From Achromobacter sp. AONIH1 (lineage in GTDB: Bacteria > Pseudomonadota > Gammaproteobacteria > Burkholderiales > Burkholderiaceae_B): a DNA stretch of 64,000 nt. The stretch spans positions 2,976,001-3,040,000 of the forward strand of contig NZ_CP026124.1 in NCBI RefSeq assembly GCF_002902905.1. Reading direction: 5' to 3'. Shown here piece by piece: positions 1-64,000 of the stretch. The translations under genes and the position numbers were made by a program. The notes below the pieces were generated by a model. That model ran no database searches. It saw only the letters and a program-made list of their open reading frames with translations, and was not told the DNA's origin. Positions within the stretch are counted from its first letter, which is position 1. The number at the start of each line of letters is the position of its first letter.

Positions 1-1691
1 TCTCGATTCCGCTGCGCCACGTCATGGTGGTGCAGAGCGAGCTGCCCTATCCCGAGGGCGTGGCCGCGGCCGAGATTCTCCGGGTGGGCAGCGCCGAGCG
101 CGCTCAGGAAGCGCAGGCCGACGCGGCGCCGGGCAAGGCGGCCAAGCCCGCCGCCACCGGCATGGCCGATATCGCGGCCGGCGGCGTGGTCGCCGCGGCG
201 GTGAGCTTCGCCGCCAGCGGCCTGCGGGTGCTGGGCGAGAGCGTGAGCGGCTGGTTCGCGCTGGGCGGGGCGGTGTTCCGCCTGCCCATGGGCTTTTCGC
301 TGGCGCTGCTGGGCGCCGGCTACCTGATCGGCATCGTGGCCGGCCTGGCCATGCTGACCGGTCTGGTGATCGCCTGGGGCATCGCCGTGCCGGTGTTGAC
401 CTCCATGGGCGACCTGCCGACCGGCAAGACGCTGGCGCAGTACGCCACCGGCATCTGGTCTTCGCAGGTGCGCTTCATCGGCGCCGGCGTGATCGGCGTG
501 GGCGCGATCTGGACCCTGGCCACGCTGTTCATGCCGATGGCGCGCGGCGTCAAGGCCTCGTTCTCGGCCCTGAGCAAGGCGGGCAAGGCCCGCGCCGGCC
601 AGGCGCCGCGCACCGAGCGCGACCTGTCGGCGGGCTGGATCTCCCTCGTCACGCTGGTGCTGGTGGCCATCCTGGTCGTCACGTTCCAGGTCTTCCTGGC
701 CGACGCGCCGCTGTCGGCGATGGCCGTCTGGAAGCTGGTCGCCTACGCCGTGCTGTTCGCCTTCGTCTTCGGCTTCCTGGTGGCGGCGGCCTGCGGCTAC
801 ATGGCCGGTCTGGTGGGCACGTCGTCCAGCCCGATCTCGGGCGTGGGCATCGTCGCCATCGTGCTGGTCTCGCTGCTGATGCTGGTCCTGGGCGGCGAAC
901 TGCTGGAAGCGAAGAACGGCGTGCAGATGACCATCGCGCTGGCGATCTTCAGCACCTCGGCGGTGGTGGCGGTGGCTTCGATCGCCAACGACAACCTGCA
1001 GGACCTGAAGACCGGCTGGCTGGTGGGCGCTACGCCCTGGCGCCAGCAGGTGGCGCTGCTGATCGGCTGCGTGCTCGGCGCCGCCGTGATCTCGCCGGTG
1101 CTGGAACTGCTGTACAACGCCTACGGTTTCGCCGACGCCATGCCGCGCGAAGGCATGGATCCGGGCCAGGCCCTGTCCGCGCCGCAGGCGACGCTGATGC
1201 TGGCGATCGCGCGCGGCATCTTCTCGCACCAGCTGAACTGGACCATGATCCTGATCGGCATGGCGGTGGGCGTGGGCCTGATCGCGGTCGACGCCATCAT
1301 GCAGCGCACCTGCCGCGTGGCGCGCATGCCGGTGCTGGCCGTGGGCATCGGCATCTACCTGCCGCCCACCGTCGCCGCGCCGCTGGTGGCGGGCGCCTTG
1401 CTGGCCTGGGCGCTGGAGCGCGCGCTGCGCCGCCGCGCCGCGGCCGCCGGCCAGCGTTATGACGACTACGCCGACGCCGCCAACCGGCGCGGCGTGCTGA
1501 TTGCCTCCGGCCTGATCGTGGGCGAGAGCCTGGTGGGCGTGCTGATGGCCGCCATCATCGGCGCTTCGGGCAGCGAAGCGCCGCTGGCCCTGGTCGGCGC
1601 GGACTTCGGCGTCACCGCCTCGTACCTGGGGCTGGCCGTGTTCGCGTTCGTGGCCGTGTTGTTCTGGCGCCGGGTGATGCGCCTGGCCTGA
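1..1691 (+). CDS. OPT family oligopeptide transporter, 3' part
   Basis: This is the C-terminal part of an inner-membrane oligopeptide transporter of the OPT family. The reading frame is open from base 3, ahead of the first ATG at 24, and already encodes conserved family sequence (IPLRHVMVVQSELPYPEGVA, where PYPEG is typical of bacterial OPT proteins). The true start therefore lies before the window. About 562 residues remain of a family usually near 650-680. The rest is a series of hydrophobic segments consistent with a polytopic proton-coupled symporter. The substrate cannot be told from sequence; bacterial OPT members are linked to small peptides or metal chelates. A strong hairpin follows the stop codon. 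The gene converges on the allantoate-amidohydrolase fusion gene. Confidence 0.9.
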   Translation, partial: SIPLRHVMVVQSELPYPEGVAAAEILRVGSAERAQEAQADAAPGKAAKPAATGMADIAAGGVVAAAVSFAASGLRVLGESVSGWFALGGAVFRLPMGFSLALLGAGYLIGIVAGLAMLTGLVIAWGIAVPVLTSMGDLPTGKTLAQYATGIWSSQVRFIGAGVIGVGAIWTLATLFMPMARGVKASFSALSKAGKARAGQAPRTERDLSAGWISLVTLVLVAILVVTFQVFLADAPLSAMAVWKLVAYAVLFAFVFGFLVAAACGYMAGLVGTSSSPISGVGIVAIVLVSLLMLVLGGELLEAKNGVQMTIALAIFSTSAVVAVASIANDNLQDLKTGWLVGATPWRQQVALLIGCVLGAAVISPVLELLYNAYGFADAMPREGMDPGQALSAPQATLMLAIARGIFSHQLNWTMILIGMAVGVGLIAVDAIMQRTCRVARMPVLAVGIGIYLPPTVAAPLVAGALLAWALERALRRRAAAAGQRYDDYADAANRRGVLIASGLIVGESLVGVLMAAIIGASGSEAPLALVGADFGVTASYLGLAVFAFVAVLFWRRVMRLA

Positions 1692-1748
1692 GCGATTCCC
1701 GGATCGGCCCGCCGTCGGCAGACCGGCGGCGGGCGGCCATCCTGATGC

Positions 1749-1774
1749 CGGCCCGCGATCGCGGGCCGATTTTC
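1749..1774 (+). terminator. Rho-independent terminator after the OPT gene
   Basis: A GC-rich perfect inverted repeat (arms CGGCCCGCG and CGCGGGCCG, 1749-1768) is followed by ATTTTCTT. It lies in the 87-base gap between two convergent genes and most likely ends the transporter transcript. Confidence 0.7.
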
Positions 1775-1778
1775 TTGT

Positions 1779-3494
1779 TCAATTCCCCGATTCGCGGGCC
1801 AGCTCGTCCAGCAGGCTGCCATAGGCCTGCACGGCCAGCTGGATGTCGTCGCAGGTGGTGGTTTCCAGCGGATTGTGGCTGATGCCGTGGTTCTGACCGC
1901 GCACGAACAGCATGGCCTGCGGCATGATTTCATGCAGCTTCATGGCGTCGTGGCCGGCGCCGCTGGCCATGCAATGCGGCGGCAGGCCCTGCGCGGCGAT
2001 GGCGCGCTCCCAGCGCTGTTGCCATCGCGGATGGCTGGGCGCGGCCGAGGCGCGCATGGTTTGCTCCGTCGTCTGGCGCAGGCCACGGCGCGCGCAGATG
2101 GCGGCCAGCTCGGCCAGCACGTCGCGGGCCAGCGCGTCGCGCTGCGCATCGCTGGGCGCGCGCAGGTCCAGGCTGAACCGGCATTCCCCGGGCACCACAT
2201 TGATCGAGCCGTTCGGCACCTCCAGCATGCCCACCGTGCCGACCGAGCCCGCGTCGGCGGCGGCGCGCCGCTCCACGTACAGCAACAGTTCCGCCGCGGC
2301 CGTGGCCGCGTCGCGTCGGCTGCCCATGGGCGTGGTGCCGGCGTGGCTGGCCATGCCCTGGATGCGCACGCGGTAGCGCACGCAGCCATTGATCGAGGTC
2401 ACGGCGGCCAGCGGCAGGCCCAGCTCGTACAGCACCGGGCCCTGCTCGATATGCACCTCGATGAAGCCCAGGTAGCGCGCCGGATCGCGGCGCAGCCGGG
2501 GAATGTCCTCGGCCCGCAGGCCGGCGCGGCGCAGCGCCTCGCGCATGCTGATGCCGTCGGCGTCCACCTGGTCCAGCCAGGCGGGTTGGAAGTCGCCCGT
2601 CAGCGCGCCGGATCCCAGAAAGGTGGCGGGATAACGCTGACCTTCTTCTTCCGCGAAGGCGACCACCTCGATCTGGAACGGCAGCCGCCGGCCCTGGCGG
2701 CTCAGCTCGCGCACGCAGGCCATGGGCACGAAGATGCCCAGGCGGCCGTCGTACTTGCCGGCGTTGCGCACCGTGTCGTAGTGGCTGCCGGTCAACAGGA
2801 TGGGGGCGTCCGCCGTGGCGGCGCGATAGCGGCCGACCACGTTGCCGACCGCGTCGATGCCGACCTCGTCGAAGCCGCCGTCGCGCATCCAGGTTTCGAT
2901 CTGGCGGGCGCAGGCCCGGTGGGCATCGGTCAGGTAGGTGACGGTGAGCAGGCCGCGCTCGGCGTAGCCGGGGTCGCTGTGCGCGCTCAGTTGCTCATGC
3001 CAGTCCCAGATGTCCTCGCCCAGCGCGGGGCGGTCGCCGAAGGCGTCGCGCAGTCGCAGTTCGGCGTTGCGATGGAGCGCGATCAGCGTCTCTTTCCGTT
3101 CGATGTCGACCGGATGGTCCAGGCGACGCGCGAGGCTGGCGATGGCCTGGCCCGCGTCCAGTTCGCGGCCCCGTGCGTCGTGCGTCGCCAGCACGGGATC
3201 GTGGCCATGGCGCTCGCGATAGGCGGCGGCCAGTCTGGCCAGCTCGTCTCGTTCGGCGGACGTGTCGCCCTTTGGGAGCGTGCTGGCGCCGGCGTCGATC
3301 AGCGCCGCCAGCACCTCGCCGCCCGCGCCGTCGACAGCGCGGCGCAGGGCCTGCTTGAGCTGGGCCAGCGTGGCGAAGGGGCGTTCGTCCAGCGCCCGGG
3401 CCGCGATCCCGGGCGCGCCCGGGTACAGTCCGGCCAGCATGCTGGCGGCGTCGTCGGCGGTCGCGGCGTTGAGTCGGGCTAGCGTATGGGGCAT
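1779..3494 (-). CDS. UraD-like domain fused to allantoate amidohydrolase / N-carbamoyl amino acid hydrolase (M20)
   Basis: A 571-residue two-domain protein. Residues 1-160 resemble OHCU decarboxylase (UraD, the last step from urate to allantoin): RPFATLAQL and ELARLAAAYRERHG match its conserved helices. Residues 165-571 form an M20-family zinc amidohydrolase of the allantoate amidohydrolase / N-carbamoyl-amino-acid hydrolase type. Candidate metal ligands are H238 (GSHYD), D249 (KYDGRLG), E283-284 (AEEEGQ), H348 (HIEQG) and H515 (GAGHDAM). Such fusions suit purine or ureide nitrogen salvage. The UraD part is odd: the stretch that normally carries the catalytic HPDLA and S..EQ motifs is shortened to about residues 65-82 and neither motif is present, so decarboxylase activity is doubtful. 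No other urate genes are in the window. The hydrolase assignment is firm; its exact substrate is not. Confidence 0.85.
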   Translation of the reverse strand: MPHTLARLNAATADDAASMLAGLYPGAPGIAARALDERPFATLAQLKQALRRAVDGAGGEVLAALIDAGASTLPKGDTSAERDELARLAAAYRERHGHDPVLATHDARGRELDAGQAIASLARRLDHPVDIERKETLIALHRNAELRLRDAFGDRPALGEDIWDWHEQLSAHSDPGYAERGLLTVTYLTDAHRACARQIETWMRDGGFDEVGIDAVGNVVGRYRAATADAPILLTGSHYDTVRNAGKYDGRLGIFVPMACVRELSRQGRRLPFQIEVVAFAEEEGQRYPATFLGSGALTGDFQPAWLDQVDADGISMREALRRAGLRAEDIPRLRRDPARYLGFIEVHIEQGPVLYELGLPLAAVTSINGCVRYRVRIQGMASHAGTTPMGSRRDAATAAAELLLYVERRAAADAGSVGTVGMLEVPNGSINVVPGECRFSLDLRAPSDAQRDALARDVLAELAAICARRGLRQTTEQTMRASAAPSHPRWQQRWERAIAAQGLPPHCMASGAGHDAMKLHEIMPQAMLFVRGQNHGISHNPLETTTCDDIQLAVQAYGSLLDELARESGN

Positions 3495-3648
3495 GGCGCG
3501 AATCCGTGAGAGGGCAGGGGCGGGAAAGGGCCAGACACCATAGCCCGAATCCCGTCGCGGTCATATACATGAATGCATGGATTGCACCGCCGAGCCTGCT
3601 CAGCGCAGGTCGCCGCAAGGCCAGCCCAGCGCGCCGTAGCCGCCGGGC

Positions 3649-4665
3649 TCAGCCGTTGCGGTAGAGAAAGCTGTAGGCGTTGATCGCCGGCACCCCCCCG
3701 AGATGTGCGTACAGCACCCGCGAGCCGGCGGGAAATTCGCCGCGCCGGACCTTGTCCACCATGCCCTGCATGGATTTGCCCTCGTAGACCGGGTCCGTCA
3801 TCATGCCCTCCAGCCGCGCGCACAGGCGGATGGCCTCGTTGGTCTCGGCCGAGGGCAGGCCGTAGGCCGGATAGGCGTAGCGCGTGTCCAGGGTCACGTC
3901 GGCGTCCTCGATGGCGCGGCCCAGCCCGACCATGTCGGCGGTGCGGCGTGCGATGCGCAGGATCTGCGCCCGCGTCTGGTCCGGCGTGGCCGAGGCGTCG
4001 ATGCCGATCACGCGGTCGGCGCGACCGTCGTCGGCGAAGCCCACCACCATGCCGGCCTGCGTGCTGCCGGTGACGGCGCAGACCACGATGTAGTCGAACT
4101 TGAAGCCCAGTCCGGCTTCCTGGCGCCGCACTTCCTCGGCGAAGCCCACATAGCCCAGTCCGCCCAGTTCATGGTCCGACGCGCCGGCCGGAATGGCGTA
4201 GGGCTTGCCGCCACGGCGGCGCACGTCCTCCAGCGCCTCTTCCCAGCTGCGCCGGAAGCCGATGTCGAAGCCCTGGTCCACCAGCCGCACGTCGGCGCCC
4301 ATCAGCCGGCTCATCATGATGTTGCCGACCCGGTCGTAGACGGCGTCCGAATAGTCCACCCAGTTTTCCTGCACCAGCACGCACTTCAGGCCCAGCTTGG
4401 CCGCCACCGCCGCGACCATGCGCGTGTGGTTGGACTGGATGCCGCCGATGGTGACGAGCGTGTCGCAACCTTGTTCCAGCGCTTGCGGGATCAGGTATTC
4501 CAGCTTGCGCAGCTTGTTGCCGCCGAAGGCCAGGCCGCTATTGCAGTCCTCGCGCTTGGCGTAGAGCTCGACCTTGCCGCCCAGGTGGGCCGACAGCCGG
4601 TCCAGCCGTTCGATGGGCGTGTCGCCGAAGGTCAGGCGGTGGCGGGGGAAGCGTTGCAGGTCCAT
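3649..4665 (-). CDS. acdS: 1-aminocyclopropane-1-carboxylate (ACC) deaminase
   Basis: A PLP enzyme converting ACC, the plant ethylene precursor, to 2-oxobutyrate and ammonia. At 338 residues it matches the standard AcdS length. It has [18 protein letters not shown] with the PLP lysine at K51, GGIQSNHTR, and near the C terminus DPVYEGKSM and YAHLGG. Y294, E295 and L322, the positions that separate true ACC deaminases from D-cysteine desulfhydrases, are all retained. One family difference is SNHTRMV where SNQTRQV is usual. It is divergent from an Lrp-type regulator 194 bases away, the usual acdR-acdS arrangement, so induction by ACC through that regulator is likely. It suggests plant- or rhizosphere-linked ancestry. 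Confidence 0.93.
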
Positions 4666-4859
4666 GGAAGCTCCTTTGGCGTTTTCGAGCCGGGCCGGAA
4701 GCGGCCGTGGCTGAAAAAATCATAGGAATCATGGGGTTATGTGGTCAATTGCGTATTTTTGTGATTTATTGATGTTTCATTTAGGTTGATGGACTTGATA
4801 GTCCTTTGAATTTATAAAAATGATGACTCATCAAAATTAAATTTACAGGGACAGATAAG
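4666..4859. promoter_or_regulatory. acdS-acdR divergent promoter region with inverted repeats
   Basis: This region is much more AT-rich than its flanks. It holds a perfect inverted repeat TGATGA-C-TCATCA at 4821-4833, 27 bases before the regulator's start codon, and a second one GGACT-TGAT-AGTCC at 4791-4804. Both sit on the regulator side. Lrp/AsnC proteins usually bind short dyads in AT-rich DNA, so these are candidate AcdR sites giving autoregulation and control of acdS. Seen: the repeats. Inferred: their role. Confidence 0.55.
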
Positions 4860-5330
4860 ATGGCCACCCTCTCCAGCCTGGACCGGATCGACCGCCAGAT
4901 CCTGCGGGTGCTGCAAAAGGACGCGCAGATCACCAACCTGGATTTGAGCGCGCGGGTGAATCTCAGCCCGGCGGCCTGCCTGCGGCGGGTGGAAAAGCTG
5001 CGCACCGAGGGCGTGATCCGCAAGACGGTGGCGCTGCTGGAGCCGGCCGCGGCGGACATGGCCACGCTGGTGATCGTGGGCGTGGTGCTGGACCGTTCCA
5101 CGCCGGAGGCTTTCACCGACTTCGAGGAGGCCGCGCGCGGCATCAGCGGCTGCCTGGAATGCCACCTGGTGGCGGGGGAGTTCGACTACTTCCTGATGCT
5201 GCGCATCCGCGACCTGGAGCGCTTCAACAAGCTGCACGCGGGCGAGATCATCAAGCTGCCCGGGGTACGGCAGATCCGCACCTTCTTCGTATTGAAGGAG
5301 ATCATGTCGACCACCGAATTGCCGCTCTGA
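4860..5330 (+). CDS. acdR: Lrp/AsnC family regulator of ACC deaminase
   Basis: A 156-residue Lrp/AsnC transcription factor. Residues 7-50 form the AsnC-type winged HTH (DRIDRQILRVLQKDAQ, then LSARVNLSPAACLRRVEKL). Residues about 70-145 form the ligand-binding RAM domain (VVLDRS, FDYFLMLRIRDLERF, LPGVRQIRTFFVLKE). Its position back to back with acdS and its length fit AcdR, which in Pseudomonas and relatives activates acdS in response to ACC. The symbol rests on that context. The start is the first ATG after an AT-rich leader (ACAGGGACAGATAAG). Confidence 0.85.
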   Translation: MATLSSLDRIDRQILRVLQKDAQITNLDLSARVNLSPAACLRRVEKLRTEGVIRKTVALLEPAAADMATLVIVGVVLDRSTPEAFTDFEEAARGISGCLECHLVAGEFDYFLMLRIRDLERFNKLHAGEIIKLPGVRQIRTFFVLKEIMSTTELPL

Positions 5331-5676
5331 GCGCGCCTGATCCGACGCAAAAGCGCAACACTGCGCTGCTGCGAGGTCTTTCATGACGCGCCGCCGCATT
5401 TTTCGCAGACGGCATTTTGAATGCGCGTAGACGGCTCGATAGAAGGGGTTGCCAGGACATTCCCGCAGGCCGGGAAACGGCGATGGACGGCCGTTTTGCG
5501 TCACGCAATCGCAGCAAGACGCCCATAAACTCAAAGGGTTATACTCTTAATCCATACGGCTTTTAAGGGCTTGTACGCGCCTTCTGCCCCTGCTATCCGC
5601 TAACCGGGAAGCCCGTGTCGCGGAAGGTTTTTTCCTGCATCGTGTCGAGTGAAGCACTCGTAAAGGTGAAGCGATT
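5331..5676 (+). promoter_or_regulatory. 346-base leader of the sucA operon with two palindromes
   Basis: No gene is seen here. The leader holds a perfect inverted repeat TTGCGT-C-ACGCAA (5496-5508). A -10-like TATACT lies at 5540-5545 without a convincing -35 box at the right distance. A short hairpin CGAGTG-AAG-CACTCG (5646-5660) sits directly before the ribosome binding site AAAGGTG (5662-5668) of sucA. The first palindrome is a candidate operator upstream of the promoter. The second lies 16 bases from the start codon and could modulate ribosome access. Function is inferred; no known regulator motif is recognised. Confidence 0.45.
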
Positions 5677-8544
5677 ATGTCTTCGGAAATAGAATCCCTA
5701 TCCACGTCTTATCTGTTTGGGGGGAACGCCCCCTACGTTGAGGAGCTTTACGAAGCCTACCTCGACAACCCCGGTTCGGTGCCGGACAACTGGCGCGAAT
5801 ACTTCGACCAGCTGCAGCACGCTCCCGCCACCGACGGCCAGGAATCCACCCGCGACCAGGCCCACGCTCCCATCGTCGAATCGTTCGCCCAGCGCGCCAA
5901 GGCCAATGCCTTCGTGCAACGCGCCGCCGAACCCGACCTGAGCGTCGCCAGCAAGCAAGTCTCGGTGCAGTCCCTGATCGCCGCCTACCGTTCGCTGGGT
6001 TCGCGCTGGGCCGACCTCGATCCGCTCAAGCGCCAGGAACGTCCGCCGATCCCCGAGCTCGATCCCGCCTTCTACGGCCTGACCGAAGCCGACCTGGACC
6101 AGACCTACTCGGCCACCAACACCTACTTCACGACCGCCAGCACCATGACGCTGCGCGACATCCTGAAGGCGCTGCGCGACACGTACTGCCGCAGCATCGG
6201 TGCCGAATTCACGCATATCTCCGACCCCGCCGCCAAGCGCTGGATCCAGGAACGCCTGGAAACCACGCTGGGCGCGCCGACCTACACGGTCGAGGAAAAG
6301 CGCCACATCCTGCAGCAGCTGACCGAGTCCGAAGGCCTCGAGCGCTTCCTGCACACCAAGTACGTCGGCCAGAAGCGCTTCTCGCTGGAAGGCGGCGAGA
6401 GCTTCATCGCCTCGATGGACGAAGTGGTGAACCACGCCGGTGAGAACGGCGTGCAGGAAATCGTGGTCGGCATGGCCCACCGCGGCCGCCTGAACCTGCT
6501 CGTGAACATCATGGGCAAGATGCCCGGCGACCTGTTCGCCGAGTTCGAAGGCAAGCACGCCGAAGGCCTGACCGACGGCGACGTGAAGTACCACAACGGC
6601 TTCTCGAGCGACCTGTCCACCCGTGGCGGTCCGGTGCACCTGTCGCTGGCGTTCAACCCGTCCCACCTGGAAATCGTCAACCCCGTGGTCGAAGGCAGCG
6701 CGCGCGCTCGCCAGGAACGCCGCGGCGACGCCGAAGGCAAGCAGGTGCTGCCGGTGCTGGTGCACGGCGACGCGGCCTTCGCCGGCCAGGGCGTGGTCAT
6801 GGAAACCCTGAACCTGGCCCAGACCCGCGGCTACGGCACGGGCGGCACGCTGCACATCGTCATCAACAACCAGATCGGCTTCACCACGTCCGACCCGCGC
6901 GACTCGCGTTCGACGCTGTATTGCACCGACGTGGTCAAGATGATCGAAGCCCCGGTGTTCCACGTCAACGGCGACGATCCCGAAGCCGTGGTGTTCGTCA
7001 CCAAGCTGGCGCTGGACTACCGCCTGCAGTTCCGCCACGACGTAGTGGTCGACATCGTCTGCTTCCGCAAGCTGGGCCACAACGAGCAGGACACCCCCTC
7101 GCTGACGCAGCCGCTGATGTACAAGCGCATCGGCCATCACCCCGGCACGCGCAAGCTGTACGCCGACAAGCTGACCACGCAGGGCGTGCTGGCCGAAGGC
7201 GAAGCCGACCAGCTGGTCAAGGACTACCGCCAGCTGATGGAAGACGGCCAGCGCACCATCGAGCCGGTGCTGACCGACTACAAGAGCAAGTACGCCATCG
7301 ACTGGTCGCCCTTCCTGGGCGCCAAGTGGACCGACCAGGCCGACACCGCCGTGCCGCTGGCTGAACTGAAGCGCATCGGCGAGCGCATCACCACGGTGCC
7401 GGAAGGCTTCACCGTGCACCCGCTGGTCGCCAAGCTGCTGAACGACCGTCGCACCATGGCCAAGGGCGAGATGAACCTGGACTGGGGCATGGGCGAGCAC
7501 CTCGCCTTCGCGACCCTGGTGTCCTCGGGCTACGCCATCCGCATCACCGGCCAGGACTCGGGCCGTGGCACGTTCACGCACCGCCACGCCGTGCTGCACG
7601 ACCAGAACCGCGAGCGCTGGAACGACGGCACCTACATCCCGCTGCAGAATGTCTCGGAAGGCCAGGCGCCCTTCACCGTGATCGACTCCGTGCTGTCCGA
7701 AGAGGCGGTGCTGGGCTTTGAATACGGCTACTCCAGCGCCGAGCCCAACACGCTGACCATCTGGGAAGGCCAGTTCGGCGACTTCGTCAACGGCGCCCAG
7801 GTCGTGATCGACCAGTTCATCAGCTCCGGCGAAGCCAAGTGGGGCCGCCAGTCGGGTCTGACCCTGATGCTGCCGCACGGCTACGAAGGCCAGGGCCCCG
7901 AGCACTCGTCGGGCCGCATCGAGCGCTTCCTGCAGCTGTGCGCCGACAACAACATGCAAGTGGTTCAGCCGACCTCGGCCTCGCAGATCTTCCACGTTCT
8001 GCGTCGCCAGATGATCCGCCCGTTCCGCAAGCCGCTGGTGCTGTTCACGCCCAAGTCGCTGCTGCGCAACAAGGACGCCGGCTCGCCGCTGACCGATCTG
8101 GCCGGCGGCAGCTTCCGCCCCGTGATCGGCGAAGTGGACGACACGATCGACGCCGCCAAGGTCAAGCGCGTGCTGGCCTGCTCGGGCAAGGTCTACTACG
8201 ACCTGGTCAACGCCCGCCGCGAGCGTGGCGCCGACAACGTCGCCATCGTCCGTGTCGAGCAGCTGTATCCGTTCGCTCACAAGGCCTTCGAAGCCGAACT
8301 GCGCAAGTACCCCAAGGCCACGGAAGTGATCTGGGTGCAGGACGAGCCGCAGAACCAGGGCCCGTGGTTCTACATCCAGCATCACGTGTACGAGAACATG
8401 ACCGAAGGCCAGAAGCTGGGCTACGCCGGTCGTGCCGCGTCGGCTTCGCCGGCCGTCGGCTACCTGGCCAAGCACCAGGAACAGCAGAAGGCCCTGATCG
8501 AGACCGCCTTCGCGCCCAAGTTCAAGGTCATGCTGACGAAGTAA
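5677..8544 (+). CDS. sucA: 2-oxoglutarate dehydrogenase E1 component
   Basis: The thiamine-diphosphate-dependent E1 subunit (955 residues, normal for the family) of the 2-oxoglutarate dehydrogenase complex. It decarboxylates 2-oxoglutarate and passes the succinyl group to lipoylated E2. The N-terminal motif [19 protein letters not shown] is typical. Active-site stretches are GMAHRGRLN (about residue 264), GDAAFAGQG (about 363, ThDP/Mg binding), [12 protein letters not shown], and [14 protein letters not shown] (about 733, transketolase pyrimidine domain). It begins the operon sucA-sucB-lpdA with an 88-base gap to sucB. The start ATG has AAAGGTG eight bases upstream. Confidence 0.97.
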
Positions 8545-8632
8545 GCACCAAAGCGCGCGGCGGCGCGCCGGAATCAGAACCGGCGCCCGCCACGCGGCGA
8601 GCACAGAACACAAACTCAACGGAATACATCAA

Positions 8633-9856
8633 ATGGCTATCACCGACGTCGTCGTCCCCCAACTTTCCGAATCCGTTTCCGAAGCGACCCTGCTGACCTG
8701 GAAGAAGCAGCCCGGCGCGGCCGTCGAAGCGGACGAAATCCTCATCGAAGTCGAAACCGACAAGGTCGTGCTGGAAGTGCCGGCCCCCGCTTCGGGCGTG
8801 CTGGCTGAAATCGTCAAGGGCGATGGCAGCACCGTGACCTCGGGCGAGCTGCTGGCCCGCATCGACACCGCCGGCAAGGCCGCCGCCGCCGCCACGGCCC
8901 CCGCCGCCGCCGCGCCCGCCGCCCAGGCCGCCGCTGCCGCGCCGGCCGCCGCCGCGCCCGCTTCGACCTCCGCCGCCGGCGTGGCCTCGCCCGCCGCCGC
9001 CAAGATCCTGGCCGAGAAGGGCGTGGACGCCGCTGCCGTGGCCGGCACCGGCCGCGATGGCCGCGTGACCAAGGGCGACGCCCTGGCCGCCAGCGCCGCC
9101 GCGCCCGCCAAGGCCGCCGCCGCTCCGGTCGCGCCCCCGACGCTGTCGCTGGACGGCCGTCCGGAACAGCGCGTGCCGATGAGCCGCCTGCGCGCCCGCA
9201 TCGCCGAGCGCCTGCTGCAGTCGCAGCAGGAAAACGCGATCCTGACCACGTTCAACGAAGTGAACATGCAGGCCGTCATCGACCTGCGCAACAAGTACAA
9301 GGACAAGTTCGAGAAGGAACACGGCATCAAGCTGGGCTTCATGTCGTTCTTCGTCAAGGCCGCCGTGGCCGCCCTGAAGAAGTTCCCGCTGATCAACGCC
9401 TCGATCGACGGCAAGGACATCATCTATCACGGCTACTTCGACATCGGCATCGCCGTGGGCAGCCCGCGCGGCCTGGTGGTGCCGATCCTGCGCAACGCCG
9501 ACCAGCTGTCGATCGCCGACATCGAGAAGGCCATCGCCGACTTCGGCCGCCGCGCCGCCGACGGCAAGCTGGGCATCGAAGAGATGACCGGCGGCACGTT
9601 CTCGATCTCCAACGGCGGCGTGTTCGGCTCGATGCTGTCCACCCCCATCATCAACCCGCCGCAATCGGCCATCCTGGGCGTGCACGCCACCAAGGAGCGC
9701 CCCGTGGTTGAAAACGGCCAGATCGTCATCCGTCCGATGAACTACCTGGCCCTGTCCTACGACCACCGCATCATCGACGGCCGCGAAGCCGTGCTGGGCC
9801 TGGTCGCCATGAAGGACGCGCTGGAAGATCCGCAGCGCCTGCTGCTGGACCTGTAA
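8633..9856 (+). CDS. sucB: 2-oxoglutarate dehydrogenase E2, dihydrolipoyl succinyltransferase
   Basis: The E2 core of the 2-oxoglutarate dehydrogenase complex (407 residues). Residues 1-76 form one lipoyl domain with the lipoylated lysine at K44 (VETDKVVLE). An Ala/Pro-rich flexible linker spans about 80-115. A peripheral E1/E3-binding domain lies near 118-152 ([23 protein letters not shown]). The catalytic domain runs from about 178 to the end with SYDHRIIDG, where H378 and D382 are the acyltransferase residues. Only one lipoyl domain is present, as expected for a succinyltransferase. It lies between sucA and the E3 gene. Confidence 0.97.
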
Positions 9857-9971
9857 TTCCAGCTTTCCCGTCCCGGCGCGCGGCGGCCCCGCCACGCGCG
9901 CCCGGGCCGGCGTCATGCCGGCCTGACGCGGACGGTGCGCGTTCCCCTTCATTTCCCATCGCGAGAACACT

Positions 9972-11399
<1,428 letters not shown>

Positions 11400-11459
11400 T
11401 GCGCGGGCTCTGGTCCGCCCGGGGCCTGGCCCCGGCGGATCGGCGCCATGGTTGCCTGG

Positions 11460-11487
11460 GGGCGGGTTCGCGGATCCGCCCTTTTTT
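11460..11487 (+). terminator. terminator of the sucA-sucB-lpdA operon
   Basis: The hairpin GGGCGG...CCGCCC (11460-11465 with 11476-11481) encloses the palindrome GCGGATCCGC and is followed by six T. It ends the suc operon. It also argues against any zapE start upstream of 11512. Confidence 0.75.
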
Positions 11488-11511
11488 CATCCTGCCAGCC
11501 TGTTTCCCCAC

Positions 11512-12603
11512 ATGAACGTCAGCGAATACTACGAACACGCCCTGGCCGAGCGCGGCTATCAGCCCGACGAGGCCCAGAAGAAGGCGATCGACCGCCTGCA
11601 GCGCTACTACGACGAATGGGTCAAGTTCAAGGCGATGCGCTCGAACGCGCTGAAGAAGCTGCTGAACCGGCCGGACGTGCCGCGCGGCGTCTATCTGTGG
11701 GGCGGGGTGGGGCGTGGCAAGAGCTTCCTGATGGACGCCTTCTACGCCACCGTGCCGGTGGTGCGCAAGACGCGCCTGCACTTCCATGAGTTCATGCGCG
11801 GCGTGCACCGCGAGCTGGAAGAGGTCAAGGGCATGCAGGATCCGCTGGACGAAGTGGCCCGGCGCGTGGCCAAGCGCTATCGCCTGATCTGCTTCGACGA
11901 GTTCCACGTGTCCGACGTGGCCGACGCGATGATCCTGCACCGGCTGCTGCTCAAGCTGTTCGAGCACGGCACGTCCTTCGTGATGACATCCAACTACGAA
12001 CCGTCGACGTTGTATCCCGAAGGGCTGCATCGTGATCGCGTGCTGCCGGCCATCGAGCTGATCCAGGCGCGCATGGACGTCATGAACGTGGACGCCGGCG
12101 TCGACTATCGCCGCCGTTCGCTGGAGCAGGTGCAGTGCTATCACACGCCGCTGGACGAGCGCGCGCAGGCGGCGCTGCAGGAAGCGTTCAATCAGCTGGC
12201 CGACACGCCGCCGCAGGAACCGCTGCTGCATATCGAGCACCGTGAGATCCGCGCGCTCCGGCTGGCCGGCTCGGTGGTGTGGTTCGACTTCGCCACGTTG
12301 TGCGGCGGCCCCCGCTCGCAGAACGACTACCTGGAGCTGGCCAACCGCTTCCACGCCGTGATCCTGTCCGGCGTGCCGCGCATGGGGCCGCGCCAAGCCT
12401 CCGAGGCGCGCCGCTTCACCTGGCTGATCGACGTGTTCTACGACCATCGCGTCAAGCTCATCATGTCGGCCGAGTGCGAGCCGGAAGAGATCTACACCGA
12501 GGGCGCGCTGGCCAACGAGTTCCACCGCACCGTGTCGCGCATCCTGGAGATGCAGTCGCGCGAGTACCTGGAATCCGAGCGCCGGCTCACCGTGACGCTG
12601 TAG
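11512..12603 (+). CDS. zapE: ZapE/AFG1-family cell-division ATPase
   Basis: A 363-residue P-loop ATPase of the AFG1/ZapE family. In E. coli ZapE associates with the Z-ring and affects FtsZ bundling; the eukaryotic AFG1 homologue acts in mitochondrial protein quality control. Visible are Walker A GGVGRGKSFLMD (about residue 64), the adjacent FHEFMRGVH, Walker B LICFDEFHVSD (about 125), and the sensor segment MTSNYEPSTLYP. I chose the ATG at 11512 (MNVSEYYEHAL). The frame is open further upstream, but that DNA contains the suc operon terminator. A second terminator follows the gene, so it is probably monocistronic. Confidence 0.9.
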   Translation: MNVSEYYEHALAERGYQPDEAQKKAIDRLQRYYDEWVKFKAMRSNALKKLLNRPDVPRGVYLWGGVGRGKSFLMDAFYATVPVVRKTRLHFHEFMRGVHRELEEVKGMQDPLDEVARRVAKRYRLICFDEFHVSDVADAMILHRLLLKLFEHGTSFVMTSNYEPSTLYPEGLHRDRVLPAIELIQARMDVMNVDAGVDYRRRSLEQVQCYHTPLDERAQAALQEAFNQLADTPPQEPLLHIEHREIRALRLAGSVVWFDFATLCGGPRSQNDYLELANRFHAVILSGVPRMGPRQASEARRFTWLIDVFYDHRVKLIMSAECEPEEIYTEGALANEFHRTVSRILEMQSREYLESERRLTVTL

Positions 12604-12647
12604 CGGGGCCACCGCGTCGGCAAGGCGCGGGGAGGGTGGCAAGAATC

Positions 12648-12671
12648 GGCGGCCGCACGGCCGCCTTTTTT
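12648..12671 (+). terminator. terminator after zapE
   Basis: The inverted repeat GGCGGCCG / CGGCCGCC (12648-12665) is followed by six T (12666-12671). Confidence 0.75.
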
Positions 12672-12687
12672 GTTTCTCATATCGTAG

Positions 12688-12702
12688 TGAGAATAGTTAT
12701 AA
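12688..12702. promoter_or_regulatory. Fur-box-like site before the DUF3649-PepSY-DUF3325 genes
   Basis: TGAGAAT-A-GTTATAA fits the 7-1-7 Fur core TGATAAT-N-ATTATCA at 12 of 14 positions. It lies in an AT-rich patch 100 bases upstream of the first gene of an iron-associated membrane cluster. Repression by Fur under iron sufficiency is inferred. Confidence 0.55.
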
Positions 12703-12804
12703 TTTATAACTTCTATCCGCTTGAAAGGCGGATTCCGGCCTGGTCGCGGGCAAGCCCGATGGCCCGGCCCGCTCCGTATCCAACCTGACATTTCCGCTAT
12801 TCCT

Positions 12805-13113
12805 GTGAAAGCTCCCGCCGCCGGCGCAGCCATGCTGCCCTATCAACTGGCCGTGGCCTCGCGCGCCATCGCCGCCATCCTGGGCTGCTACGGCCTGGCT
12901 TCTGCCGCCGCCGCCTGCCTGGCCGTCTGGCTGCCGCTGGCGCGGGCCGACGCCGTGGTGACGGCGCAGATGCTGTCCTTCGTGTTCTACGCCTGCGGCG
13001 TGATCTGGGTCTTCGCGACCCGCAACGCCTGGCGCGCCTGGGGCGGCATCCTGATCCCCACGGCCGCGCTGAGCCTGCTGTATCTGGCGGGCCGCGTCGC
13101 GGTGCCGGCATGA
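12805..13113 (+). CDS. DUF3649 small inner-membrane protein, iron-uptake associated
   Basis: A small hydrophobic protein of about 102 residues with roughly three membrane segments (VASRAIAAILGCYGLASAAA; ADAVVTAQMLSFVFYACGVI; WGGILIPTAALSLLYLAG). DUF3649 proteins are found beside PepSY and DUF3325 membrane proteins and siderophore receptor genes; their biochemical role is unknown. The GTG at 12805 (MKAPAAGAAMLPYQLAVASR) gives a typical short cytoplasmic lead. The ATG at 12832 is the alternative. No strong Shine-Dalgarno sequence marks either start. The stop overlaps the PepSY gene's start (ATGA), so the two are translationally coupled. Confidence 0.7.
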   Translation: MKAPAAGAAMLPYQLAVASRAIAAILGCYGLASAAAACLAVWLPLARADAVVTAQMLSFVFYACGVIWVFATRNAWRAWGGILIPTAALSLLYLAGRVAVPA

Positions 13114-14714
13114 AGCCGGCGGACGACAAGCAGCAGGGCCAGGAGGGCTTGCGCCAGGCCATGTCCTGGCTGCACACCTGGTCGGGGCTGATCTTCGGCT
13201 GGGCGCTGTTCGCGATGTTCCTGACCGGCACGCTGGCATTCTTCCGGCCGGAGATCACGCGCTGGATGCAGCCCGAGATCCAGGTCCGGCCCGCGCCCGC
13301 GCAACAGGCCGTGGCCACGGCCCAGCGCTATCTCAGCGAGCACGCGGTCGACGCCAAGCGCTGGTTCATCACGCCGCCGACGGACCGCGAGCCGCTGATC
13401 CTGCTGCTTTACCAGACGCCCAAGCCCAAGCCGGGCGAGCGCGGCTTCGTGCGGGTCAAGCTCGATCCGCAGACCGGCCAGGCCGTGACGGCGCGCGAGA
13501 CGCGCGGCGGCGACTTCTTCTACCGCTTCCACTTCGAGCTGGAGATCGGCTTTCCCTGGGGACGCTGGCTGGCCAGCATCGCGGGCATGTTCATGCTGGT
13601 GGCCATCATCAGCGGCGTCATCACGCACAAGAAGATCTTTGCCGATTTCTTCACCTTTCGTCCGAAGAAGGGCGGACAGCGCGCCTGGATGGACGGCCAC
13701 AACGCGCTGTCCGTGCTGGGTCTGCCATTCCACCTGATGATCACGTTCAGCGGGCTGGTGCTGTTCATGGGCATGTTGATGCCGGCGGGCATCCTGGCTG
13801 TCTATGACGATGCGCGCCAGTTCAGCGACGAGGTCTTCGCCTCGTTCAAGGTCACGCCGCCGCGCGGCACGCCCGCGCCCCTGACCGATCTCGCGCCCTT
13901 GGTGGCGCAGGCCGAGAGCCACTGGCAGGGCAACGTGGGGCGCGTCACCGTCAACAACCCCGGCGATGCCGGCGCCACCGTGACGCTGACGCGCAACGCG
14001 GCCGACGGCGTGTCCTATGGCCGCCTGTCTCCCTACATGCGCTTTGATGGCGTGACCGGCCAGATGCAGGAGAACCTGGACGCGCTCAGTCCCACCGTGC
14101 GCACGGCGGGCGTGATCACCGGCCTGCACCTGGGACTGTTCGCCGCGCCGGTGCTGCGCTGGTTCTATTTCCTGGTGAGCCTGGCTGGCACCGGCATGGT
14201 CGGCACCGGCCTGGTGCTGTGGATCGCCAAGCGTCGCCAGAAGGCCCGGCCGGGCGCGCGCGAGGCCTTCTCGCTGCGCCTGGTGGACGGCTTGAACGCC
14301 GGCACGGTGGCCGGCCTGTTCATCGCCGTCGCCGCCTTCTTCTGGGCCAACCGCCTGCTGCCGCACGACCTGCCGGGACGCCAGCTCTGGGAAGTGCGCG
14401 CTTTTTTCTCGGCCTGGGGCCTGTCGCTGGTCTACGCTTTCCTGTTCCAACGCCGCAAATGGCTGGACCTGCTGGCCGTCGCCGCCGCGTCGCTGGCGCT
14501 GGTGCCGGTGATCAATGCGTTGACCACCCAGCGCCATCTGGCGGTCTCGCTGCCGGCCGGCGACTGGGTGATGGCCGGATTCGACCTGACCTGCCTGGCC
14601 GGTGCGTTGCTGCTGGCCTGGATGGCCCGCAAGGCGGCCCGCGCCCGCAAGGCGCCGGCCGGCCGTCCGGCGGCCCGGCCCGCGCCGTCCCCCCAATCTT
14701 CCCCAGCCGCTTGA
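13110..14714 (+). CDS. PepSY-associated transmembrane protein (siderophore-iron reductase type)
   Basis: A 534-residue inner-membrane protein of the PepSY-TM family. An N-terminal membrane helix (HTWSGLIFGWALFAMFLTGT, about residues 19-38) is followed by a periplasmic PepSY-like region (GFVRVKLDPQTGQAV). Further helices follow (FMLVAIISGVITHKK; DGHNALSVLGLPFHLMITFS), with conserved histidines in the HK, GHN and FHL positions that could ligate haem. A second periplasmic loop and four C-terminal helices complete it. Relatives such as FoxB and PiuB-type proteins help release or reduce siderophore-bound iron. The ATGA overlap with DUF3649, the Fur-like site and the DUF3325 partner support an iron role. 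No TonB receptor lies next to it here. Confidence 0.8.
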   Translation: MKPADDKQQGQEGLRQAMSWLHTWSGLIFGWALFAMFLTGTLAFFRPEITRWMQPEIQVRPAPAQQAVATAQRYLSEHAVDAKRWFITPPTDREPLILLLYQTPKPKPGERGFVRVKLDPQTGQAVTARETRGGDFFYRFHFELEIGFPWGRWLASIAGMFMLVAIISGVITHKKIFADFFTFRPKKGGQRAWMDGHNALSVLGLPFHLMITFSGLVLFMGMLMPAGILAVYDDARQFSDEVFASFKVTPPRGTPAPLTDLAPLVAQAESHWQGNVGRVTVNNPGDAGATVTLTRNAADGVSYGRLSPYMRFDGVTGQMQENLDALSPTVRTAGVITGLHLGLFAAPVLRWFYFLVSLAGTGMVGTGLVLWIAKRRQKARPGAREAFSLRLVDGLNAGTVAGLFIAVAAFFWANRLLPHDLPGRQLWEVRAFFSAWGLSLVYAFLFQRRKWLDLLAVAAASLALVPVINALTTQRHLAVSLPAGDWVMAGFDLTCLAGALLLAWMARKAARARKAPAGRPAARPAPSPQSSPAA

Positions 14715-14730
14715 GAATCGAGGAGCAACC

Positions 14731-15054
14731 ATGACGCTTGCCGCCTTCTGCCTGGCCTATGCGGGTTTCTCCGCCCTGTGCCTGGGCATGGACCGTCATT
14801 ACGAAGACGTGTTCGACCGCGAACTGCCGCGACGCCATCGTCTGTCGCTGCGGCTGTTCGGCTGGATCGCGCTGGCGCTGTCCTTGTGGGCCTCGGCGGA
14901 GGTCTGGGGCTGGAGCTACGGCACGGTCGAATGGATCGGCATCCTCAGCATCGCCGGCCTGCTGCTGATCTGGTTCCTGACCTTCCGTCCGCGCGCGGCC
15001 CTGACCGCCGGCGGCCTGTGCGCGCTGGCCGCGCCCGTGCTCGCCGTGGTCTGA
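14731..15054 (+). CDS. DUF3325 small inner-membrane protein
   Basis: A 107-residue protein with three hydrophobic segments (TLAAFCLAYAGFSALCLGM; LFGWIALALSLWASAEVW; GILSIAGLLLIWFLTF) and the short conserved DRHYEDVF between the first and second. It matches DUF3325, the third member of the DUF3649-PepSY-DUF3325 set. The start at 14731 has AGGAG six bases upstream. It begins 16 bases after the PepSY stop and is surely cotranscribed. Function unknown; an accessory role to the PepSY protein in iron release is inferred from the conserved linkage. Confidence 0.75.
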   Translation: MTLAAFCLAYAGFSALCLGMDRHYEDVFDRELPRRHRLSLRLFGWIALALSLWASAEVWGWSYGTVEWIGILSIAGLLLIWFLTFRPRAALTAGGLCALAAPVLAVV

Positions 15055-15070
15055 CGCGCCGCCGGTCTGC

Positions 15071-15592
15071 TCAGGCCGGAGCGGCCAGTTTCATCTGCCG
15101 TTGATAGAACAGCAGATCGAGCTCGGGAGCCTGCCCGGAAACGCGCGTCAGCATGGCGTGCGCCTGCCCGCGGTGGTGCGTCTGGTGATTGAACCAGTGG
15201 GCGAGGGCGGATCCGACGTGCTGCCGCAGTTGCTCCGGCGTCGAGGTCCGCCGGTACGAAATGACGGTATCCATGGCGGACTCGGGCAAGGCCAGGACAT
15301 AGCGGGCGATCTCCTCGTCCTCACGTTCTCGCGCGGCTTTCAACGCCGGGAAGTCCTCGAGAAGGATCTGGTCCAGGCGATAACCCGGATCCGGCAGGCC
15401 ACAGAGGCGATGCCGCCAGATCCGGTCCGTCACGAGCAGGTGATTGAGCGTGCCCTCGATGGACTTGAAGTAGGCGCCGCAATCCTGGCGGTATTGTTGG
15501 GCTTCGAGCCCGCCGACCGCGTTGTACAGGATCCGGTTCGCCCAAGCGTTGTACCGCGCGAGGACATCGAAATGCGCCTTGAGTGTCGCCAT
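15071..15592 (-). CDS. DinB family protein
   Basis: A 173-residue DinB/YfiT-type four-helix-bundle protein. The metal-binding histidine triad is visible: H51 (LNHLLVTD), H136 and H140 (HWFNHQTHHRGQ). The family includes damage-inducible proteins and metal-dependent thiol transferases of unclear substrate. The ATG at 15592 is preferred to the GTG six bases earlier because GGGAG lies seven bases upstream of the ATG. It converges with the DUF3325 gene (16-base gap). Specific function unknown. Confidence 0.85.
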   Translation of the reverse strand: MATLKAHFDVLARYNAWANRILYNAVGGLEAQQYRQDCGAYFKSIEGTLNHLLVTDRIWRHRLCGLPDPGYRLDQILLEDFPALKAAREREDEEIARYVLALPESAMDTVISYRRTSTPEQLRQHVGSALAHWFNHQTHHRGQAHAMLTRVSGQAPELDLLFYQRQMKLAAPA

Positions 15593-15621
15593 GTGCACGC
15601 TCCCGTCACGGGCCGGCGGGC

Positions 15622-16734
15622 TCAGTCGCCGACGGCCATCGCTTCATCCGCAATCGCTTCGGGCAAGGGCCCGACATAGCGAGATTGCGGCCGGATCAAT
15701 CTTCCTGTCAATGCCTGTTCCCGCGCATGGGCGATCCATCCCGAGACGCGTCCCATGGCGAAGATGCAGGTGAAGACCTCGCGATCGAAACCCAGGGCGT
15801 CCAGCAGCAAGGCCGTATAGAACTCGACATTCGTCTCCAGCGCGCGATCAGGCTTGTGGCGGCGCAGCGTATCCAGCGCGATCCGTTCGATCGTCTGCGC
15901 CAGTTCGGCGCGCTGGCCGGGCACATGATGGCCCTGCAGCAGCGGCTGCAATGCGGCCTTCAGCGCATCGGCGCGCGGGTCCCGGACCCGGTAGATGCGA
16001 TGGCCGAATCCCATCAGCCTGTCGCCGCGCGCCAGCGCCGCATCCAGCCACGTCGACGCCTTGTCCGCCGTGCCGATGGCATCCAGCATGTCCAGCACCG
16101 GACCCGGCGCGCCGCCGTGCAGCGGGCCCTTCAATGCGCTGATCGCGGCCAGGACCGACGATGTCAGTCCGGCCCGGGTCGAGGCCACGACCCGGCTCGC
16201 GAACGTGGACGCGTTCAGGCCATGGTCGGCCACCGTCACCAGGTACGCATCCAGCGCATGCACATGGGCGGCCTCGGCGGGCAGTCCCGACATGCGCAGA
16301 ATGTCGGCGGCGTGTCCCAGGCCAGCGTCCGGTGGAATCGGGGCGTGGCCTTGCCGCAGCCGGATCAGGCCGGCGGTGAAGACCGCCGGCGCGGCCACCA
16401 GATGCAGCGCGGTGACCGGGTCATTGCCGTCCTGGATCCTGGCGACCAGCGCGCGCATCGCGTCGATGGGTTCCAGCGCGAGCAAGGCCGCGTCGGCCGA
16501 ACCCAGGTGCTGGAACACCGCGACCCGGGCGGCGCCCAGCGCCGATTGCCAGTGCTGCGGGGGCGCGGGCTCATACAGGAACTGCTCGAACAGCATCGCC
16601 ATCACGCCTTCATAGGTCTCGCGTGCTGCTAGATCATCGAGCGAGCGCCCGCGGATGATCAGTTTTCCACGATTGCCATCCACCTCGGACAAGACGGTTT
16701 CCGCCGCGATCACTTCGTCCAAACCTATCGCCAT
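15622..16734 (-). CDS. citrate synthase / 2-methylcitrate synthase family protein
   Basis: A 370-residue citrate-synthase-fold enzyme of the short type. It shows HGLNAST (H171), GPLHGGAP (catalytic-type H206), GFGHRIYRVRDPRA (H245) and RVSGWIAHAREQ near the C terminus. The position of the catalytic aspartate (NVDF in many enzymes) is NVEF, with E304. It condenses acetyl-CoA or propionyl-CoA with oxaloacetate if active; which one cannot be told. The ATG at 16734 has AAGGAG eight bases upstream; the frame upstream encodes a low-complexity stretch and overlaps the operator region. It is divergent, 82 bases away, from another citrate-synthase-family gene with a DNA-binding domain. Confidence 0.85.
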   Translation of the reverse strand: MAIGLDEVIAAETVLSEVDGNRGKLIIRGRSLDDLAARETYEGVMAMLFEQFLYEPAPPQHWQSALGAARVAVFQHLGSADAALLALEPIDAMRALVARIQDGNDPVTALHLVAAPAVFTAGLIRLRQGHAPIPPDAGLGHAADILRMSGLPAEAAHVHALDAYLVTVADHGLNASTFASRVVASTRAGLTSSVLAAISALKGPLHGGAPGPVLDMLDAIGTADKASTWLDAALARGDRLMGFGHRIYRVRDPRADALKAALQPLLQGHHVPGQRAELAQTIERIALDTLRRHKPDRALETNVEFYTALLLDALGFDREVFTCIFAMGRVSGWIAHAREQALTGRLIRPQSRYVGPLPEAIADEAMAVGD

Positions 16735-16776
16735 CACATGCTCCTTGTTGATGGGATCATGTTCATCTGCAATAGT

Positions 16777-16806
16777 ATTGACGTCAATCTTGATTAATTT
16801 GATCAA
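16777..16806. promoter_or_regulatory. palindromic operator region between two citrate-synthase-type genes
   Basis: An AT-rich intergenic patch with a perfect 12-base palindrome ATTGACGTCAAT (16777-16788). Eleven bases on is TTGATCAA (16799-16806), which also forms a TTGAT-N7-ATCAA dyad (16790-16806). It lies immediately before the HTH-bearing gene at 16817, whose product is an obvious candidate to bind here. Confidence 0.5.
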
Positions 16807-16816
16807 TATAAATGCC

Positions 16817-18040
16817 ATGACCTGGATCACCGCCCATGAAGCCGTCGAGCTGACGGGCGTGCGCGTGCAGACCCTGTATGCCTACGTCAGCCGAGGCAAG
16901 ATCCGCAGCAGGCAGGACGGCGCCGATTCCCGCCGCAGCCTGTATCACCGTGACGACGTGGTCCGCATGGCGGGACGCCAGCGCGGGCAACGCAATGCCG
17001 CCACGGTGGCCAGCGGCGCCATGGAATGGGGTGATCCGGTCATGCCGTCCGCCATCTCGACGGTGCGGGATGGCCGCCTGTGGTACCGGGGCGCCGATGC
17101 CGTCGAACTGGCCCGCGCGAGTCAGTTGGAAGATATCGCGGCCGTCCTGTGGGAGACCGGCGATGCAAGCGTGGATCTTGCCGCCGTGCCGGCCGGCGCG
17201 GCGCCGCCTCCTGGCGAAGCCGGGGCCATACAGCCGGGCATCGTGGCGATGGCGGGACGCTGTGTCGCCGACCTGCCCACGCAGGGCCGGTCCCTGGGCG
17301 CGCTCAGGGCGGAAGCCCGCGGCGTCCTGGCAACGCTTGTCGTCTCGATGTTCGGATCCCAGGCGCTGCTCGCGGGCGGCAGCATCAGCCAGCAGCTGGC
17401 GGCTGCCTGGAAACGACCGCGCGCGGAACCCGCCATCCGGCAGGCGCTGTGTCTGCTGACGGACCACGAGCTCAATGCCTCGACCTTCGCCACGCGCGTG
17501 ACAATCTCGACCGGCGCCAGCCTGTCCGCCGGCATCCTGTCGGGTTTGGCGACCTTGACGGGGCCGCTGCATGGCCGGGCGGCGATGAGCCTGAAACCGC
17601 TGATCGATGCGATGGCGCATGCCGATGCCGAATCCCTGGTGCGAGAGCGCCTGCATATGGGCTTGGGCTTTCCCGCCTTCGGGCACCCCTTGTATCCCGC
17701 CGGAGATCCGCGCGCCGCCGCGCTGCTGGAAAGCCTGGCCCTGCCAAGCGCCTATGCCGACCTGGCCCGGCAGGTCGAGCGCCTGGCGGGCGAGCGGCCG
17801 AACATCGATTTCGGACTGGCGGCGCTGAGCGCCGTGCACCGTCTGCCCTCGCATGCCCCGCTGGCGCTCTTCGCCATCGGACGTTGCGTGGGCTGGCTCG
17901 CCCATGCGCTGGAGCAGGCCGGGTCAGGGCAGATGATCCGGCCGCGCGCGCGCTACGTCGGCGTTTCCCCGCCTGTCGCGCCGCCCGTCGCATCGGCGAC
18001 CCGGAACGTCGCCAGGCGGCACCGGAAAGGCGGGGCCTGA
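16817..18040 (+). CDS. citrate-synthase-family protein with N-terminal helix-turn-helix
   Basis: A 407-residue protein. Residues 1-60 form an excisionase/MerR-like HTH (TWITAHEAVELTGVRVQTLY, then GKIRSRQDGADSRRSLYHRD). Residues about 75-407 form a citrate-synthase fold. The catalytic triad is kept: H252 (GPLHGRA), H290 (AFGHPLYP) and D331 (PNIDFG), with GRCVGWLAHALEQ near the end. Proteins of this build occur in several proteobacteria beside a normal short citrate synthase. Whether this one is an enzyme, a metabolite-sensing regulator or both is unknown. It is divergent from the other gene over a palindromic 82-base gap, which suggests it regulates the pair. The start at 16817 begins the HTH directly. 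Confidence 0.8.
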   Translation: MTWITAHEAVELTGVRVQTLYAYVSRGKIRSRQDGADSRRSLYHRDDVVRMAGRQRGQRNAATVASGAMEWGDPVMPSAISTVRDGRLWYRGADAVELARASQLEDIAAVLWETGDASVDLAAVPAGAAPPPGEAGAIQPGIVAMAGRCVADLPTQGRSLGALRAEARGVLATLVVSMFGSQALLAGGSISQQLAAAWKRPRAEPAIRQALCLLTDHELNASTFATRVTISTGASLSAGILSGLATLTGPLHGRAAMSLKPLIDAMAHADAESLVRERLHMGLGFPAFGHPLYPAGDPRAAALLESLALPSAYADLARQVERLAGERPNIDFGLAALSAVHRLPSHAPLALFAIGRCVGWLAHALEQAGSGQMIRPRARYVGVSPPVAPPVASATRNVARRHRKGGA

Positions 18041-18124
18041 CCGCGCCAGCGGGGCTGGCAATCCAGGGACGCAACGCCGACACGTTACACTTGGACCCTC
18101 CTCCAGCAACCGCAGCCTCATCTC

Positions 18125-19456
18125 ATGAACACCCGCGTCCTTACCGGCATCACCACCTCCGGCACCCCCCATCTTGGCAACTACGCCGGCGCGATCCGCC
18201 CGGCCGTCGTCACCAGCACCCAGCCCGGCGTGGACGCGTTCTTCTTCATGGCCGACTATCACGCGCTGATCAAGTGCGACGATCCGGCGCGGGTGGCGCG
18301 ATCGCGGCTGGAAATCGCCGCCACCTGGCTGGCGGTGGGCCTGGACCCTGAGCGCGTCACGTTCTATCGACAGTCCGACATTCCCGAGATCCCCGAGCTG
18401 TGCTGGGTGCTGAACTGCGTCACGGCCAAGGGCCTGATGAACCGCGCCCACGCCTACAAGGCCTCGGTGGACCAGAACGAGGCCAAGGGCGTGGAGCCGG
18501 ACGACGGCGTGACCATGGGCCTGTTTTCCTATCCGGTGCTGATGGCCGCCGACATCCTGATGTTCAACGCGCACAAGGTGCCGGTGGGCCGCGACCAGAT
18601 TCAGCACCTGGAAATGGCGCGCGATATCGCGCAGCGCTTCAACCATCAGTACGGTCGCGACTATTTCACGCTGCCCGAGGTGACGATCGAGGAAGAAGTC
18701 GCCACGCTGCCGGGGCTGGACGGCCGCAAGATGTCCAAGAGCTACAACAACACCATCCCGCTGTTCGAGGGCGGAGCGCAGGCGCTGCGCGCCTCGGTGA
18801 TGCGCATCGTGACCGATTCGCGCGCGCCGGGCGAACCCAAGGACGCCGAGAATTCGCACCTGTTCACGATCTACCGCGCTTTCGCGACGCCGGCTCAGTC
18901 CGCCGCGTTCCGCAAGCAGCTGGAAGAGGGCATGGGCTGGGGCGATGCCAAGCAGTTCCTGCTGGACCATCTGGAACAGCTGCTGGCGCCGATGCGCGAA
19001 AAGTACTTCGACCTGATGGCCAACCCCGGTCGCATCGAAGAAGTGTTGCAGGCCGGCGCGGCGAAGGCGCGCAAGCTGGCCACGCCGTTCATGGCCGAAC
19101 TGCGCGAGGCCGTGGGCCTGCGCAATCTGAGCGTCGCCGTGTCGCAGGATAAGGCGGCCGGCAAGAAGGCCAAGGGCAAGGGCGCCCGCTTCGTCAGCTT
19201 CCGCGACGACGGTGGTTTCCGCTTCCGACTGCTGGCGGCCGATGGCGCCGAGGTGCTGCTGTCGCGTCCTTTTGTCGATCCCAAGGAAGCCGGCCAGTAC
19301 ATGCGGCGGCTGCAGGAAGCCTCGCCGGACGAGCTGCTGCAGGCCGGGCGCGTGACGGTGGACGGAAACGAAATCGCTGTTGCGCCGGCGGACCAGGACT
19401 CGTCCGAATGGACGGCGCGGTTGCGCGAGGCCCTGCTGTCCCTGCCCCGCGATTGA
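18125..19456 (+). CDS. trpS: tryptophanyl-tRNA synthetase with C-terminal extension
   Basis: A class I aminoacyl-tRNA synthetase charging tRNA-Trp. The HIGH-type motif is PHLGN (near residue 15), followed by MADYHAL, and KMSKS occurs in [13 protein letters not shown] (about residue 200). At 443 residues it is about 100 longer than E. coli TrpRS. After a lysine-rich linker ([10 protein letters not shown]) the extra C-terminal part (about 345-443) contains [20 protein letters not shown] and a following basic/amphipathic segment that resembles the small DUF1508/YegP fold. An extended TrpRS seems usual in betaproteobacteria, but the extension's role is not known to me. A bidirectional terminator follows. 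Confidence 0.95.
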
Positions 19457-19475
19457 ACGCGGGTGGAAAAAAATG

Positions 19476-19510
19476 AAGGCCGGTGCGCTGTGAGGCGTAC
19501 CGGCCTTTTT
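19476..19510. terminator. bidirectional terminator between trpS and the FHA-like gene
   Basis: A perfect nine-base stem AAGGCCGGT / ACCGGCCTT (19476-19484 with 19499-19507) ends in a T run, and A-rich sequence lies on the other side (19467-19473). It serves both convergent genes. Confidence 0.8.
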
Positions 19511-19573
19511 ACCTTCCATGCAGGGTGGCAAGGCCCCGGGGCCGCCTGGGGCAGGGCCTTGCCTGGGTGGTGA

Positions 19574-22500
19574 TTAGTAGGCGGCCACGATGCGCCCGAT
19601 CGACGGTCGAGCGCTATCCTGCGCCGAGTTTTGCTGCTGCGTCCACCAGCTGTAATTGTGGTCGTCACCGATCAAGCTGCCATGCCAACCGTTCGGCCGG
19701 TTGATTTGCACCGATGTGGTCGAGTCCGCGATCCAGCCGAAGTTGGTCCCGATCAGGCCGCCGGTCGCCGAGCCGCCGGTGATGGATCCGGAGGCCTGGG
19801 TGTTGTAGACGTTACCGACGTTGACGCCCACGATGCCGCCCGCCGACGCGCCGGGGGGCGCCTGGATGTCGACCTTGGCGACGGAGTACGCGATGTATCC
19901 CGACGTCAGCACGCCGGCGATGCCGCCCAGTGCGCCGGCGCCGGAGTACGCCGGCGACGACGACAGCACGCCCTTGACGTTCAGATTCTGCAGTCGCGCG
20001 TCTTCGGCATTGCCCACAATGCCGCCGATCTGTGCGCCGGATCCGCCGCGCAGGTCGACGGTGGCGTTGACGTCGGACAGGTTGCTATCGACGATCTGGC
20101 CGGCGATGCCGCCAATCTTCGCGTTGACGCCGCCCTGTACCGTGGCGTTCACCTGCACTCGCTGCACGTTGGCCGACACGTTGCTGCCTATCAGTCCGCC
20201 GAGCGTTGCGGCCGTGAGGTCCCTGACCTGACCCTCGTAGCGCGCGTCCTCGATCGTGCCGCCCAAGTAGCCAGTGCCCTGGTTCTCGCCGATCAAGCCG
20301 CCGATGGCGGCGCTGCGGTAGCCATTCACGGCGCCCCGAGCTTCCACGTTCGACAGCATGCCGTTGATGTTGACGCCAATCAGCCCGCCCACCTTGCTTT
20401 TGATACCGGCCGACGATACCGAGACGGTGCTGGTGGCGTTGCTGATGTAGCCGGATCTGTAGGCGCCCGTCCTGTCCAGCGTATTCAGGCCGACCAGCCC
20501 TCCCACGCTGGCATTGGCATACTGCACCGAGATCGTGCCGCTGCTGCGCACGTCGCGCAGTTCGGCGCCAAGGTTGCGGCCGACCAGGCCGCCGACGGCG
20601 GTGCCGTTCGCCGGGTTGTCATAACTTCCACCGGCGATGTACGCGTGCGCCGCGCTGTTGCTGATCTGCTTGGCGCGCGGCGTGTCCTGTACCTGGCCGA
20701 CCAGGCCGCCGATCGCGGTGCTGCCGGCGTTGCCCAGCACGTTGCCGCTGAAGGACGAGTTGCTGATATCGCCCCAGAAGTAGTTGCCTACCAGCCCGCC
20801 GACGACATGCGGATTGCGGCTGCCCATCACCGAGCTGTTGGTGGCATGGACGTTGTCGATATTGCCGGAGTTGAAGCCGGCCAGCACGCCCAGCTGCGTG
20901 GCCCAGGGGCTTTGCATGCCGTTGACCGTGGCGCGGTCCAGCGTCATGTTGCGGACCGTGCCGCTGACGCGGCCGAACATGCCAAGCGCTTGTCCGTTGC
21001 CGTAGATGCTCAGGTCGGTAATGGTATGGCCCAGGCCGTCGAAAACGCCGCTGAACTCCCGCTGGCCGCTGGCCAGCGCCGTGAAGTAGCCCTGGCCTGC
21101 GATATCGCTGCCCAGCACGTAATGGCCGCTCAAGTTGGCGTCGATGGCCTTCAGTTGGGCCAGCGTGTGCACCACTTTGTAGTCCTGGTCATTGGCGCTG
21201 AACGCGGCGTTCGCCCCGGACAGCGTCACGGCGGCGCCGCGGCCGATCCGATGGCCATTGCCGGAGTTCAGCGCCAGCGCGGCGTTCCGGCCGGTCAGGG
21301 TGATGTTCTTGTCGATCAGCACGTTGCTGCCGCCCAGCGTCAGCCGGGCGTTGTTGCCTTGAGCGGTGATGGCGCCGCCGATCTTGACATCGCCCGAGGA
21401 CAGCAGGTTCAGGGCATTGTCGTGCTGCCACGCGAGGGTGTTCTCGACCGCCAGGCTGTTGTCGCCGATGAGCGATACCTGGTTCTGCGCCAGCAGATTG
21501 GTCAGCTGCGCGGCGGACAACAGCGTATCGCTGGACCCGTCCGGCGTCATCCGCAGGGTATCGCTCACGCGCACGCGCGAGCCCCTCAGTTCCAGCATGC
21601 CGGTTTCCTTGCCGGCGCCGGCCTGGGTGGATGCCTTCATCGACTGAGCAAGCTCCAGCTTGGAGCCGTGGACCATGATCATGCCGCCATCGGCCGCGTT
21701 CTTCACGCCGCTGGCATCCAGCTTGCCGCTGACACTTACGGCGTGATTGAAGCCCTGCAGCATGATTCGGCCGGACCTGTCGCCCTGCAGGGACACCGCC
21801 TCGATCGTGCCTTCGTTGTTGACCACGGTGCGCAGCAGCGCATTGGTGGCGTTCGCTTGCAACCAGACGTCGCCGCCCGCCGCCTGGATCAGGCCGCCGT
21901 TGTGTGCCAGCGCGTCCACCGCGCCCTTGTCGATTTGCAGGTACATCAAGCTGCCTTTGTCGAGATGCAGGCGGATGTTCCCGCCGGCGGCCAGCGCGGC
22001 GCTGCCCTCGGTGGCCTGGATCGTGCCGGTGTTGCCGACCTGCGCGCCCAGTAGCGCCACAGTGCCGCCGGCGGCGGCCTGGATGGAACCCGCGTTGCCG
22101 ACCTGAGCGGCCGAGTCGCCAGCGAACACGTAGCGGCCCGCCTTGAAGTCCTCGTTGCTGATGTTCAGGGTCGAAGCCACCAGGCTGCCCACGTTGACTT
22201 GCGCGCCCTGGCCGAACAGCACGCCGTTCGGGTTCACCAGGAAGACCTGGCCGTTGGCGTCGATGCGGCCCAGGATGCTGCTGCCCTCATTGCCGATGAC
22301 GCGGTTCAGCGCGATCGCGTTCTGGTCGGGCTGGCGGAACGTGACGCCTTCCTGGGCGCCGACGTTGAAGCTCTCCCAGTTGGTGATCAGCTTGTGGCTC
22401 TGCTGGTCCACGATCATTTGGTGGCCTTCGGCCTGGATCGTGCCCTTGCCGTCGACCACCGCTCCGCCCGTCGGCAGGGCATGGGCCAGTCCGGCGAAGG

Positions 22501-22636
22501 CGAGCCCGATCAGCGAGGCGCCTGCCGTCATCAGCACGCGGCCGCGTCCCGCCTTGCCACGGCGGCGTGTCAGTTCGCTGGCGACCTGCCAGCACCCCTG
22601 GGTAGCGTTCCAGACCAGCGCGTAACTTTTGTTCAT
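19574..22636 (-). CDS. FHA-like two-partner-secretion (TpsA) protein with GLUG repeats
   Basis: A 1020-residue exported protein. Residues 1-25 form an extended signal peptide region (ESPR: MNKSYALVWNATQGCWQVAS), then a hydrophobic core ending near ALA-HA (about residue 52). Residues 55-180 form the haemagglutination/TPS domain with NPNGVLFG at 135-142, the signal recognised by a TpsB pore. The middle is beta-helix-like. From about residue 510 to the end many GLUG-type repeats appear (GGLVGxN, GGLIGxN, GGIAGxx). No autotransporter barrel is present. It is far shorter than Bordetella FhaB and no TpsB gene is adjacent, so it must use a distant transporter or be an orphan. Probable adhesin or surface-attachment protein. 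The start is fixed by the ESPR. Confidence 0.88.
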   Translation of the reverse strand: MNKSYALVWNATQGCWQVASELTRRRGKAGRGRVLMTAGASLIGLAFAGLAHALPTGGAVVDGKGTIQAEGHQMIVDQQSHKLITNWESFNVGAQEGVTFRQPDQNAIALNRVIGNEGSSILGRIDANGQVFLVNPNGVLFGQGAQVNVGSLVASTLNISNEDFKAGRYVFAGDSAAQVGNAGSIQAAAGGTVALLGAQVGNTGTIQATEGSAALAAGGNIRLHLDKGSLMYLQIDKGAVDALAHNGGLIQAAGGDVWLQANATNALLRTVVNNEGTIEAVSLQGDRSGRIMLQGFNHAVSVSGKLDASGVKNAADGGMIMVHGSKLELAQSMKASTQAGAGKETGMLELRGSRVRVSDTLRMTPDGSSDTLLSAAQLTNLLAQNQVSLIGDNSLAVENTLAWQHDNALNLLSSGDVKIGGAITAQGNNARLTLGGSNVLIDKNITLTGRNAALALNSGNGHRIGRGAAVTLSGANAAFSANDQDYKVVHTLAQLKAIDANLSGHYVLGSDIAGQGYFTALASGQREFSGVFDGLGHTITDLSIYGNGQALGMFGRVSGTVRNMTLDRATVNGMQSPWATQLGVLAGFNSGNIDNVHATNSSVMGSRNPHVVGGLVGNYFWGDISNSSFSGNVLGNAGSTAIGGLVGQVQDTPRAKQISNSAAHAYIAGGSYDNPANGTAVGGLVGRNLGAELRDVRSSGTISVQYANASVGGLVGLNTLDRTGAYRSGYISNATSTVSVSSAGIKSKVGGLIGVNINGMLSNVEARGAVNGYRSAAIGGLIGENQGTGYLGGTIEDARYEGQVRDLTAATLGGLIGSNVSANVQRVQVNATVQGGVNAKIGGIAGQIVDSNLSDVNATVDLRGGSGAQIGGIVGNAEDARLQNLNVKGVLSSSPAYSGAGALGGIAGVLTSGYIAYSVAKVDIQAPPGASAGGIVGVNVGNVYNTQASGSITGGSATGGLIGTNFGWIADSTTSVQINRPNGWHGSLIGDDHNYSWWTQQQNSAQDSARPSIGRIVAAY

Positions 22637-23130
22637 AGCGAACGTCCTTTGTCGATTGATTCTGCTGCTCCCCAGCAGATGGGCCCCGCGATGCGAATGT
22701 CGAACTTTGCAAGCTAGGGGTTGTAGGCGCTTTCGGACGGGCGGAAACGTGCATGGTGCAAAAACGCAGTTCTTCTATTTCTCAATCAAATTTCTTCTAT
22801 CAAGAATTGGAGAAAATATGAGTGACGCGCCGGCTTTCAGCGATTGGACGCGCCCTTGTCACGCAGTCGAGGTCGGCCGACGGAATCGGGGGGGGCTGGC
22901 GTTGACACTACCGGGAAGGAAGAGCGGGCAGGAGAGGGAGGGGGACAGGCGAGAGAGAGCATGCAGAGAAGGCGCGCATGCGGATACCGCTCGGGGCCAA
23001 GAATGGCGTGTCGCCGGCGTTTGCGGCGTAGCGGTCCATGCCCGGGCCGCGTTTGCGGCGGCGCGGGCTGGCGGGCGTGCACGCGCCGCCTCTCGGGCGA
23101 GAGGAGCGCGTCACCCGCCTTGCCGAGTCG
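22637..23130. other. 494-base non-coding region upstream of the FHA-like gene
   Basis: No convincing gene. It contains a direct repeat TTCTTCTAT (22770-22778 and 22792-22800, 22 bases apart, two helical turns), an AT-rich patch at 22760-22818 likely to be the FHA-like gene's promoter, a run of eight G (22888-22895), and a purine-rich stretch at about 22913-22972. An ATG at 22818 has a GGAG seven bases before it, but the reading frame is arginine-rich and antisense to the next gene's 3' end, so I do not call it. Confidence 0.5.
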
Positions 23131-23634
23131 TCAGCGCGGCCGGTTGGCGACGATGCGGCCGTCGCGCACCTGGAAGCGCTGGGCGCTGCCCTGGCCGGCG
23201 ATTTCGAGCAGGTCGCCTTCGGAATAGCCGGTGACGTTGGGACAGTCGAGCCATTCCGGATTGATGAAGGGGAAGTACTTCAACGAGCCGCTGCCCTGGC
23301 TGGCGAAGTCGAAGGTGGTGTTGGCCACGACCTCCGGGTCCCACTGGCTGGCGTCGAAGGTCAGCGCGCAGCCGGCGCCGATGCGGTAGACGATGCTGGC
23401 GCCCATGCTGGCGAAGCCCAGCGCGCCGACGTGCAACTGGGCGCCGTTGACCAGCTCGATCACGCGCGTGCCCAGGCGCTCCAGCGTGATGTGCTTGAAG
23501 GTGACTTCGGCGCCGTCCACGATCAGCCGCGTGTACTGGCCCAATGTGATTTCGTTGTAGATACCGCTGAGACTGGCTTCTTTTTCGGTAATGGTTGCCG
23601 TTTCGTTGGCGGCAAGCGTAATGGTAGTGCGCAT
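23131..23634 (-). CDS. hypothetical protein, 167 aa, beta-strand rich
   Basis: I do not recognise a family. The 167-residue product starts MRTTITLAANETATITEKEA and alternates short hydrophobic strands with small and polar residues (GQYTRLIVDGAEVTFKHITL; TRVIELVNGAQLHVGALGF; ASIVYRIGAGCALTFDASQW). This recalls right-handed beta-helix passenger domains but is too short for an autotransporter. There is no signal peptide or membrane helix. The ATG at 23634 is chosen over an upstream frame extension because the conserved-looking strand pattern begins there; a GGAG lies eleven bases upstream. It shares orientation with the FHA-like gene downstream, 494 bases apart, and has an unusually AT-rich leader. 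Confidence 0.6.
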   Translation of the reverse strand: MRTTITLAANETATITEKEASLSGIYNEITLGQYTRLIVDGAEVTFKHITLERLGTRVIELVNGAQLHVGALGFASMGASIVYRIGAGCALTFDASQWDPEVVANTTFDFASQGSGSLKYFPFINPEWLDCPNVTGYSEGDLLEIAGQGSAQRFQVRDGRIVANRPR

Positions 23635-23892
23635 GACAGACGGATCTCCGGGCTTTCTCAGGGGCGGCGCGCTTTTCTTCTTGTGCTTCTGTCCGATAGG
23701 CGTGTGCGCCGTCGCTCGCCTGATCATGGGATGTGCCCGCGCCCTGTCGCCCCCTGGCGCTACCGCTTTTTATTATTTGGACACAATTCGATATTTTCCC
23801 TTATTTTTGTTGCTTTTGGATTGAGGGATCGCAAGAAAAGCGGGGGGCTAGGGGTAAGTCCTAGTCGTGGTTCCCAGTCTCGTTTGTCGACA
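23635..23892. other. AT-rich leader of the 167-aa gene
   Basis: No gene. Positions about 23755-23825 are strikingly AT-rich against a high-GC background (TTTTTATTATTTGGACACAA) and probably hold the minus-strand promoter of the 167-aa protein gene. A 17-base dyad lies at 23848-23864. Confidence 0.4.
23848..23864. promoter_or_regulatory. dyad CTAGG-N7-CCTAG
   Basis: CTAGGGGTAAGTCCTAG has five-base arms. Read on the minus strand it contains TACCCCT, which fits the NarL-type heptamer TACYYMT. It lies just upstream of the AT-rich promoter patch of the 167-aa gene. It could be a site for a LuxR/NarL-family response regulator; this is inference from pattern only. Confidence 0.35.
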
Positions 23893-23923
23893 AAAAAACC
23901 GGCGCACGAGGCGCCGGTTTTTT
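23893..23923. terminator. terminator of tex
   Basis: A perfect 13-base stem AAAAAACCGGCGC / GCGCCGGTTTTTT around the loop ACGAG. The A run gives a U tract on the minus strand, ending the tex transcript 21 bases after its stop codon. Confidence 0.85.
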
Positions 23924-23944
23924 CTTGGCAAGCCGTCGTTGCGG

Positions 23945-26335
<2,391 letters not shown>

Positions 26336-26561
26336 CTCGATACGACGACAAAAAGGAAAAACAAGGGGCGGATTGTGCCACAAGCCACTGTTACAGAACG
26401 TGGCAGGGTGGACCAATCCGTCCCTATGAATGGAGGGTTGGGCCGGAAAAGCGGGGCGGCTCCAGGTATCATCTGGTCCTTTCCCCACACACGCGTTTTG
26501 CGCCAGAACCGCCGACCGGCGCCGGTCCGGACGCGGTCGCGGCCAGCGCTAGGCTGCATCG

Positions 26562-28643
26562 ATGCTGGACCTGGACATATCCGAATTCTTCGCCGAGGAC
26601 GGGCCGCTGGCCTCGGCCATGCCCGGCTACAAGCCGCGCCCCGCGCAGATCGAGCTGGCGCAGGCCATCGGCCAGGCCATCCAGGACCGCGCCACGCTCG
26701 TCGCCGAGGCCGGCACCGGCATCGGCAAGACCTGGGCCTACCTTGTACCCGCCTTCATCCAGGGCGGCAAGGTGCTGATTTCCACAGGCACCCGCACGCT
26801 GCAGGACCAGTTGTTTTCGCGCGATCTGCCGCGCGTGCGCGCGGCGCTGGCCGCGCCGGTGACGGCCGCGCTGCTCAAGGGGCGCGGCAACTATATCTGC
26901 CACTATCACCTGGACCGCATGCAGGGCGACGAGCGCGCCCTGAAATCGCGTTCCGAGATCGCGCAGCTGCGCCAGATCCAGGTGTTCGCCGGCATCTCCA
27001 AGACCGGCGACCGGGGCGATCTGGCGCAGATACCCGAAGACGCCGAGATCTGGCAGCGCGTGACCTCCACGCGCGAGAACTGCCTGGGCCAGGAATGTCC
27101 GCGCATCCGCGACTGTTTCGTGGTCAAGGCGCGGCGCCAGGCGCAGGACGCCGACGTGGTGGTGGTCAACCACGCGCTCTTCATGGCCGACCTGGTGCTG
27201 CGCGAAGAGGGCGTGACCGACCTGCTGCCCGAGGCCGACACGGTGATCTTCGACGAAGCGCACCAGCTGCCCGACACGGCCACGCGCTTCCTGGGCAGCA
27301 GCGTGTCCACGCACCAGCTGCTGGATTTCGGCCGCGCGCTGGAAGCGGCGGGCCTGGCCTATGCGCGCGAAGCCGCGCGCTGGAGCGACGTCAGCCGCCA
27401 CCTGGAAACCGCCGCGCGCGAGCTGCGGCTGGTCTGTGCGCCGCTGGACAAGCTGCCGGGCCGCAAGGCGACCTTCGAGGCGATGCCCGAGGCCGAGGAA
27501 TTCGACCAGGCGCTGGCGGTGCTGCGCGAGGCCGTGGACACGGCCACCAACGCGCTGGGCGCGGTCGCCGAAAAGCATCCCGACCTGATGGCGGCGGCGC
27601 GCAACGGCGCCGAGATCTCCGCGCGCCTGAAGCGCTGGGCCACGCCGGCGCGCGCCGGCTCGCAGGCCGACGAAGACGGCTGGGGCCGCGACGACCAGTC
27701 GGCCGAGACGGCGGCGGGCGACGGCCTGTCCACGCCCGTGGCGCTGCTCGAGGGCGCGGCGGCGGCCATGCAATGGACCGGCCCGGCCGTGCGCTGGGTC
27801 GAGCACGGCCTGCATCATGTGCGTCTGCATTCCGCGCCCCTGTCGGTGGCGCAGGCCTTCTCGAAATTCCGCAAGCCCGGCCAGGCCTGGATCATGACCT
27901 CGGCCACGCTGTCGGTGAATGGCGAGTTCGAGCACTTCACCGGCCAGCTTGGCCTGGACAAGGCGCGCACGGGCAAATGGGAGTCGCCGTTCGACTATCC
28001 CGAGCAGGCGCTCCTGTTCGTGCCGCGCGGCATGCCCGAGCCGCAGTCGCCGCAGTTCCTGGACCGTTTCGTGCAGACGCTGCTGCCCTTGCTGGAAGCC
28101 AGTCCGGGCGGCACGCTGGTGCTGTGCACGACGCTGCGCGCGGTGGACAAAGTGGCCAGCCTGCTGGCCGACGCCTTCGACGACGCCGGCCATGAATGGC
28201 CGCTGCTCAAGCAGGGCGACGCCACGCGCCGCGACCTGCTCGAACGCTTCTGCAAGCTGCCGCATCCGGTGCTGGTGGGCAGCGCCAGCTTCTGGGAAGG
28301 CATCGACCTGCCCGGCGACGTGCTGACGCTGGTGGCCATCGACAAGCTGCCCTTCGCGCCGCCCGACGATCCGGTGATCGAGGCGCGGCTGCGCGCCTGT
28401 CGCGCGCAGGGCGGCAATCCTTTCGCCGAATATCAGCTGCCCGAGGCCGCGATCTCGCTCAAGCAGGGCGCGGGACGCCTGATCCGCACGGAATCCGATT
28501 GGGGCGTGCTGATGGTGGGTGACGGCCGTCTGGTCGAAAAGCCTTATGGCAAGCGTCTTTGGCGCGGCCTGCCGCCGTTTGCCCGCACGCGCGAGCTGGA
28601 CGAGGCGCTGGCGTTCTACCGGCGCAAGGGCGAGGGCGGCTGA
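26562..28643 (+). CDS. DinG/YoaA-family ATP-dependent DNA helicase
   Basis: A 693-residue XPD-like superfamily 2 helicase. Motif I is AEAGTGIGKTW (about residue 50). The iron-sulfur cysteines are C113 in GRGNYICHYH and the cluster ENCLGQECPRIRDCF (about 173-186). The DEAH box is IFDEAHQLPD (about 229). C-terminal motifs are TSATLSVNGEF, GSASFWEGIDLPGD and LKQGAGRLIRTESDWG. These proteins unwind 5'-3' and act in repair of replication-blocking damage; the length and motifs fit YoaA better than DinG, but I leave the symbol blank. The gene ends at a bidirectional terminator shared with bamD. Confidence 0.9.
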   Translation: MLDLDISEFFAEDGPLASAMPGYKPRPAQIELAQAIGQAIQDRATLVAEAGTGIGKTWAYLVPAFIQGGKVLISTGTRTLQDQLFSRDLPRVRAALAAPVTAALLKGRGNYICHYHLDRMQGDERALKSRSEIAQLRQIQVFAGISKTGDRGDLAQIPEDAEIWQRVTSTRENCLGQECPRIRDCFVVKARRQAQDADVVVVNHALFMADLVLREEGVTDLLPEADTVIFDEAHQLPDTATRFLGSSVSTHQLLDFGRALEAAGLAYAREAARWSDVSRHLETAARELRLVCAPLDKLPGRKATFEAMPEAEEFDQALAVLREAVDTATNALGAVAEKHPDLMAAARNGAEISARLKRWATPARAGSQADEDGWGRDDQSAETAAGDGLSTPVALLEGAAAAMQWTGPAVRWVEHGLHHVRLHSAPLSVAQAFSKFRKPGQAWIMTSATLSVNGEFEHFTGQLGLDKARTGKWESPFDYPEQALLFVPRGMPEPQSPQFLDRFVQTLLPLLEASPGGTLVLCTTLRAVDKVASLLADAFDDAGHEWPLLKQGDATRRDLLERFCKLPHPVLVGSASFWEGIDLPGDVLTLVAIDKLPFAPPDDPVIEARLRACRAQGGNPFAEYQLPEAAISLKQGAGRLIRTESDWGVLMVGDGRLVEKPYGKRLWRGLPPFARTRELDEALAFYRRKGEGG

Positions 28644-28693
28644 GCGGCGCGCCTCCCGCGCAGGTTCGTGATCGCCCGCGGCGGCGGGCAAAA

Positions 28694-28719
28694 AAAATCC
28701 CCTCGTCAGAGGGGATTTT
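28694..28719. terminator. bidirectional terminator between the helicase gene and bamD
   Basis: A perfect 11-base stem AAAATCCCCTC / GAGGGGATTTT with loop GTCA, preceded by A and ended by T tracts, serving both convergent genes. Confidence 0.85.
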
Positions 28720-28739
28720 CTTGCCCATGCGTGAAGTGG

Positions 28740-29579
28740 TCAGAACGGGTTCCACCAGCTCTTGTCGGCCTTCAGTCCCTTGGACTTGAAGTTGCTGTTG
28801 GGGAAGTTCTTGTCGTATACGCGCTGCGCGTCGTTCTTCAGGTCGGTCATGCCGAGCTTGTCGTAGGACTGCACCATCAGGTAGAGCGCCTCTTCGGTGG
28901 CGGGCGCGCCCTCGAAGTCGGTGATCACGGTCTGGGCCCGGTTGGCCGCCGCCACGTAGGCGCCGCGCTCGTAGTAGTAGCGGGCCACGTAGACTTCGTT
29001 CATGGCGATGGTGTTGACCAGCCAGTTCACGCGCAGTTCGGCGTCGCGCGCGTACTTGCTGTCGGGATAGCGCTTGATCAGCTCGTTGAAGGCGTCGTAG
29101 GACGCGCGCAGGCCCTTGGGGTCGCGTTCGGCCGGATCCTGCCCGGTGATGTTGCTCATGAACGCGCTTTGCGGCGTGAAATTGATCAGGCCCTTCAGGT
29201 ACAGCGCGTAGTCGGTGCCGGGATGGTTGGGGTAGAGCTGCTGGAAGCGGTCGATGGCGGCCAGGGCCTGCTCGTTTTCGCCGTCCTTCCAGTTGACGTA
29301 GGCCAGCTCGAGCAGCGCCTGCTGGGCATAGACGCCGAACGGGTAGCGGCTTTCGATGGCGGTCAGGCGCTCGCGCGCTTCCTTCCAGCCGCCGGAGGAG
29401 ATCTCGGCTTTGGCGTCGGCATACAGCTGCTCGGCGCTCCAGTTGGCGGTCTTGTCGTATTTGCTGCTGGTCGAACCGCAGCCGGCGATGGCCAGCACGG
29501 CGAATAGCGCGACGACCGCGCGCAAGACCGGCCCGCTACGGGAGGCGGGAATCGAGGGAGCTGCGGAACGGTGAATCAC
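28740..29579 (-). CDS. bamD: outer-membrane assembly lipoprotein BamD
   Basis: The essential lipoprotein of the BAM complex that inserts beta-barrel proteins in the outer membrane (279 residues). A lipoprotein signal ends in the lipobox LAIAGC with the lipidated cysteine at C34. The mature part has the BamD/YfiO TPR arrangement (EQLYADAKAEISSGGWKEA; RYPFGVYAQQALLELAYVNW; RYPDSKYARDAELRVNWLVN). The N terminus is somewhat long before the hydrophobic core, so an internal start is possible. It is divergent from rluD with only 53 bases between, as in many proteobacteria. Confidence 0.93.
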   Translation of the reverse strand: MIHRSAAPSIPASRSGPVLRAVVALFAVLAIAGCGSTSSKYDKTANWSAEQLYADAKAEISSGGWKEARERLTAIESRYPFGVYAQQALLELAYVNWKDGENEQALAAIDRFQQLYPNHPGTDYALYLKGLINFTPQSAFMSNITGQDPAERDPKGLRASYDAFNELIKRYPDSKYARDAELRVNWLVNTIAMNEVYVARYYYERGAYVAAANRAQTVITDFEGAPATEEALYLMVQSYDKLGMTDLKNDAQRVYDKNFPNSNFKSKGLKADKSWWNPF

Positions 29580-29632
29580 GAGAATCGTATCCTTGGTGTT
29601 AGCATGGCAGGCTGATTATATGATTTGTCTCC

Positions 29633-30679
29633 ATGTCTGATACAGCCGTCAGCGCAGATCCCGATTTCGACGAGGATTCCGAGGGCGAAGACCTCGGGGT
29701 TGGTCCCGATTCCGGTCCGAATTCCGACCCGGGTTCATCCTCCCAGGCGGCCGCTGGCGCGCCGCAACTGCTTACCGTTCCGCCGGGCACCCGGGCCGAT
29801 CGCCTGGACAAGGTGCTGGCGGGCCTCATGCCCGAGCATTCCCGCAGCCGCCTGCAAGGTTGGATCGAGGCCGGCAAGGTGTTGGTCAACGGCGGCCCGG
29901 CCAAGGTCCGGCAGGTGGTCGGCCCCGACGACGAACTGACCGTCTGGACGCAGCCCGCGCCCGAAACGCAGGCTTTCGCGCCCGAACCCGTGGATTTCGA
30001 GGTGGTGGACGCCAGCCCGGACTGGATCGTGGTCAACAAGCCCGCCGGGCTGGTGACGCATCCCGGCGCCGGCAACTGGAGCGGCACCTTGCTCAATGGC
30101 TTGCTGCACCGCTATCCCGAGCTGGCCCAGGTGGCCCGCGCCGGCATCGTGCACCGGCTGGACAAGGACACGTCCGGACTGATGGTCGTGGCCCGCAATG
30201 AAACCGCCCAGACCCATCTGGTAAGGCAACTGCAGGCCCGCAGCATGGGGCGCGAATATATCGCCCTGGCGCATGGCTGGCTGGGGGCGGCCGGCAGGGT
30301 CGATCGCCCCATCGGCCGCGATGCCCGGGTGCCGGTGCGCATGAGCGTGGAACGGCCGGTGGCGCCCAAGCCCGCCGTCACGCATTACTTTCCTTCACGC
30401 CGCGGCGAGGTCGATCCCGGCGGCCGGGTGTGCGAAGTGGTCTGCCGCCTGGAAACCGGCCGCACGCACCAGATCCGAGTGCACATGGCCAGCCTGGGCC
30501 ACCCTTTGCTGGCCGACGTGCTGTACGGCGGCAAGACCGTCGCGGGCGCGGGGCGGCAGATGCTGCACGCCCGCGCGCTGCATTTCGAAGACCCGGGCGG
30601 CCGGGGCGAGGTCCGGTTCAGCGCCGCCGTGCCGGCCGACATGGCGCAGGTTCAGGAAAACATCGTATGGAACGCGTGA
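29633..30679 (+). CDS. rluD: 23S rRNA pseudouridine synthase RluD
   Basis: Forms pseudouridines in helix 69 of 23S rRNA (positions 1911/1915/1917 in E. coli). At 348 residues it has an S4 RNA-binding domain at about 45-110 (RLDKVLAGLMPEHSRSRLQG) and the RluA-type catalytic domain with HRLDKDTSGLM, where D177 is the nucleophilic aspartate. An acidic, glycine/serine-rich N-terminal extension (DFDEDSEGEDLG and following, to about residue 40) precedes the S4 domain. The stop overlaps the pgeF start by 13 bases. Confidence 0.93.
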   Translation: MSDTAVSADPDFDEDSEGEDLGVGPDSGPNSDPGSSSQAAAGAPQLLTVPPGTRADRLDKVLAGLMPEHSRSRLQGWIEAGKVLVNGGPAKVRQVVGPDDELTVWTQPAPETQAFAPEPVDFEVVDASPDWIVVNKPAGLVTHPGAGNWSGTLLNGLLHRYPELAQVARAGIVHRLDKDTSGLMVVARNETAQTHLVRQLQARSMGREYIALAHGWLGAAGRVDRPIGRDARVPVRMSVERPVAPKPAVTHYFPSRRGEVDPGGRVCEVVCRLETGRTHQIRVHMASLGHPLLADVLYGGKTVAGAGRQMLHARALHFEDPGGRGEVRFSAAVPADMAQVQENIVWNA

Positions 30680-31425
30680 TTCAAGGATTGCCCGTGGTGA
30701 CCGGCCAGCAGTGGGCCGGCGTCGAGTATTTCTGCACCACGCGCGCCGGCGGCGTCGGCGTGGCGCCGCACGACACCTTCAATCTCGGCCGTCGCGCCGA
30801 GGACAATCCCGACACTGTGACCGAGAACCGCCGGCGCCTGCGCGCCGCGCTGCCGGCCGAGCCGCTGTGGCTGCGGCAGGTTCACGGCGCCGATGTCGTC
30901 GACGCCGACGACCCCGCCACGCCGCAGGAGCCGGCCGCCGACGCCAGCGTCACGGCGCGGCCGGGCCGGGTGCTGGCCGTGATGGTGGCCGATTGCCTGC
31001 CGGTGGTGATCGCCGACGACGCCGGCCGCGTGTTGGGCGTGGCCCATGCCGGCTGGCGCGGGCTGTCCGGCGGGGTGCTGGAGCGCACCCTGGCGGCCAT
31101 GCGGGCCAAGGAGCCGGATGCCGGCGGCTGGCGCGCATGGGTCGGGCCGGGTATCGGCCCTGACGCCTTCGAGGTGGGCCGGGATGTGCTGGACGCCTTC
31201 ATGGCCGACGATCCGGCCACGGAATCCTATTTCCGCCCCCGGCCGGGCCTGCCCGGCAAATGGCTGGCCGACCTGTCCGGACTGGCCGAGTTCCGCCTGC
31301 GGCGCGCGGGCGTCGGGGACGTGACGCTGAGCCGCCTGTGCACGGTTGCGGACGGCGGGCGCTTCTTTTCGTACCGGCGCGACGGGATAACCGGGCGGAT
31401 GGCGCTGCTGGCCTGGCTGTCCTAG
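30667..31425 (+). CDS. pgeF: peptidoglycan editing factor / laccase-domain purine nucleoside phosphorylase (YfiH family)
   Basis: A 252-residue YfiH/DUF152 protein. Characteristic motifs are TRAGGVGVAPHDTFNLG, LRQVHGADVV, VMVADCLPVVI (zinc-binding Cys), GVAHAGWRGL (zinc-binding His) and GPGIGPDAFEVG. In E. coli the product removes misincorporated amino acids from peptidoglycan precursors; homologues also act on purine nucleosides. The ATG at 30667 (MERVIQGLPV) lies inside the rluD 3' end, a translational-coupling arrangement common for rluD-yfiH pairs. Confidence 0.9.
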   Translation: MERVIQGLPVVTGQQWAGVEYFCTTRAGGVGVAPHDTFNLGRRAEDNPDTVTENRRRLRAALPAEPLWLRQVHGADVVDADDPATPQEPAADASVTARPGRVLAVMVADCLPVVIADDAGRVLGVAHAGWRGLSGGVLERTLAAMRAKEPDAGGWRAWVGPGIGPDAFEVGRDVLDAFMADDPATESYFRPRPGLPGKWLADLSGLAEFRLRRAGVGDVTLSRLCTVADGGRFFSYRRDGITGRMALLAWLS

Positions 31426-31500
31426 GTCAAGTCTGATGTAGCGCAAAGCGCGGCCGGCGGGCCTTTGCTACCCTGGCGGGCCTCTCCTTGTATTCCCGCA

Positions 31501-31529
31501 TTGACAGTCCCGGACCCCGCATGCAACAT
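31501..31529 (+). promoter_or_regulatory. possible phaC promoter
   Basis: A perfect -35 hexamer TTGACA (31501-31506) is followed after 17 bases by a poor -10 (CAACAT). It lies 33 bases before the phaC start. Only the -35 box is convincing. Confidence 0.3.
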
Positions 31530-31561
31530 CAATCGCGCAGTGTCGATAACAAGGTGTCGAA

Positions 31562-33196
31562 GTGAACGCCAATCTCTCCGCAGGACCCATTCCGGTGAGC
31601 GTGGCACCGGACGTTCTGGCCGACATTCAGGCCGAGTTTTCCCGCGAATGGCAGCGCCTGTGCGATGACGCCCGGCAAGGCGCGCTGCCGCCGCCGTCCG
31701 ACCGGCGCTTCGCGGGTCCGGCCTGGGCCGCCCAAGGCTCGCACCTGCTGATGGCGCATGCCTACCTGCTGTCGGCCCGCGCCATGTCGCGCCTGGTCGA
31801 TGCGGCGCAGGTCAGCGAACCGCTGCGCGAGCGCCTGCGCTTTTCCGTCATGCAATGGGTCGACGCGCTGTCGCCGTCCAACTTCCTGGCGCTCAATCCC
31901 GATGCGCAGCAGTCCATCGTGGAAAGCGCCGGCCGCGCGCTGACCGAAGGCGTGGCCAACCTGCTGGGCGACGTCAAGAAAGGGCGCATCACCCAGACCG
32001 ACGAATCGCAGTTCGAGATCGGCCGCAACGTGGCCGTGACGCCGGGCGAAGTGGTGTTCGAGAACCGGCTGATCCAGCTGATCCAGTACGCCCCCCTGAC
32101 CGCGACCGTGCACGAGCGTCCGCTGGTGATCGTGCCGCCAAACATCAACAAGTTCTACATCCTGGATCTGCAGCCCGAGAATTCCTTCGTCCGGCACGCG
32201 GTGGAGCAGGGCTATACGGTGTTCCTGGTTTCCTGGCGCAACCCGGTGTCCAGCGACACCGACGGCATCGATCGCGCCACCTGGTCCGACTACCTGGACG
32301 ACGCGGTGCTGCAAGCGCTGCGCGTGGCCAGCGACATCACCAAGCAGCCCAAGGTCAACGCCCTGGGCTTCTGCGTGGGCGGCACGATGCTGGCTTCCGC
32401 GCTGGCCCTGGCCGAGGCGCGCGGCGAGCACCCGGTGGCCTCGCTCACGCTGCTGACCACGCTGCTCGATTTCCACGATACCGGCGTGCTCAAGGTCTTC
32501 GTCGACGAGGCGCACGCGCTGCTGCGCGACCACCAGTTCGGCAGCGGCGGACTGATGCCGGGCCGCGACCTGGCCACCACGTTCTCGTTCCTGCGGCCCA
32601 ACGAGCTGGTCTGGAACTACGTGGTGGGCAACTATCTCAAGGGCCAGAAGCCGCCGGCGTTCGACCTGCTCTTCTGGAACGGCGACAGCACCAACCTGCC
32701 CGGGCCGTTCTTTTCCTGGTACTTCCGCAACACCTACCTGGAAAACAATCTCAAGGTGCCGGGCCGGGCGCAGGCCGCGGGCCTGCCGCTGGACCTGACG
32801 CGGCTGACCATGCCGGCCTACATATTCGGTTCGCGCGAGGACCATATCGTGCCCTGGACGGCGGCCTACGCGTCCACGCAGCTGCTGCGCGGACCGCAGC
32901 GCTTCGTGCTGGGCGCGTCGGGACACATCGCCGGCGTGGTCAATCCGCCCGCGAAGAAGCGCCGCAGCTACTGGGTCATGGAGCGCGATGGCGGGCCGGG
33001 CAACCCCTTGCCCGGCGATCCCAACGCCTGGCTGGCGCAGACCGTCGAGCAGCCGGGCAGCTGGTGGCCGGACTGGAGCGCCTGGCTGGCCGGCCATTCG
33101 GGCAAGCAGGTCAAGGCGCGCGTCAAATTGGGCAATGCCAGCCATCGGCCGATCGAGCCGGCGCCTGGCAGGTACGTGAAGGTCCGGGCCGCCTGA
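31562..33196 (+). CDS. phaC: class I poly(3-hydroxybutyrate) synthase
   Basis: Polymerises (R)-3-hydroxyacyl-CoA to polyhydroxyalkanoate at the granule surface. The 544-residue protein has the N-terminal domain typical of class I and an alpha/beta-hydrolase catalytic domain. The lipase-like box is GFCVGG with nucleophile C271. The other catalytic residues are D427 (SREDHIVPW) and H455 (GASGHIAG). It starts with GTG at 31562, seven bases after AAGG. It is followed by phaB (80-base gap) and phaR. No beta-ketothiolase gene (phaA) lies between, so acetoacetyl-CoA must come from a thiolase encoded elsewhere. Confidence 0.95.
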   Translation: MNANLSAGPIPVSVAPDVLADIQAEFSREWQRLCDDARQGALPPPSDRRFAGPAWAAQGSHLLMAHAYLLSARAMSRLVDAAQVSEPLRERLRFSVMQWVDALSPSNFLALNPDAQQSIVESAGRALTEGVANLLGDVKKGRITQTDESQFEIGRNVAVTPGEVVFENRLIQLIQYAPLTATVHERPLVIVPPNINKFYILDLQPENSFVRHAVEQGYTVFLVSWRNPVSSDTDGIDRATWSDYLDDAVLQALRVASDITKQPKVNALGFCVGGTMLASALALAEARGEHPVASLTLLTTLLDFHDTGVLKVFVDEAHALLRDHQFGSGGLMPGRDLATTFSFLRPNELVWNYVVGNYLKGQKPPAFDLLFWNGDSTNLPGPFFSWYFRNTYLENNLKVPGRAQAAGLPLDLTRLTMPAYIFGSREDHIVPWTAAYASTQLLRGPQRFVLGASGHIAGVVNPPAKKRRSYWVMERDGGPGNPLPGDPNAWLAQTVEQPGSWWPDWSAWLAGHSGKQVKARVKLGNASHRPIEPAPGRYVKVRAA

Positions 33197-33276
33197 GGCC
33201 GCGTTCGCGGCTGGTCCGGAGCAGATGAGCAAAAGCAGTCAATCAAACGAATCGTCCGTCGCACACAGGAGGAAGT

Positions 33277-34014
33277 ATGAGCGGGAAACTGGCTTACGTA
33301 ACAGGCGGGATGGGCGGAATCGGCACCTCTATTTGCCAGCGCTTGGCCAAGGAAGGCTTTCGCGTCGTGGCGGGTTGCGGCCCCAGCCGGAATTACCAGC
33401 AATGGCTGGATGAACAGGCCGCGCAAGGCTATACGTTCCATGCCTCGGTGGGCAACGTCTCCGATTGGGACTCCACCGTGAAGGCGTTCGAGAAGGTCAC
33501 GGCCGAACTCGGCCAGGTGGACGTGCTGGTCAACAATGCGGGCATCACCCGCGACGGCCTGTTCCGCAAGATGAGCGCGGACGACTGGCGCACGGTGATC
33601 GACACCAACCTCAACAGCCTGTTCAACGTGACCAAGCAGGTCATCGACGGCATGGTCGAGAAGCAGTGGGGTCGCATCATCAACATCAGCTCGGTGAATG
33701 GCCAGAAGGGCCAGTTCGGCCAGACCAATTACTCCACGGCCAAGGCCGGCATCCATGGCTTCACGATGGCGCTGGCGCAGGAAGTCGCCAGCAAGGGCGT
33801 GACGGTCAACACGATCTCGCCGGGCTATATCGGCACGGACATGGTCCGCGCGATCCGCCCCGACGTGCTGGAGAAGATCGTCGCCACCATCCCGGTGCGC
33901 CGCCTGGGCACGCCGGAGGAAATCGCGTCGATCACGGCGTGGCTGGCGTCGGATGAATCCGGCTTTTCGACGGGCGCGGACTTCTCGCTCAACGGCGGCC
34001 TGCACATGGGCTGA
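33277..34014 (+). CDS. phaB: acetoacetyl-CoA reductase
   Basis: An NADPH-dependent short-chain dehydrogenase giving (R)-3-hydroxybutyryl-CoA for PhaC. At 245 residues it has the cofactor motif VTGGMGGIGTSIC, NNAGITRDG, a catalytic serine in NISSVNGQKG, Y152 and K156 in NYSTAKAG, and the PhaB-type end STGADFSLNGGLHMG. A very strong ribosome binding site, AGGAGGAA, lies four bases before the ATG. Placement between phaC and phaR confirms the pathway role. Confidence 0.95.
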   Translation: MSGKLAYVTGGMGGIGTSICQRLAKEGFRVVAGCGPSRNYQQWLDEQAAQGYTFHASVGNVSDWDSTVKAFEKVTAELGQVDVLVNNAGITRDGLFRKMSADDWRTVIDTNLNSLFNVTKQVIDGMVEKQWGRIINISSVNGQKGQFGQTNYSTAKAGIHGFTMALAQEVASKGVTVNTISPGYIGTDMVRAIRPDVLEKIVATIPVRRLGTPEEIASITAWLASDESGFSTGADFSLNGGLHMG

Positions 34015-34132
34015 CGCATGTGGGGCCGCCGGTTGGCGGCCCTGGCGCCGGGCGGCTTCGGGGAGAAGGCCGCCCGGCATTACACTTGACTTATCCAAAG
34101 CCTGAGAGATCGCCCGATCCGGGGACAAACAC

Positions 34133-34696
34133 ATGACGCAAGCACAAACCGGCGCCAGCCTGCGCCTGATTAAAAAATATCCCAACCGTCGTCTGTACGA
34201 CACCCGGACCAGCACCTACATCACCTTGGCCGATGTCAAGCAACTGGTTCTGGCCAACGAGGAGTTCCAGGTCGTCGACGCCAAGAGTTCCGAAGACCTG
34301 ACCCGCAGCATCCTGCTTCAGATCATCCTGGAAGAAGAGAGCGGCGGCATGCCCATGTTCTCGTCGAACATGCTGTCGCAGATCATCCGCTTCTATGGTC
34401 ACGCCATGCAGGGCATCATGGGCTCTTACCTGGAGAAGAATATCCAGGCCTTCATGGAAATCCAGCAGCGCATGGCCGAGCAGTCCAAGGGCCTGTATGG
34501 CAGCCAGTTCGGCCCGGAGGCCTGGACGCAGTTCATGAACGTGCAGACGCCCATGCTGCAGAACATGATGAACAACTACATCGACCAGAGCAAGAACCTG
34601 TTCGTGCAGATGCAGGACCAGATGCAGGACCAGACCCGCGCCATGTTCTCGACCTTCCCGTTCACGCCGGGCGGGAACCCGGGCGGACGCAAGTAG
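34133..34696 (+). CDS. phaR: polyhydroxyalkanoate synthesis repressor
   Basis: A 187-residue PhaR. The N-terminal PHB_acc_N DNA-binding domain is clear (LIKKYPNRRLYDTRTSTYIT, residues about 12-31). It is followed by the accumulation-regulator region (ILLQIILEEESGGMPMFSS) and a Met/Gln-rich C-terminal helix (VQMQDQMQDQTRAMF). PhaR binds granules when polymer is present and represses phasin and other pha genes when free. It closes the phaC-phaB-phaR cluster and is followed by a strong terminator. Confidence 0.94.
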   Translation: MTQAQTGASLRLIKKYPNRRLYDTRTSTYITLADVKQLVLANEEFQVVDAKSSEDLTRSILLQIILEEESGGMPMFSSNMLSQIIRFYGHAMQGIMGSYLEKNIQAFMEIQQRMAEQSKGLYGSQFGPEAWTQFMNVQTPMLQNMMNNYIDQSKNLFVQMQDQMQDQTRAMFSTFPFTPGGNPGGRK

Positions 34697-34735
34697 GCAG
34701 GCAAGGCCGGCCGCCGTCGCGGCGGTCCGGGAACG

Positions 34736-34762
34736 AAGCCGGCGCGGTGCGCCGGCTTTTTT
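34736..34762 (+). terminator. terminator after phaR
   Basis: A perfect ten-base stem AAGCCGGCGC / GCGCCGGCTT with loop GGT and a six-T tract. Confidence 0.88.
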
Positions 34763-34850
34763 GCGGGCTTGATCCGGCGCAATCGTCCGCCTGTTTCCGG
34801 CGGTTCCGGTTCAGGGAGATGTCAGATTCTTTGGTTACATTAATGAAAAC

Positions 34851-34875
34851 GGTTCTTGTTTATGTTTTAAGAACC
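34851..34875. promoter_or_regulatory. inverted repeat before ftrA
   Basis: GGTTCTT (34851-34857) and AAGAACC (34869-34875) form a perfect dyad with an 11-base AT-rich spacer, 32 bases before the ftrA start. It could be an operator or a leader hairpin. No Fur consensus is visible beside it. Role inferred. Confidence 0.4.
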
Positions 34876-34907
34876 ATCGTTTCATCCATGTATCGAGGAA
34901 TATGCAC

Positions 34908-35444
34908 ATGATCAAGAAAGCCTTGGCGCTGGCCATTGTCGGTTTGAGCGTGTCTGCCGCGCAGGCGGCCGAATACCCCATCGGCAAGCCGGTACAGAAG
35001 GGCGGCATGGAAATCGGCGCGGTGTACCTGCAGCCGATCGAAATGGACCCTCCCGGCATGATGCGTCCGGCCAAGGATTCCGACGTGCACCTCGAAGCCG
35101 ACATCCACGCCACCGCGGACAACAAGACCGGCTTTCCGGAAGGCGAGTGGGTGCCCTACCTGGTCGTGAACTACGAGATCCAGAAGGTCGGCAGCCAGAA
35201 CGTGCAGAAGGGCACCTTCATGCCCATGGTCGCCAACGACGGCCCGCACTACGGCGAGAACATCAAGCTCGAAGGCCCGGGCAAGTACAAGCTGAAGTAC
35301 TCGATCCTGCCGCCGACCGCCAACAAGATGAATCACTTCGGCCGCCATGTCGACAAGGAAACGGGCGTGGGCCCGTGGTTCGAGCCGATCGACCTGGAAT
35401 ATGAATTCGTCTACGCCGGCACCGGCAAGAAGGGCGGCTACTGA
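34908..35444 (+). CDS. ftrA: periplasmic iron-binding protein FtrA (P19/Tp34 family)
   Basis: The first component of the FtrABCD ferrous-iron uptake system known from Bordetella. The 178-residue precursor has a Sec signal cleaved after AAQA and a P19/Tp34 beta-sandwich with likely metal ligands in GAVYLQPIEM, MMRP, HLEADIHA and HYGENI. Homologues (Campylobacter P19, E. coli FetP) bind copper and iron and assist an Ftr1 permease. I chose the ATG at 34908 because GAGGAA at 34895-34900 is seven bases away; the ATG at 34902 would be too close. ftrB starts two bases after this stop. Confidence 0.93.
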   Translation: MIKKALALAIVGLSVSAAQAAEYPIGKPVQKGGMEIGAVYLQPIEMDPPGMMRPAKDSDVHLEADIHATADNKTGFPEGEWVPYLVVNYEIQKVGSQNVQKGTFMPMVANDGPHYGENIKLEGPGKYKLKYSILPPTANKMNHFGRHVDKETGVGPWFEPIDLEYEFVYAGTGKKGGY

Positions 35445-35446
35445 TC

Positions 35447-35785
35447 GTGCGTCGCCTGCTCAGCGTCATCGCGGCGGCCCTGATCGGCGCCGCCGCGCCG
35501 GCGGCGGCCGACGAGCTGCCCACGTTCACCTTGACCTTCAAGCCGAACGGCACGTTCGAGCCCGCCACGCTGGAAGTTCCGGCGGGGCGCTTCAAGATCG
35601 AACTCATCAACGAGAGCAACGAGCCGGTGGAATTCGAGAGCATCCCGCTGCGCAAGGAAAAAGTGCTGGGCCCGGGCGTGAAATCCTTCGTGGTGATCAC
35701 GATCTCCCGTCCCGGCGAGTATCCGTTTTTCGATGACTTTCACCAGAACGTGAAAGGCACCTTGGTGGTCAAGCCCAAGGAATAG
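35447..35785 (+). CDS. ftrB: cupredoxin-like protein FtrB
   Basis: A 112-residue exported cupredoxin-domain protein. A signal peptide (LLSVIAAALIGAAAPAAA) precedes a single Greek-key domain (FTLTFKPNGTFEPATLEVPA; GEYPFFDDFHQNVKGTLVVK). In the Ftr system it is proposed to oxidise Fe(II) to Fe(III) before transport. The usual copper-binding Cys of blue copper proteins is absent; FFDDFH occupies the metal-site loop. It begins with GTG two bases after ftrA, so it is translationally coupled to it. Confidence 0.88.
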   Translation: MRRLLSVIAAALIGAAAPAAADELPTFTLTFKPNGTFEPATLEVPAGRFKIELINESNEPVEFESIPLRKEKVLGPGVKSFVVITISRPGEYPFFDDFHQNVKGTLVVKPKE

Positions 35786-35799
35786 GTCGGTAGCAAGAC

Positions 35800-36651
35800 A
35801 TGGAACAGGTCCTCTTTATCGTCTGGCGCGAAAGCGTCGAAGCCCTGCTGGTGGTGGGCATCCTGTACACCTGGCTGCGCGCCGCGCCGCAAGGCAAGCG
35901 CGGCCTGGCCTACCTGTGGGGCGGCGTCGCCGCCGGCGCGGCGTTGGCCGTGGCGCTGGCGCTGGTGCTGCTGGGCATCTCGTCCTGGCTCAGCGACGAG
36001 GGCCAGGAATGGTTCCAGGGCATCATGTCGCTGGCCGCCTGCGCGCTGGTGGTGCAGATGGTCATCTGGATGAAGAAGCACGGCCGCACGCTCAAGAGCG
36101 AGCTTGAAGGCGGCGCGCGCACCTCGGTGGCCAATGACAACTGGTGGGGCCTGTTCCTGCTGGTGGCGATCGCCGTGGCCCGCGAGGGCAGCGAGACCGT
36201 GGTCTTCCTGTACGGCACCGTGTCGGCGGGCGAGGGCGGCGGCGACATGATCAAGCTGGCCCTGGCCGGCGTGGGCGGTTTCATCGCCGCGCTGCTGACC
36301 TTCTGGCTGCTGCAGCTGGGCGGCAAGCTGATCACCTGGCGCCGCTTTTTCCGCGTCACCGAGATCCTGTTGCTGCTGCTGGCCGGCGCCCTGCTGGTCG
36401 GCGGGCTCGACCGGCTGATCTCGCTGGACGTGGTCCCGGCCATCGTCGATCCGGTCTGGGACACCTCGGCGCTGTTGAGCGACAGCACCGGCCTGGGCAA
36501 GATCCTGGCGGATTTCGCCGGCTACCGCGCCATGCCGGCCCTGATCTCGGTGCTTGTCTGGGTGGCGTACTGGATCCTGGTCTGGGCGCTGTTGCGCTGG
36601 GCCGGCGCCAAGCCCGCCCCGGCGCCGTCGGCGGCTCGCAGCGCGTCCTGA
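35800..36651 (+). CDS. ftrC: high-affinity iron permease FtrC (Ftr1/EfeU type)
   Basis: The inner-membrane ferric permease of the Ftr system, 283 residues with seven hydrophobic segments. Both REXXE iron-relay motifs are present: R10-E14 (WRESVEALLV) and R128-E132 (AREGSETVVF). It follows ftrB by 14 bases and precedes ftrD by 41, so the four genes form one operon. Confidence 0.94.
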   Translation: MEQVLFIVWRESVEALLVVGILYTWLRAAPQGKRGLAYLWGGVAAGAALAVALALVLLGISSWLSDEGQEWFQGIMSLAACALVVQMVIWMKKHGRTLKSELEGGARTSVANDNWWGLFLLVAIAVAREGSETVVFLYGTVSAGEGGGDMIKLALAGVGGFIAALLTFWLLQLGGKLITWRRFFRVTEILLLLLAGALLVGGLDRLISLDVVPAIVDPVWDTSALLSDSTGLGKILADFAGYRAMPALISVLVWVAYWILVWALLRWAGAKPAPAPSAARSAS

Positions 36652-36692
36652 TCCGGCACGTCGGCGGATGACAGACACATGAAGGTTTAGAT

Positions 36693-38090
36693 ATGGCCGC
36701 AGCACTCGGGAGGGCGACCTCCCGTATCGCCGATTTTCTCCGTGACCATGCCCCCCTGTTGCGCAAGCTGCAGTGGGGCATTGTCGCGATATACGCTTTC
36801 CTGCTGATCGTGCCGGCGGTGCTGCCGCTGCCGGACAATTCGGCCTCGGTCGTCAATAACCTGACCATCGTCGCGCAGTTCGCGTTCTGGGGCGTGTGGT
36901 GGCCGTTCGTGCTGGTGTCCATGCCCATCCTCGGGCGCGCCTGGTGCGGCTGGCTCTGTCCGGAAGGCATGCTGACCGAATGGGCCAGCGAGCGCGGGCG
37001 CGGCAAGGCCATCCCGAAGTGGATGCGCTGGGGCGGCTGGCCCTTCGTCGCCTTCGCGCTCACCACGGTCTATGGCCAGCTGGTCAGCGTCTACCAATAC
37101 CCGCTGGCGGTGCTGGCGGTGCTGGGCGGGTCCACCGTGGCCGCCATGATCGTGGGCTATCTGTACGGTCGCAACAAGCGCGTCTGGTGCAAGTACCTGT
37201 GCCCGGTCAACGGCGTATTCAACCTGCTGGCCAAGCTCGCGCCCTGGCACTTCAAGGTCGACGAAGAAAAGTGGCGTCATCCGGTGATCCGCATCGAGCC
37301 CATCAACTGTGCGCCGCTCGTGCCCCTGCGCCACATGAAGGGCGCGGGCGACTGCCATGTCTGTGGCCGCTGCAGCGGCTACCGCGGCGCCATTGCGCTG
37401 ACGCCGCGCTCGCCGGAAGCCGAGATCGTCCACGTCACCGAAGGCGAACCCTGGCAGACCGCGTTGCTGTGCTTCGGTCTGATGGGCATCGCCATCGGCG
37501 CCTTCCTGTGGAGCGCCAGCCCCTGGTATGTGAGCGCCAAGCAATGGGCCGCGACCTGGCTGGTCGAGCACGACATCATGTGGCCGCTGCTGGACAATGC
37601 GCCCTGGTTCATCCTCACGCACTATCCCGAGGTCAACGACAGCTTTTCCTGGCTGGACGGCGCCGGCATCCTGATGTTCGTGGTCGGCGCCACGATCTGC
37701 GTCGGCGGCGCGGCCTATCTGTCGCTGTGGATCGCCGATCGCATCGCGCCGGCGCCGGCCGTGCCCGGCGCGGCCGCCACGCGCTGGGGCCGGCCCGGCC
37801 TGCACAAGCTGGCGCAGGCCTTGATTCCGTCCGCCGGCATCGGCGTGTTCCTGGGCCTGTCGGCCACCACGGTCAACCTGCTCAAGCATGAAGGCGTGCA
37901 GGCGGGCTGGGCCGCGCCGGTGCGCTTCACGCTGCTGACGCTGGCGGTGCTGTGGACGCTGCGTCTGTTCGCGCGGCTGTTGGCCGCAAGGCCCGGCGGC
38001 GTGCCGCGCAAAGTATTGGCGTGGCTGGTGCTGGCGGCTGGCCTGGCGCCGTTCTGCTGGTCCTGGGTGCTGTTCTTCGCCATCTGGTGA
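36693..38090 (+). CDS. ftrD: membrane polyferredoxin FtrD
   Basis: A 465-residue membrane protein of the NapH/CcoG-like polyferredoxin type, thought to take electrons from the cupredoxin during iron uptake. Cysteine pairs C85/C89 (WCGWLCPEG) and C166/C170 (WCKYLCPVNG) are typical of this family. C221, C224 and C227 (DCHVCGRCSG) form the ferredoxin-like part. About ten membrane helices surround them. It is last in ftrABCD. Confidence 0.93.
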   Translation: MAAALGRATSRIADFLRDHAPLLRKLQWGIVAIYAFLLIVPAVLPLPDNSASVVNNLTIVAQFAFWGVWWPFVLVSMPILGRAWCGWLCPEGMLTEWASERGRGKAIPKWMRWGGWPFVAFALTTVYGQLVSVYQYPLAVLAVLGGSTVAAMIVGYLYGRNKRVWCKYLCPVNGVFNLLAKLAPWHFKVDEEKWRHPVIRIEPINCAPLVPLRHMKGAGDCHVCGRCSGYRGAIALTPRSPEAEIVHVTEGEPWQTALLCFGLMGIAIGAFLWSASPWYVSAKQWAATWLVEHDIMWPLLDNAPWFILTHYPEVNDSFSWLDGAGILMFVVGATICVGGAAYLSLWIADRIAPAPAVPGAAATRWGRPGLHKLAQALIPSAGIGVFLGLSATTVNLLKHEGVQAGWAAPVRFTLLTLAVLWTLRLFARLLAARPGGVPRKVLAWLVLAAGLAPFCWSWVLFFAIW

Positions 38091-38181
38091 ACCAGGCGGC
38101 GAAGGCGGCGGCGCTTTGAGATAAAGTGTTGGGCCCGGCCGTGTCCGCGGCCCAACCCAGAGACTCTCGCGCCCGCTCGCC

Positions 38182-39060
38182 ATGACCGATTACGTCTTCC
38201 GCCTGCTCAACGTCTTCGCCACCAACGACTCCGCCTTCAGCGGCAACCAGCTCTGTGTGTTCGAGGACGCGCGCGGCCTGGACGACGCCGTCATGCTGCA
38301 GCTGGCCGCGCAGTTCAATCTGTCCGAAACCACCTTCATCCTGCCGTCCGAGCAGGCGGATGCGCGCGTGCGCATCTTCACGCCCGGCTACGAAATGAAG
38401 TTCGCCGGCCACCCCACGCTGGGCACCGCGCAGGTGGTGCGCGACCTGCTGAAGACCGGGGATGCGCTGACCCTGGAGTTCAAGGCGGGCGTGGTGCCGG
38501 TGACGGCGAAGGGCGATGCCTGGACCTTCACCGCGCCTTGCCCGAACGGCGTCGGCACCGCCGCGCCGGCGCTGGGCCGCGCCGAGATCGCCAGCCTGGT
38601 CGGCCTGAACGAGGATGACCTGCTGGGCGATCCCATCTGGATCGATACCGGCGCGGACCAGCTGCTGGTGCCGCTGCGCAGCGTGGACGCGGTGCGTCGC
38701 GCGCTGCCGGACAGCTCGCAACTGGACCGCTGGCAGGAAAGCAGCCTGGGACGCAAGACCACGTATCTGTTCGCTTTCGACGAAGGCGCGGTCGAAGCCG
38801 GCCGGCAGGTGGTCGAGGCGCGCTATTTCTTCGCCAAGGCCGGCGGCGGCGTGGACGAGGACGCGGCCACCGGCTCGGCCTGCGCCAACCTGGGGGGCTG
38901 GCTGCAGGCGCAGGGCCGCGCCTTGCCGGCCAGTCTCGTGGTGCGCCAGGGCGCGCAGATCGGCCGGCCCAGCCGTCTGCTGCTGGATGTGTCGGCCGAC
39001 GGCCGCATCCAGGTGGGCGGCCGCGCGCTCGATATCGGGCGCGGCGTCATCACGCTCTGA
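38182..39060 (+). CDS. PhzF family protein (isomerase/epimerase fold)
   Basis: A 292-residue PhzF/YddE-type protein with the diaminopimelate-epimerase fold. It shows AFSGNQLCVFED near the N terminus, the catalytic-type glutamate E49 in LSETTFI, FAGHPTLGTA, and DEDAATGSACANLGGW. Family members isomerise small metabolites; only PhzF of phenazine synthesis is well characterised and no phenazine genes are here. The substrate is unknown. It starts 91 bases after ftrD and is probably a separate unit. Confidence 0.87.
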   Translation: MTDYVFRLLNVFATNDSAFSGNQLCVFEDARGLDDAVMLQLAAQFNLSETTFILPSEQADARVRIFTPGYEMKFAGHPTLGTAQVVRDLLKTGDALTLEFKAGVVPVTAKGDAWTFTAPCPNGVGTAAPALGRAEIASLVGLNEDDLLGDPIWIDTGADQLLVPLRSVDAVRRALPDSSQLDRWQESSLGRKTTYLFAFDEGAVEAGRQVVEARYFFAKAGGGVDEDAATGSACANLGGWLQAQGRALPASLVVRQGAQIGRPSRLLLDVSADGRIQVGGRALDIGRGVITL

Positions 39061-39072
39061 CATCGGTCGCGC

Positions 39073-39105
39073 AAAAAAAAAGCGCCCGTGCCGTGGCACG
39101 GGCGC
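39073..39105 (-). terminator. terminator of the CsbD-DUF1328-BON genes
   Basis: A ten-base stem GCGCCCGTGC / GCACGGGCGC with loop CGTG (39082-39105). The nine A at 39073-39081 give a U tract on the minus strand. Confidence 0.8.
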
Positions 39106-39127
39106 CTTCAGGCGCATGAGATCCGGC

Positions 39128-39469
39128 CTACTTCTTGTTCTTGGCGGGATCCACCTTGATGTTGTTCATCACCTGCTTGACGCCTTCGATGCCGCGGGTG
39201 ACCTTGGCGGCGTGGTCGGCTTCGGCGGCGGTGCCTACCGTGCCGGTCAGCGTGGCGACGCCGTTGTTGGTTTCAACCGCGATGTCCAACGCGCTGAGCT
39301 GCTTGTCGGCCACGAAGGCGGCCTTGACCTTGGTGGTCACGGTCGCGTCGGACGCGTACTCGCCCACGGACTGCTTGGGCTTGTTGTCGGCGTCGGCGGC
39401 GTAAGCCATGGAAGTGAAGACGGCGCCCGTGCCCAGTGCGGCGGCGGCGATCAGCTTGCGGATTTCCAT
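39128..39469 (-). CDS. periplasmic BON-domain protein (OsmY type)
   Basis: A 113-residue exported protein with a signal peptide (LIAAAALGTGAVFTSMAYAA) and one BON domain (VTTKVKAAFVADKQLSALDI; VATLTGTVGTAAEADHAAKV; VKQVMNNIKV). BON domains bind membranes or lipids, and OsmY-type proteins are induced by osmotic and general stress. It lies last in a three-gene minus-strand set with DUF1328 and CsbD genes, both also stress-linked. Confidence 0.88.
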   Translation of the reverse strand: MEIRKLIAAAALGTGAVFTSMAYAADADNKPKQSVGEYASDATVTTKVKAAFVADKQLSALDIAVETNNGVATLTGTVGTAAEADHAAKVTRGIEGVKQVMNNIKVDPAKNKK

Positions 39470-39537
39470 AGATAGTGCTCCTGGTTGGTTAGAATTCGGC
39501 GCGTCGTGGACGCGATGGCTGTGACGGCTTGTCGCCG

Positions 39538-39702
39538 TTATTTTTTGCGGAAACTGCCGCCCAGCAGGGACAGCAGCGCCAGGACGAGAAAGACGAAGAA
39601 CAGGATCTTGGCGATGCCCACGGCGGCGCCGGCGATGCCGCCGAAGCCCAGGATCGCGGCGATGATCGCGATCACGAAGAAAACCACGGCGTAGTGCAGC
39701 AT
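39538..39702 (-). CDS. DUF1328 (YtjA-type) small membrane protein
   Basis: A 54-residue, almost wholly hydrophobic protein starting [20 protein letters not shown], with a glycine-rich turn [14 protein letters not shown] and ending GGSFRKK. Length, two-helix layout and sequence match DUF1328/YtjA. The ATG at 39702 has GGGAG eight bases upstream. Neighbours on both sides (CsbD 41 bases, BON 68 bases) point to a cotranscribed stress cassette. Function unknown. Confidence 0.88.
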
Positions 39703-39743
39703 GTCAGCTTCTCCCGGTGGTCGTTAACGGAATCAGGCGTGGT

Positions 39744-39944
39744 TCAGCGATTCTGGTCGAAGAAGTCGCGGACTTCCTTCTGCGCCTGTTCCTTGGTCTT
39801 GCCATAGCGTTCCTGGATCAGGCCCGCCAGGCGTTCGGCGTTGCCCTCGCTGCGGGTCAGCTCGTCGTCGGTGAGTTCACCCCAGGCGGCCTTGGCCTTG
39901 CCCGTCAGTTGCTTCCACTTGCCAGCGATGATGTCGTTGTTCAT
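39744..39944 (-). CDS. CsbD family stress protein
   Basis: A 66-residue hydrophilic protein with the CsbD pattern (MNNDIIAGKWKQLTGKAKAA, WGELTDDEL, ERYGKTKEQAQKEV, DFFDQNR). CsbD proteins are abundant general-stress proteins of unknown action. It is first of the three-gene set, with GAGAGG upstream of the ATG. Confidence 0.9.
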   Translation of the reverse strand: MNNDIIAGKWKQLTGKAKAAWGELTDDELTRSEGNAERLAGLIQERYGKTKEQAQKEVRDFFDQNR

Positions 39945-40336
39945 AAGTACCTCTCTGCGTGTGTGCGAATGTCGGCTTATGGCCGTAAGCGCTGTGTTCG
40001 CGGTTGAGTAGGACGCTGATCAGCATGGCTCCACCGTACGTGCCGGCCGGAAGGGCTGTCAAACCTGGCTGTGGGCAAATGTAACGGTGGTGATGGGGAC
40101 AAATCCCCGCGTTTCCGACCGGGTGAAGGCAAGCCTGCGCCCAGAGAGGGAGTTACATTTGAGCAACGTCTTGTCCCGTTTTGAGCGGGGCAGGTAACGG
40201 GATCTGAGGGCGTTTTCGCGCGCGCCGCCAGCGCATGTCCGGCTGCGCGCCGCGTGCGATTGGCGGCGGACGAGCGCGCTGGTATCTTCGTCCGGGAGGC
40301 CGCCGGATGTCGGCGGCAATGAGCAAGGAGTCAAGC
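39945..40336. other. 392-base intergenic region between the stress cassette and the small lipoprotein gene
   Basis: I see no gene. A near-palindrome GCTTATGGCCGTAAGC (39975-39990) lies 31 bases upstream of the CsbD start and may belong to its promoter. A GGGG/CCCC hairpin surrounds ACAAAT near 40095. Nothing matches a known RNA. Confidence 0.4.
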
Positions 40337-40453
40337 ATGCCGAAACGAATCTGCGCCGCGCTGATGCTGGCGCTGGCCGTCCTGGCGACGGCGGGCTGCG
40401 CGGGCACGGACCGCTTCCAGGCGCAGGCGGACGTGGTCCGCGCCTACGGCTAG
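40337..40453 (+). CDS. 38-aa putative lipoprotein
   Basis: A very small gene: MPKRICAALMLALAVLATAG, then C and a 17-residue tail (AGTDRFQAQADVVRAYG). It has a signal peptide and the lipobox ATAGC, with AAGGAG six bases before the ATG, so translation is likely. Size resembles entericidin-type lipoproteins but I see no real similarity. A terminator follows at once. Function unknown. Confidence 0.6.
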   Translation: MPKRICAALMLALAVLATAGCAGTDRFQAQADVVRAYG

Positions 40454-40461
40454 GTCCGGGC

Positions 40462-40507
40462 AGCAACAAAAAGCGAACGGGGCGCTCGGCAAGCGCCCCG
40501 TTCGCTT
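40462..40507. terminator. long terminator hairpin between the small lipoprotein gene and the cyanophycin synthetase genes
   Basis: A perfect 16-base stem (40471-40486 with 40492-40507; arm AAGCGAACGGGGCGCT) with loop CGGCA. The A-rich left flank gives a U tract on the minus strand, so it mainly ends the cyanophycin synthetase transcript. Confidence 0.85.
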
Positions 40508-40528
40508 ATCGCCGGCTACGGACCGGAA

Positions 40529-43099
40529 TCAGGCTTCCCGGATGCGCTTGGCGATGTGCTCCAGCGCTTCCTCGACCTGGTCGACCAGGATCAGGCACAG
40601 GTCGCCGGCCTGCAGGCGCGCCAGCGCCGTGTCGATGGCCAGGAACTCGCCGTAGATCTCATCGACCTGCTTGGCGCGGGTGGCGTTGACCAGGCCCTGG
40701 CGCAGCAGCGCCACCACTTCGCCGTCGGCGCGGCCGCGCTGGCACTGGTCCTGGTAGAGCAGCACGTCGTCGAAGGCTTCGCCCAGGATCTCGGTCTGCA
40801 TGCGGATGTCCTCGTCGCGGCGGTCGCCGGCGCCGCTGATCACCACCGAGCGCCGCTTGGCGGGCATGGCGTCCACGGCGCGCACCAGCGCCAGGATGGC
40901 GTCGGGGTTGTGGCCGTAGTCGGCGATGACCGTCGCGCCGCGATAGTCGAACACGTTGAAGCGGCCCGGCGCGGTCTGGGCGTCGTTGACGAAGCTGGCC
41001 AGCCCGCGGCGCACGATGCTCCAGTCCAGGTTCAGCCCCCAGGCCGCGGCGATGGAAGCCATCGCGTTCTCGACCTGGAAGACGATGGTGCCGTTGCGGG
41101 TGAGCGGGATCTCGGCCAGCGGGAAGCGGGTTTCCTCCGCGCCTTGGGCCGCGACGATGCTGTCGCCGTCGCGATAGACCACGCGCAGGCCCTGGGCGCG
41201 ATGCGTGGCCATGATGGGATGGTTGCGGTCCTCGGCGAAATAGGTGATCGAGCCGGGGCAACTGGCGGCCATCTCGGCGACGATGGGATCGGCGGCGTTC
41301 AGCACCGCCATGCCCGACGGATGCACGTGCTGGACGATGACGCGCTTGACCACGGCCAGGTCCTCGACCGTGCTGATGTAGCCCAGGCCCAGGTGGTCGC
41401 CCATGCCGATGTTGGTGACGATGGCCACGTTGCAGCGGTCGAACGCCAGGCCTTCGCGCAGGATGCCGCCGCGCGCGGTCTCGAACACGGCCGCGTCCAC
41501 GTCGGGGTGCATGAGCACGCTGCGGGCGCTGCGCGGGCCGCTGCAGTCGCCCGTGTCGATGCGCAGGTTGTCGACGTACACGCCGTCGGAATTGGTCATG
41601 CCAACGCGGTGGCCGGCGGCGCCCAGCAGATGCGCGGTCAGGCGCACGGTGGTGGTCTTGCCGTTGGTGCCGGCCACCGCCACGACCGGGATGCGGCCGT
41701 CTTCGCCGTCGGCGTACATGTTGGCGATGATGGCCTCGCCCACATTGCGGCCCTTGCCGAAGGACGGATTCAGGTGCATGCGCAGGCCGGGCGCGGCATT
41801 GACTTCCACCACACCGCCGTGTTGTTCCTCCAGCGGATACAGCACGCTCTCGGCGACGATGTCCACGCCGCAGATGTCCAGGCCGATCATTCGGGCGGCC
41901 GACACGGCGCGCGCGGCCATCTCGGGATGGACCTCGTCGGTCACGTCGGTGGCCGAGCCGCCAGTGCTCAGGTTGGCGTTGTTGCGCAGGAAGATCAGCG
42001 TGCCCGGGGGCGGCACGGAATCGGCGTCATAGCCCTGTTTCTTCAGCGTGGCCAGGGCGATGTCGTCGAAGCGGATCTTGGTCAGCGAGGTGGCGTGGCC
42101 GTCGCCGCGCAGCGGGTCGGCGTTGACCTGCTCGACCAGCTGGCGGATGGTGTGGCGGCCGTCGCCGGTGACCTGCGGCGGATCGCGGCGCGAGGCCGCG
42201 ACCAGGTTGCCGCCCACCACCAGCAGGCGGAAGTCATGGCCGGGGATGTAGCGCTCGACGATGACTTCCGAGCTGATTTCCTCGGCCACTTCGAAGGCCT
42301 GGATCACGCGTTCGCGCGTTTCGATGTTGACGGCCACGCCACGACCCTGGCTGCCGTCGCGCGGCTTGACCACGACCGGGCCGCCCAGTTCCTGGGCGGC
42401 TTCCCAGGCTGCTTCGGCGGAGGTGACCGAGCGGCCCAGCGGCACCGGCACGCCGGCCGCGTCCAGCAGCATCTTGGTCAGGTCCTTGTCCTGCGCGATC
42501 GATTCGGAGATGGCGCTGGTCAGGTCGGTCTCGGCGGCCTGGATGCGGCGCTGCTTGCTGCCCCAGCCGAACTGCACCATGCTGCCCTGCGTCAGGCGGC
42601 GGTAGGGAATGCCGCGCGCGGTGGCGGCGTTGACGATGGAGCCGGTGCTCGGGCCCAGGCGCACGTCCTCGTCCAGCTCGCGCAGGCGCTTGAGGGCGTC
42701 GGGCAGGTCGAAGGGCGTGTCGTCCAGCGCGGCGCGCACCAGCTGCTGGGCGAGCTCCATCGCCAGGCGGCCGACTTCTTCCTCGCTGTACTCGACCACC
42801 ACCTGGAACACACCCGGTTCGATCGTGGTCGAGGTGCGACCGAACGTGACCGGGCAGCCGGCGTGGGCCTGCATGGTCAGCGAGACGATCTGCAGCACGT
42901 GGGCGATGGAGACGGCGCCCTGGTGGCCCTCGGGGCGCAGCAGGCCGGTCTGCGGCAGGCGGGCGCGCAGCCGCGCCTCGAAGTCGGGGAGGTTGTCGAT
43001 GGAGCACTCGGCGTCGGCGCAGGACACGATGGCCTCGATCGCCGTGTTCTTGCTCCACAGATTGGGGCCGCGCAGCGCTCGGATGCGGGAAACTTCCAT
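40529..43099 (-). CDS. cyanophycin synthetase paralogue with canonical Mur-ligase domain
   Basis: An 856-residue CphA-family protein. These ATP-dependent enzymes build cyanophycin, a poly-aspartate backbone with arginine side chains that stores nitrogen. In order: N domain, ATP-grasp G domain (VVVKPRDGSQGRG), and Mur-ligase-like M domain from about residue 475 with P-loop GTNGKTTTVRL (K481), FETARGGILREGLAFDRC, GDHLGLG, DYGHNPDAI and GAGDRRDEDI. The M-domain motifs match canonical CphA closely. The ATP-grasp loop has SQ where canonical enzymes have NH, and the N domain (SIAHVLQIVSLTMQ) departs from the canonical EGTxxGHIxEHVxLELQ. It lies 60 bases downstream of a second synthetase. No cyanophycinase gene is present. 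The symbol is left blank because the naming of the two copies is uncertain. Confidence 0.9.
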   Translation of the reverse strand: MEVSRIRALRGPNLWSKNTAIEAIVSCADAECSIDNLPDFEARLRARLPQTGLLRPEGHQGAVSIAHVLQIVSLTMQAHAGCPVTFGRTSTTIEPGVFQVVVEYSEEEVGRLAMELAQQLVRAALDDTPFDLPDALKRLRELDEDVRLGPSTGSIVNAATARGIPYRRLTQGSMVQFGWGSKQRRIQAAETDLTSAISESIAQDKDLTKMLLDAAGVPVPLGRSVTSAEAAWEAAQELGGPVVVKPRDGSQGRGVAVNIETRERVIQAFEVAEEISSEVIVERYIPGHDFRLLVVGGNLVAASRRDPPQVTGDGRHTIRQLVEQVNADPLRGDGHATSLTKIRFDDIALATLKKQGYDADSVPPPGTLIFLRNNANLSTGGSATDVTDEVHPEMAARAVSAARMIGLDICGVDIVAESVLYPLEEQHGGVVEVNAAPGLRMHLNPSFGKGRNVGEAIIANMYADGEDGRIPVVAVAGTNGKTTTVRLTAHLLGAAGHRVGMTNSDGVYVDNLRIDTGDCSGPRSARSVLMHPDVDAAVFETARGGILREGLAFDRCNVAIVTNIGMGDHLGLGYISTVEDLAVVKRVIVQHVHPSGMAVLNAADPIVAEMAASCPGSITYFAEDRNHPIMATHRAQGLRVVYRDGDSIVAAQGAEETRFPLAEIPLTRNGTIVFQVENAMASIAAAWGLNLDWSIVRRGLASFVNDAQTAPGRFNVFDYRGATVIADYGHNPDAILALVRAVDAMPAKRRSVVISGAGDRRDEDIRMQTEILGEAFDDVLLYQDQCQRGRADGEVVALLRQGLVNATRAKQVDEIYGEFLAIDTALARLQAGDLCLILVDQVEEALEHIAKRIREA

Positions 43100-43159
43100 G
43101 GCAGGTATTCCTGTCTGTCTGGCTCAGGCGCGCCCCGATCAGGGCGCGCCGGGGTGGTG

Positions 43160-45775
43160 TCAGTGTTGCTGGATCCAGCGGCGGACCAGATCGATGGTGG
43201 GGCCGGAGAAGGCTTCGTCCGACTGCAGCAGGACGAAGTCGCCGGCGGCGATGGCGTCCAGCGCGCCGGCGATGGCCTTGCCGTGGTCGGGTTCGTCCTC
43301 GATGTGCTTGACGCGGCTGCCTTGCGCCAGGCCCTGGCGCAGCAGCGCGCGCGCCTGGCCTTCGGGACGCTTGCTGCGCACCGTGGCGTCGTCGTACAGC
43401 ACCACGCGGTCGAAGGCGTCGCCCAGCAGCTTGCCCTGTTCGATCAGGTCGGCGTCGCGGCGGTCGGCGCCGGCCGAGTAGACGGCGCAGCGCGCGGTGG
43501 CGGGGAATTGGTCGATGGCGGCGATCAGCGGGCGCAGCGCCGAGGCGTTGTGCGCGTCGTCGACCACGACCGTGCTGCCGCCGCGCTCGAACAGCGTGAA
43601 TTGCCAGGGCGCGTCGGCCTGATCGATGTCGAAGGTCTCGATGCCGGCGCGGATCAGCTCCACCGGAATGTCCAGTGCCCAGGCCGCGCCGACGGCGGCC
43701 AGCACGTTCTCGACCTGGAAGGCCACGCGGCCGCCGTGGGTCAGCGGGATCGCGGCCACGTCGGCCAGGCGTTCCTGGCGCGGGCCCTGCGCCAGCACGA
43801 TGGCGCCGTCGCGCACGAACACGGCGCGGCCATCCTGCTGCAGGTGGGCGGCGATGGCGGGCTGGGCGGGGTCGATGCCGAAGAAGATCACGGCGCCGTC
43901 GGACAGCTCGGCCATTTCGACCACGCGCGGATCGCGCGCGTTCAGCACCGTGTAGCCGCCGGGCAGCACCACGTCCACCTGCGTGCGGAAGACGTTGAAC
44001 ATGCGTTCGGCGTCATTGATGTCGAAATCGCCGAGGTGGTCGGCGTCGTCGATGTTGGTGACCACGCCGACCTGGCAGCGGTCGTAGGCCAGGCCCTGGC
44101 CCAGGATCACGCTGCTGTCGTTCTCGATGACGGCGGCGTCGACGTTGCGGTTCATCAGGACGCGCGTGCCCGAGGCGAAGTCGGCGCGGTCGCCCTTCTG
44201 CACCAGGCGGCGGTCCAGGTACAGGCCCTCGCTGCAGGCCAGGCCGGTGCGCTTGCCCGACAGGTACAGCAGGCGCGCGATCAGGCGCGCGACCACGGTC
44301 TTGCCGTTGGTGCCGGTGACGCCGACGATGGGGATGCGGCCGGCGTCGCCTTCGGGGAACAGGTGGTCGACGATGGCCCGGCCCACGGGGCGGGGCGTGC
44401 CGTCGGCCGGCTTCAGGTGCATCAGCAGGCCGGGGCCGGCGTTGACTTCGACGATGGCGCCGCGCTGCTCGTCCAGCGGCCGCGAGATGTCCTCGGCCAC
44501 CAAGTCCACGCCGGCGATGTCCAGGCCGACGATGCGGGCGGCCAGCGTCACGGTCGCGGCGACGCTGGGGTGGACCTTGTCGGTCACGTCGAACGCCACG
44601 TTGCCGCTGCGCTGCACCAGCACGCGCTGGCCGTCGGCGGGCACGCTGTCGGCGTCCATGCCCTGGCGGGCGATCTCCAGGCGCGCGGCGGAATCCAGGC
44701 GCACCGGGTTCAGCGGGTGATTCTCGGTGCGGCCGCGGCGCGGGTCGGTATTGATCTGGTTGTCGATCAGCTCGGTGATGGAGGACTTGCCGTCGCCCGT
44801 GACCCAGGCCGGCTCGCCGGCGGCGGCGGCCACCATGCGGTCGCCCACGACCAGCAGGCGGTGCTCGTTGCCCAGCACGAAGCGCTCGACGATGACGCCG
44901 CTGCCTTCCTCGACCGCGACGGCGTAGGCCGACAGCACTTCCTCGCGCGTGGTCAGGTTGGTGAAGACGCCGCGGCCGTGGTTGCCGTCATAGGGCTTGA
45001 CCACCACCGGCAGGCCGATGTCCTCGGCCGCGTCCCAGGCGTCCTCGGGGCTGTCGACCAGGCGGCCTTCCGGCACCGGCACGCCGCAGGTGGACAGCAG
45101 TTCCTTGGTCAGGTCCTTGTCGCGCGAGATGCCCTCGGCGATGGCGCTGGTGCGGTCGGTCTCGGCGGTCCAGATGCGGCGCTGGCGCGAGCCGTAGCCG
45201 AACTGCACCAGGTTGCCCTCGAACAGGCGGATGTAGGGAATGTCGCGGTCGTCGGCCGCGTCCACGATGCAGGCCGTGCTGGGGCCCAGGCAGTGGCGGT
45301 CGATCAGCGTGCGCAGGCGCGCCACGGCGGCGGGCACGTCGAACGGGCGGGCCTCGATGCCGGCCATGACCAGGTTGCGGGCTTCTTCCAGCGCGGCGCG
45401 GGTGACCTGTTCCTGCCAGGCGCGCACCACGACCTTGTAGACGCCGCGGGTGGAGGTTTCCCGGGCCTTGCCGAAACCGCCGCGCAGGCCGGCGAGGTTC
45501 TGCAGTTCCAGGGTGACATGTTCAAGAATGTGGCCGGGCCAGGTGCCTTCCTTCAGTCGCATCAGGAAGCCGCCCCGCACCCCCGGGCTGCAACGGTGCT
45601 CGATCAGGGTCGGCAGCCATTCGGTCAGGCGTTCGTAGAATCCGGGGATCGTGTTCGACGGGTAGTCTTCCAGCTCGCCGATGTCCACCCAGGCTTCCAG
45701 GACCGGACGGTAGGTCCAAATGTTCGGGCCGCGCAAAGCCACGACATCGAGAAATTCAATGTCTTTCTTTTTCAT
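43160..45775 (-). CDS. cphA: cyanophycin synthetase paralogue with canonical N and ATP-grasp domains
   Basis: An 871-residue CphA-family protein, first of the two-gene operon. Its N domain (SPGVRGGFLMRLKEGTWPGH, then EHVTLELQNLAG) and ATP-grasp loop (VVVKPYDGNHGRG) match canonical cyanophycin synthetase. Its Mur-ligase domain keeps the P-loop GTNGKTVVARL (K492) but has ENDSSVILGQGL where canonical enzymes have E(T/S)ARGGILRxGL, DDAHNASAL for DYAHNP, and SAGADRRDADL for GPGDRRDED. This suggests the aspartate-adding ATP-grasp site is intact and the arginine-adding site may be altered. Divergent from an ABC transporter gene that, with its DUF1854 partner, is typically linked to cyanophycin genes. 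Confidence 0.9.
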   Translation of the reverse strand: MKKKDIEFLDVVALRGPNIWTYRPVLEAWVDIGELEDYPSNTIPGFYERLTEWLPTLIEHRCSPGVRGGFLMRLKEGTWPGHILEHVTLELQNLAGLRGGFGKARETSTRGVYKVVVRAWQEQVTRAALEEARNLVMAGIEARPFDVPAAVARLRTLIDRHCLGPSTACIVDAADDRDIPYIRLFEGNLVQFGYGSRQRRIWTAETDRTSAIAEGISRDKDLTKELLSTCGVPVPEGRLVDSPEDAWDAAEDIGLPVVVKPYDGNHGRGVFTNLTTREEVLSAYAVAVEEGSGVIVERFVLGNEHRLLVVGDRMVAAAAGEPAWVTGDGKSSITELIDNQINTDPRRGRTENHPLNPVRLDSAARLEIARQGMDADSVPADGQRVLVQRSGNVAFDVTDKVHPSVAATVTLAARIVGLDIAGVDLVAEDISRPLDEQRGAIVEVNAGPGLLMHLKPADGTPRPVGRAIVDHLFPEGDAGRIPIVGVTGTNGKTVVARLIARLLYLSGKRTGLACSEGLYLDRRLVQKGDRADFASGTRVLMNRNVDAAVIENDSSVILGQGLAYDRCQVGVVTNIDDADHLGDFDINDAERMFNVFRTQVDVVLPGGYTVLNARDPRVVEMAELSDGAVIFFGIDPAQPAIAAHLQQDGRAVFVRDGAIVLAQGPRQERLADVAAIPLTHGGRVAFQVENVLAAVGAAWALDIPVELIRAGIETFDIDQADAPWQFTLFERGGSTVVVDDAHNASALRPLIAAIDQFPATARCAVYSAGADRRDADLIEQGKLLGDAFDRVVLYDDATVRSKRPEGQARALLRQGLAQGSRVKHIEDEPDHGKAIAGALDAIAAGDFVLLQSDEAFSGPTIDLVRRWIQQH

Positions 45776-46054
45776 GTTTTAATTTGCTCGAGATGCAGGT
45801 TGGCACGCGCGGAAGCCCCTATGCATATGACCGCGAATTTGATTGGGGTTGCGCTTAAAGAATAATGCCAACAAGTGGGGGATCCCAGAGATATTCCTAA
45901 TTAGAAAAATCGGCTGATACTATACGACGCCTTCAAGGGCGGGAACTCGATTTGTTGTAAGGAAAGGACACGTTTTCGGCCCTTGGCGGAAAACAGCTTT
46001 GCCACCTTGCATGGCAGTGTCTAGGGCAGTGTCTGGGCCCCGGTATGCGTACCA
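45776..46054. promoter_or_regulatory. divergent promoter region of the cyanophycin locus
   Basis: A 279-base AT-enriched gap between the synthetase operon and the ABC transporter gene. It holds the near-perfect dyad TTCCTAATTAGAAA (45894-45907), a -10-like ATACTATA near 45917-45924, and a tandem repeat of GGCAGTGTCT (46013-46022 and 46025-46034) just before the transporter start. No known operator is recognised. Confidence 0.4.
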
Positions 46055-48340
46055 ATGAAAAAACCAAACCTGCATTCAGGCCTTGCCGATGCCTTTCCTG
46101 CCCGCTGGCGGGATGAAATCCGCGCCGAACTGACCGATGGCGAAACCCTGCTGGCCTGGGTCGAGATAGACCTGGACCAGCGGCTGAAGTTCCATCCTGG
46201 CCTGGTGGCGGCCACGGACAAGCGCCTTTTGGCGCGCAAGGCCGACGACAGCGGCTGGGAGTCCTGGGCGTACGGTCCCCAATTGTCCCTGACGCTGGCC
46301 GACCATGCCGGCGCGGCGGTCATGGAATTGCACGACGACAGCGCGCGCCTGGGCATCTGGCGCTTCACGCTGGCCTGCAACCCGCCGGCGCTGCGCCTGC
46401 TGGCGCAGTTCGAGGCGCAGCAGGCCATCCGCCTGTCTGGCCAGCCGCCGCAACATGACGGCGATCGCGCCTGCATCATCTGCCACAACCCGATTCCCGA
46501 AGACGCCGAGGAATGCCCGGTCTGCCATCGCGAGCAGGCGGCGCCGTCATCGACCTGGGCGCTGCTGCGGCTGTGGCGCTTCGCCAAGCCGTACCGGCTG
46601 GCGCTGCTGTCCGGCTTCCTGCTGACGTTGCTGGGCACGGCCGCCGCGATGGTGCCGCCGTACCTGACCATGCCGCTGATGGACGATGTGCTGATCCCGT
46701 TCCAGAACGGCGCGCCCATCGACTACGACAAGGTCCGCCTCTACCTGGGCGGCCTGCTGGCCTCGGCTGTCCTGGCGTGGGGCCTGGGCTGGGCCCGCAC
46801 CTTCATCCTGGCCTGGGTCAGCGAGCGGATCGGCGCGGACCTGCGCACCACCACCTACGAACACCTGCAGAAGCTGTCGCTGGAATACTTCGGCGGCAAG
46901 CGCACCGGCGACCTGATCTCGCGCATCGGCAGCGAGACCGACCGCATCTGCGTGTTCCTGTCGCTGCACCTGCTCGACTTCGCCAATGACATCCTGATGA
47001 TCGTCATGACGGCGGTCATCCTGGTGTCGATCAACCCCTGGCTGGCGCTGGTGACGTTGGTGCCGCTGCCCTTCATCATCTGGATGATCCACGCCGTGCG
47101 CGACCGGCTGCGGCATGGCTTCGAGAAGGTCGATCGCATCTGGTCGGAAATCACCAACGTGCTGGCCGACACCATCCCGGGGATCCGCGTGGTCAAGGCC
47201 TTCGCCCAGGAAAAGCGCGAGGTCGCCCGTTTCCGCGAAGCCAACAACCGCAACCTGGAAGTCAATGACCGCGTCAACACGGTCTGGTCGCTGTTCTCGC
47301 CCACGGTCACGCTGCTGACCGAGGTCGGCCTGCTGGTGGTGTGGATCTTCGGCATCTGGCAGGTCTCGCAGAAGCAGATCACGGTGGGCGTGCTGGCGGC
47401 CTTCCTGGCCTATATCGGCCGCTTCTACACGCGCCTGGATTCCATGAGCCGGATCGTGTCGGTGACGCAGAAGGCCGCCGCCGGCGCCAAGCGCATCTTC
47501 GACATCCTGGATCACGTTTCCAGCGTGCCCGAACCGCAGAATCCGGCCAAGCTGCCGCAGATCAACGGCCGCATCGAATTGCGCGAGGTGGGTTTCCGCT
47601 ACGGCAACCGGCAGGTCATCCGCGGTCTGAACCTGAACATCGCGCCGGGCGAGATGATCGGCCTGGTCGGCCACAGCGGCTCGGGCAAGAGCACGCTGAT
47701 CAACCTGATCTGCCGCTTCTACGACGTGTCCGAGGGCGCGGTGATGGTGGACGGCGCCGACATCCGCTCGCTGCGCGTGTCCGAGTACCGCCGCAACATC
47801 GGCCTGGTGCTGCAGGAACCGTTCCTGTTCTTCGGCACCATCGCCGAGAACATCGCCTACGGCAAGCCGGAGGCCACGCGCGAGGAAATCGTCGCGGCCG
47901 CGCGCGCCGCGCACGCGCATGAGTTCATCCTGCGGCTGCCGCATGGCTACGACTCGCTGGTCGGCGAGCGCGGCCAGGCCTTGTCCGGCGGCGAACGCCA
48001 GCGCATCTCGATCGCGCGCGCGCTGCTGATCGATCCGCGCATCCTGATCCTGGACGAAGCCACGTCCTCGGTGGACACCACCACCGAAAAGGAAATCCAG
48101 AAAGCGCTGGACAACCTGGTGCGCGGACGCACCACCATCGCCATCGCCCACCGCCTGAGCACGCTGCGCAAGGCCGACCGGCTGGTGGTGCTGGACCGAG
48201 GCCAGATCGTCGAGCAGGGGCCGCACGAGGAGCTGATGGCCAAGGAAGGCGCGTACTACCGCCTTTATCAGGCGCAGGCCCGCCAGGCCGAGGCCGACGC
48301 CCAGGCGCCGGGCAGCGACGACATGGCCGCCGTGGCCTGA
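46055..48340 (+). CDS. cyanophycin-associated ABC transporter (fused permease/ATPase) with N-terminal PH-like and zinc-ribbon regions
   Basis: A 761-residue half-transporter of the ABC exporter type. Residues 1-130 form a soluble domain resembling bacterial PH-like folds (VEIDLDQRLKFHPGLVAATD). Residues 139-158 form a putative zinc ribbon with C140, C143, C154 and C157. A six-helix membrane domain follows (about 185-480). The ATPase has Walker A GHSGSGKST (K545), LSGGERQRISIARALL (about 643), LILDEATSSVD and the H-loop IAIAHRLST. Proteins of this build with a DUF1854 partner are known to accompany cyanophycin synthetases in betaproteobacteria; the substrate is undefined. It is divergent from the cyanophycin synthetase operon and 21 bases ahead of the DUF1854 gene. 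Confidence 0.88.
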   Translation: MKKPNLHSGLADAFPARWRDEIRAELTDGETLLAWVEIDLDQRLKFHPGLVAATDKRLLARKADDSGWESWAYGPQLSLTLADHAGAAVMELHDDSARLGIWRFTLACNPPALRLLAQFEAQQAIRLSGQPPQHDGDRACIICHNPIPEDAEECPVCHREQAAPSSTWALLRLWRFAKPYRLALLSGFLLTLLGTAAAMVPPYLTMPLMDDVLIPFQNGAPIDYDKVRLYLGGLLASAVLAWGLGWARTFILAWVSERIGADLRTTTYEHLQKLSLEYFGGKRTGDLISRIGSETDRICVFLSLHLLDFANDILMIVMTAVILVSINPWLALVTLVPLPFIIWMIHAVRDRLRHGFEKVDRIWSEITNVLADTIPGIRVVKAFAQEKREVARFREANNRNLEVNDRVNTVWSLFSPTVTLLTEVGLLVVWIFGIWQVSQKQITVGVLAAFLAYIGRFYTRLDSMSRIVSVTQKAAAGAKRIFDILDHVSSVPEPQNPAKLPQINGRIELREVGFRYGNRQVIRGLNLNIAPGEMIGLVGHSGSGKSTLINLICRFYDVSEGAVMVDGADIRSLRVSEYRRNIGLVLQEPFLFFGTIAENIAYGKPEATREEIVAAARAAHAHEFILRLPHGYDSLVGERGQALSGGERQRISIARALLIDPRILILDEATSSVDTTTEKEIQKALDNLVRGRTTIAIAHRLSTLRKADRLVVLDRGQIVEQGPHEELMAKEGAYYRLYQAQARQAEADAQAPGSDDMAAVA

Positions 48341-48361
48341 CGCGGAAACGGAAACCCAGCC

Positions 48362-48832
48362 ATGACGCTTCCCACATTCCAATTGCGCCGCAATGCCTTC
48401 GGCCGCCTGGTGTTCCAGGGCGCCGACGGCCAGGCGCACGAGGGCGTGCTGCCCGTGCGCGCCTTTCCCATCAGCCAGCCGGGCCGGGGCCTGTCGCTGG
48501 TGACCGCCGACGGCCACGAACTGCTCTGGATCGATCAACTGGCGGACCTGCCCGCCGACGCCCGGGCGCTGGTGGAAGAGGAACTCGCCAGCCGCGAGTT
48601 CATGCCGGAGATCCGCAAGCTCAAGAGCGTGTCGGCCTTCGCCACCCCCACCGTCTGGAAGGTCGAGACCGACCGGGGCGAGACGGCCTTCACGCTGCGC
48701 GGCGAGGAAGACATCCGCCGCCTGAACGCGCAGACGCTGCTGATCGCCGACAACCACGGCATCTTCTATCTGATCCGCGACCTGATGTCGCTGGACAAGC
48801 ACAGCCGCAAGCTGCTGGATAGGTTCTTGTAG
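48362..48832 (+). CDS. DUF1854 protein, cyanophycin-associated
   Basis: A 156-residue soluble protein of DUF1854 (FQLRRNAFGRLVFQGADGQA; VLPVRAFPISQPGRGLSLV; RREDIxRLN-type segment ending LDKHSRKLLDRFL). It has no signal or membrane helix. The family is found beside cyanophycin synthetases and the fused ABC transporter, as here, but its function is unknown. Start at 48362 after GGAAACCCAGCC. It is cotranscribed with the transporter and probably works with it. Confidence 0.85.
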   Translation: MTLPTFQLRRNAFGRLVFQGADGQAHEGVLPVRAFPISQPGRGLSLVTADGHELLWIDQLADLPADARALVEEELASREFMPEIRKLKSVSAFATPTVWKVETDRGETAFTLRGEEDIRRLNAQTLLIADNHGIFYLIRDLMSLDKHSRKLLDRFL

Positions 48833-48835
48833 GAT

Positions 48836-48926
48836 CACCCCCGAAGCGCTTGCGCGCTTCCCCCTCAAGGGGGCGCCACTGCGGACCGGCAAAGCCGGCT
48901 CCGCGTGGCCCCGCTTGGGCGAGGCC
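48836..48926. repeat. dispersed palindromic intergenic repeat (REP-like)
   Basis: About 90 bases made of three consecutive hairpins: AAGCGC-TTGC-GCGCTT (48844-48859), CCCCCT-CA-AGGGGG (48860-48873) and GCGGACCGGC-AAA-GCCGG-C-TCCGC (48881-48904). From memory, near-identical segments recur in intergenic regions of Bordetella and Achromobacter genomes; I cannot run that search here. It lies between two convergent genes and probably also ends transcription. Confidence 0.6.
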
Positions 48927-48976
48927 TGCTTCATGCGGCGAGTGTTGGCTTCGTGGGGTAGTTGCTGGGCGGACTT

Positions 48977-50125
48977 TTAACCAGCACTATCGGGCGTGTT
49001 CTGCTTGAACGGCGTGTGCGCTTCCAGTTCGTCCAGGTAGCCCTCAACCGCCGTGGTTTCCTCGTCCAGGAAGCGTTGGATCGCGTCGGCGAAGCGCGGG
49101 TCGGCGACCCAGTGGGCGGACCAGGTGGGGGTGGGCAGCAGGCCGCGCGCCATCTTGTGTTCGCCTTGCGCGCCGCCTTCGAAGCGGGCGAAGCCGTGCG
49201 CGATGCAGTAGGCGATGGCCTGCATGTAGCAGGTCTCGAAATGCAGGCCCGGCACGTATTCCGTGGCGCCCCAGTAACGTCCGTACAGCGCGTCGCCGCC
49301 GGCCAGGTTCAGCGCCGCCGCCACGGGCGCGCCGTCGCGTTCGGCCAGGATCAGCACGAAGGCGTCGGGCTGGTCGCGGTGGGCGCGGTGGAAGAAGTCC
49401 GCGCTCAGGTAAGGCGGGTTGCCGTGCTGGAAATAGGTGGTGCGGTAGCACTGGTAGAAGAAATCCAGCTCGTCCGCGCCGATGGCGTCGCCGCGCAGCC
49501 AGCGGTGGCGCAGGCCGGCGGCGGCGACCTTCTTGCGGTCCTGCCGGATCTTCTTGCGCTTGTCGTGGCTCATCGAGGCCAGGAAGGCGTCGAAATCGGC
49601 ATGGCCGGCATTGCGCCAATGGAACTGCACGCTTTCGCGGACCAGGAAGCCGGCCTCGCGCAGCGCGCGCATGTCGGTATCGGACGGGAACAGCAGGTGC
49701 AGCGAGGACACGCCGATTTCCTCGGCGAAGGCGATCAGCGCGCGCGCCAGCGCGGCGCGCTCGTCCGGGCCGGCGGCCAGCAGGCGGGGGCCGGTCACGG
49801 GAGTGAAGGGAACGGCCGACAGCAGCTTGGGGTAATAGCGCAAGCCGTACCGCTCGAAGGCGTCGGCCCAGGCATGGTCGAACACGTACTCGCCGCGCGA
49901 GTGAGATTTCAGGTACAGCGGCACGGCGCCGGCCAGCGTCTGGCCGCGCCACAGCGCCAGGTAGTGCGGCGACCAGCCGGTCCGTGGCGAGGCGCAGCCG
50001 GTCTCGTGCATTGCCCGCAAAAAGGCGTGGCGCAGGAAGGGCTGGTCGCCGGCCAGCGCGTCCCATTGACGGGCGTCGATGCGGGACAGGTCGGTTTCGA
50101 TGGTCAGGCGCGGCGAGGAATCCAT
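48977..50125 (-). CDS. FemAB/GNAT-like protein, DUF482 (PF04339) family
   Basis: A 382-residue protein of the family named peptidogalycan biosynthesis/recognition, a GNAT-fold group related to FemAB aminoacyl transferases. Visible are QPFLRHAFLRAMHETGC near the N terminus, WADAFERYGLRYYPKLLSAV, SMSHDKRKKIRQDRKKVA, and FEGGAQGEHKMARGLLPTPT near the C terminus. The start at 50125 (MDSSPRLTIETDL) has only a weak ribosome binding site; the upstream frame lacks family similarity. Its function is unproven. It is divergent from the DUF455 gene and downstream of a dispersed repeat. Confidence 0.82.
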   Translation of the reverse strand: MDSSPRLTIETDLSRIDARQWDALAGDQPFLRHAFLRAMHETGCASPRTGWSPHYLALWRGQTLAGAVPLYLKSHSRGEYVFDHAWADAFERYGLRYYPKLLSAVPFTPVTGPRLLAAGPDERAALARALIAFAEEIGVSSLHLLFPSDTDMRALREAGFLVRESVQFHWRNAGHADFDAFLASMSHDKRKKIRQDRKKVAAAGLRHRWLRGDAIGADELDFFYQCYRTTYFQHGNPPYLSADFFHRAHRDQPDAFVLILAERDGAPVAAALNLAGGDALYGRYWGATEYVPGLHFETCYMQAIAYCIAHGFARFEGGAQGEHKMARGLLPTPTWSAHWVADPRFADAIQRFLDEETTAVEGYLDELEAHTPFKQNTPDSAG

Positions 50126-50243
50126 GGGGCAATGATAAAGTCTCCCAGGTTGCGGCCCAAGGCCGCGCCGCCGCCCCGAGAGGCCGGCGGCCGAGACAGT
50201 CGCGGACGCCTCGTAGCGGGCGCCCGCCATTGGAATCCTGCAT

Positions 50244-51065
50244 ATGAACAGCAATACCCACCCGCCGGGCGTCGCCTGTCTGCGGGCTCAGGCCCTGCAC
50301 GCGCTGGCGGTCGATGACTGGGCCGGCAAGCTGGCCGCCGTGCGCGCCATCGACGACGCGCCCATCGTCGATACGGAACGTCGCCTGGAACCGACCCGCG
50401 CGCTGCCGGGCCGGCCGGCGCGCCCCGGGCTGGTGTCGCCGCAGCAGCTGCGGCATCGCTCGCCGGCCTCGCCCGAAGGGCGCGCCGCGCTGCTGCACGC
50501 GCTGGCGCATATCGAATTCAACGCGGTCAACCTGGCGCTGGACATCATCTGGCGTTTCGCCGGCATGCCGGCGGCGTTTTACCTGGACTGGCTGCGCGTG
50601 GCGCGCGAAGAGGCCTATCACTTCGAGCTGCTGAACCAGCGCCTGGCCAGCCTGGGCCATGTCTATGGCGATTTCCCCGCGCACAACGGCCTGTGGGACA
50701 TGGCCGAGCGCACCCGTAGCGACCTGCTGGCGCGGCTGGCGCTGGTGCCGCGCACGCTGGAGGCGCGCGGGCTGGATGCCTCGCCCATGATCCGCGACAA
50801 ATTGAACAGCGTCGGCGATGCCGAGAGCGCGGCAGTGTTGGATATCATCCTGGCCGACGAGATCGGCCATGTGGCGATCGGCAACCGCTGGTTCAAGCAT
50901 CTGTGCGCGCAGCAGGGCAGGGACCCCGTGGCCTGCTACGCGGAACTGGCGCAATTGCACGGCGCGCCTCGCCTGCGCGGTCCGTTCAATCTGGAAGCGC
51001 GCCGCGCCGCCGGTTTCGACGAAACCGAACTGGCGGCTTTGCAGGCCGCTTCTCCAACCCTGTAA
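50244..51065 (+). CDS. DUF455 ferritin-like protein
   Basis: A 273-residue ferritin-like diiron protein. Metal-ligand-like motifs are HIEFNAVNLALDI (about residues 91-103), REEAYHFELLN and DEIGHVAIGNRWF, the E..H pattern of a four-helix bundle. DUF455 proteins are related to the tRNA hydroxylase MiaE fold; the substrate is unknown. The next gene begins two bases after the stop, so it is cotranscribed with the transglycosylase gene. Confidence 0.85.
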   Translation: MNSNTHPPGVACLRAQALHALAVDDWAGKLAAVRAIDDAPIVDTERRLEPTRALPGRPARPGLVSPQQLRHRSPASPEGRAALLHALAHIEFNAVNLALDIIWRFAGMPAAFYLDWLRVAREEAYHFELLNQRLASLGHVYGDFPAHNGLWDMAERTRSDLLARLALVPRTLEARGLDASPMIRDKLNSVGDAESAAVLDIILADEIGHVAIGNRWFKHLCAQQGRDPVACYAELAQLHGAPRLRGPFNLEARRAAGFDETELAALQAASPTL

Positions 51066-51067
51066 TC

Positions 51068-52324
51068 ATGAGATCCAACAGGATGAAACCCGCCCATCCC
51101 GTCACCCCCATCCCGTCGCGCTTCGCACGATCCCGCGCGCTGCTGCTGGCCGCCGCGCTGGCCGCTTCGCTGCCCGCCATGCCCGCCGTGGCGGCCGACA
51201 GCTTCGACGGCTGCCTGGCCCGGCTGCGTGCGCCGGCGCTGAAAACCGGCGTGTCGGCCGCCACCTTCGATACCCACACGGCGACGCTGGCGCCCGACAT
51301 GAGCGTGCTGGATCTGCTGGATTTCCAGCCCGAGTTCCGCACGCCCATCTGGGACTACATGGCGGCGCTGGTCGATGACGAGCGCGTGACCGATGGCCAG
51401 GCGGGCATGGAGCGCTGGCGGGCGGATCTGCAGCGCGCCTCGGCCCGCTACGGCGTGGATCCGGCGGTCATCGCCGCCGTCTGGGGCGTGGAGAGCAACT
51501 ACGGACAGACCCTGGGCGAGCGTTCCCTGCTGGTGTCGCTGTCGACCCTGTCCTGCTATGGCCGCCGGCAGGCGTATTTCCGGGGCGAGTTCTTCGCCAC
51601 GCTCAAGATCATCCAGGACGAAGGCATCGCGCCCGAGAAGCTGCGGGGCTCCTGGGCCGGCGCTTTCGGCCAGACCCAGTTCATGCCGTCGACGTATCTG
51701 CGGTTGGCGGTGGACGGCGACGGCGACGGCCGTCGAGACCTGATAGACAGCGTGCCGGACGCGCTCGCATCCACCGCGAATTTCCTCAAGCACGCGGGCT
51801 GGAATGGCGGCATGGCCTGGGGTTACGAGGTCCGGCTGCCGGCGGGGTTCAATGCCGCCGGCGCGGGACGCAAGAACAAGCGCGCCCTGTCGCACTGGGC
51901 CGGCCAGGGCATCACGCGGGCCGACGGCCGGCCTTTGCCCGCCAGCGATGCCCAGGCGGCGCTGCTGCTGCCCGCCGGTCGCGGCGGCCCGGCATTCCTG
52001 GTGACGCGCAACTTCGACGCGCTCTATTCCTATAACGCGGCCGAAAGCTACGCGCTGGCGATCGCGCACCTGTCCGACCGGCTGCGCGGCGGCGGCCCGC
52101 TGGTCCAGGCCTGGCCGACTGATGATCCGGGGCTGTCGCGCGCCGAGCGGCGCGAATTGCAGACTCTGCTGATTGCCCGCGGCTATGACATTGGCGAGCC
52201 CGATGGCCTCATCGGCGCCCATACCCGGAATGCGCTGCAGAAGGCGCAGCGCGAACTGGGCCTGCCGGCCGATGGGCGGGCAGGCCAGAAGGTGTTGCGG
52301 GCCTTGCGCGGCGACGCCGGCTGA
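51068..52324 (+). CDS. MltB-family lytic murein transglycosylase with peptidoglycan-binding domain
   Basis: Cleaves the MurNAc-GlcNAc bond of peptidoglycan in the periplasm. The product (418 residues from the ATG at 51068; a second ATG at 51083 is possible) has a signal peptide ending AVAA-DS. The MltB catalytic domain shows AAVWGVESNYGQTLGE, where the glutamate is catalytic, and WAGAFGQTQFMPSTYL. A C-terminal PG_binding_1 domain follows (ELQTLLIARGYDIGEPDGLI). No lipobox is seen, so it is probably soluble rather than lipid-anchored. It follows the DUF455 gene by two bases. Confidence 0.9.
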   Translation: MRSNRMKPAHPVTPIPSRFARSRALLLAAALAASLPAMPAVAADSFDGCLARLRAPALKTGVSAATFDTHTATLAPDMSVLDLLDFQPEFRTPIWDYMAALVDDERVTDGQAGMERWRADLQRASARYGVDPAVIAAVWGVESNYGQTLGERSLLVSLSTLSCYGRRQAYFRGEFFATLKIIQDEGIAPEKLRGSWAGAFGQTQFMPSTYLRLAVDGDGDGRRDLIDSVPDALASTANFLKHAGWNGGMAWGYEVRLPAGFNAAGAGRKNKRALSHWAGQGITRADGRPLPASDAQAALLLPAGRGGPAFLVTRNFDALYSYNAAESYALAIAHLSDRLRGGGPLVQAWPTDDPGLSRAERRELQTLLIARGYDIGEPDGLIGAHTRNALQKAQRELGLPADGRAGQKVLRALRGDAG

Positions 52325-52435
52325 GCGGCAAAGGACAAGATTTGCAAATATAGGTTTCCGCGCGCACCGCGCCCCTGGATTCCCGCAAGCCACGGCATAT
52401 ACTGGTTTTCCCCTCTTTTTTCCGGGAGCACGGCG

Positions 52436-52855
52436 ATGAGCCTATTGGATACCTTGGCCTCGATGGCCGGCGGCGGCAACGGGCAGCAGGGCGGTAACGC
52501 CTCGCTCCTGCCCGCCCTGATCGAACACCTGAACCAGTACCCGGGCGGCCTGTCCGGCCTGATCGCCAGCTTCCAGAAGGGCGGCCTGGGCGAGATCGTG
52601 GCGTCGTGGGTGGGCAAGGGCGAGAACCTGCCCGTCAGCGCCGACCAGCTCGGCTCGGTGCTGGACCCCGGCGTGGTGCAGAGCCTGGCGGACAAGACCG
52701 GCCAGGACGCCAGCTCCGTGCTGGGCTCGCTGTCGACGATGCTGCCGCAACTGGTCGACAAGGCCACGCCCGACGGCACGGCGCAGCCCGGCCAGTCGTT
52801 CAACCCGACCGACCTGCTGGCTTCCCTGTCCGGCCTGTTCGGCAACCGCGGCTGA
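52436..52855 (+). CDS. YidB family protein (DUF937)
   Basis: A 139-residue YidB-like protein: an N-terminal MSLLDTLASMAGGG, a glycine/glutamine linker, then the conserved NQYPGGLSGLIASFQKGGLG and SWVGKGENLPVSADQL. The C terminus is LASLSGLFGNRG. The family is widespread and of unknown function. The start codon of the next gene follows the stop with no gap, so the two are coupled. Confidence 0.88.
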   Translation: MSLLDTLASMAGGGNGQQGGNASLLPALIEHLNQYPGGLSGLIASFQKGGLGEIVASWVGKGENLPVSADQLGSVLDPGVVQSLADKTGQDASSVLGSLSTMLPQLVDKATPDGTAQPGQSFNPTDLLASLSGLFGNRG

Positions 52856-53854
52856 ATGCCGCCGAGGCCGCGCTGCGTTCCCGCCGCGCCCGGCCGCCGG
52901 CGCCTGTTGCAGGCGCTGGCGCTGGGCGCGTTGTCGCCGCTGTCGGCCTGCGCGCCGCGCCGGCCGGTGCAAGGCACCTTCCTGCAGCTGTGGCGCAGCC
53001 ACCTGGACCTGACGCCCGCGCAGTGGGCCGAGCGCATCGCCGCCTGCCGCCGCCTGGGCAGCCGCGAGATCTTCCTGCAATGGGTCGGCCTGGAAGGCGG
53101 CAGGCCCGACGACTGGATGGCGCCCGACGCCGTGCTGGGCCAGATCTTCGACGAGGCCGCGCGCCACGGCATGGGCGTGCACGTGGGACTGCCCTACGAC
53201 CAGCGCTGGTGGAACGTGCTGGCCACGCCCGATGACGAGGCGCTGGCGCGCTACCTGGTCCTCACCCGCGAGCAGGGCCTGGCCTACATGCGGACCGCGC
53301 CCTGGTCCGCGCGCCGCAATTTTCGCGGCTGGTATCTGCCGTATGAACTGGAGCAGTACAACTGGGCGTCCGCGCCCCGCCAGGCGCTGCTGTGGCCGTG
53401 GCTGGACGCCTTTGCGCGCGCGGCCTTGGACAACAGCGGCCGCGCGCCCTGCATCTCGACATATTTCAGTCGCCTGGGCGGCAGCGGTACGCTGGAACAG
53501 CTGTGGCGCGGCATCCTGGACCATGCGCGCGTGCATCCCATGATCCAGGACGGCGTGGGCGTGGCGGGCCTGGACAACCTGAAGGCGCTGGAGCCGCTGC
53601 GCCGTTTGCTGTTGGCGCGCCATGCGCCGTTCGATCTGGTCATCGAACTGTTCGAGGAGCTGCCCTCGGGCAGCACGGATGGGTCCACCTTCAAGGCGCG
53701 CTCGGCCGATTTCGAGCGGGTGCGCAAGCAATGGCTGATCGCCGACAGCTACGGCGCGCAGCGCGTCGTGGCCTTCGCGCTGGATCCCTGGGTCATCGGC
53801 GACAGCCCCGAGGCGCGCGTGCTGCGGCAGGCCTGGATGCGGGCGCGCGCCTGA
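52856..53854 (+). CDS. DUF4434 putative lipoprotein, TIM-barrel glycosidase-like
   Basis: A 332-residue product beginning exactly after the YidB stop. An arginine-rich N terminus and hydrophobic core end in a lipobox-like SPLSAC, so it is probably a lipoprotein. The body (GTFLQLWRSHLDLTPAQWAE; LGSREIFLQWVGLEGG; MGVHVGLPYDQRWW) fits DUF4434, a family with a predicted glycoside-hydrolase-like barrel. Substrate unknown. It converges, 21 bases apart, on the last gene of the glycan-modification operon, but is not part of it. A polysaccharide-processing role is only a guess. Confidence 0.72.
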   Translation: MPPRPRCVPAAPGRRRLLQALALGALSPLSACAPRRPVQGTFLQLWRSHLDLTPAQWAERIAACRRLGSREIFLQWVGLEGGRPDDWMAPDAVLGQIFDEAARHGMGVHVGLPYDQRWWNVLATPDDEALARYLVLTREQGLAYMRTAPWSARRNFRGWYLPYELEQYNWASAPRQALLWPWLDAFARAALDNSGRAPCISTYFSRLGGSGTLEQLWRGILDHARVHPMIQDGVGVAGLDNLKALEPLRRLLLARHAPFDLVIELFEELPSGSTDGSTFKARSADFERVRKQWLIADSYGAQRVVAFALDPWVIGDSPEARVLRQAWMRARA

Positions 53855-53875
53855 TGCGTGTCGGCCGTCGCGGTT

Positions 53876-55006
53876 TCAGGCGAAGCCGCGGCCGATGATC
53901 TCCCGCATGATTTCGCTGGTGCCGCCGAACAGTCGCAGCGCGCGCGCATCGGACCAGGCGCGGCCGATGCCGTATTCCGCCATGTAGCCATAGCCGCCAT
54001 ACAGCTGCAGCAGCTCATCCAGCGCCTTGCCCTGGATCTCGGTGGCGTTCAGCTTGGCGATGGCGGCGGTGGTGGCGTCGAGTTCACCCGCCATCAACTG
54101 CGCCAGGCAGTCGTCGAGGAAGACGCGCAGCATGACGCTTTGCGCGCGCGCGTTGGCCAGGATGAAGCGCGAATTCTGGTAGTCGATGACGCGGCGGCCG
54201 AAGACCTTGCGGCCACGGATGTATTCAGCGGTTTCCTCCAGCATGCCTTCCAGCGAGGCGGCCGCGCGCAGCGCGATGGCCAGGCGCTCGCGCGCCAGTT
54301 CGCGCGTCAGGTATTCGAAGGCCGCGTTCTCTTGTCCCAGCAGGCAGTCGGCGGGCAGGCGCAGGTCGTCGAAGAACAGCTCGCAGGTGTCCTGGCTGTG
54401 CTGGCCGATCTTGTCCAGCGGCGCGCCCTTGGCGTAGCCGGGCAGTCCGGCCTCGACGCAGAATAGCGACAGGCCGCGCGCGCCCAGGTCGGGCGCGGTG
54501 CTGGCCAGCACGATGGCCAAGCCGGCGTTCACGCCGTTGGTGATGAAGGTCTTCTGGCCGTTGAGCACGTAGTGGTCGCCGTCGCGCACGGCGCGGCTGC
54601 GGATCGCCTTCAGGTCGCTGCCGGCGCCGGGCTCGGTCAGCGCCAGCGCGCCGATCAGCTCGCCCCGCGTCATGGCAGGCAGCCAGCGCGCTTTCTGCGC
54701 CTCGGTGCCGAAGGCGTCCACGTAGGGCGCCACCATGTCCGAATGGATGGAAAAGCCGATGCCCAGATAGTTGGCGCGGGCCAGTTCCTCGATCACCACC
54801 GCCGCGTGTCCGAAGTCCCCGCCCAGGCCGTAGGGCTCGGGCAGGGCGCAGTTGAGCAGGCCTTCCTCGCCCGCGCGGCGCCAGAGTGAAGCCGGCGTGA
54901 CGCCGGCCTTTTCCCAGGCGGCATAGTGTGGCGCGATCTCCTGCGCAATGAAGCGGCGGACCTGATCGCGGAACAGTTCGTGGTCGTCTCGGAATACGCG
55001 GCGCAT
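53876..55006 (-). CDS. acyl-CoA dehydrogenase, last gene of the surface-modification operon
   Basis: A 376-residue FAD acyl-CoA dehydrogenase. It shows TEPGAGSDLKAIRSRA (FAD/substrate region), GQKTFITNG, KVFGRRVIDYQ and GGYGYMAEYGIGRAWSDARA. The C-terminal position that carries the catalytic Glu in most of the family is glycine (LFGGTSEI). The glutamate at E240 (ARERLA) matches the catalytic position of long-chain and isovaleryl types, so it is probably active. It begins nine bases after the AlgF-like gene in the same operon as an adenylating enzyme and a carrier protein. It could oxidise a carrier-bound acyl group, as PltE-type enzymes do to prolyl carriers, or be an ordinary fatty-acid enzyme. 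Confidence 0.85.
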   Translation of the reverse strand: MRRVFRDDHELFRDQVRRFIAQEIAPHYAAWEKAGVTPASLWRRAGEEGLLNCALPEPYGLGGDFGHAAVVIEELARANYLGIGFSIHSDMVAPYVDAFGTEAQKARWLPAMTRGELIGALALTEPGAGSDLKAIRSRAVRDGDHYVLNGQKTFITNGVNAGLAIVLASTAPDLGARGLSLFCVEAGLPGYAKGAPLDKIGQHSQDTCELFFDDLRLPADCLLGQENAAFEYLTRELARERLAIALRAAASLEGMLEETAEYIRGRKVFGRRVIDYQNSRFILANARAQSVMLRVFLDDCLAQLMAGELDATTAAIAKLNATEIQGKALDELLQLYGGYGYMAEYGIGRAWSDARALRLFGGTSEIMREIIGRGFA

Positions 55007-55015
55007 GCCGCCTCC

Positions 55016-55696
55016 TTACTTGTTGCCGTAGGGATCGGTGGCGCTGACTTGACCCGTCAACGTCGGCACGGCGGCGGTGCCGCCGAGGAACAGGCTGTAA
55101 TGATCGCCGGGCTGTAGCGCGGGCAGCGCCAGCTCGGCGCTGGCGGCCGCGCCGCAGGCGCCGGCCAGCGAAGCCCGCACGGGATTGATGGCGCGCGCGG
55201 CGGCGGTCTGCGGTTTGATATCGTCGAACAGCGTCGGGCCTTGCGGGCTGACCTTGAGCGCCGCGCCGGCGCAGCCGGGGATCAGGTTGTAGAAGCGCAG
55301 CTCGGCCTTGAGCGCGTCCTGCGCGCCGCCGCTGTCGTCGATGCGCGCCAGCGTGACCTTGCCGCCGTCGCGGCGCGCGACCAGGGTGGTGAAGCTGTCT
55401 GGCGCCACCTGCAAGGCGCCGGCGGGCTTGCCGTCCACCTGCACCTTGAATTCCTGGTCGCCTTTGACGATGGCGTAGGTGGTGGCGGGCTTGGACGGGC
55501 CGATGTCCTGGGCCGGGCCGCCGGCGACCTGGGCGCGCATGGGCGCGCTCTCGGGATTGACGATGCGCACGAAGGACGAGCCGGCGGGCGGCCGGGCGGC
55601 GTACAGCTGGGCGAAGGCGCCTTCGGCGCGGGCCGCGCCGGCGGCGGCCAGCGCCAGGCCCAGCGCCAGCAGGGTCGGGGAAAGACGAGGGGTCAT
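55016..55696 (-). CDS. AlgF-like periplasmic O-acylation protein
   Basis: A 226-residue exported protein with a signal peptide (LLALGLALAAAGAARA) and a beta-rich body (FAQLYAARPPAGSSFVRIVN; TTYAIVKGDQEFKVQVDGKP; AELRFYNLIPGCAGAALKV). It resembles AlgF, which relays acetyl groups in alginate O-acetylation. The ATG at 55696 overlaps the preceding adenylation-gene stop (ATGA), so the two are coupled. With an MBOAT and two AlgX/AlgJ-like proteins in the same operon, a role in transferring an acyl group to a glycan in the periplasm is the best reading. Confidence 0.78.
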   Translation of the reverse strand: MTPRLSPTLLALGLALAAAGAARAEGAFAQLYAARPPAGSSFVRIVNPESAPMRAQVAGGPAQDIGPSKPATTYAIVKGDQEFKVQVDGKPAGALQVAPDSFTTLVARRDGGKVTLARIDDSGGAQDALKAELRFYNLIPGCAGAALKVSPQGPTLFDDIKPQTAAARAINPVRASLAGACGAAASAELALPALQPGDHYSLFLGGTAAVPTLTGQVSATDPYGNK

Positions 55697-57168
55697 GCTT
55701 TGGGCTCCGGTTTCTTGCTCAGGCGCGCATCCAGGTACAGGCGTTCCAGCTGCTTGCGGTCGGCCTTGTCCGTGCTGGTGGTGGGGAAGGGGCTGCAGGA
55801 CAGCAGCTCCGACGGGATCATGTAGGGCGGCAGGCGACGGCCCAGGGTGTCCTTCCAGGCCGCCAGCGCTTCGGGCAGCGGCTGCAGGCCGGCGGCTCCC
55901 GGCGTCGCCGGCTCGACGAAGCCGATCAACCGGACGATGGCACCGTCCGGCCGGCGCAGCGCCACCGTGGCGCCGGCGCGCACGCCGGGCAGCGCCGCGA
56001 TCGCCGCGTCGATCTCGGCCAGTTCGATGCGATAGCCGTGCAGCTTGATCTGGTCGTCGATGCGGCCACGGAACGTGATCAGGCCCTGGCCGTCGATCTC
56101 GCCCAGGTCGCCGCTGCGGTAGCCGCGCTTGCCGCCGCGCGTGAACATGCGCGAGGCGTTCAGGTCCGGCCGGTTCAGGTAGCCGCGCATGACATGGTCG
56201 CCGGCGATGCAGATCTCGCCCTGGTCGATGAAGACGTCGGCATAAGGCTTGGCGCGGCCGATGGGGAAGGGATTCGGCGCGGCCTGGCGCAGCGCCGCGT
56301 CGATCTCGACCCAGGTGGTCGAGCAGGTGGCTTCGGTCGGACCGTAGGAATTGATGATGCGCGCATCGGGGAAGCGCTGCCACAGTTCCTCGGCCAGCGC
56401 AGGCGAGAGCGACTCGGCGCCGAACACGAAGACGCGCAGGCCAGGCAGGCTGGCGCCGTTGAAGTCCGGGTTGAACAGCTGCTGCCGCACGAAGGATGGC
56501 GTGGACGCCCAGACCGCGATGCCGGTGTCCGCCAGGTACTGCATGAAGGCGCCGCGCTCGGCGATGGTCTCGCGCGGGCACAGCACGCAGGCGCCGCCCA
56601 GTTCCAGCGCGCCGACCCAGTTGAACAGCGAGAAATCGAAGCTGAACAGCATCTGGTCCATGAACGCGGGCGCGGCGCCCAGGCTCAGGCAGTCACGGAT
56701 CCAGCCCGCGAACAGCGTGACGCTTTCGCGCCCGATCTGCACGCCCTTGGGGTCGCCGGTGCTGCCGGACGTGAACATGATGTAGGCCAGTCCGGCCTCG
56801 CGCAGCGGCGCGGGGCTGGCGCTGCCCGGCTCGAAGGCCTGGGCCTGCGCGTCGTAGCGCAGGCCGGCGCGCACCAGCTCGCCGATGCGCTTGATGCGTT
56901 CGGGCGGATTGATCACGTCGACGGGCACGAAGGGCACGCGCAGCCGCAGGCAGCCCAGCATGGCGACCAGGAAGGCGGTTTCCTTGTGGCCGGAGATCAC
57001 GATGGGCACGCCGGCGACGGCGCCGGCATTCAGCGCGGCCTGTTCCCAGGCCTGGACCGCCGCCTGCAGCGCATCCCAGCGCAGGACGCCACGGGCATCC
57101 ACCACGGCGATCGCGTCGCGCGCCGAGCCGGTGTCGGCGAAATCGTAGGCCTTGAAATCGAAATGCAT
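55693..57168 (-). CDS. DltA-like adenylating enzyme (amino acid/acyl carrier protein ligase)
   Basis: A 491-residue ANL-family ligase that should activate a carboxylic acid with ATP and load it on the carrier protein encoded upstream. Motifs: P-loop MFTSGSTGDPKGVQIG (from residue 131), FSFDFSLFNW, VWASTPSFVRQQL, NSYGPTEATCSTTW, YRSGDLG, and the C-terminal lysine in STDKADRKQLERL. It resembles D-alanine ligase DltA throughout. At the position where DltA has Cys in FMFCGE, which shapes the D-alanine pocket, this protein has glycine (FVFGAE, G250), so the substrate may differ. Bordetella has a dlt-like dra locus that adds D-alanine to a surface component. The start has AAGGAG seven bases upstream. 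Confidence 0.85.
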   Translation of the reverse strand: MHFDFKAYDFADTGSARDAIAVVDARGVLRWDALQAAVQAWEQAALNAGAVAGVPIVISGHKETAFLVAMLGCLRLRVPFVPVDVINPPERIKRIGELVRAGLRYDAQAQAFEPGSASPAPLREAGLAYIMFTSGSTGDPKGVQIGRESVTLFAGWIRDCLSLGAAPAFMDQMLFSFDFSLFNWVGALELGGACVLCPRETIAERGAFMQYLADTGIAVWASTPSFVRQQLFNPDFNGASLPGLRVFVFGAESLSPALAEELWQRFPDARIINSYGPTEATCSTTWVEIDAALRQAAPNPFPIGRAKPYADVFIDQGEICIAGDHVMRGYLNRPDLNASRMFTRGGKRGYRSGDLGEIDGQGLITFRGRIDDQIKLHGYRIELAEIDAAIAALPGVRAGATVALRRPDGAIVRLIGFVEPATPGAAGLQPLPEALAAWKDTLGRRLPPYMIPSELLSCSPFPTTSTDKADRKQLERLYLDARLSKKPEPKA

Positions 57169-57194
57169 GCGCGGCTCCTTTGCAACAGCGGCGT

Positions 57195-57434
57195 TCAGGC
57201 GCCCTTGCGCTCCGCGATGAAGGCAGCCAGGGTATGCACCGATTCTAGGTGCACGTCGATCTCGGTGGGCGGAATCTTGCAGCCGAACTCGCGCTCCACC
57301 GCCAGCGCCACGTCGACCGCCGCCAGCGAATCCACCAGGCCGGACTCGATCAGCAAGGTGTCGGGATCGACCTGAGTCAGGATGACGTTCTCGATGAGCG
57401 TGGCCACTTTGGCTTCGATAGTCTTGATATCCAT
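57195..57434 (-). CDS. acyl carrier protein (DltC-like)
   Basis: A 79-residue carrier protein with the phosphopantetheine attachment motif LVDSLAAVD, serine S36, and the usual helix pattern (VDVALAVEREFGCKIPPTEI). It lies between the MBOAT and adenylase genes with 25- and 26-base gaps. Its place and size match DltC in dlt operons. It should carry the group activated by the DltA-like enzyme to the membrane acyltransferase. Confidence 0.9.
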   Translation of the reverse strand: MDIKTIEAKVATLIENVILTQVDPDTLLIESGLVDSLAAVDVALAVEREFGCKIPPTEIDVHLESVHTLAAFIAERKGA

Positions 57435-57459
57435 GCAATGCTCCGGGACCGCGTCGCGG

Positions 57460-59040
57460 TCAGAATTGGAAATAGAGAAACCGGGTTTCCTTGTGCAGGT
57501 TGACCAGGCAGAAGAACAGCAGGGCCAGCATCACGGCCAGCCAGCCCAGGGTGGGGCGCCAGCGCATCCACGGCGTGGCGGCCTCCTGCGGCTTGAACAG
57601 CGCGGGCGAGTAGCGGCCCAGGATCTGATGCGCGTTGGGCGTGAACCAGGCGATGCCCAGCAGGACGACCGCGTAGATCAGCTGCATATGATGCCCCAGC
57701 AGCATGCGCCAGGCGTCGCCCCAGGCCAGCCCGTCCACGCGCGCGGCCAGGTCCAGCGCCTCGACGCCGCGCATGCCGATCATGCCCTGCACCAGCAGCA
57801 TCGCGTCGCCCACGCCATTCGCGCGGAAGAAGGCCTGCGCCACCAGCACGGCGACGAAGGTCAGCAGCACGCAGGCGGCGCGCTTGGTCGGGCCCATCTG
57901 GCGCGCGGCGGCCGGCTTGCGGCCGACGACGAAGATCCGCCAGGCGTGGTTCACTGACAGGTACATCGCGTGCAGCAGGCCGAACACCAGGAACTGGAAG
58001 CCGGCGCCGTGCCAGATGCCGGCCAGTCCCATCGTGTACACGGTGGGCAGGATGATGCTGCCGGCAAAGCCGCCCGGCGTGGCCACGCCCTGCGTGCCCA
58101 CCGGCAGATTGCGCTCGGTGCGCCACTTCGACACCGCCATGGCCACCGGGTAGTAGAGATAGGCGGTCAGGTAGCGGGTCAGCGTCATGTGCCAGCGGGC
58201 CCAGAACTCGATGATGCTGCCGGCCTTGTACGGCGAATTGAAGTTCAGCGGGAAGCGGATGCCGAACATCTTGGCCAGGCCCAGCGCCATGTCCGAGTAG
58301 CCGGAGAAGTCGAAGTACAGCTGCAGCGCGTAGCACAGGCTGGCGCCCCAGGAGCCCCAGAACATCAGCTCGCCGGGCGCGGCGAAGCCGGCGTCGGCAT
58401 AGGGCGCGATGCCGTCGGCCAGCAGCACTTTCTTGGCCAGTCCGATCACGAACAGCATCATGCCGACCGACAGGTTCTCGGCCTTGAAGCGGTAGTTCTC
58501 CGGCTGCGCGAACTGCGGCATCATTTCTTTGTGATGCAGGATGGGGCCGGCGATCAGGTGCGGGAAGAAGGTCACGAACAGCACATAGCTGAGCAGGCTG
58601 CGCTCCTTGACCACGCCGGCCTTGCAGTCGAGCAGGTAGCCGATCTGCGTGAACGTGAAGAATGAGATGCCCAGCGGCAGGATCACCGAATCCGCGGTCG
58701 CGCTGCTCATGCCCAGGTCATTGAGAAAGCCCAGCAGCGCGGCGAAGTACTTGTAGTGGAACAGCAGCGCCAGGTCGGCGCCCACGCCCAGTCCGGTGAT
58801 CAGGCCCTGCAGGCGCGGCCGGCCCTCGCTATGCAGGATCAGCTGGCTCACCGCATAGTTGAAGGCGATGGAGCCGGCCAGCAGCACCACGAACTGCGGG
58901 TTCCACCAGCCGTAGAACACGATGGATGTCAGGCACAGCCAAAGCGCCGCCAGGCGCAGGTTGAGCGGCCCCACGGCGTAATACACGGCCAGCGTGATGG
59001 GCAGGAAGACCAGCAGGAACAGATAGGAATTGAATAGCAT
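57460..59040 (-). CDS. MBOAT O-acyltransferase (DltB/AlgI type)
   Basis: A 526-residue polytopic membrane protein starting MLFNSYLFLLVFLPITLAVY. It has the MBOAT core SPYKAGSIIEFWARWHMTLT (H284) and the invariant catalytic histidine H344 in LAGIWHGAGFQF. Such proteins move an acyl or D-alanyl group from a carrier protein or CoA across the membrane to a periplasmic acceptor. It sits between the SGNH pair and the carrier-protein gene, nine and 25 bases away. Confidence 0.93.
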   Translation of the reverse strand: MLFNSYLFLLVFLPITLAVYYAVGPLNLRLAALWLCLTSIVFYGWWNPQFVVLLAGSIAFNYAVSQLILHSEGRPRLQGLITGLGVGADLALLFHYKYFAALLGFLNDLGMSSATADSVILPLGISFFTFTQIGYLLDCKAGVVKERSLLSYVLFVTFFPHLIAGPILHHKEMMPQFAQPENYRFKAENLSVGMMLFVIGLAKKVLLADGIAPYADAGFAAPGELMFWGSWGASLCYALQLYFDFSGYSDMALGLAKMFGIRFPLNFNSPYKAGSIIEFWARWHMTLTRYLTAYLYYPVAMAVSKWRTERNLPVGTQGVATPGGFAGSIILPTVYTMGLAGIWHGAGFQFLVFGLLHAMYLSVNHAWRIFVVGRKPAAARQMGPTKRAACVLLTFVAVLVAQAFFRANGVGDAMLLVQGMIGMRGVEALDLAARVDGLAWGDAWRMLLGHHMQLIYAVVLLGIAWFTPNAHQILGRYSPALFKPQEAATPWMRWRPTLGWLAVMLALLFFCLVNLHKETRFLYFQF

Positions 59041-59049
59041 CGCGGTTCG

Positions 59050-60150
59050 TCAGGGCGGGGGCAGGCTGTCCAGCACGGACCTTTCGTCATCGGTGAGCGG
59101 CAGCGACAGCGCCATTTCCGAAAACTCCCAGACCACCAGTTTCAGGCTTTTGGGCCATTGTTCACGCTGTTTCAGCGCCAGCAGCAGCGCGCCGGAGAAC
59201 TGTCCGCCGTCCAGGCTCAGGTTCCAGATTTCGCGGCCCAGTCCCATGCCCAGCCGTTCGGCGAAGTGGCTGCGGCGGCCGTTCGAGCTGCCGGCCAGCA
59301 GCACTTCGACAGGCGGCGCTTCGTCCAGCAGGCCGCCGCTGCGCAGCGGTTCGATCTGCTGCGGGGCGACGCGCTCCAGCTCCGGACGCCAACCCATGCG
59401 CGCGTGTTCCAGGCCGGCCAGCACGATCAGATCGCCCATGCGCGGCGCCGGCGCGCCCGGCGCGTCGACACGGAAAGCCTGCTGGCCGACGCCGCCCAGC
59501 AGCGGCAGCGCGGCGTCGGCCACGCGTCGCGCGGCGGCTTGCGCGCCTTGCGCGTTCATGTGCACGTCGGTGCGAAAGAACATGGGTTCGGCCGCGCCGG
59601 ACAGGGCGGGGCGCAGATCGACGAAGGGCACGCCCTGCGCCTGCAGCGCCCGTTGCCAGTCGTCCAGCACGCGTCGCATGGGTTGCGAGGCGGGCAGGCC
59701 GCAAAGCCGGTCGGCCTCGATGCGCGATTTGTCGGGCACCGCGACCACCAGCAGTTGCACCTGCCGCTGACGCAACTGATCGGCCCAGTGCCGCATCAGG
59801 CGCACGCGCTCGTCGAACACATGCACGCCGGGCCGGGGGCGCAGGCCGTCGCGGTAGAACAGCCAGCCGGGGCAGCCCATGGCGACCTGGTCGCCCAGGT
59901 CTCCGAGCAGGCGATAGCGCAGCGATGCGTTCCAGGTATTGAGCGTGTCCTGCGCGGGCAGGCGCAGCGCGCGGTTCAGCGCGCCGCCGGCCGAGCCGTC
60001 CAGCCAGGCCGCCGGCGCCACGTCGGCCGGCTTGAGGCCGGCGTCGGCCAGTCGCCAGACGCCCCAACCCAGGCCGAGCGCGAGCAGCAGGCCGGCGACG
60101 ATGGCGTTGCGGCCATGCCCGGCGGTTTGCGGCTTGTCCGCTGATGCCAC
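59050..60150 (-). CDS. AlgX/AlgJ-like SGNH acyltransferase, membrane-anchored
   Basis: A 366-residue protein with one N-terminal membrane anchor (AIVAGLLLALGLGWGVWRL) and a periplasmic SGNH-hydrolase-like domain of the AlgX/AlgJ type. The segments PGWLFYRDGL and VVAVPDKSRIEADRLCG are typical. The Asp-His pair is D195/H197 (FRTDVHMN) and the nucleophile is S288 or S289 (LAGSSNGRR). In alginate and acetylated cellulose systems such proteins finish O-acetylation of the glycan. Four bases separate it from the second copy upstream. Confidence 0.83.
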   Translation of the reverse strand: MASADKPQTAGHGRNAIVAGLLLALGLGWGVWRLADAGLKPADVAPAAWLDGSAGGALNRALRLPAQDTLNTWNASLRYRLLGDLGDQVAMGCPGWLFYRDGLRPRPGVHVFDERVRLMRHWADQLRQRQVQLLVVAVPDKSRIEADRLCGLPASQPMRRVLDDWQRALQAQGVPFVDLRPALSGAAEPMFFRTDVHMNAQGAQAAARRVADAALPLLGGVGQQAFRVDAPGAPAPRMGDLIVLAGLEHARMGWRPELERVAPQQIEPLRSGGLLDEAPPVEVLLAGSSNGRRSHFAERLGMGLGREIWNLSLDGGQFSGALLLALKQREQWPKSLKLVVWEFSEMALSLPLTDDERSVLDSLPPP

Positions 60151-60154
60151 GACC

Positions 60155-61156
60155 TTACTTCCCGATGGCCGCTTGCATGCGGCCGCGCCAGGCGTCGGCG
60201 CTCATGATGGAGGCGTTGTCCCACAGACCCTTGGCGTCGGGGCCCTGCGCGTAGGTCGGTTCGAACATCTGCCACACCAGCACCTGCGGCTTGTTCTGCT
60301 TGAACGCCGGCGACTCCAGGTATTCCAGCAGCATGATCCAGTGGCCGACGTTGCCGGGCTTCCAGTTCACGGATACCGGGCGGTCGAGCGCGTTGGACAG
60401 TTTTTGCGGAAAGCCGAAGTAGGGCTGCACCATGCTGTGGCCGGTGACGTGGACCGGGGCCGGGGCATCGTCCAGCAGGCTCTGGTTCTCGGCCTGGCGG
60501 CGCACGGTGAAGGTCTCGCGTCCGGCCTGCTTGCGCTGCTCGGGCGAGAGGAACAGTTCGGCCAGATCGCCGTAACGGCGTTCGTTGAACACGCTGCCCA
60601 GCGGCAGGCCGGTGCCGGGCTTGCCGGCCAAGGTCTTCACGTCCTGCCTGATGCGTTGCGCCAGCGCGTCGGCGGTGGCGTCGGCGGCGGCCTGCGTCCA
60701 GTGCTGGTCCGTGCGGTAGAACACGTCCTGTCCGCAGTCCTTCAGGCGCCGCAGCACGGCCTCGTCGTCGAAGGTCGCGATGCCCGCGGCCTTGAGCTTG
60801 TCCTGGATGGTCTGGTAGCGCCGCTTCACCTCGGGGCTGAGCGCCTTTCCATCGGGCAGCTTGTCCTGGTAGAACAGCGTCTTGTCCGGCAGCACCAGCA
60901 CTTCGAGCTGGATGCCTTTGGCCGCCAGCGCGTCGCGCGTCTCGCGCACCAGTTGCGTGGACGCGTCGATGCCGCGCGTGTCGACCTGGGTCAGGCTGCC
61001 CCAGCCGGGGAACAGCCAGTTGTCCTTGCCCTGGATCACGATGGACGAGCCTTGCTGCGCGTGCGCGGCGCCGGCGGACAGCGCAAGCGTGGCGACCGCC
61101 GCGCCTACAGCCAGTCGATGCAGGATCGTGGAGGGAGAGGAGGAGAAAAGGGTCAT
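60155..61156 (-). CDS. AlgX/AlgJ-like SGNH protein, secreted
   Basis: A 333-residue exported protein with signal peptide (VGAAVATLALSAGAAHAQ) and an AlgX/AlgJ-type SGNH domain: IQGKDNWLFPGWGSL, VLPDKTLFYQDKLP, D150/H152 in YRTDQHWTQ, and a candidate nucleophile S241 in VTGHSMVQ. It is distinct from the membrane-anchored copy next to it, so the pair may act in sequence, as AlgJ and AlgX do. The ATG at 61156 is supported by the signal peptide; a frame continuing upstream is antisense to the NfrA-like gene's true frame and is rejected. Confidence 0.85.
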   Translation of the reverse strand: MTLFSSSPSTILHRLAVGAAVATLALSAGAAHAQQGSSIVIQGKDNWLFPGWGSLTQVDTRGIDASTQLVRETRDALAAKGIQLEVLVLPDKTLFYQDKLPDGKALSPEVKRRYQTIQDKLKAAGIATFDDEAVLRRLKDCGQDVFYRTDQHWTQAAADATADALAQRIRQDVKTLAGKPGTGLPLGSVFNERRYGDLAELFLSPEQRKQAGRETFTVRRQAENQSLLDDAPAPVHVTGHSMVQPYFGFPQKLSNALDRPVSVNWKPGNVGHWIMLLEYLESPAFKQNKPQVLVWQMFEPTYAQGPDAKGLWDNASIMSADAWRGRMQAAIGK

Positions 61157-61182
61157 GCGTGCTCCTTGCGATGCGGGCGGGG

Positions 61183-63948
61183 TCAGTACGACAGGGTCAG
61201 GTTGATGAACAGGCCTTTCGCCCGGTCGGCGGCGCCCCCGCCGATATTGAATCGATATTGCGTCGTCAGGTCCAGATAGGACCGTGGCGCGTTGTAGTGG
61301 TCTTCGCGGAACCAGTAGCGCAGGTTGAAGCCGGGGCCCGCGCCCAGGGACCAGGATTTGCCGTTGCCCAGCAGGTCGTAGGAATCCTGGCCGTCGATGT
61401 TCAGGCCGGACACGCGGTTGCGGTTCCACAGCCAGTCCGCCGCCACCACCGCGTAGGGGAAGAACACCAGTCGGTCGCTGATGGCGTCCACGCGGTAGCT
61501 GCGGCCCACGCGCAGTTCGCCGGCGCCGAAGGCCTGGTCGCGTTTGAGCTTGCCCGAGCTTTCCGCGCTGTCCTTGCCCGAGTTGTTGTCGCGTAGCCAG
61601 AAGCGGGCGGGCATGTCCTGCCAGGAGTAGCCGGCCTGCACATAGCCTTCCATGGTGAACCAGTCGGGGCGGTCGATGCGCAGGCTGGTGCCTTCGTACA
61701 TGCCATAGGTGACATAGGCCAGCCAGCCGCCGCTGCCGGCGTCCGTCTTGTAGTGGGCGGTCTGATTGCCGGTGTTCAGTGCGCAGCGCAGTTCGTCGGG
61801 CCGTGGCGTGAACGTGCCCTGCCGCGTGGCGCTGCCCAGGTTGAACTGGCGTTCCAGGCCGAAGGTCAGGCCGACCTCGGTGGACGGCGTGAAGCGCATG
61901 CCCAGCGAGCCCACGGTGGTCGGAAGGCCGGAAATGCCGTTGTTGGATGTTTCGTCCACCTGGATATTGCCGCCGCCGCAAGGGTTCGACACGGTCTGGC
62001 TGGCGGTCTTGCCGCCGTTGTTGTACAGCGTGTTGGACAGGCGGCCGTACAGCTCGAAGGTGCGCGTGGACGAGTTCAGGAAATCGGAGGGACGCCAGAA
62101 GATCTCGGCCGTGCTGAACACCGCGTCGCCGGGCACCGTGATGGCCGCGCCGCCCAGGCCGGACGAGGCCGGCCGCGCGCCCCGGTAGCCGGTCGAGATG
62201 TAGCCGCCCCACTCGCGCGACAGGCCGGCGATGCTGCTGCGGGTATCGAAGCGCTGCTGCGGGGTCAGGTCGAGCTTGCCGGCGTCGTCCTGGTCGATGG
62301 CTTCCTTGAGCCGGTCCACCGCGCCGCGCTTGTCGCCCACGCCGGACAGCGCATAGCCTTCGTCGAGGATGGCGGTGGGCGGGGCCTTGCCCGTGGCGCG
62401 CGCGGCCTGGAAGTCGCGCAGCGCCTCGCGGGGCTGGCGCATGCGCTGGTGCAGATAGCCGCGCTGCATCAACAGCGTCGGATCGTCGGGCTGGGCCGCC
62501 AGGGCCTCGCTCATGCGCTGCTTGGCCTCGGCCATCTGCGCCGCGTTGCCGGCGGCCAGCGTGGTGGTCAGCAGCCGCTGCAGGTCCTTGCTGCCCGGAT
62601 CCTGTTGCGCGGCCTTGCGGGCCTGTGTGATGGCTTCCTGGTAGTCCTGGCGCGCATAGGCGGCATAGGCCAGCGAGGCCGGCCCGCCGCTGCCCGCCGC
62701 GTCCGAGGGCAGCAGCTCGCAGGACGTGCCGTAGGGCGTGTCGCGGCAGTCCTGGACCGGCGCGGGATAGTTGGCCAGCGTCAGCGTGGCGGGCACGGCG
62801 GGGCGGGAGCGGGCGCGCTTGACGCGATCGGCGCCGGCCTCGTCCTTGGCGCCCAGCGGTTCCACCAGGGCCAGCGCGCGGGCGCTCTGGCCCCCGGCCA
62901 GCGCGGCATCTGCGGCGATCAGGCGCACATTGCGCCGTTGGCTGTCGTCCAGCCAGTCCTGCTTGAGCGCGGCGTCGAAGTCGGCGTCGGCTTCCTCGGT
63001 CTTGCCCTGGCGCTGGCGCAGATAGCCGCGCATGACCAAGGCCACGGTGTTTTCGTCGTCCTGCCTGAGCGCGTCGGTGGCCGCGTCCTCGGCGGCCGCG
63101 AGCTGGCCGTCCAGCATCAGCGCGGTCATCAGCAGCAGGCGGTGGCTGGCGGTGTCGGGCGCCAGCGCCACGGCTTGCCGCGCCAGCGGGACGGCGTCGC
63201 CAGGCCGGTTGGCGATCAGCGCCTGATAACCCTGTTCCGCCGGCTTGACCGCCATGCGCCGCTTCATGGTGGCGCGACGCGCGGCCAGGTCGCTCTGGTT
63301 CGGCGCGCCCAGCGTCATCGCCTGGTTGGCGGCCGTTTCGGCTTCGGCGTACTTGCCCTGGGCTTCCAGCGCGTCCAGCCACAGCATGGCCCAGGCGCCC
63401 TGCTTGGGATCGATGCGGAAAGCCTGCTCGGCGCCGCGCTGGGCGGCGGGGTAGTTGCCGCTGTTGTAGTCCGCGTAGGCGCGCGTGGCGATGGGGAAGC
63501 CGCGGCGGTAGGCGCTGGTCGTGGCCGGCGCGCCCCCGGCGGGGCGGGCGCCGGCCGGACGCGCATTGGCCGCCGGGGCGGCGGGCGTCGCCGGACGCAG
63601 ATTGGCGCGCGCCTGCCGCAGCGCGGGCGTGTCCAGGCCGCTCTTGACGGCATCGTCGGCGGCCCGTTCGGCCTCGTCCAGCTTGCCCTGCTTCTGCAGC
63701 GCGTAGATCAACAATAGGCGCAGGCGTTCGACGTCCGGGCGCAGCGCGATCGCCGATTCGGCCTGCTGCTGCGCCTGCGCGTAGCGGCCGGCGTCGTAGA
63801 GCCTGTAGCCCTCGTTGGCGAATTGCCAGGCGGCGCCTTCCAGCGGCGCCTCGGCGGCGCGCGCGGCCTGCTGGGCGGCGGCGGGCGCGCCAGTCCACAG
63901 GCAGGCGAGCGCGGCGGACAGGACTAGCGTGCGGGTCAGGGGCGTCAT
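61183..63948 (-). CDS. NfrA-like outer-membrane protein with TPR region
   Basis: A 921-residue exported protein: signal peptide (LVLSAALACLWTGAPAAAQ), then many TPR-like repeats (about 40-520, with Ala/Pro-rich breaks), then a C-terminal beta-barrel region (about 560-921) of the NfrA C-terminal type (GYISTGYRGARPASSGLGGA; GSLGMRFTPSTEVGLTFGLE; LTTQYRFNIGGG; ending FINLTLSY). E. coli NfrA is the outer-membrane partner in export of the glycan used by phage N4 as receptor. The TPR-plus-barrel build is like BcsC and PgaA. Its start overlaps the stop of the gene upstream (ATGA). It likely exports the glycan that the rest of the operon modifies. Confidence 0.85.
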   Translation of the reverse strand: MTPLTRTLVLSAALACLWTGAPAAAQQAARAAEAPLEGAAWQFANEGYRLYDAGRYAQAQQQAESAIALRPDVERLRLLLIYALQKQGKLDEAERAADDAVKSGLDTPALRQARANLRPATPAAPAANARPAGARPAGGAPATTSAYRRGFPIATRAYADYNSGNYPAAQRGAEQAFRIDPKQGAWAMLWLDALEAQGKYAEAETAANQAMTLGAPNQSDLAARRATMKRRMAVKPAEQGYQALIANRPGDAVPLARQAVALAPDTASHRLLLMTALMLDGQLAAAEDAATDALRQDDENTVALVMRGYLRQRQGKTEEADADFDAALKQDWLDDSQRRNVRLIAADAALAGGQSARALALVEPLGAKDEAGADRVKRARSRPAVPATLTLANYPAPVQDCRDTPYGTSCELLPSDAAGSGGPASLAYAAYARQDYQEAITQARKAAQQDPGSKDLQRLLTTTLAAGNAAQMAEAKQRMSEALAAQPDDPTLLMQRGYLHQRMRQPREALRDFQAARATGKAPPTAILDEGYALSGVGDKRGAVDRLKEAIDQDDAGKLDLTPQQRFDTRSSIAGLSREWGGYISTGYRGARPASSGLGGAAITVPGDAVFSTAEIFWRPSDFLNSSTRTFELYGRLSNTLYNNGGKTASQTVSNPCGGGNIQVDETSNNGISGLPTTVGSLGMRFTPSTEVGLTFGLERQFNLGSATRQGTFTPRPDELRCALNTGNQTAHYKTDAGSGGWLAYVTYGMYEGTSLRIDRPDWFTMEGYVQAGYSWQDMPARFWLRDNNSGKDSAESSGKLKRDQAFGAGELRVGRSYRVDAISDRLVFFPYAVVAADWLWNRNRVSGLNIDGQDSYDLLGNGKSWSLGAGPGFNLRYWFREDHYNAPRSYLDLTTQYRFNIGGGAADRAKGLFINLTLSY

Positions 63949-64000
63949 GGGGTGGCGGGTTTGTCGTCGGTGGTCGGGGGCGCGGCTTGGGCCTGCGCGC
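63945..64000 (-). CDS. 3' end of a gene upstream of the NfrA-like gene
   Basis: Only the last 17 codons are in the window. They encode a hydrophilic tail AQAQAAPPTTDDKPATP. The stop overlaps the next gene's start in ATGA, so the two are coupled. By analogy with nfrA-nfrB this could be an inner-membrane glycosyltransferase, but nothing in these residues shows it. Confidence 0.55.
   Translation of the reverse strand, partial: AQAQAAPPTTDDKPATP

What the first reader, a model, noticed from the sequence alone, without database searches (positions are those of the whole stretch)
53876..64000. Nine-gene operon combining dlt, alginate-acetylation and NfrA glycan-export parts
Seen: one minus-strand run with gaps of 4-26 bases and two ATGA overlaps, encoding an upstream gene tail, an NfrA-like outer-membrane protein, two AlgX/AlgJ-like SGNH proteins, an MBOAT, a carrier protein, a DltA-like ligase, an AlgF-like protein and an acyl-CoA dehydrogenase. 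Known: dlt operons activate D-alanine and move it with DltA/DltC/DltB; alginate acetylation uses AlgI/J/F/X; NfrA exports a glycan. Bordetella has a dlt-like dra locus reported to add D-alanine to a surface component. Inferred: this locus exports a glycan and decorates it with an aminoacyl or acyl group loaded by the ligase, rather than with acetate. The full combination is not one I can match to a described system.
Basis: partly seen in the sequence, partly recalled or inferred. Interest (0 to 1): 0.85.

Follow-up and report, generated by a model that had tools for sequence, protein, structure and literature searches.

The report
Swappable amino-acid coat for surface glycan
Beside genes predicted to make and export a surface sugar polymer, this Achromobacter carries a seven-gene block that is predicted to attach an amino acid other than D-alanine to that polymer; close relatives lack the block, and other bacteria carry different blocks in its place, so bacteria would be able to change the coat that phages likely recognise while keeping the same polymer machinery.

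Summary
The operon is real. Beyond the window it continues into NfrB (c-di-GMP-type synthase), a BcsB-like gene and WecB; on the other side lies a YbcH homologue. The core is therefore the E. coli NGR (phage N4 receptor) locus. The unusual part is a block at 53,865-61,181: two AlgX proteins, DltB-like MBOAT, carrier, DltA-like ligase, AlgF and acyl-CoA dehydrogenase. It is present or absent as a unit between nfrA and the ybcH-like gene: 20 of 43 Achromobacter genomes have it; 13 with NfrB have no such MBOAT. The ligase kept the amino-acid-binding Asp but lost the D-alanine pocket (DFFA[VML]GSCS in 24 of 24; Cys to Gly). Sister loci on the same core carry D-Ala-code ligases (9) or FkbH-ACP (4), never this dehydrogenase. 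In one Pandoraea pair BcsB-NfrB is 93% identical between two types while nfrA to ybcH differs, with matching flanks. Likely mechanism: a non-alanine, probably L-, amino acid is loaded on the carrier, oxidised, moved by the MBOAT's fused FLYFQF shuttle to AlgX, and put on the exported glycan. Amino acid, product and glycan are unproven. Nfr-acetyltransferase clustering was noted in 2021; the carrier-fed, exchangeable chemistry did not appear in the passages and listings I saw.

The parts
52856..53854 (+). YbcH-like periplasmic protein (DUF4434, PF14488), convergent; conserved right edge of the locus
   Evidence: PF14488 188 bits, cut-off 30; E. coli YbcH is PF14488 too, 28% identity over 282 columns, E 8e-11; a DUF4434 gene is in the held stretch of 43 of 47 nfr loci
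53865..61181 (.). exchangeable decoration block (AlgX1 to ACAD), absent as a unit in sister loci
   Evidence: blastn of window against L155: match stops at nfrA's end and resumes at the ybcH-like gene
53876..55006 (-). acyl-CoA dehydrogenase (ACAD), 376 aa, predicted to oxidise the carrier-bound group
   Evidence: PF02771/PF02770/PF00441; Glu240 aligned with the residue that differs between 8w0t and 8w0z, Glu in 21 of 21 block ACADs
55016..55696 (-). AlgF-like periplasmic adaptor, 226 aa
   Evidence: PF11182 58.3 bits, cut-off 34.4; start by ATGA overlap
55693..57168 (-). DltA-like stand-alone adenylation enzyme, 491 aa, code DFFAVGSCS
   Evidence: AMP-binding; pocket code; first Met of the open frame at 57168
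57195..57434 (-). carrier protein, 79 aa, phosphopantetheine site VDSLAAV
   Evidence: PF00550 35.2 bits; sequence, DS at this site in 27 of 27 carriers of this kind printed
57460..59040 (-). DltB-like MBOAT, 526 aa, with conserved His344 (IWHG) and C-terminal acyl-shuttle hexapeptide FLYFQF (Tyr523)
   Evidence: PF03062; TIGR04091 E 1.8e-49; motifs
59050..60150 (-). AlgX-like SGNH protein 2, 366 aa
   Evidence: PF16822 220 bits; RTDVH and GSS motifs
60155..61156 (-). AlgX-like SGNH protein 1, 333 aa
   Evidence: PF16822 241 bits; RTDQH and GHS motifs; start
61183..63948 (-). NfrA-type outer-membrane exporter, TPR plus NfrA_C, 921 aa
   Evidence: PF13283 98.9 bits
63945..64000 (-). 3' end of nfrB; the gene runs to window position 65642 outside the window, followed by a BcsB-like gene (open part 65659-67692) and wecB (67909-69075)

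Best explanation
This is an NfrB/NfrA/WecB-type glycan locus carrying an exchangeable seven-gene block that is predicted to load an amino acid other than D-alanine onto a carrier protein, likely oxidise it there, and would pass it through an MBOAT-to-AlgX relay onto the glycan that the core is predicted to export. Shown: gene content, the switched ligase pocket, the fused FXYXXF shuttle peptide, the catalytic-position residues, presence or absence of the block as a unit, and block replacement beside a conserved synthase. Inferred, step by step: (1) WecB makes UDP-ManNAc and NfrB, switched on by c-di-GMP, polymerises it; NfrA exports it. (2) The ligase adenylates an alpha-amino acid (Asp kept) that is larger than alanine and probably L (Cys to Gly, Leu to Phe), and charges the carrier. 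(3) The dehydrogenase desaturates the carrier-bound aminoacyl group; this step is optional, since 3 of 23 such loci lack it. (4) The MBOAT moves the group across the inner membrane to the tyrosine of its own C-terminal FLYFQF. (5) AlgX1/AlgX2, helped by AlgF, ester-link it to the glycan passing through the periplasm. (6) Swapping or losing the block changes the coat without changing the synthase, which fits selection by N4-like phages.
For: Core: NfrB 44% identical to E. coli NfrB over 539 columns, MshE-type motif and WecB equivalog, YbcH homologue. Block as a unit: L158 against L155, L153 and L151 (without) are colinear at 74-82% except for about 7.4 kb between nfrA and ybcH-like; window against L155 gives the same edges. 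Genus tally: MBOAT of at least 85% identity in 20 of 43 genomes, ACAD of at least 83% in the same 20, best ACAD reported for the other 23 at most 57%. Ligase: code DFFA[VML]GSCS in 24 of 24 block ligases against D[LV]YV[LV]CTVA in 9 of 9 sister loci without ACAD and in this genome's own dltA; Gly in 100 and Cys in 20 of the 120 nearest homologues listed. Relay: FXYXXF at the MBOAT C-terminus in 78 of 80 loci, a carrier gene in the held stretch of 45 of 80; acyl-Tyr shuttling on that motif is published (PMC12148441, abstract and passages). Exchange: Pandoraea pair; NfrB tree rejects the FkbH type as one clade (p-AU 6.5e-8) while its MBOATs are one clade at 100.
Against: No biochemistry, glycan structure or expression data. 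The amino acid is not identified: I could compare the code only with D-Ala and proline codes. ACAD is absent from 3 of 23 loci with the same ligase code (L063, L065, L078) and the best ACAD in their genomes is 35-36% identical, so it is not indispensable. The nearest solved ACADs are CoA enzymes (human LCAD, 2pg0), not prolyl-carrier dehydrogenases, and the best NCBIfam model is a reductase, AcrC (264 of 640 bits), so direction and donor are open. A free-amino dehydro-aminoacyl ester would be chemically labile (my inference). In this strain the BcsB-like gene has a premature in-frame stop at codon 45, so the pathway may be impaired here; intact copies exist in relatives. NfrA is only weakly like E. 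coli NfrA outside the C-terminal domain. Genes downstream of nfrB also diverge faster within one type (L062/L063: NfrB 88%, NfrA 60%, MBOAT 79%), which explains part, though not the cassette change, of the contrast. Of two Pandoraea FkbH-type loci only L085 showed a matching right flank; L089 did not in the stretch held.
Confidence: 0.66

Rival explanations
1. The block D-alanylates the glycan, as dlt does, and the dehydrogenase is a passenger.
For: Ligase and MBOAT are nearest to DltA and DltB (TIGR01734 321 bits, TIGR04091 169 bits); sister loci on the same core do keep the D-Ala code.
Against: All eight variable pocket positions differ from this genome's own dltA, and seven of eight from every D-Ala-code ligase (the eighth is Val in some of both), including the Cys that sets D-Ala selectivity (PMC4176424, PMC11253843 passages); both scores are below the curated cut-offs (560 and 375 bits); this genome has a separate dltCDXBA-like locus; ACAD occurs only with the switched code.
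Confidence: 0.08
2. The block acetylates the glycan as in alginate (acetyl-CoA donor), and ligase, carrier and ACAD serve something else.
For: AlgX/AlgF parts; PMC8669472 and PMC8669469 read such loci as acetyltransferase clusters (passages); 35 of 80 related MBOATs have no carrier gene in the stretch held.
Against: The carrier and its loader lie inside the block, between MBOAT and AlgF, and change with the block; in FkbH-type loci loader and carrier sit between AlgX2 and MBOAT.
Confidence: 0.1
3. The carrier trio makes pyrrole-2-carboxyl from proline (as for pyoluteorin or coumermycin) and the relay esterifies the glycan with it.
For: Stand-alone ligase + carrier + ACAD is the gene trio of that pathway (recalled); ACAD matches the RedW model at E 3.4e-60; the product would be a stable aromatic ester (inference).
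Against: Code FFAVGSCS agrees with the stand-alone proline consensus L(L/F)YLALVC (PMC3874040 passage) at 1 of 8 positions and with the modular one at 0 of 8; RedW score 204 against cut-off 650; prolyl dehydrogenases are distant.
Confidence: 0.06
4. The ligase, carrier and ACAD make a small molecule or modify a lipid, and their place beside nfr is co-transfer only.
For: Such trios are common in natural-product clusters (recalled).
Against: They are exchanged, gained and lost together with AlgX, MBOAT and AlgF, and the ligase overlaps AlgF by ATGA.
Confidence: 0.05

Closest known systems
E. coli NGR / nfrBA-ybcH + wecB (phage N4 glycan receptor)
   Same: NfrB synthase with c-di-GMP motif, NfrA exporter, YbcH-like protein, WecB; the 13 Achromobacter NfrB loci without such an MBOAT showed none of the block's genes, and 12 of them have the ybcH-like gene after nfrA, much like E. 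coli
   Different: extra BcsB-like protein, ybcH-like gene on the other strand, and the seven-gene acylation block; no acylation genes annotated at the E. coli operon
dlt (teichoic acid D-alanylation), and this genome's own dltCDXBA-like locus
   Same: ligase-carrier-MBOAT logic, FXYXXF shuttle motif
   Different: not the D-Ala code; shuttle peptide fused to the MBOAT instead of a DltX microprotein; AlgX instead of DltD; plus AlgF and ACAD
Alginate O-acetylation (AlgI/J/F/X) and PatA/PatB
   Same: MBOAT with C-terminal FXYXXF, AlgX-type SGNH proteins, AlgF
   Different: carrier gene and loader instead of a CoA-bound donor; PMC12148441 states that MBOAT/SGNH pathways other than Dlt lack a carrier
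Vibrio Alm system, glycine on lipopolysaccharide (PMC11253843 passage)
   Same: Gram-negative envelope aminoacylation by an adenylation enzyme and carrier
   Different: glycine pocket; target; transferase of another kind (recalled)
Pyrrolyl-carrier and aminomalonyl/methoxymalonyl-carrier pathways (recalled)
   Same: loader + carrier + ACAD, or FkbH + carrier
   Different: there they feed small molecules; here they sit in an export-glycan locus

Membership tests
NGR/Nfr exopolysaccharide system | NfrB: GT2 synthase with TED, QxxRW and MshEN-type motif | tested here: met
   TED 267, QKARW 330, HDSEDV aligned with E. coli HDAEDV; NF053729 47.4/38 and PRK15489 938/537, but below the cut-off of the model named NfrB (581/1170)
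NGR/Nfr exopolysaccharide system | NfrA_C outer-membrane exporter, YbcH partner, WecB | tested here: met
NGR/Nfr exopolysaccharide system | glycan made and used as phage receptor | not testable with these tools
dlt D-alanylation | D-Ala pocket with the selectivity Cys | tested here: not met
   Gly at that position; all eight positions differ from the genome's own dltA
dlt D-alanylation | DltX microprotein and DltD | tested here: not met
   motif fused to MBOAT; AlgX proteins (PF16822) instead; separate DltX-like and DltD in L005
dlt D-alanylation | carrier-bound aminoacyl donor for an MBOAT | tested here: inconclusive
   genes present; donor not assayed
Alginate acetylation machinery | AlgX/AlgJ-type SGNH proteins and AlgF over Pfam cut-offs | tested here: met
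Alginate acetylation machinery | acetyl-CoA-fed MBOAT without carrier | tested here: inconclusive
   carrier gene adjacent and nearest NCBIfam model is DltB, but the donor was not assayed
Pyrrole-2-carboxyl-carrier pathway | proline-type ligase code | tested here: not met
   1 of 8 and 0 of 8 positions
Pyrrole-2-carboxyl-carrier pathway | prolyl-carrier dehydrogenase equivalog | tested here: not met
   RedW model 204 of 650 bits
Bordetella dra | orthology to B. pertussis dra | not tested
   no dra sequence compared; L005 is the better candidate by gene content

The most novel reading that the evidence does not exclude
A serotype-like system: one conserved c-di-GMP-controlled glycan synthase is dressed in exchangeable acyl coats (none, D-alanyl, glyceryl, or an oxidised L-aminoacyl group that I know from no polysaccharide) by swapping the nfrA-to-ybcH block at a fixed site, using a large unrecognised class of MBOATs that combine a carrier-bound donor with a built-in tyrosine shuttle; the coat decides which N4-like phages can bind.
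Probability: 0.35. Interest if true: 0.86.

Novelty: new variant of a known kind. Interest (0 to 1): 0.72.

Why it matters
It joins three fields that have been read separately: the phage-N4 glycan receptor, teichoic-acid-type aminoacylation and alginate-type periplasmic O-acylation. If the carrier feeds the MBOAT, it is a counter-example to the published generalisation that MBOAT/SGNH systems other than Dlt work without a carrier protein. It predicts polysaccharide decorations (oxidised aminoacyl, glyceryl) that acetyl assays would miss, and offers natural with/without and type-switch pairs in single genera that make the question 'what does glycan acylation do for phage binding' directly testable. 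It also supplies a ligase pocket of unknown specificity that one purified-enzyme assay can solve.

Tried and rejected
Proline/pyrrole reading: attractive from the gene trio, tested against published proline codes and the RedW model, disfavoured. D-Ala reading: rejected on the pocket code. 'ACAD always goes with the switched ligase': not strictly true, three loci lack it. Mobile-element signature at the block edges: GC of the block (68.9%) lies within that of its neighbours (68.0-72.1%) and the repeat search gave only imperfect GC-rich matches, among them one 21-nt pair (90%) inside ACAD and AlgX1 near the two edges, probably chance; exchange by homologous recombination in shared flanks is the simpler reading (inference). 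Aminomalonyl-type chemistry considered from memory: the 3-hydroxyacyl dehydrogenase of that pathway (recalled) is not in the block. A text pattern for the catalytic Glu missed rows; the alignment (21 of 21) replaces it. The DS-site pattern printed 37 carriers: 27 of 27 of the window's kind show DS at the site; of the 10 ACP-type rows two (L086, L094) were caught at another DS. AlgX motif counts by pattern (AlgX1 30 and 25 of 37, AlgX2 32 and 27 of 37) are pattern-limited; misses were not inspected. PMC12071552 was looked at (one passage) and not used. No structure prediction or fold search was run.

Rows dropped and limits: one search left out seven distant or long rows (L087, L095, L073, L078, L088, L069, L075); the fuller 36-row trees are (branches with support force at least 2 changes for the FkbH type on NfrB, 1 on MBOAT); L086 has a long branch, so its own place is unsure. 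One search leaves out L149, an extra stretch of genome G419 beyond wecB that holds two other ACAD-family ORFs. Searches report only matches within their E-value limits, and some genomes had 45 of up to 74 candidates scored. The ligase, AlgX1 and AlgF queries were 6 and 5 residues too long and 1 too short at the N-terminus. The search for homologous proteins scored 7,998 candidates and listed 120 of 1,001. The gene display hides overlapping ORFs; one search recounts without that filter.
Full report
What is there. The window lies at 2,976,001-3,040,000 of a 6.65-Mb single-contig genome. It is an Achromobacter: the same-genus genome G098 has a contig of the length of an A. pulmonis record (L036 and L057), and the nearest named NfrB is that of A. 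ruhlandii, 91%. All genes of the finding are present with the spacing described. The next gene upstream is NfrB, overlapping nfrA by ATGA; then come a BcsB-like gene (weak BcsB match, 17 of 21 bits) and WecB. On the other side the convergent gene 52,856-53,854 is DUF4434, and E. coli YbcH, third gene of the nfrBA-ybcH operon, is DUF4434 too (28% identity). So the core is the N4-glycan-receptor system: NfrB 44% identical to E. coli NfrB with TED and QxxRW motifs, a c-di-GMP-binding MshE-related motif over its cut-off, NfrA_C and a WecB equivalog. That WecB-made UDP-ManNAc is the monomer rests on the two E. coli papers (PMC8669469, PMC8669472; passages seen).

The block. Between nfrA and the ybcH-like gene lie AlgX1, AlgX2, MBOAT, carrier, ligase, AlgF and ACAD. 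Aligning the window with L155, an Achromobacter NfrB locus without an MBOAT, the match ends at the end of nfrA and resumes at the ybcH-like gene, leaving window 53,865-61,181. The same holds for L158 (with block) against L155, L153 and L151 (without): 74-82% identity on both sides, about 7.4 kb extra in L158. In 43 Achromobacter genomes NfrB is found in 33. An MBOAT of at least 85% identity is found in 20, counting G445 in two contig pieces and the incomplete G441, whose NfrB was not found; a 61% one is found in G425. ACAD of 83% or more is in the same 20; the best reported ACAD of the other 23 is 57%. All 13 NfrB genomes without an MBOAT hit were fetched: in 12 the ybcH-like gene follows nfrA with none of the block's genes detected (gaps -4 to 519 bases in the nine measured; a short unidentified ORF fits into the longer gaps), and in one (L160) no ybcH-like gene was seen in the 20 kb fetched. 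G425 carries the FkbH type (L154).

Types of block. Of 80 named MBOAT loci, 35 also hold nfr genes: 22 with the window's ligase type (19 with ACAD, all nine parts detected in each of these 19), 9 with a D-Ala-type ligase, 3 with FkbH plus an ACP, and 1 cut by a contig end. Adding the 12 fetched nfr loci gives 47: 23 window type (20 with ACAD), 9 D-Ala type, 4 FkbH type, 10 bare, 1 unknown; an ACAD occurs in none of the 24 others (the extra stretch L149 is not counted). FkbH is over the TIGR01686 cut-off (311 and 323 bits against 147); that FkbH proteins load glyceryl groups on carriers is recalled knowledge. Loaders and carriers also move within the block: D-Ala-type ligase and carrier can lie on the opposite strand, and FkbH and ACP lie between AlgX2 and the MBOAT.

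The ligase. Reading the eight variable pocket positions after the conserved Asp, the window type is F-F-A-[VML]-G-S-C-S in 24 of 24 ligases, and the D-Ala type is [LV]-Y-V-[LV]-C-T-V-A in 9 of 9 sister loci; this genome's own dltA reads LYVLCTVA. Among the 120 nearest homologues listed, 100 have Gly and 20 have Cys at the selectivity position. In B. cereus DltA that Cys (269) clashes with L-Ala, its change to Ala relaxes D-selectivity, and Leu198 contacts the D-methyl group (PMC4176424 and PMC11253843, passages). Cys to Gly, Val to Ala and Thr to Ser enlarge the pocket and Leu to Phe fills the D-side; from this I infer an L-amino acid larger than alanine. Proline is disfavoured: 1 of 8 positions agree with the stand-alone proline consensus and 0 of 8 with the modular one (PMC3874040 passages).

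The dehydrogenase. It matches human LCAD (357 bits) and 2pg0 (350 bits) far better than a prolyl-ACP dehydrogenase (4irn, 159 bits); its best NCBIfam model is the reductase AcrC, far below cut-off. Its Glu240 aligns with the residue that differs between the LCAD chains 8w0t and 8w0z and is Glu in 21 of 21 block ACADs. It is missing from three loci with the same ligase code, and in their genomes the best ACAD is 35-36% identical (two controls that have the block ACAD: 77% and 69%). I therefore treat it as a tailoring step.

The relay. The MBOAT ends in FLYFQF. PatA auto-acetylates the Tyr of such an FXYXXF end, and DltX carries the same motif as a microprotein; the authors state that pathways other than Dlt lack a carrier (PMC12148441, abstract and passages). 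Here 78 of 80 related MBOATs end in FXYXXF, and 45 of 80 have a carrier gene in the held stretch, 44 of these with the motif (distances, at most about 2.4 kb; the two MBOATs without the motif, L094 and L097, have cut or divergent ends). This genome's own dlt-like locus has a separate 67-aa DltX-like protein ending FQYQQF. So the fused motif plus a carrier gene is a combination that the paper's generalisation does not include. That the carrier feeds the MBOAT is inferred; the other 35 of 80 related MBOATs show no carrier gene and may use CoA donors.

Exchange. Pandoraea horticolens (L062, window type) and P. communis LMG 31110 (L085, FkbH type) share 93% identical BcsB-like (261 aa compared) and NfrB, but NfrA 38%, AlgX1 45%, AlgX2 53%, MBOAT 59%, AlgF 43% and YbcH-like 53%. 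Controls within one type: L062/L063 NfrB 88%, NfrA 60%, MBOAT 79%; L085/L089 NfrB 91%, NfrA 87%, MBOAT 93%. At DNA level an 87.3% match stops near the end of nfrB and an 87.6% match of 218 bases resumes about 95 bases beyond the ybcH-like gene; between them only 68-73% matches in MBOAT and ybcH-like remain. For L089 the left match is 84.5% and no right-flank match was seen in the stretch held. The genomes of L085, L089 and L086 hold no window-type ligase elsewhere at E 1e-90 (0 of 3; 2 of 2 positive controls). On trees, the four FkbH-type rows are one clade for MBOAT (support 100) but not for NfrB, where one clade is rejected (p-AU 6.5e-8, seven distant rows left out; with all rows agrees in direction). 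In the NfrB tree the bare Achromobacter loci lie among those with the block. Thus synthase and coat have different histories. Phage selection is my inference, resting on the N4 work and on the remark in PMC8669472 that N4-like phages infect A. xylosoxidans.

What is known. PMC8669472 (passages only) notes that A. xylosoxidans nfrA, nfrB and wecB cluster with a BcsB homologue and periplasmic O-acetyltransferase homologues; its Fig. S5 I could not see. PMC8669469 (passages only) notes an nfr cluster with alginate-acetyltransferase-like genes in Simplicispira suum. Searches joining NfrA, NfrB, exopolysaccharide and MBOAT (20 of 62 listed), MBOAT, acyl carrier protein, exopolysaccharide, adenylation, FkbH and NfrB (12 of 45 listed), Achromobacter with nfrA (12 of 45 listed) and D-alanylation with Gram-negative exopolysaccharide terms (15 of 78 listed) showed, in the listings, no description of a carrier-fed or exchangeable nfr decoration. 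The library lacks most subscription journals, so absence from print is not shown.

Limits. Nothing here is biochemical. In this strain the BcsB-like gene has a premature in-frame stop at codon 45; relatives have intact copies (for example 745-787 aa in L038, L037 and L062). The amino acid, the oxidised product, the ester site and the glycan all need the assays listed.

Noticed in passing
L003:15692-15850 (about window 67,692-67,850, outside the window): The BcsB-like gene of this strain carries a premature in-frame stop at codon 45, after a signal-peptide-like beginning; relatives have intact copies. Real inactivation or an assembly error cannot be told apart here.
   Followed up: partly
L005:5349-9601 (G000:C1 about 1,723,350-1,727,600): A dlt-like locus in this Gram-negative genome: carrier, DltD, a 67-aa DltX-like microprotein ending FQYQQF, DltB-like MBOAT and a D-Ala-code DltA; possible counterpart of the Bordetella dra locus, not compared with it.
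   Followed up: partly
L003:18616-19950 and L004:3453-8428: A prophage-like region starts just beyond wecB and a CDF transporter: integrase, ParB-like protein, RVT_1 reverse transcriptase and an Lcl_C-domain protein overlapping one of three 141-nt repeat copies (83% to the reference copy). It resembles a diversity-generating retroelement, but mismatches are not confined to A.
   Followed up: partly
L091, L092, L094, L122, L124, L125, L132, L135: FkbH genes beside related MBOATs, with a carrier-like ORF in all eight, without nfr genes in the stretch held: the FkbH-type acylation module seems to serve other polymers too (L094's MBOAT lacks the C-terminal motif, at a cut end).
   Followed up: no
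G419, G422, G423, G428, G435, G454, G455; L149:16145-18844: In seven Achromobacter genomes whose NfrB locus lacks the block, an ACAD of 52-53% identity to the block's lies about 16-23 kb from nfrB; in G419 it stands next to an AMP-ligase. Possible source of the block ACAD, or coincidence.
   Followed up: no
P0033: A window-type ligase is recorded under Pandoraea communis, whereas P. communis LMG 31110 has the FkbH type: possible within-species switching of the block.
   Followed up: no
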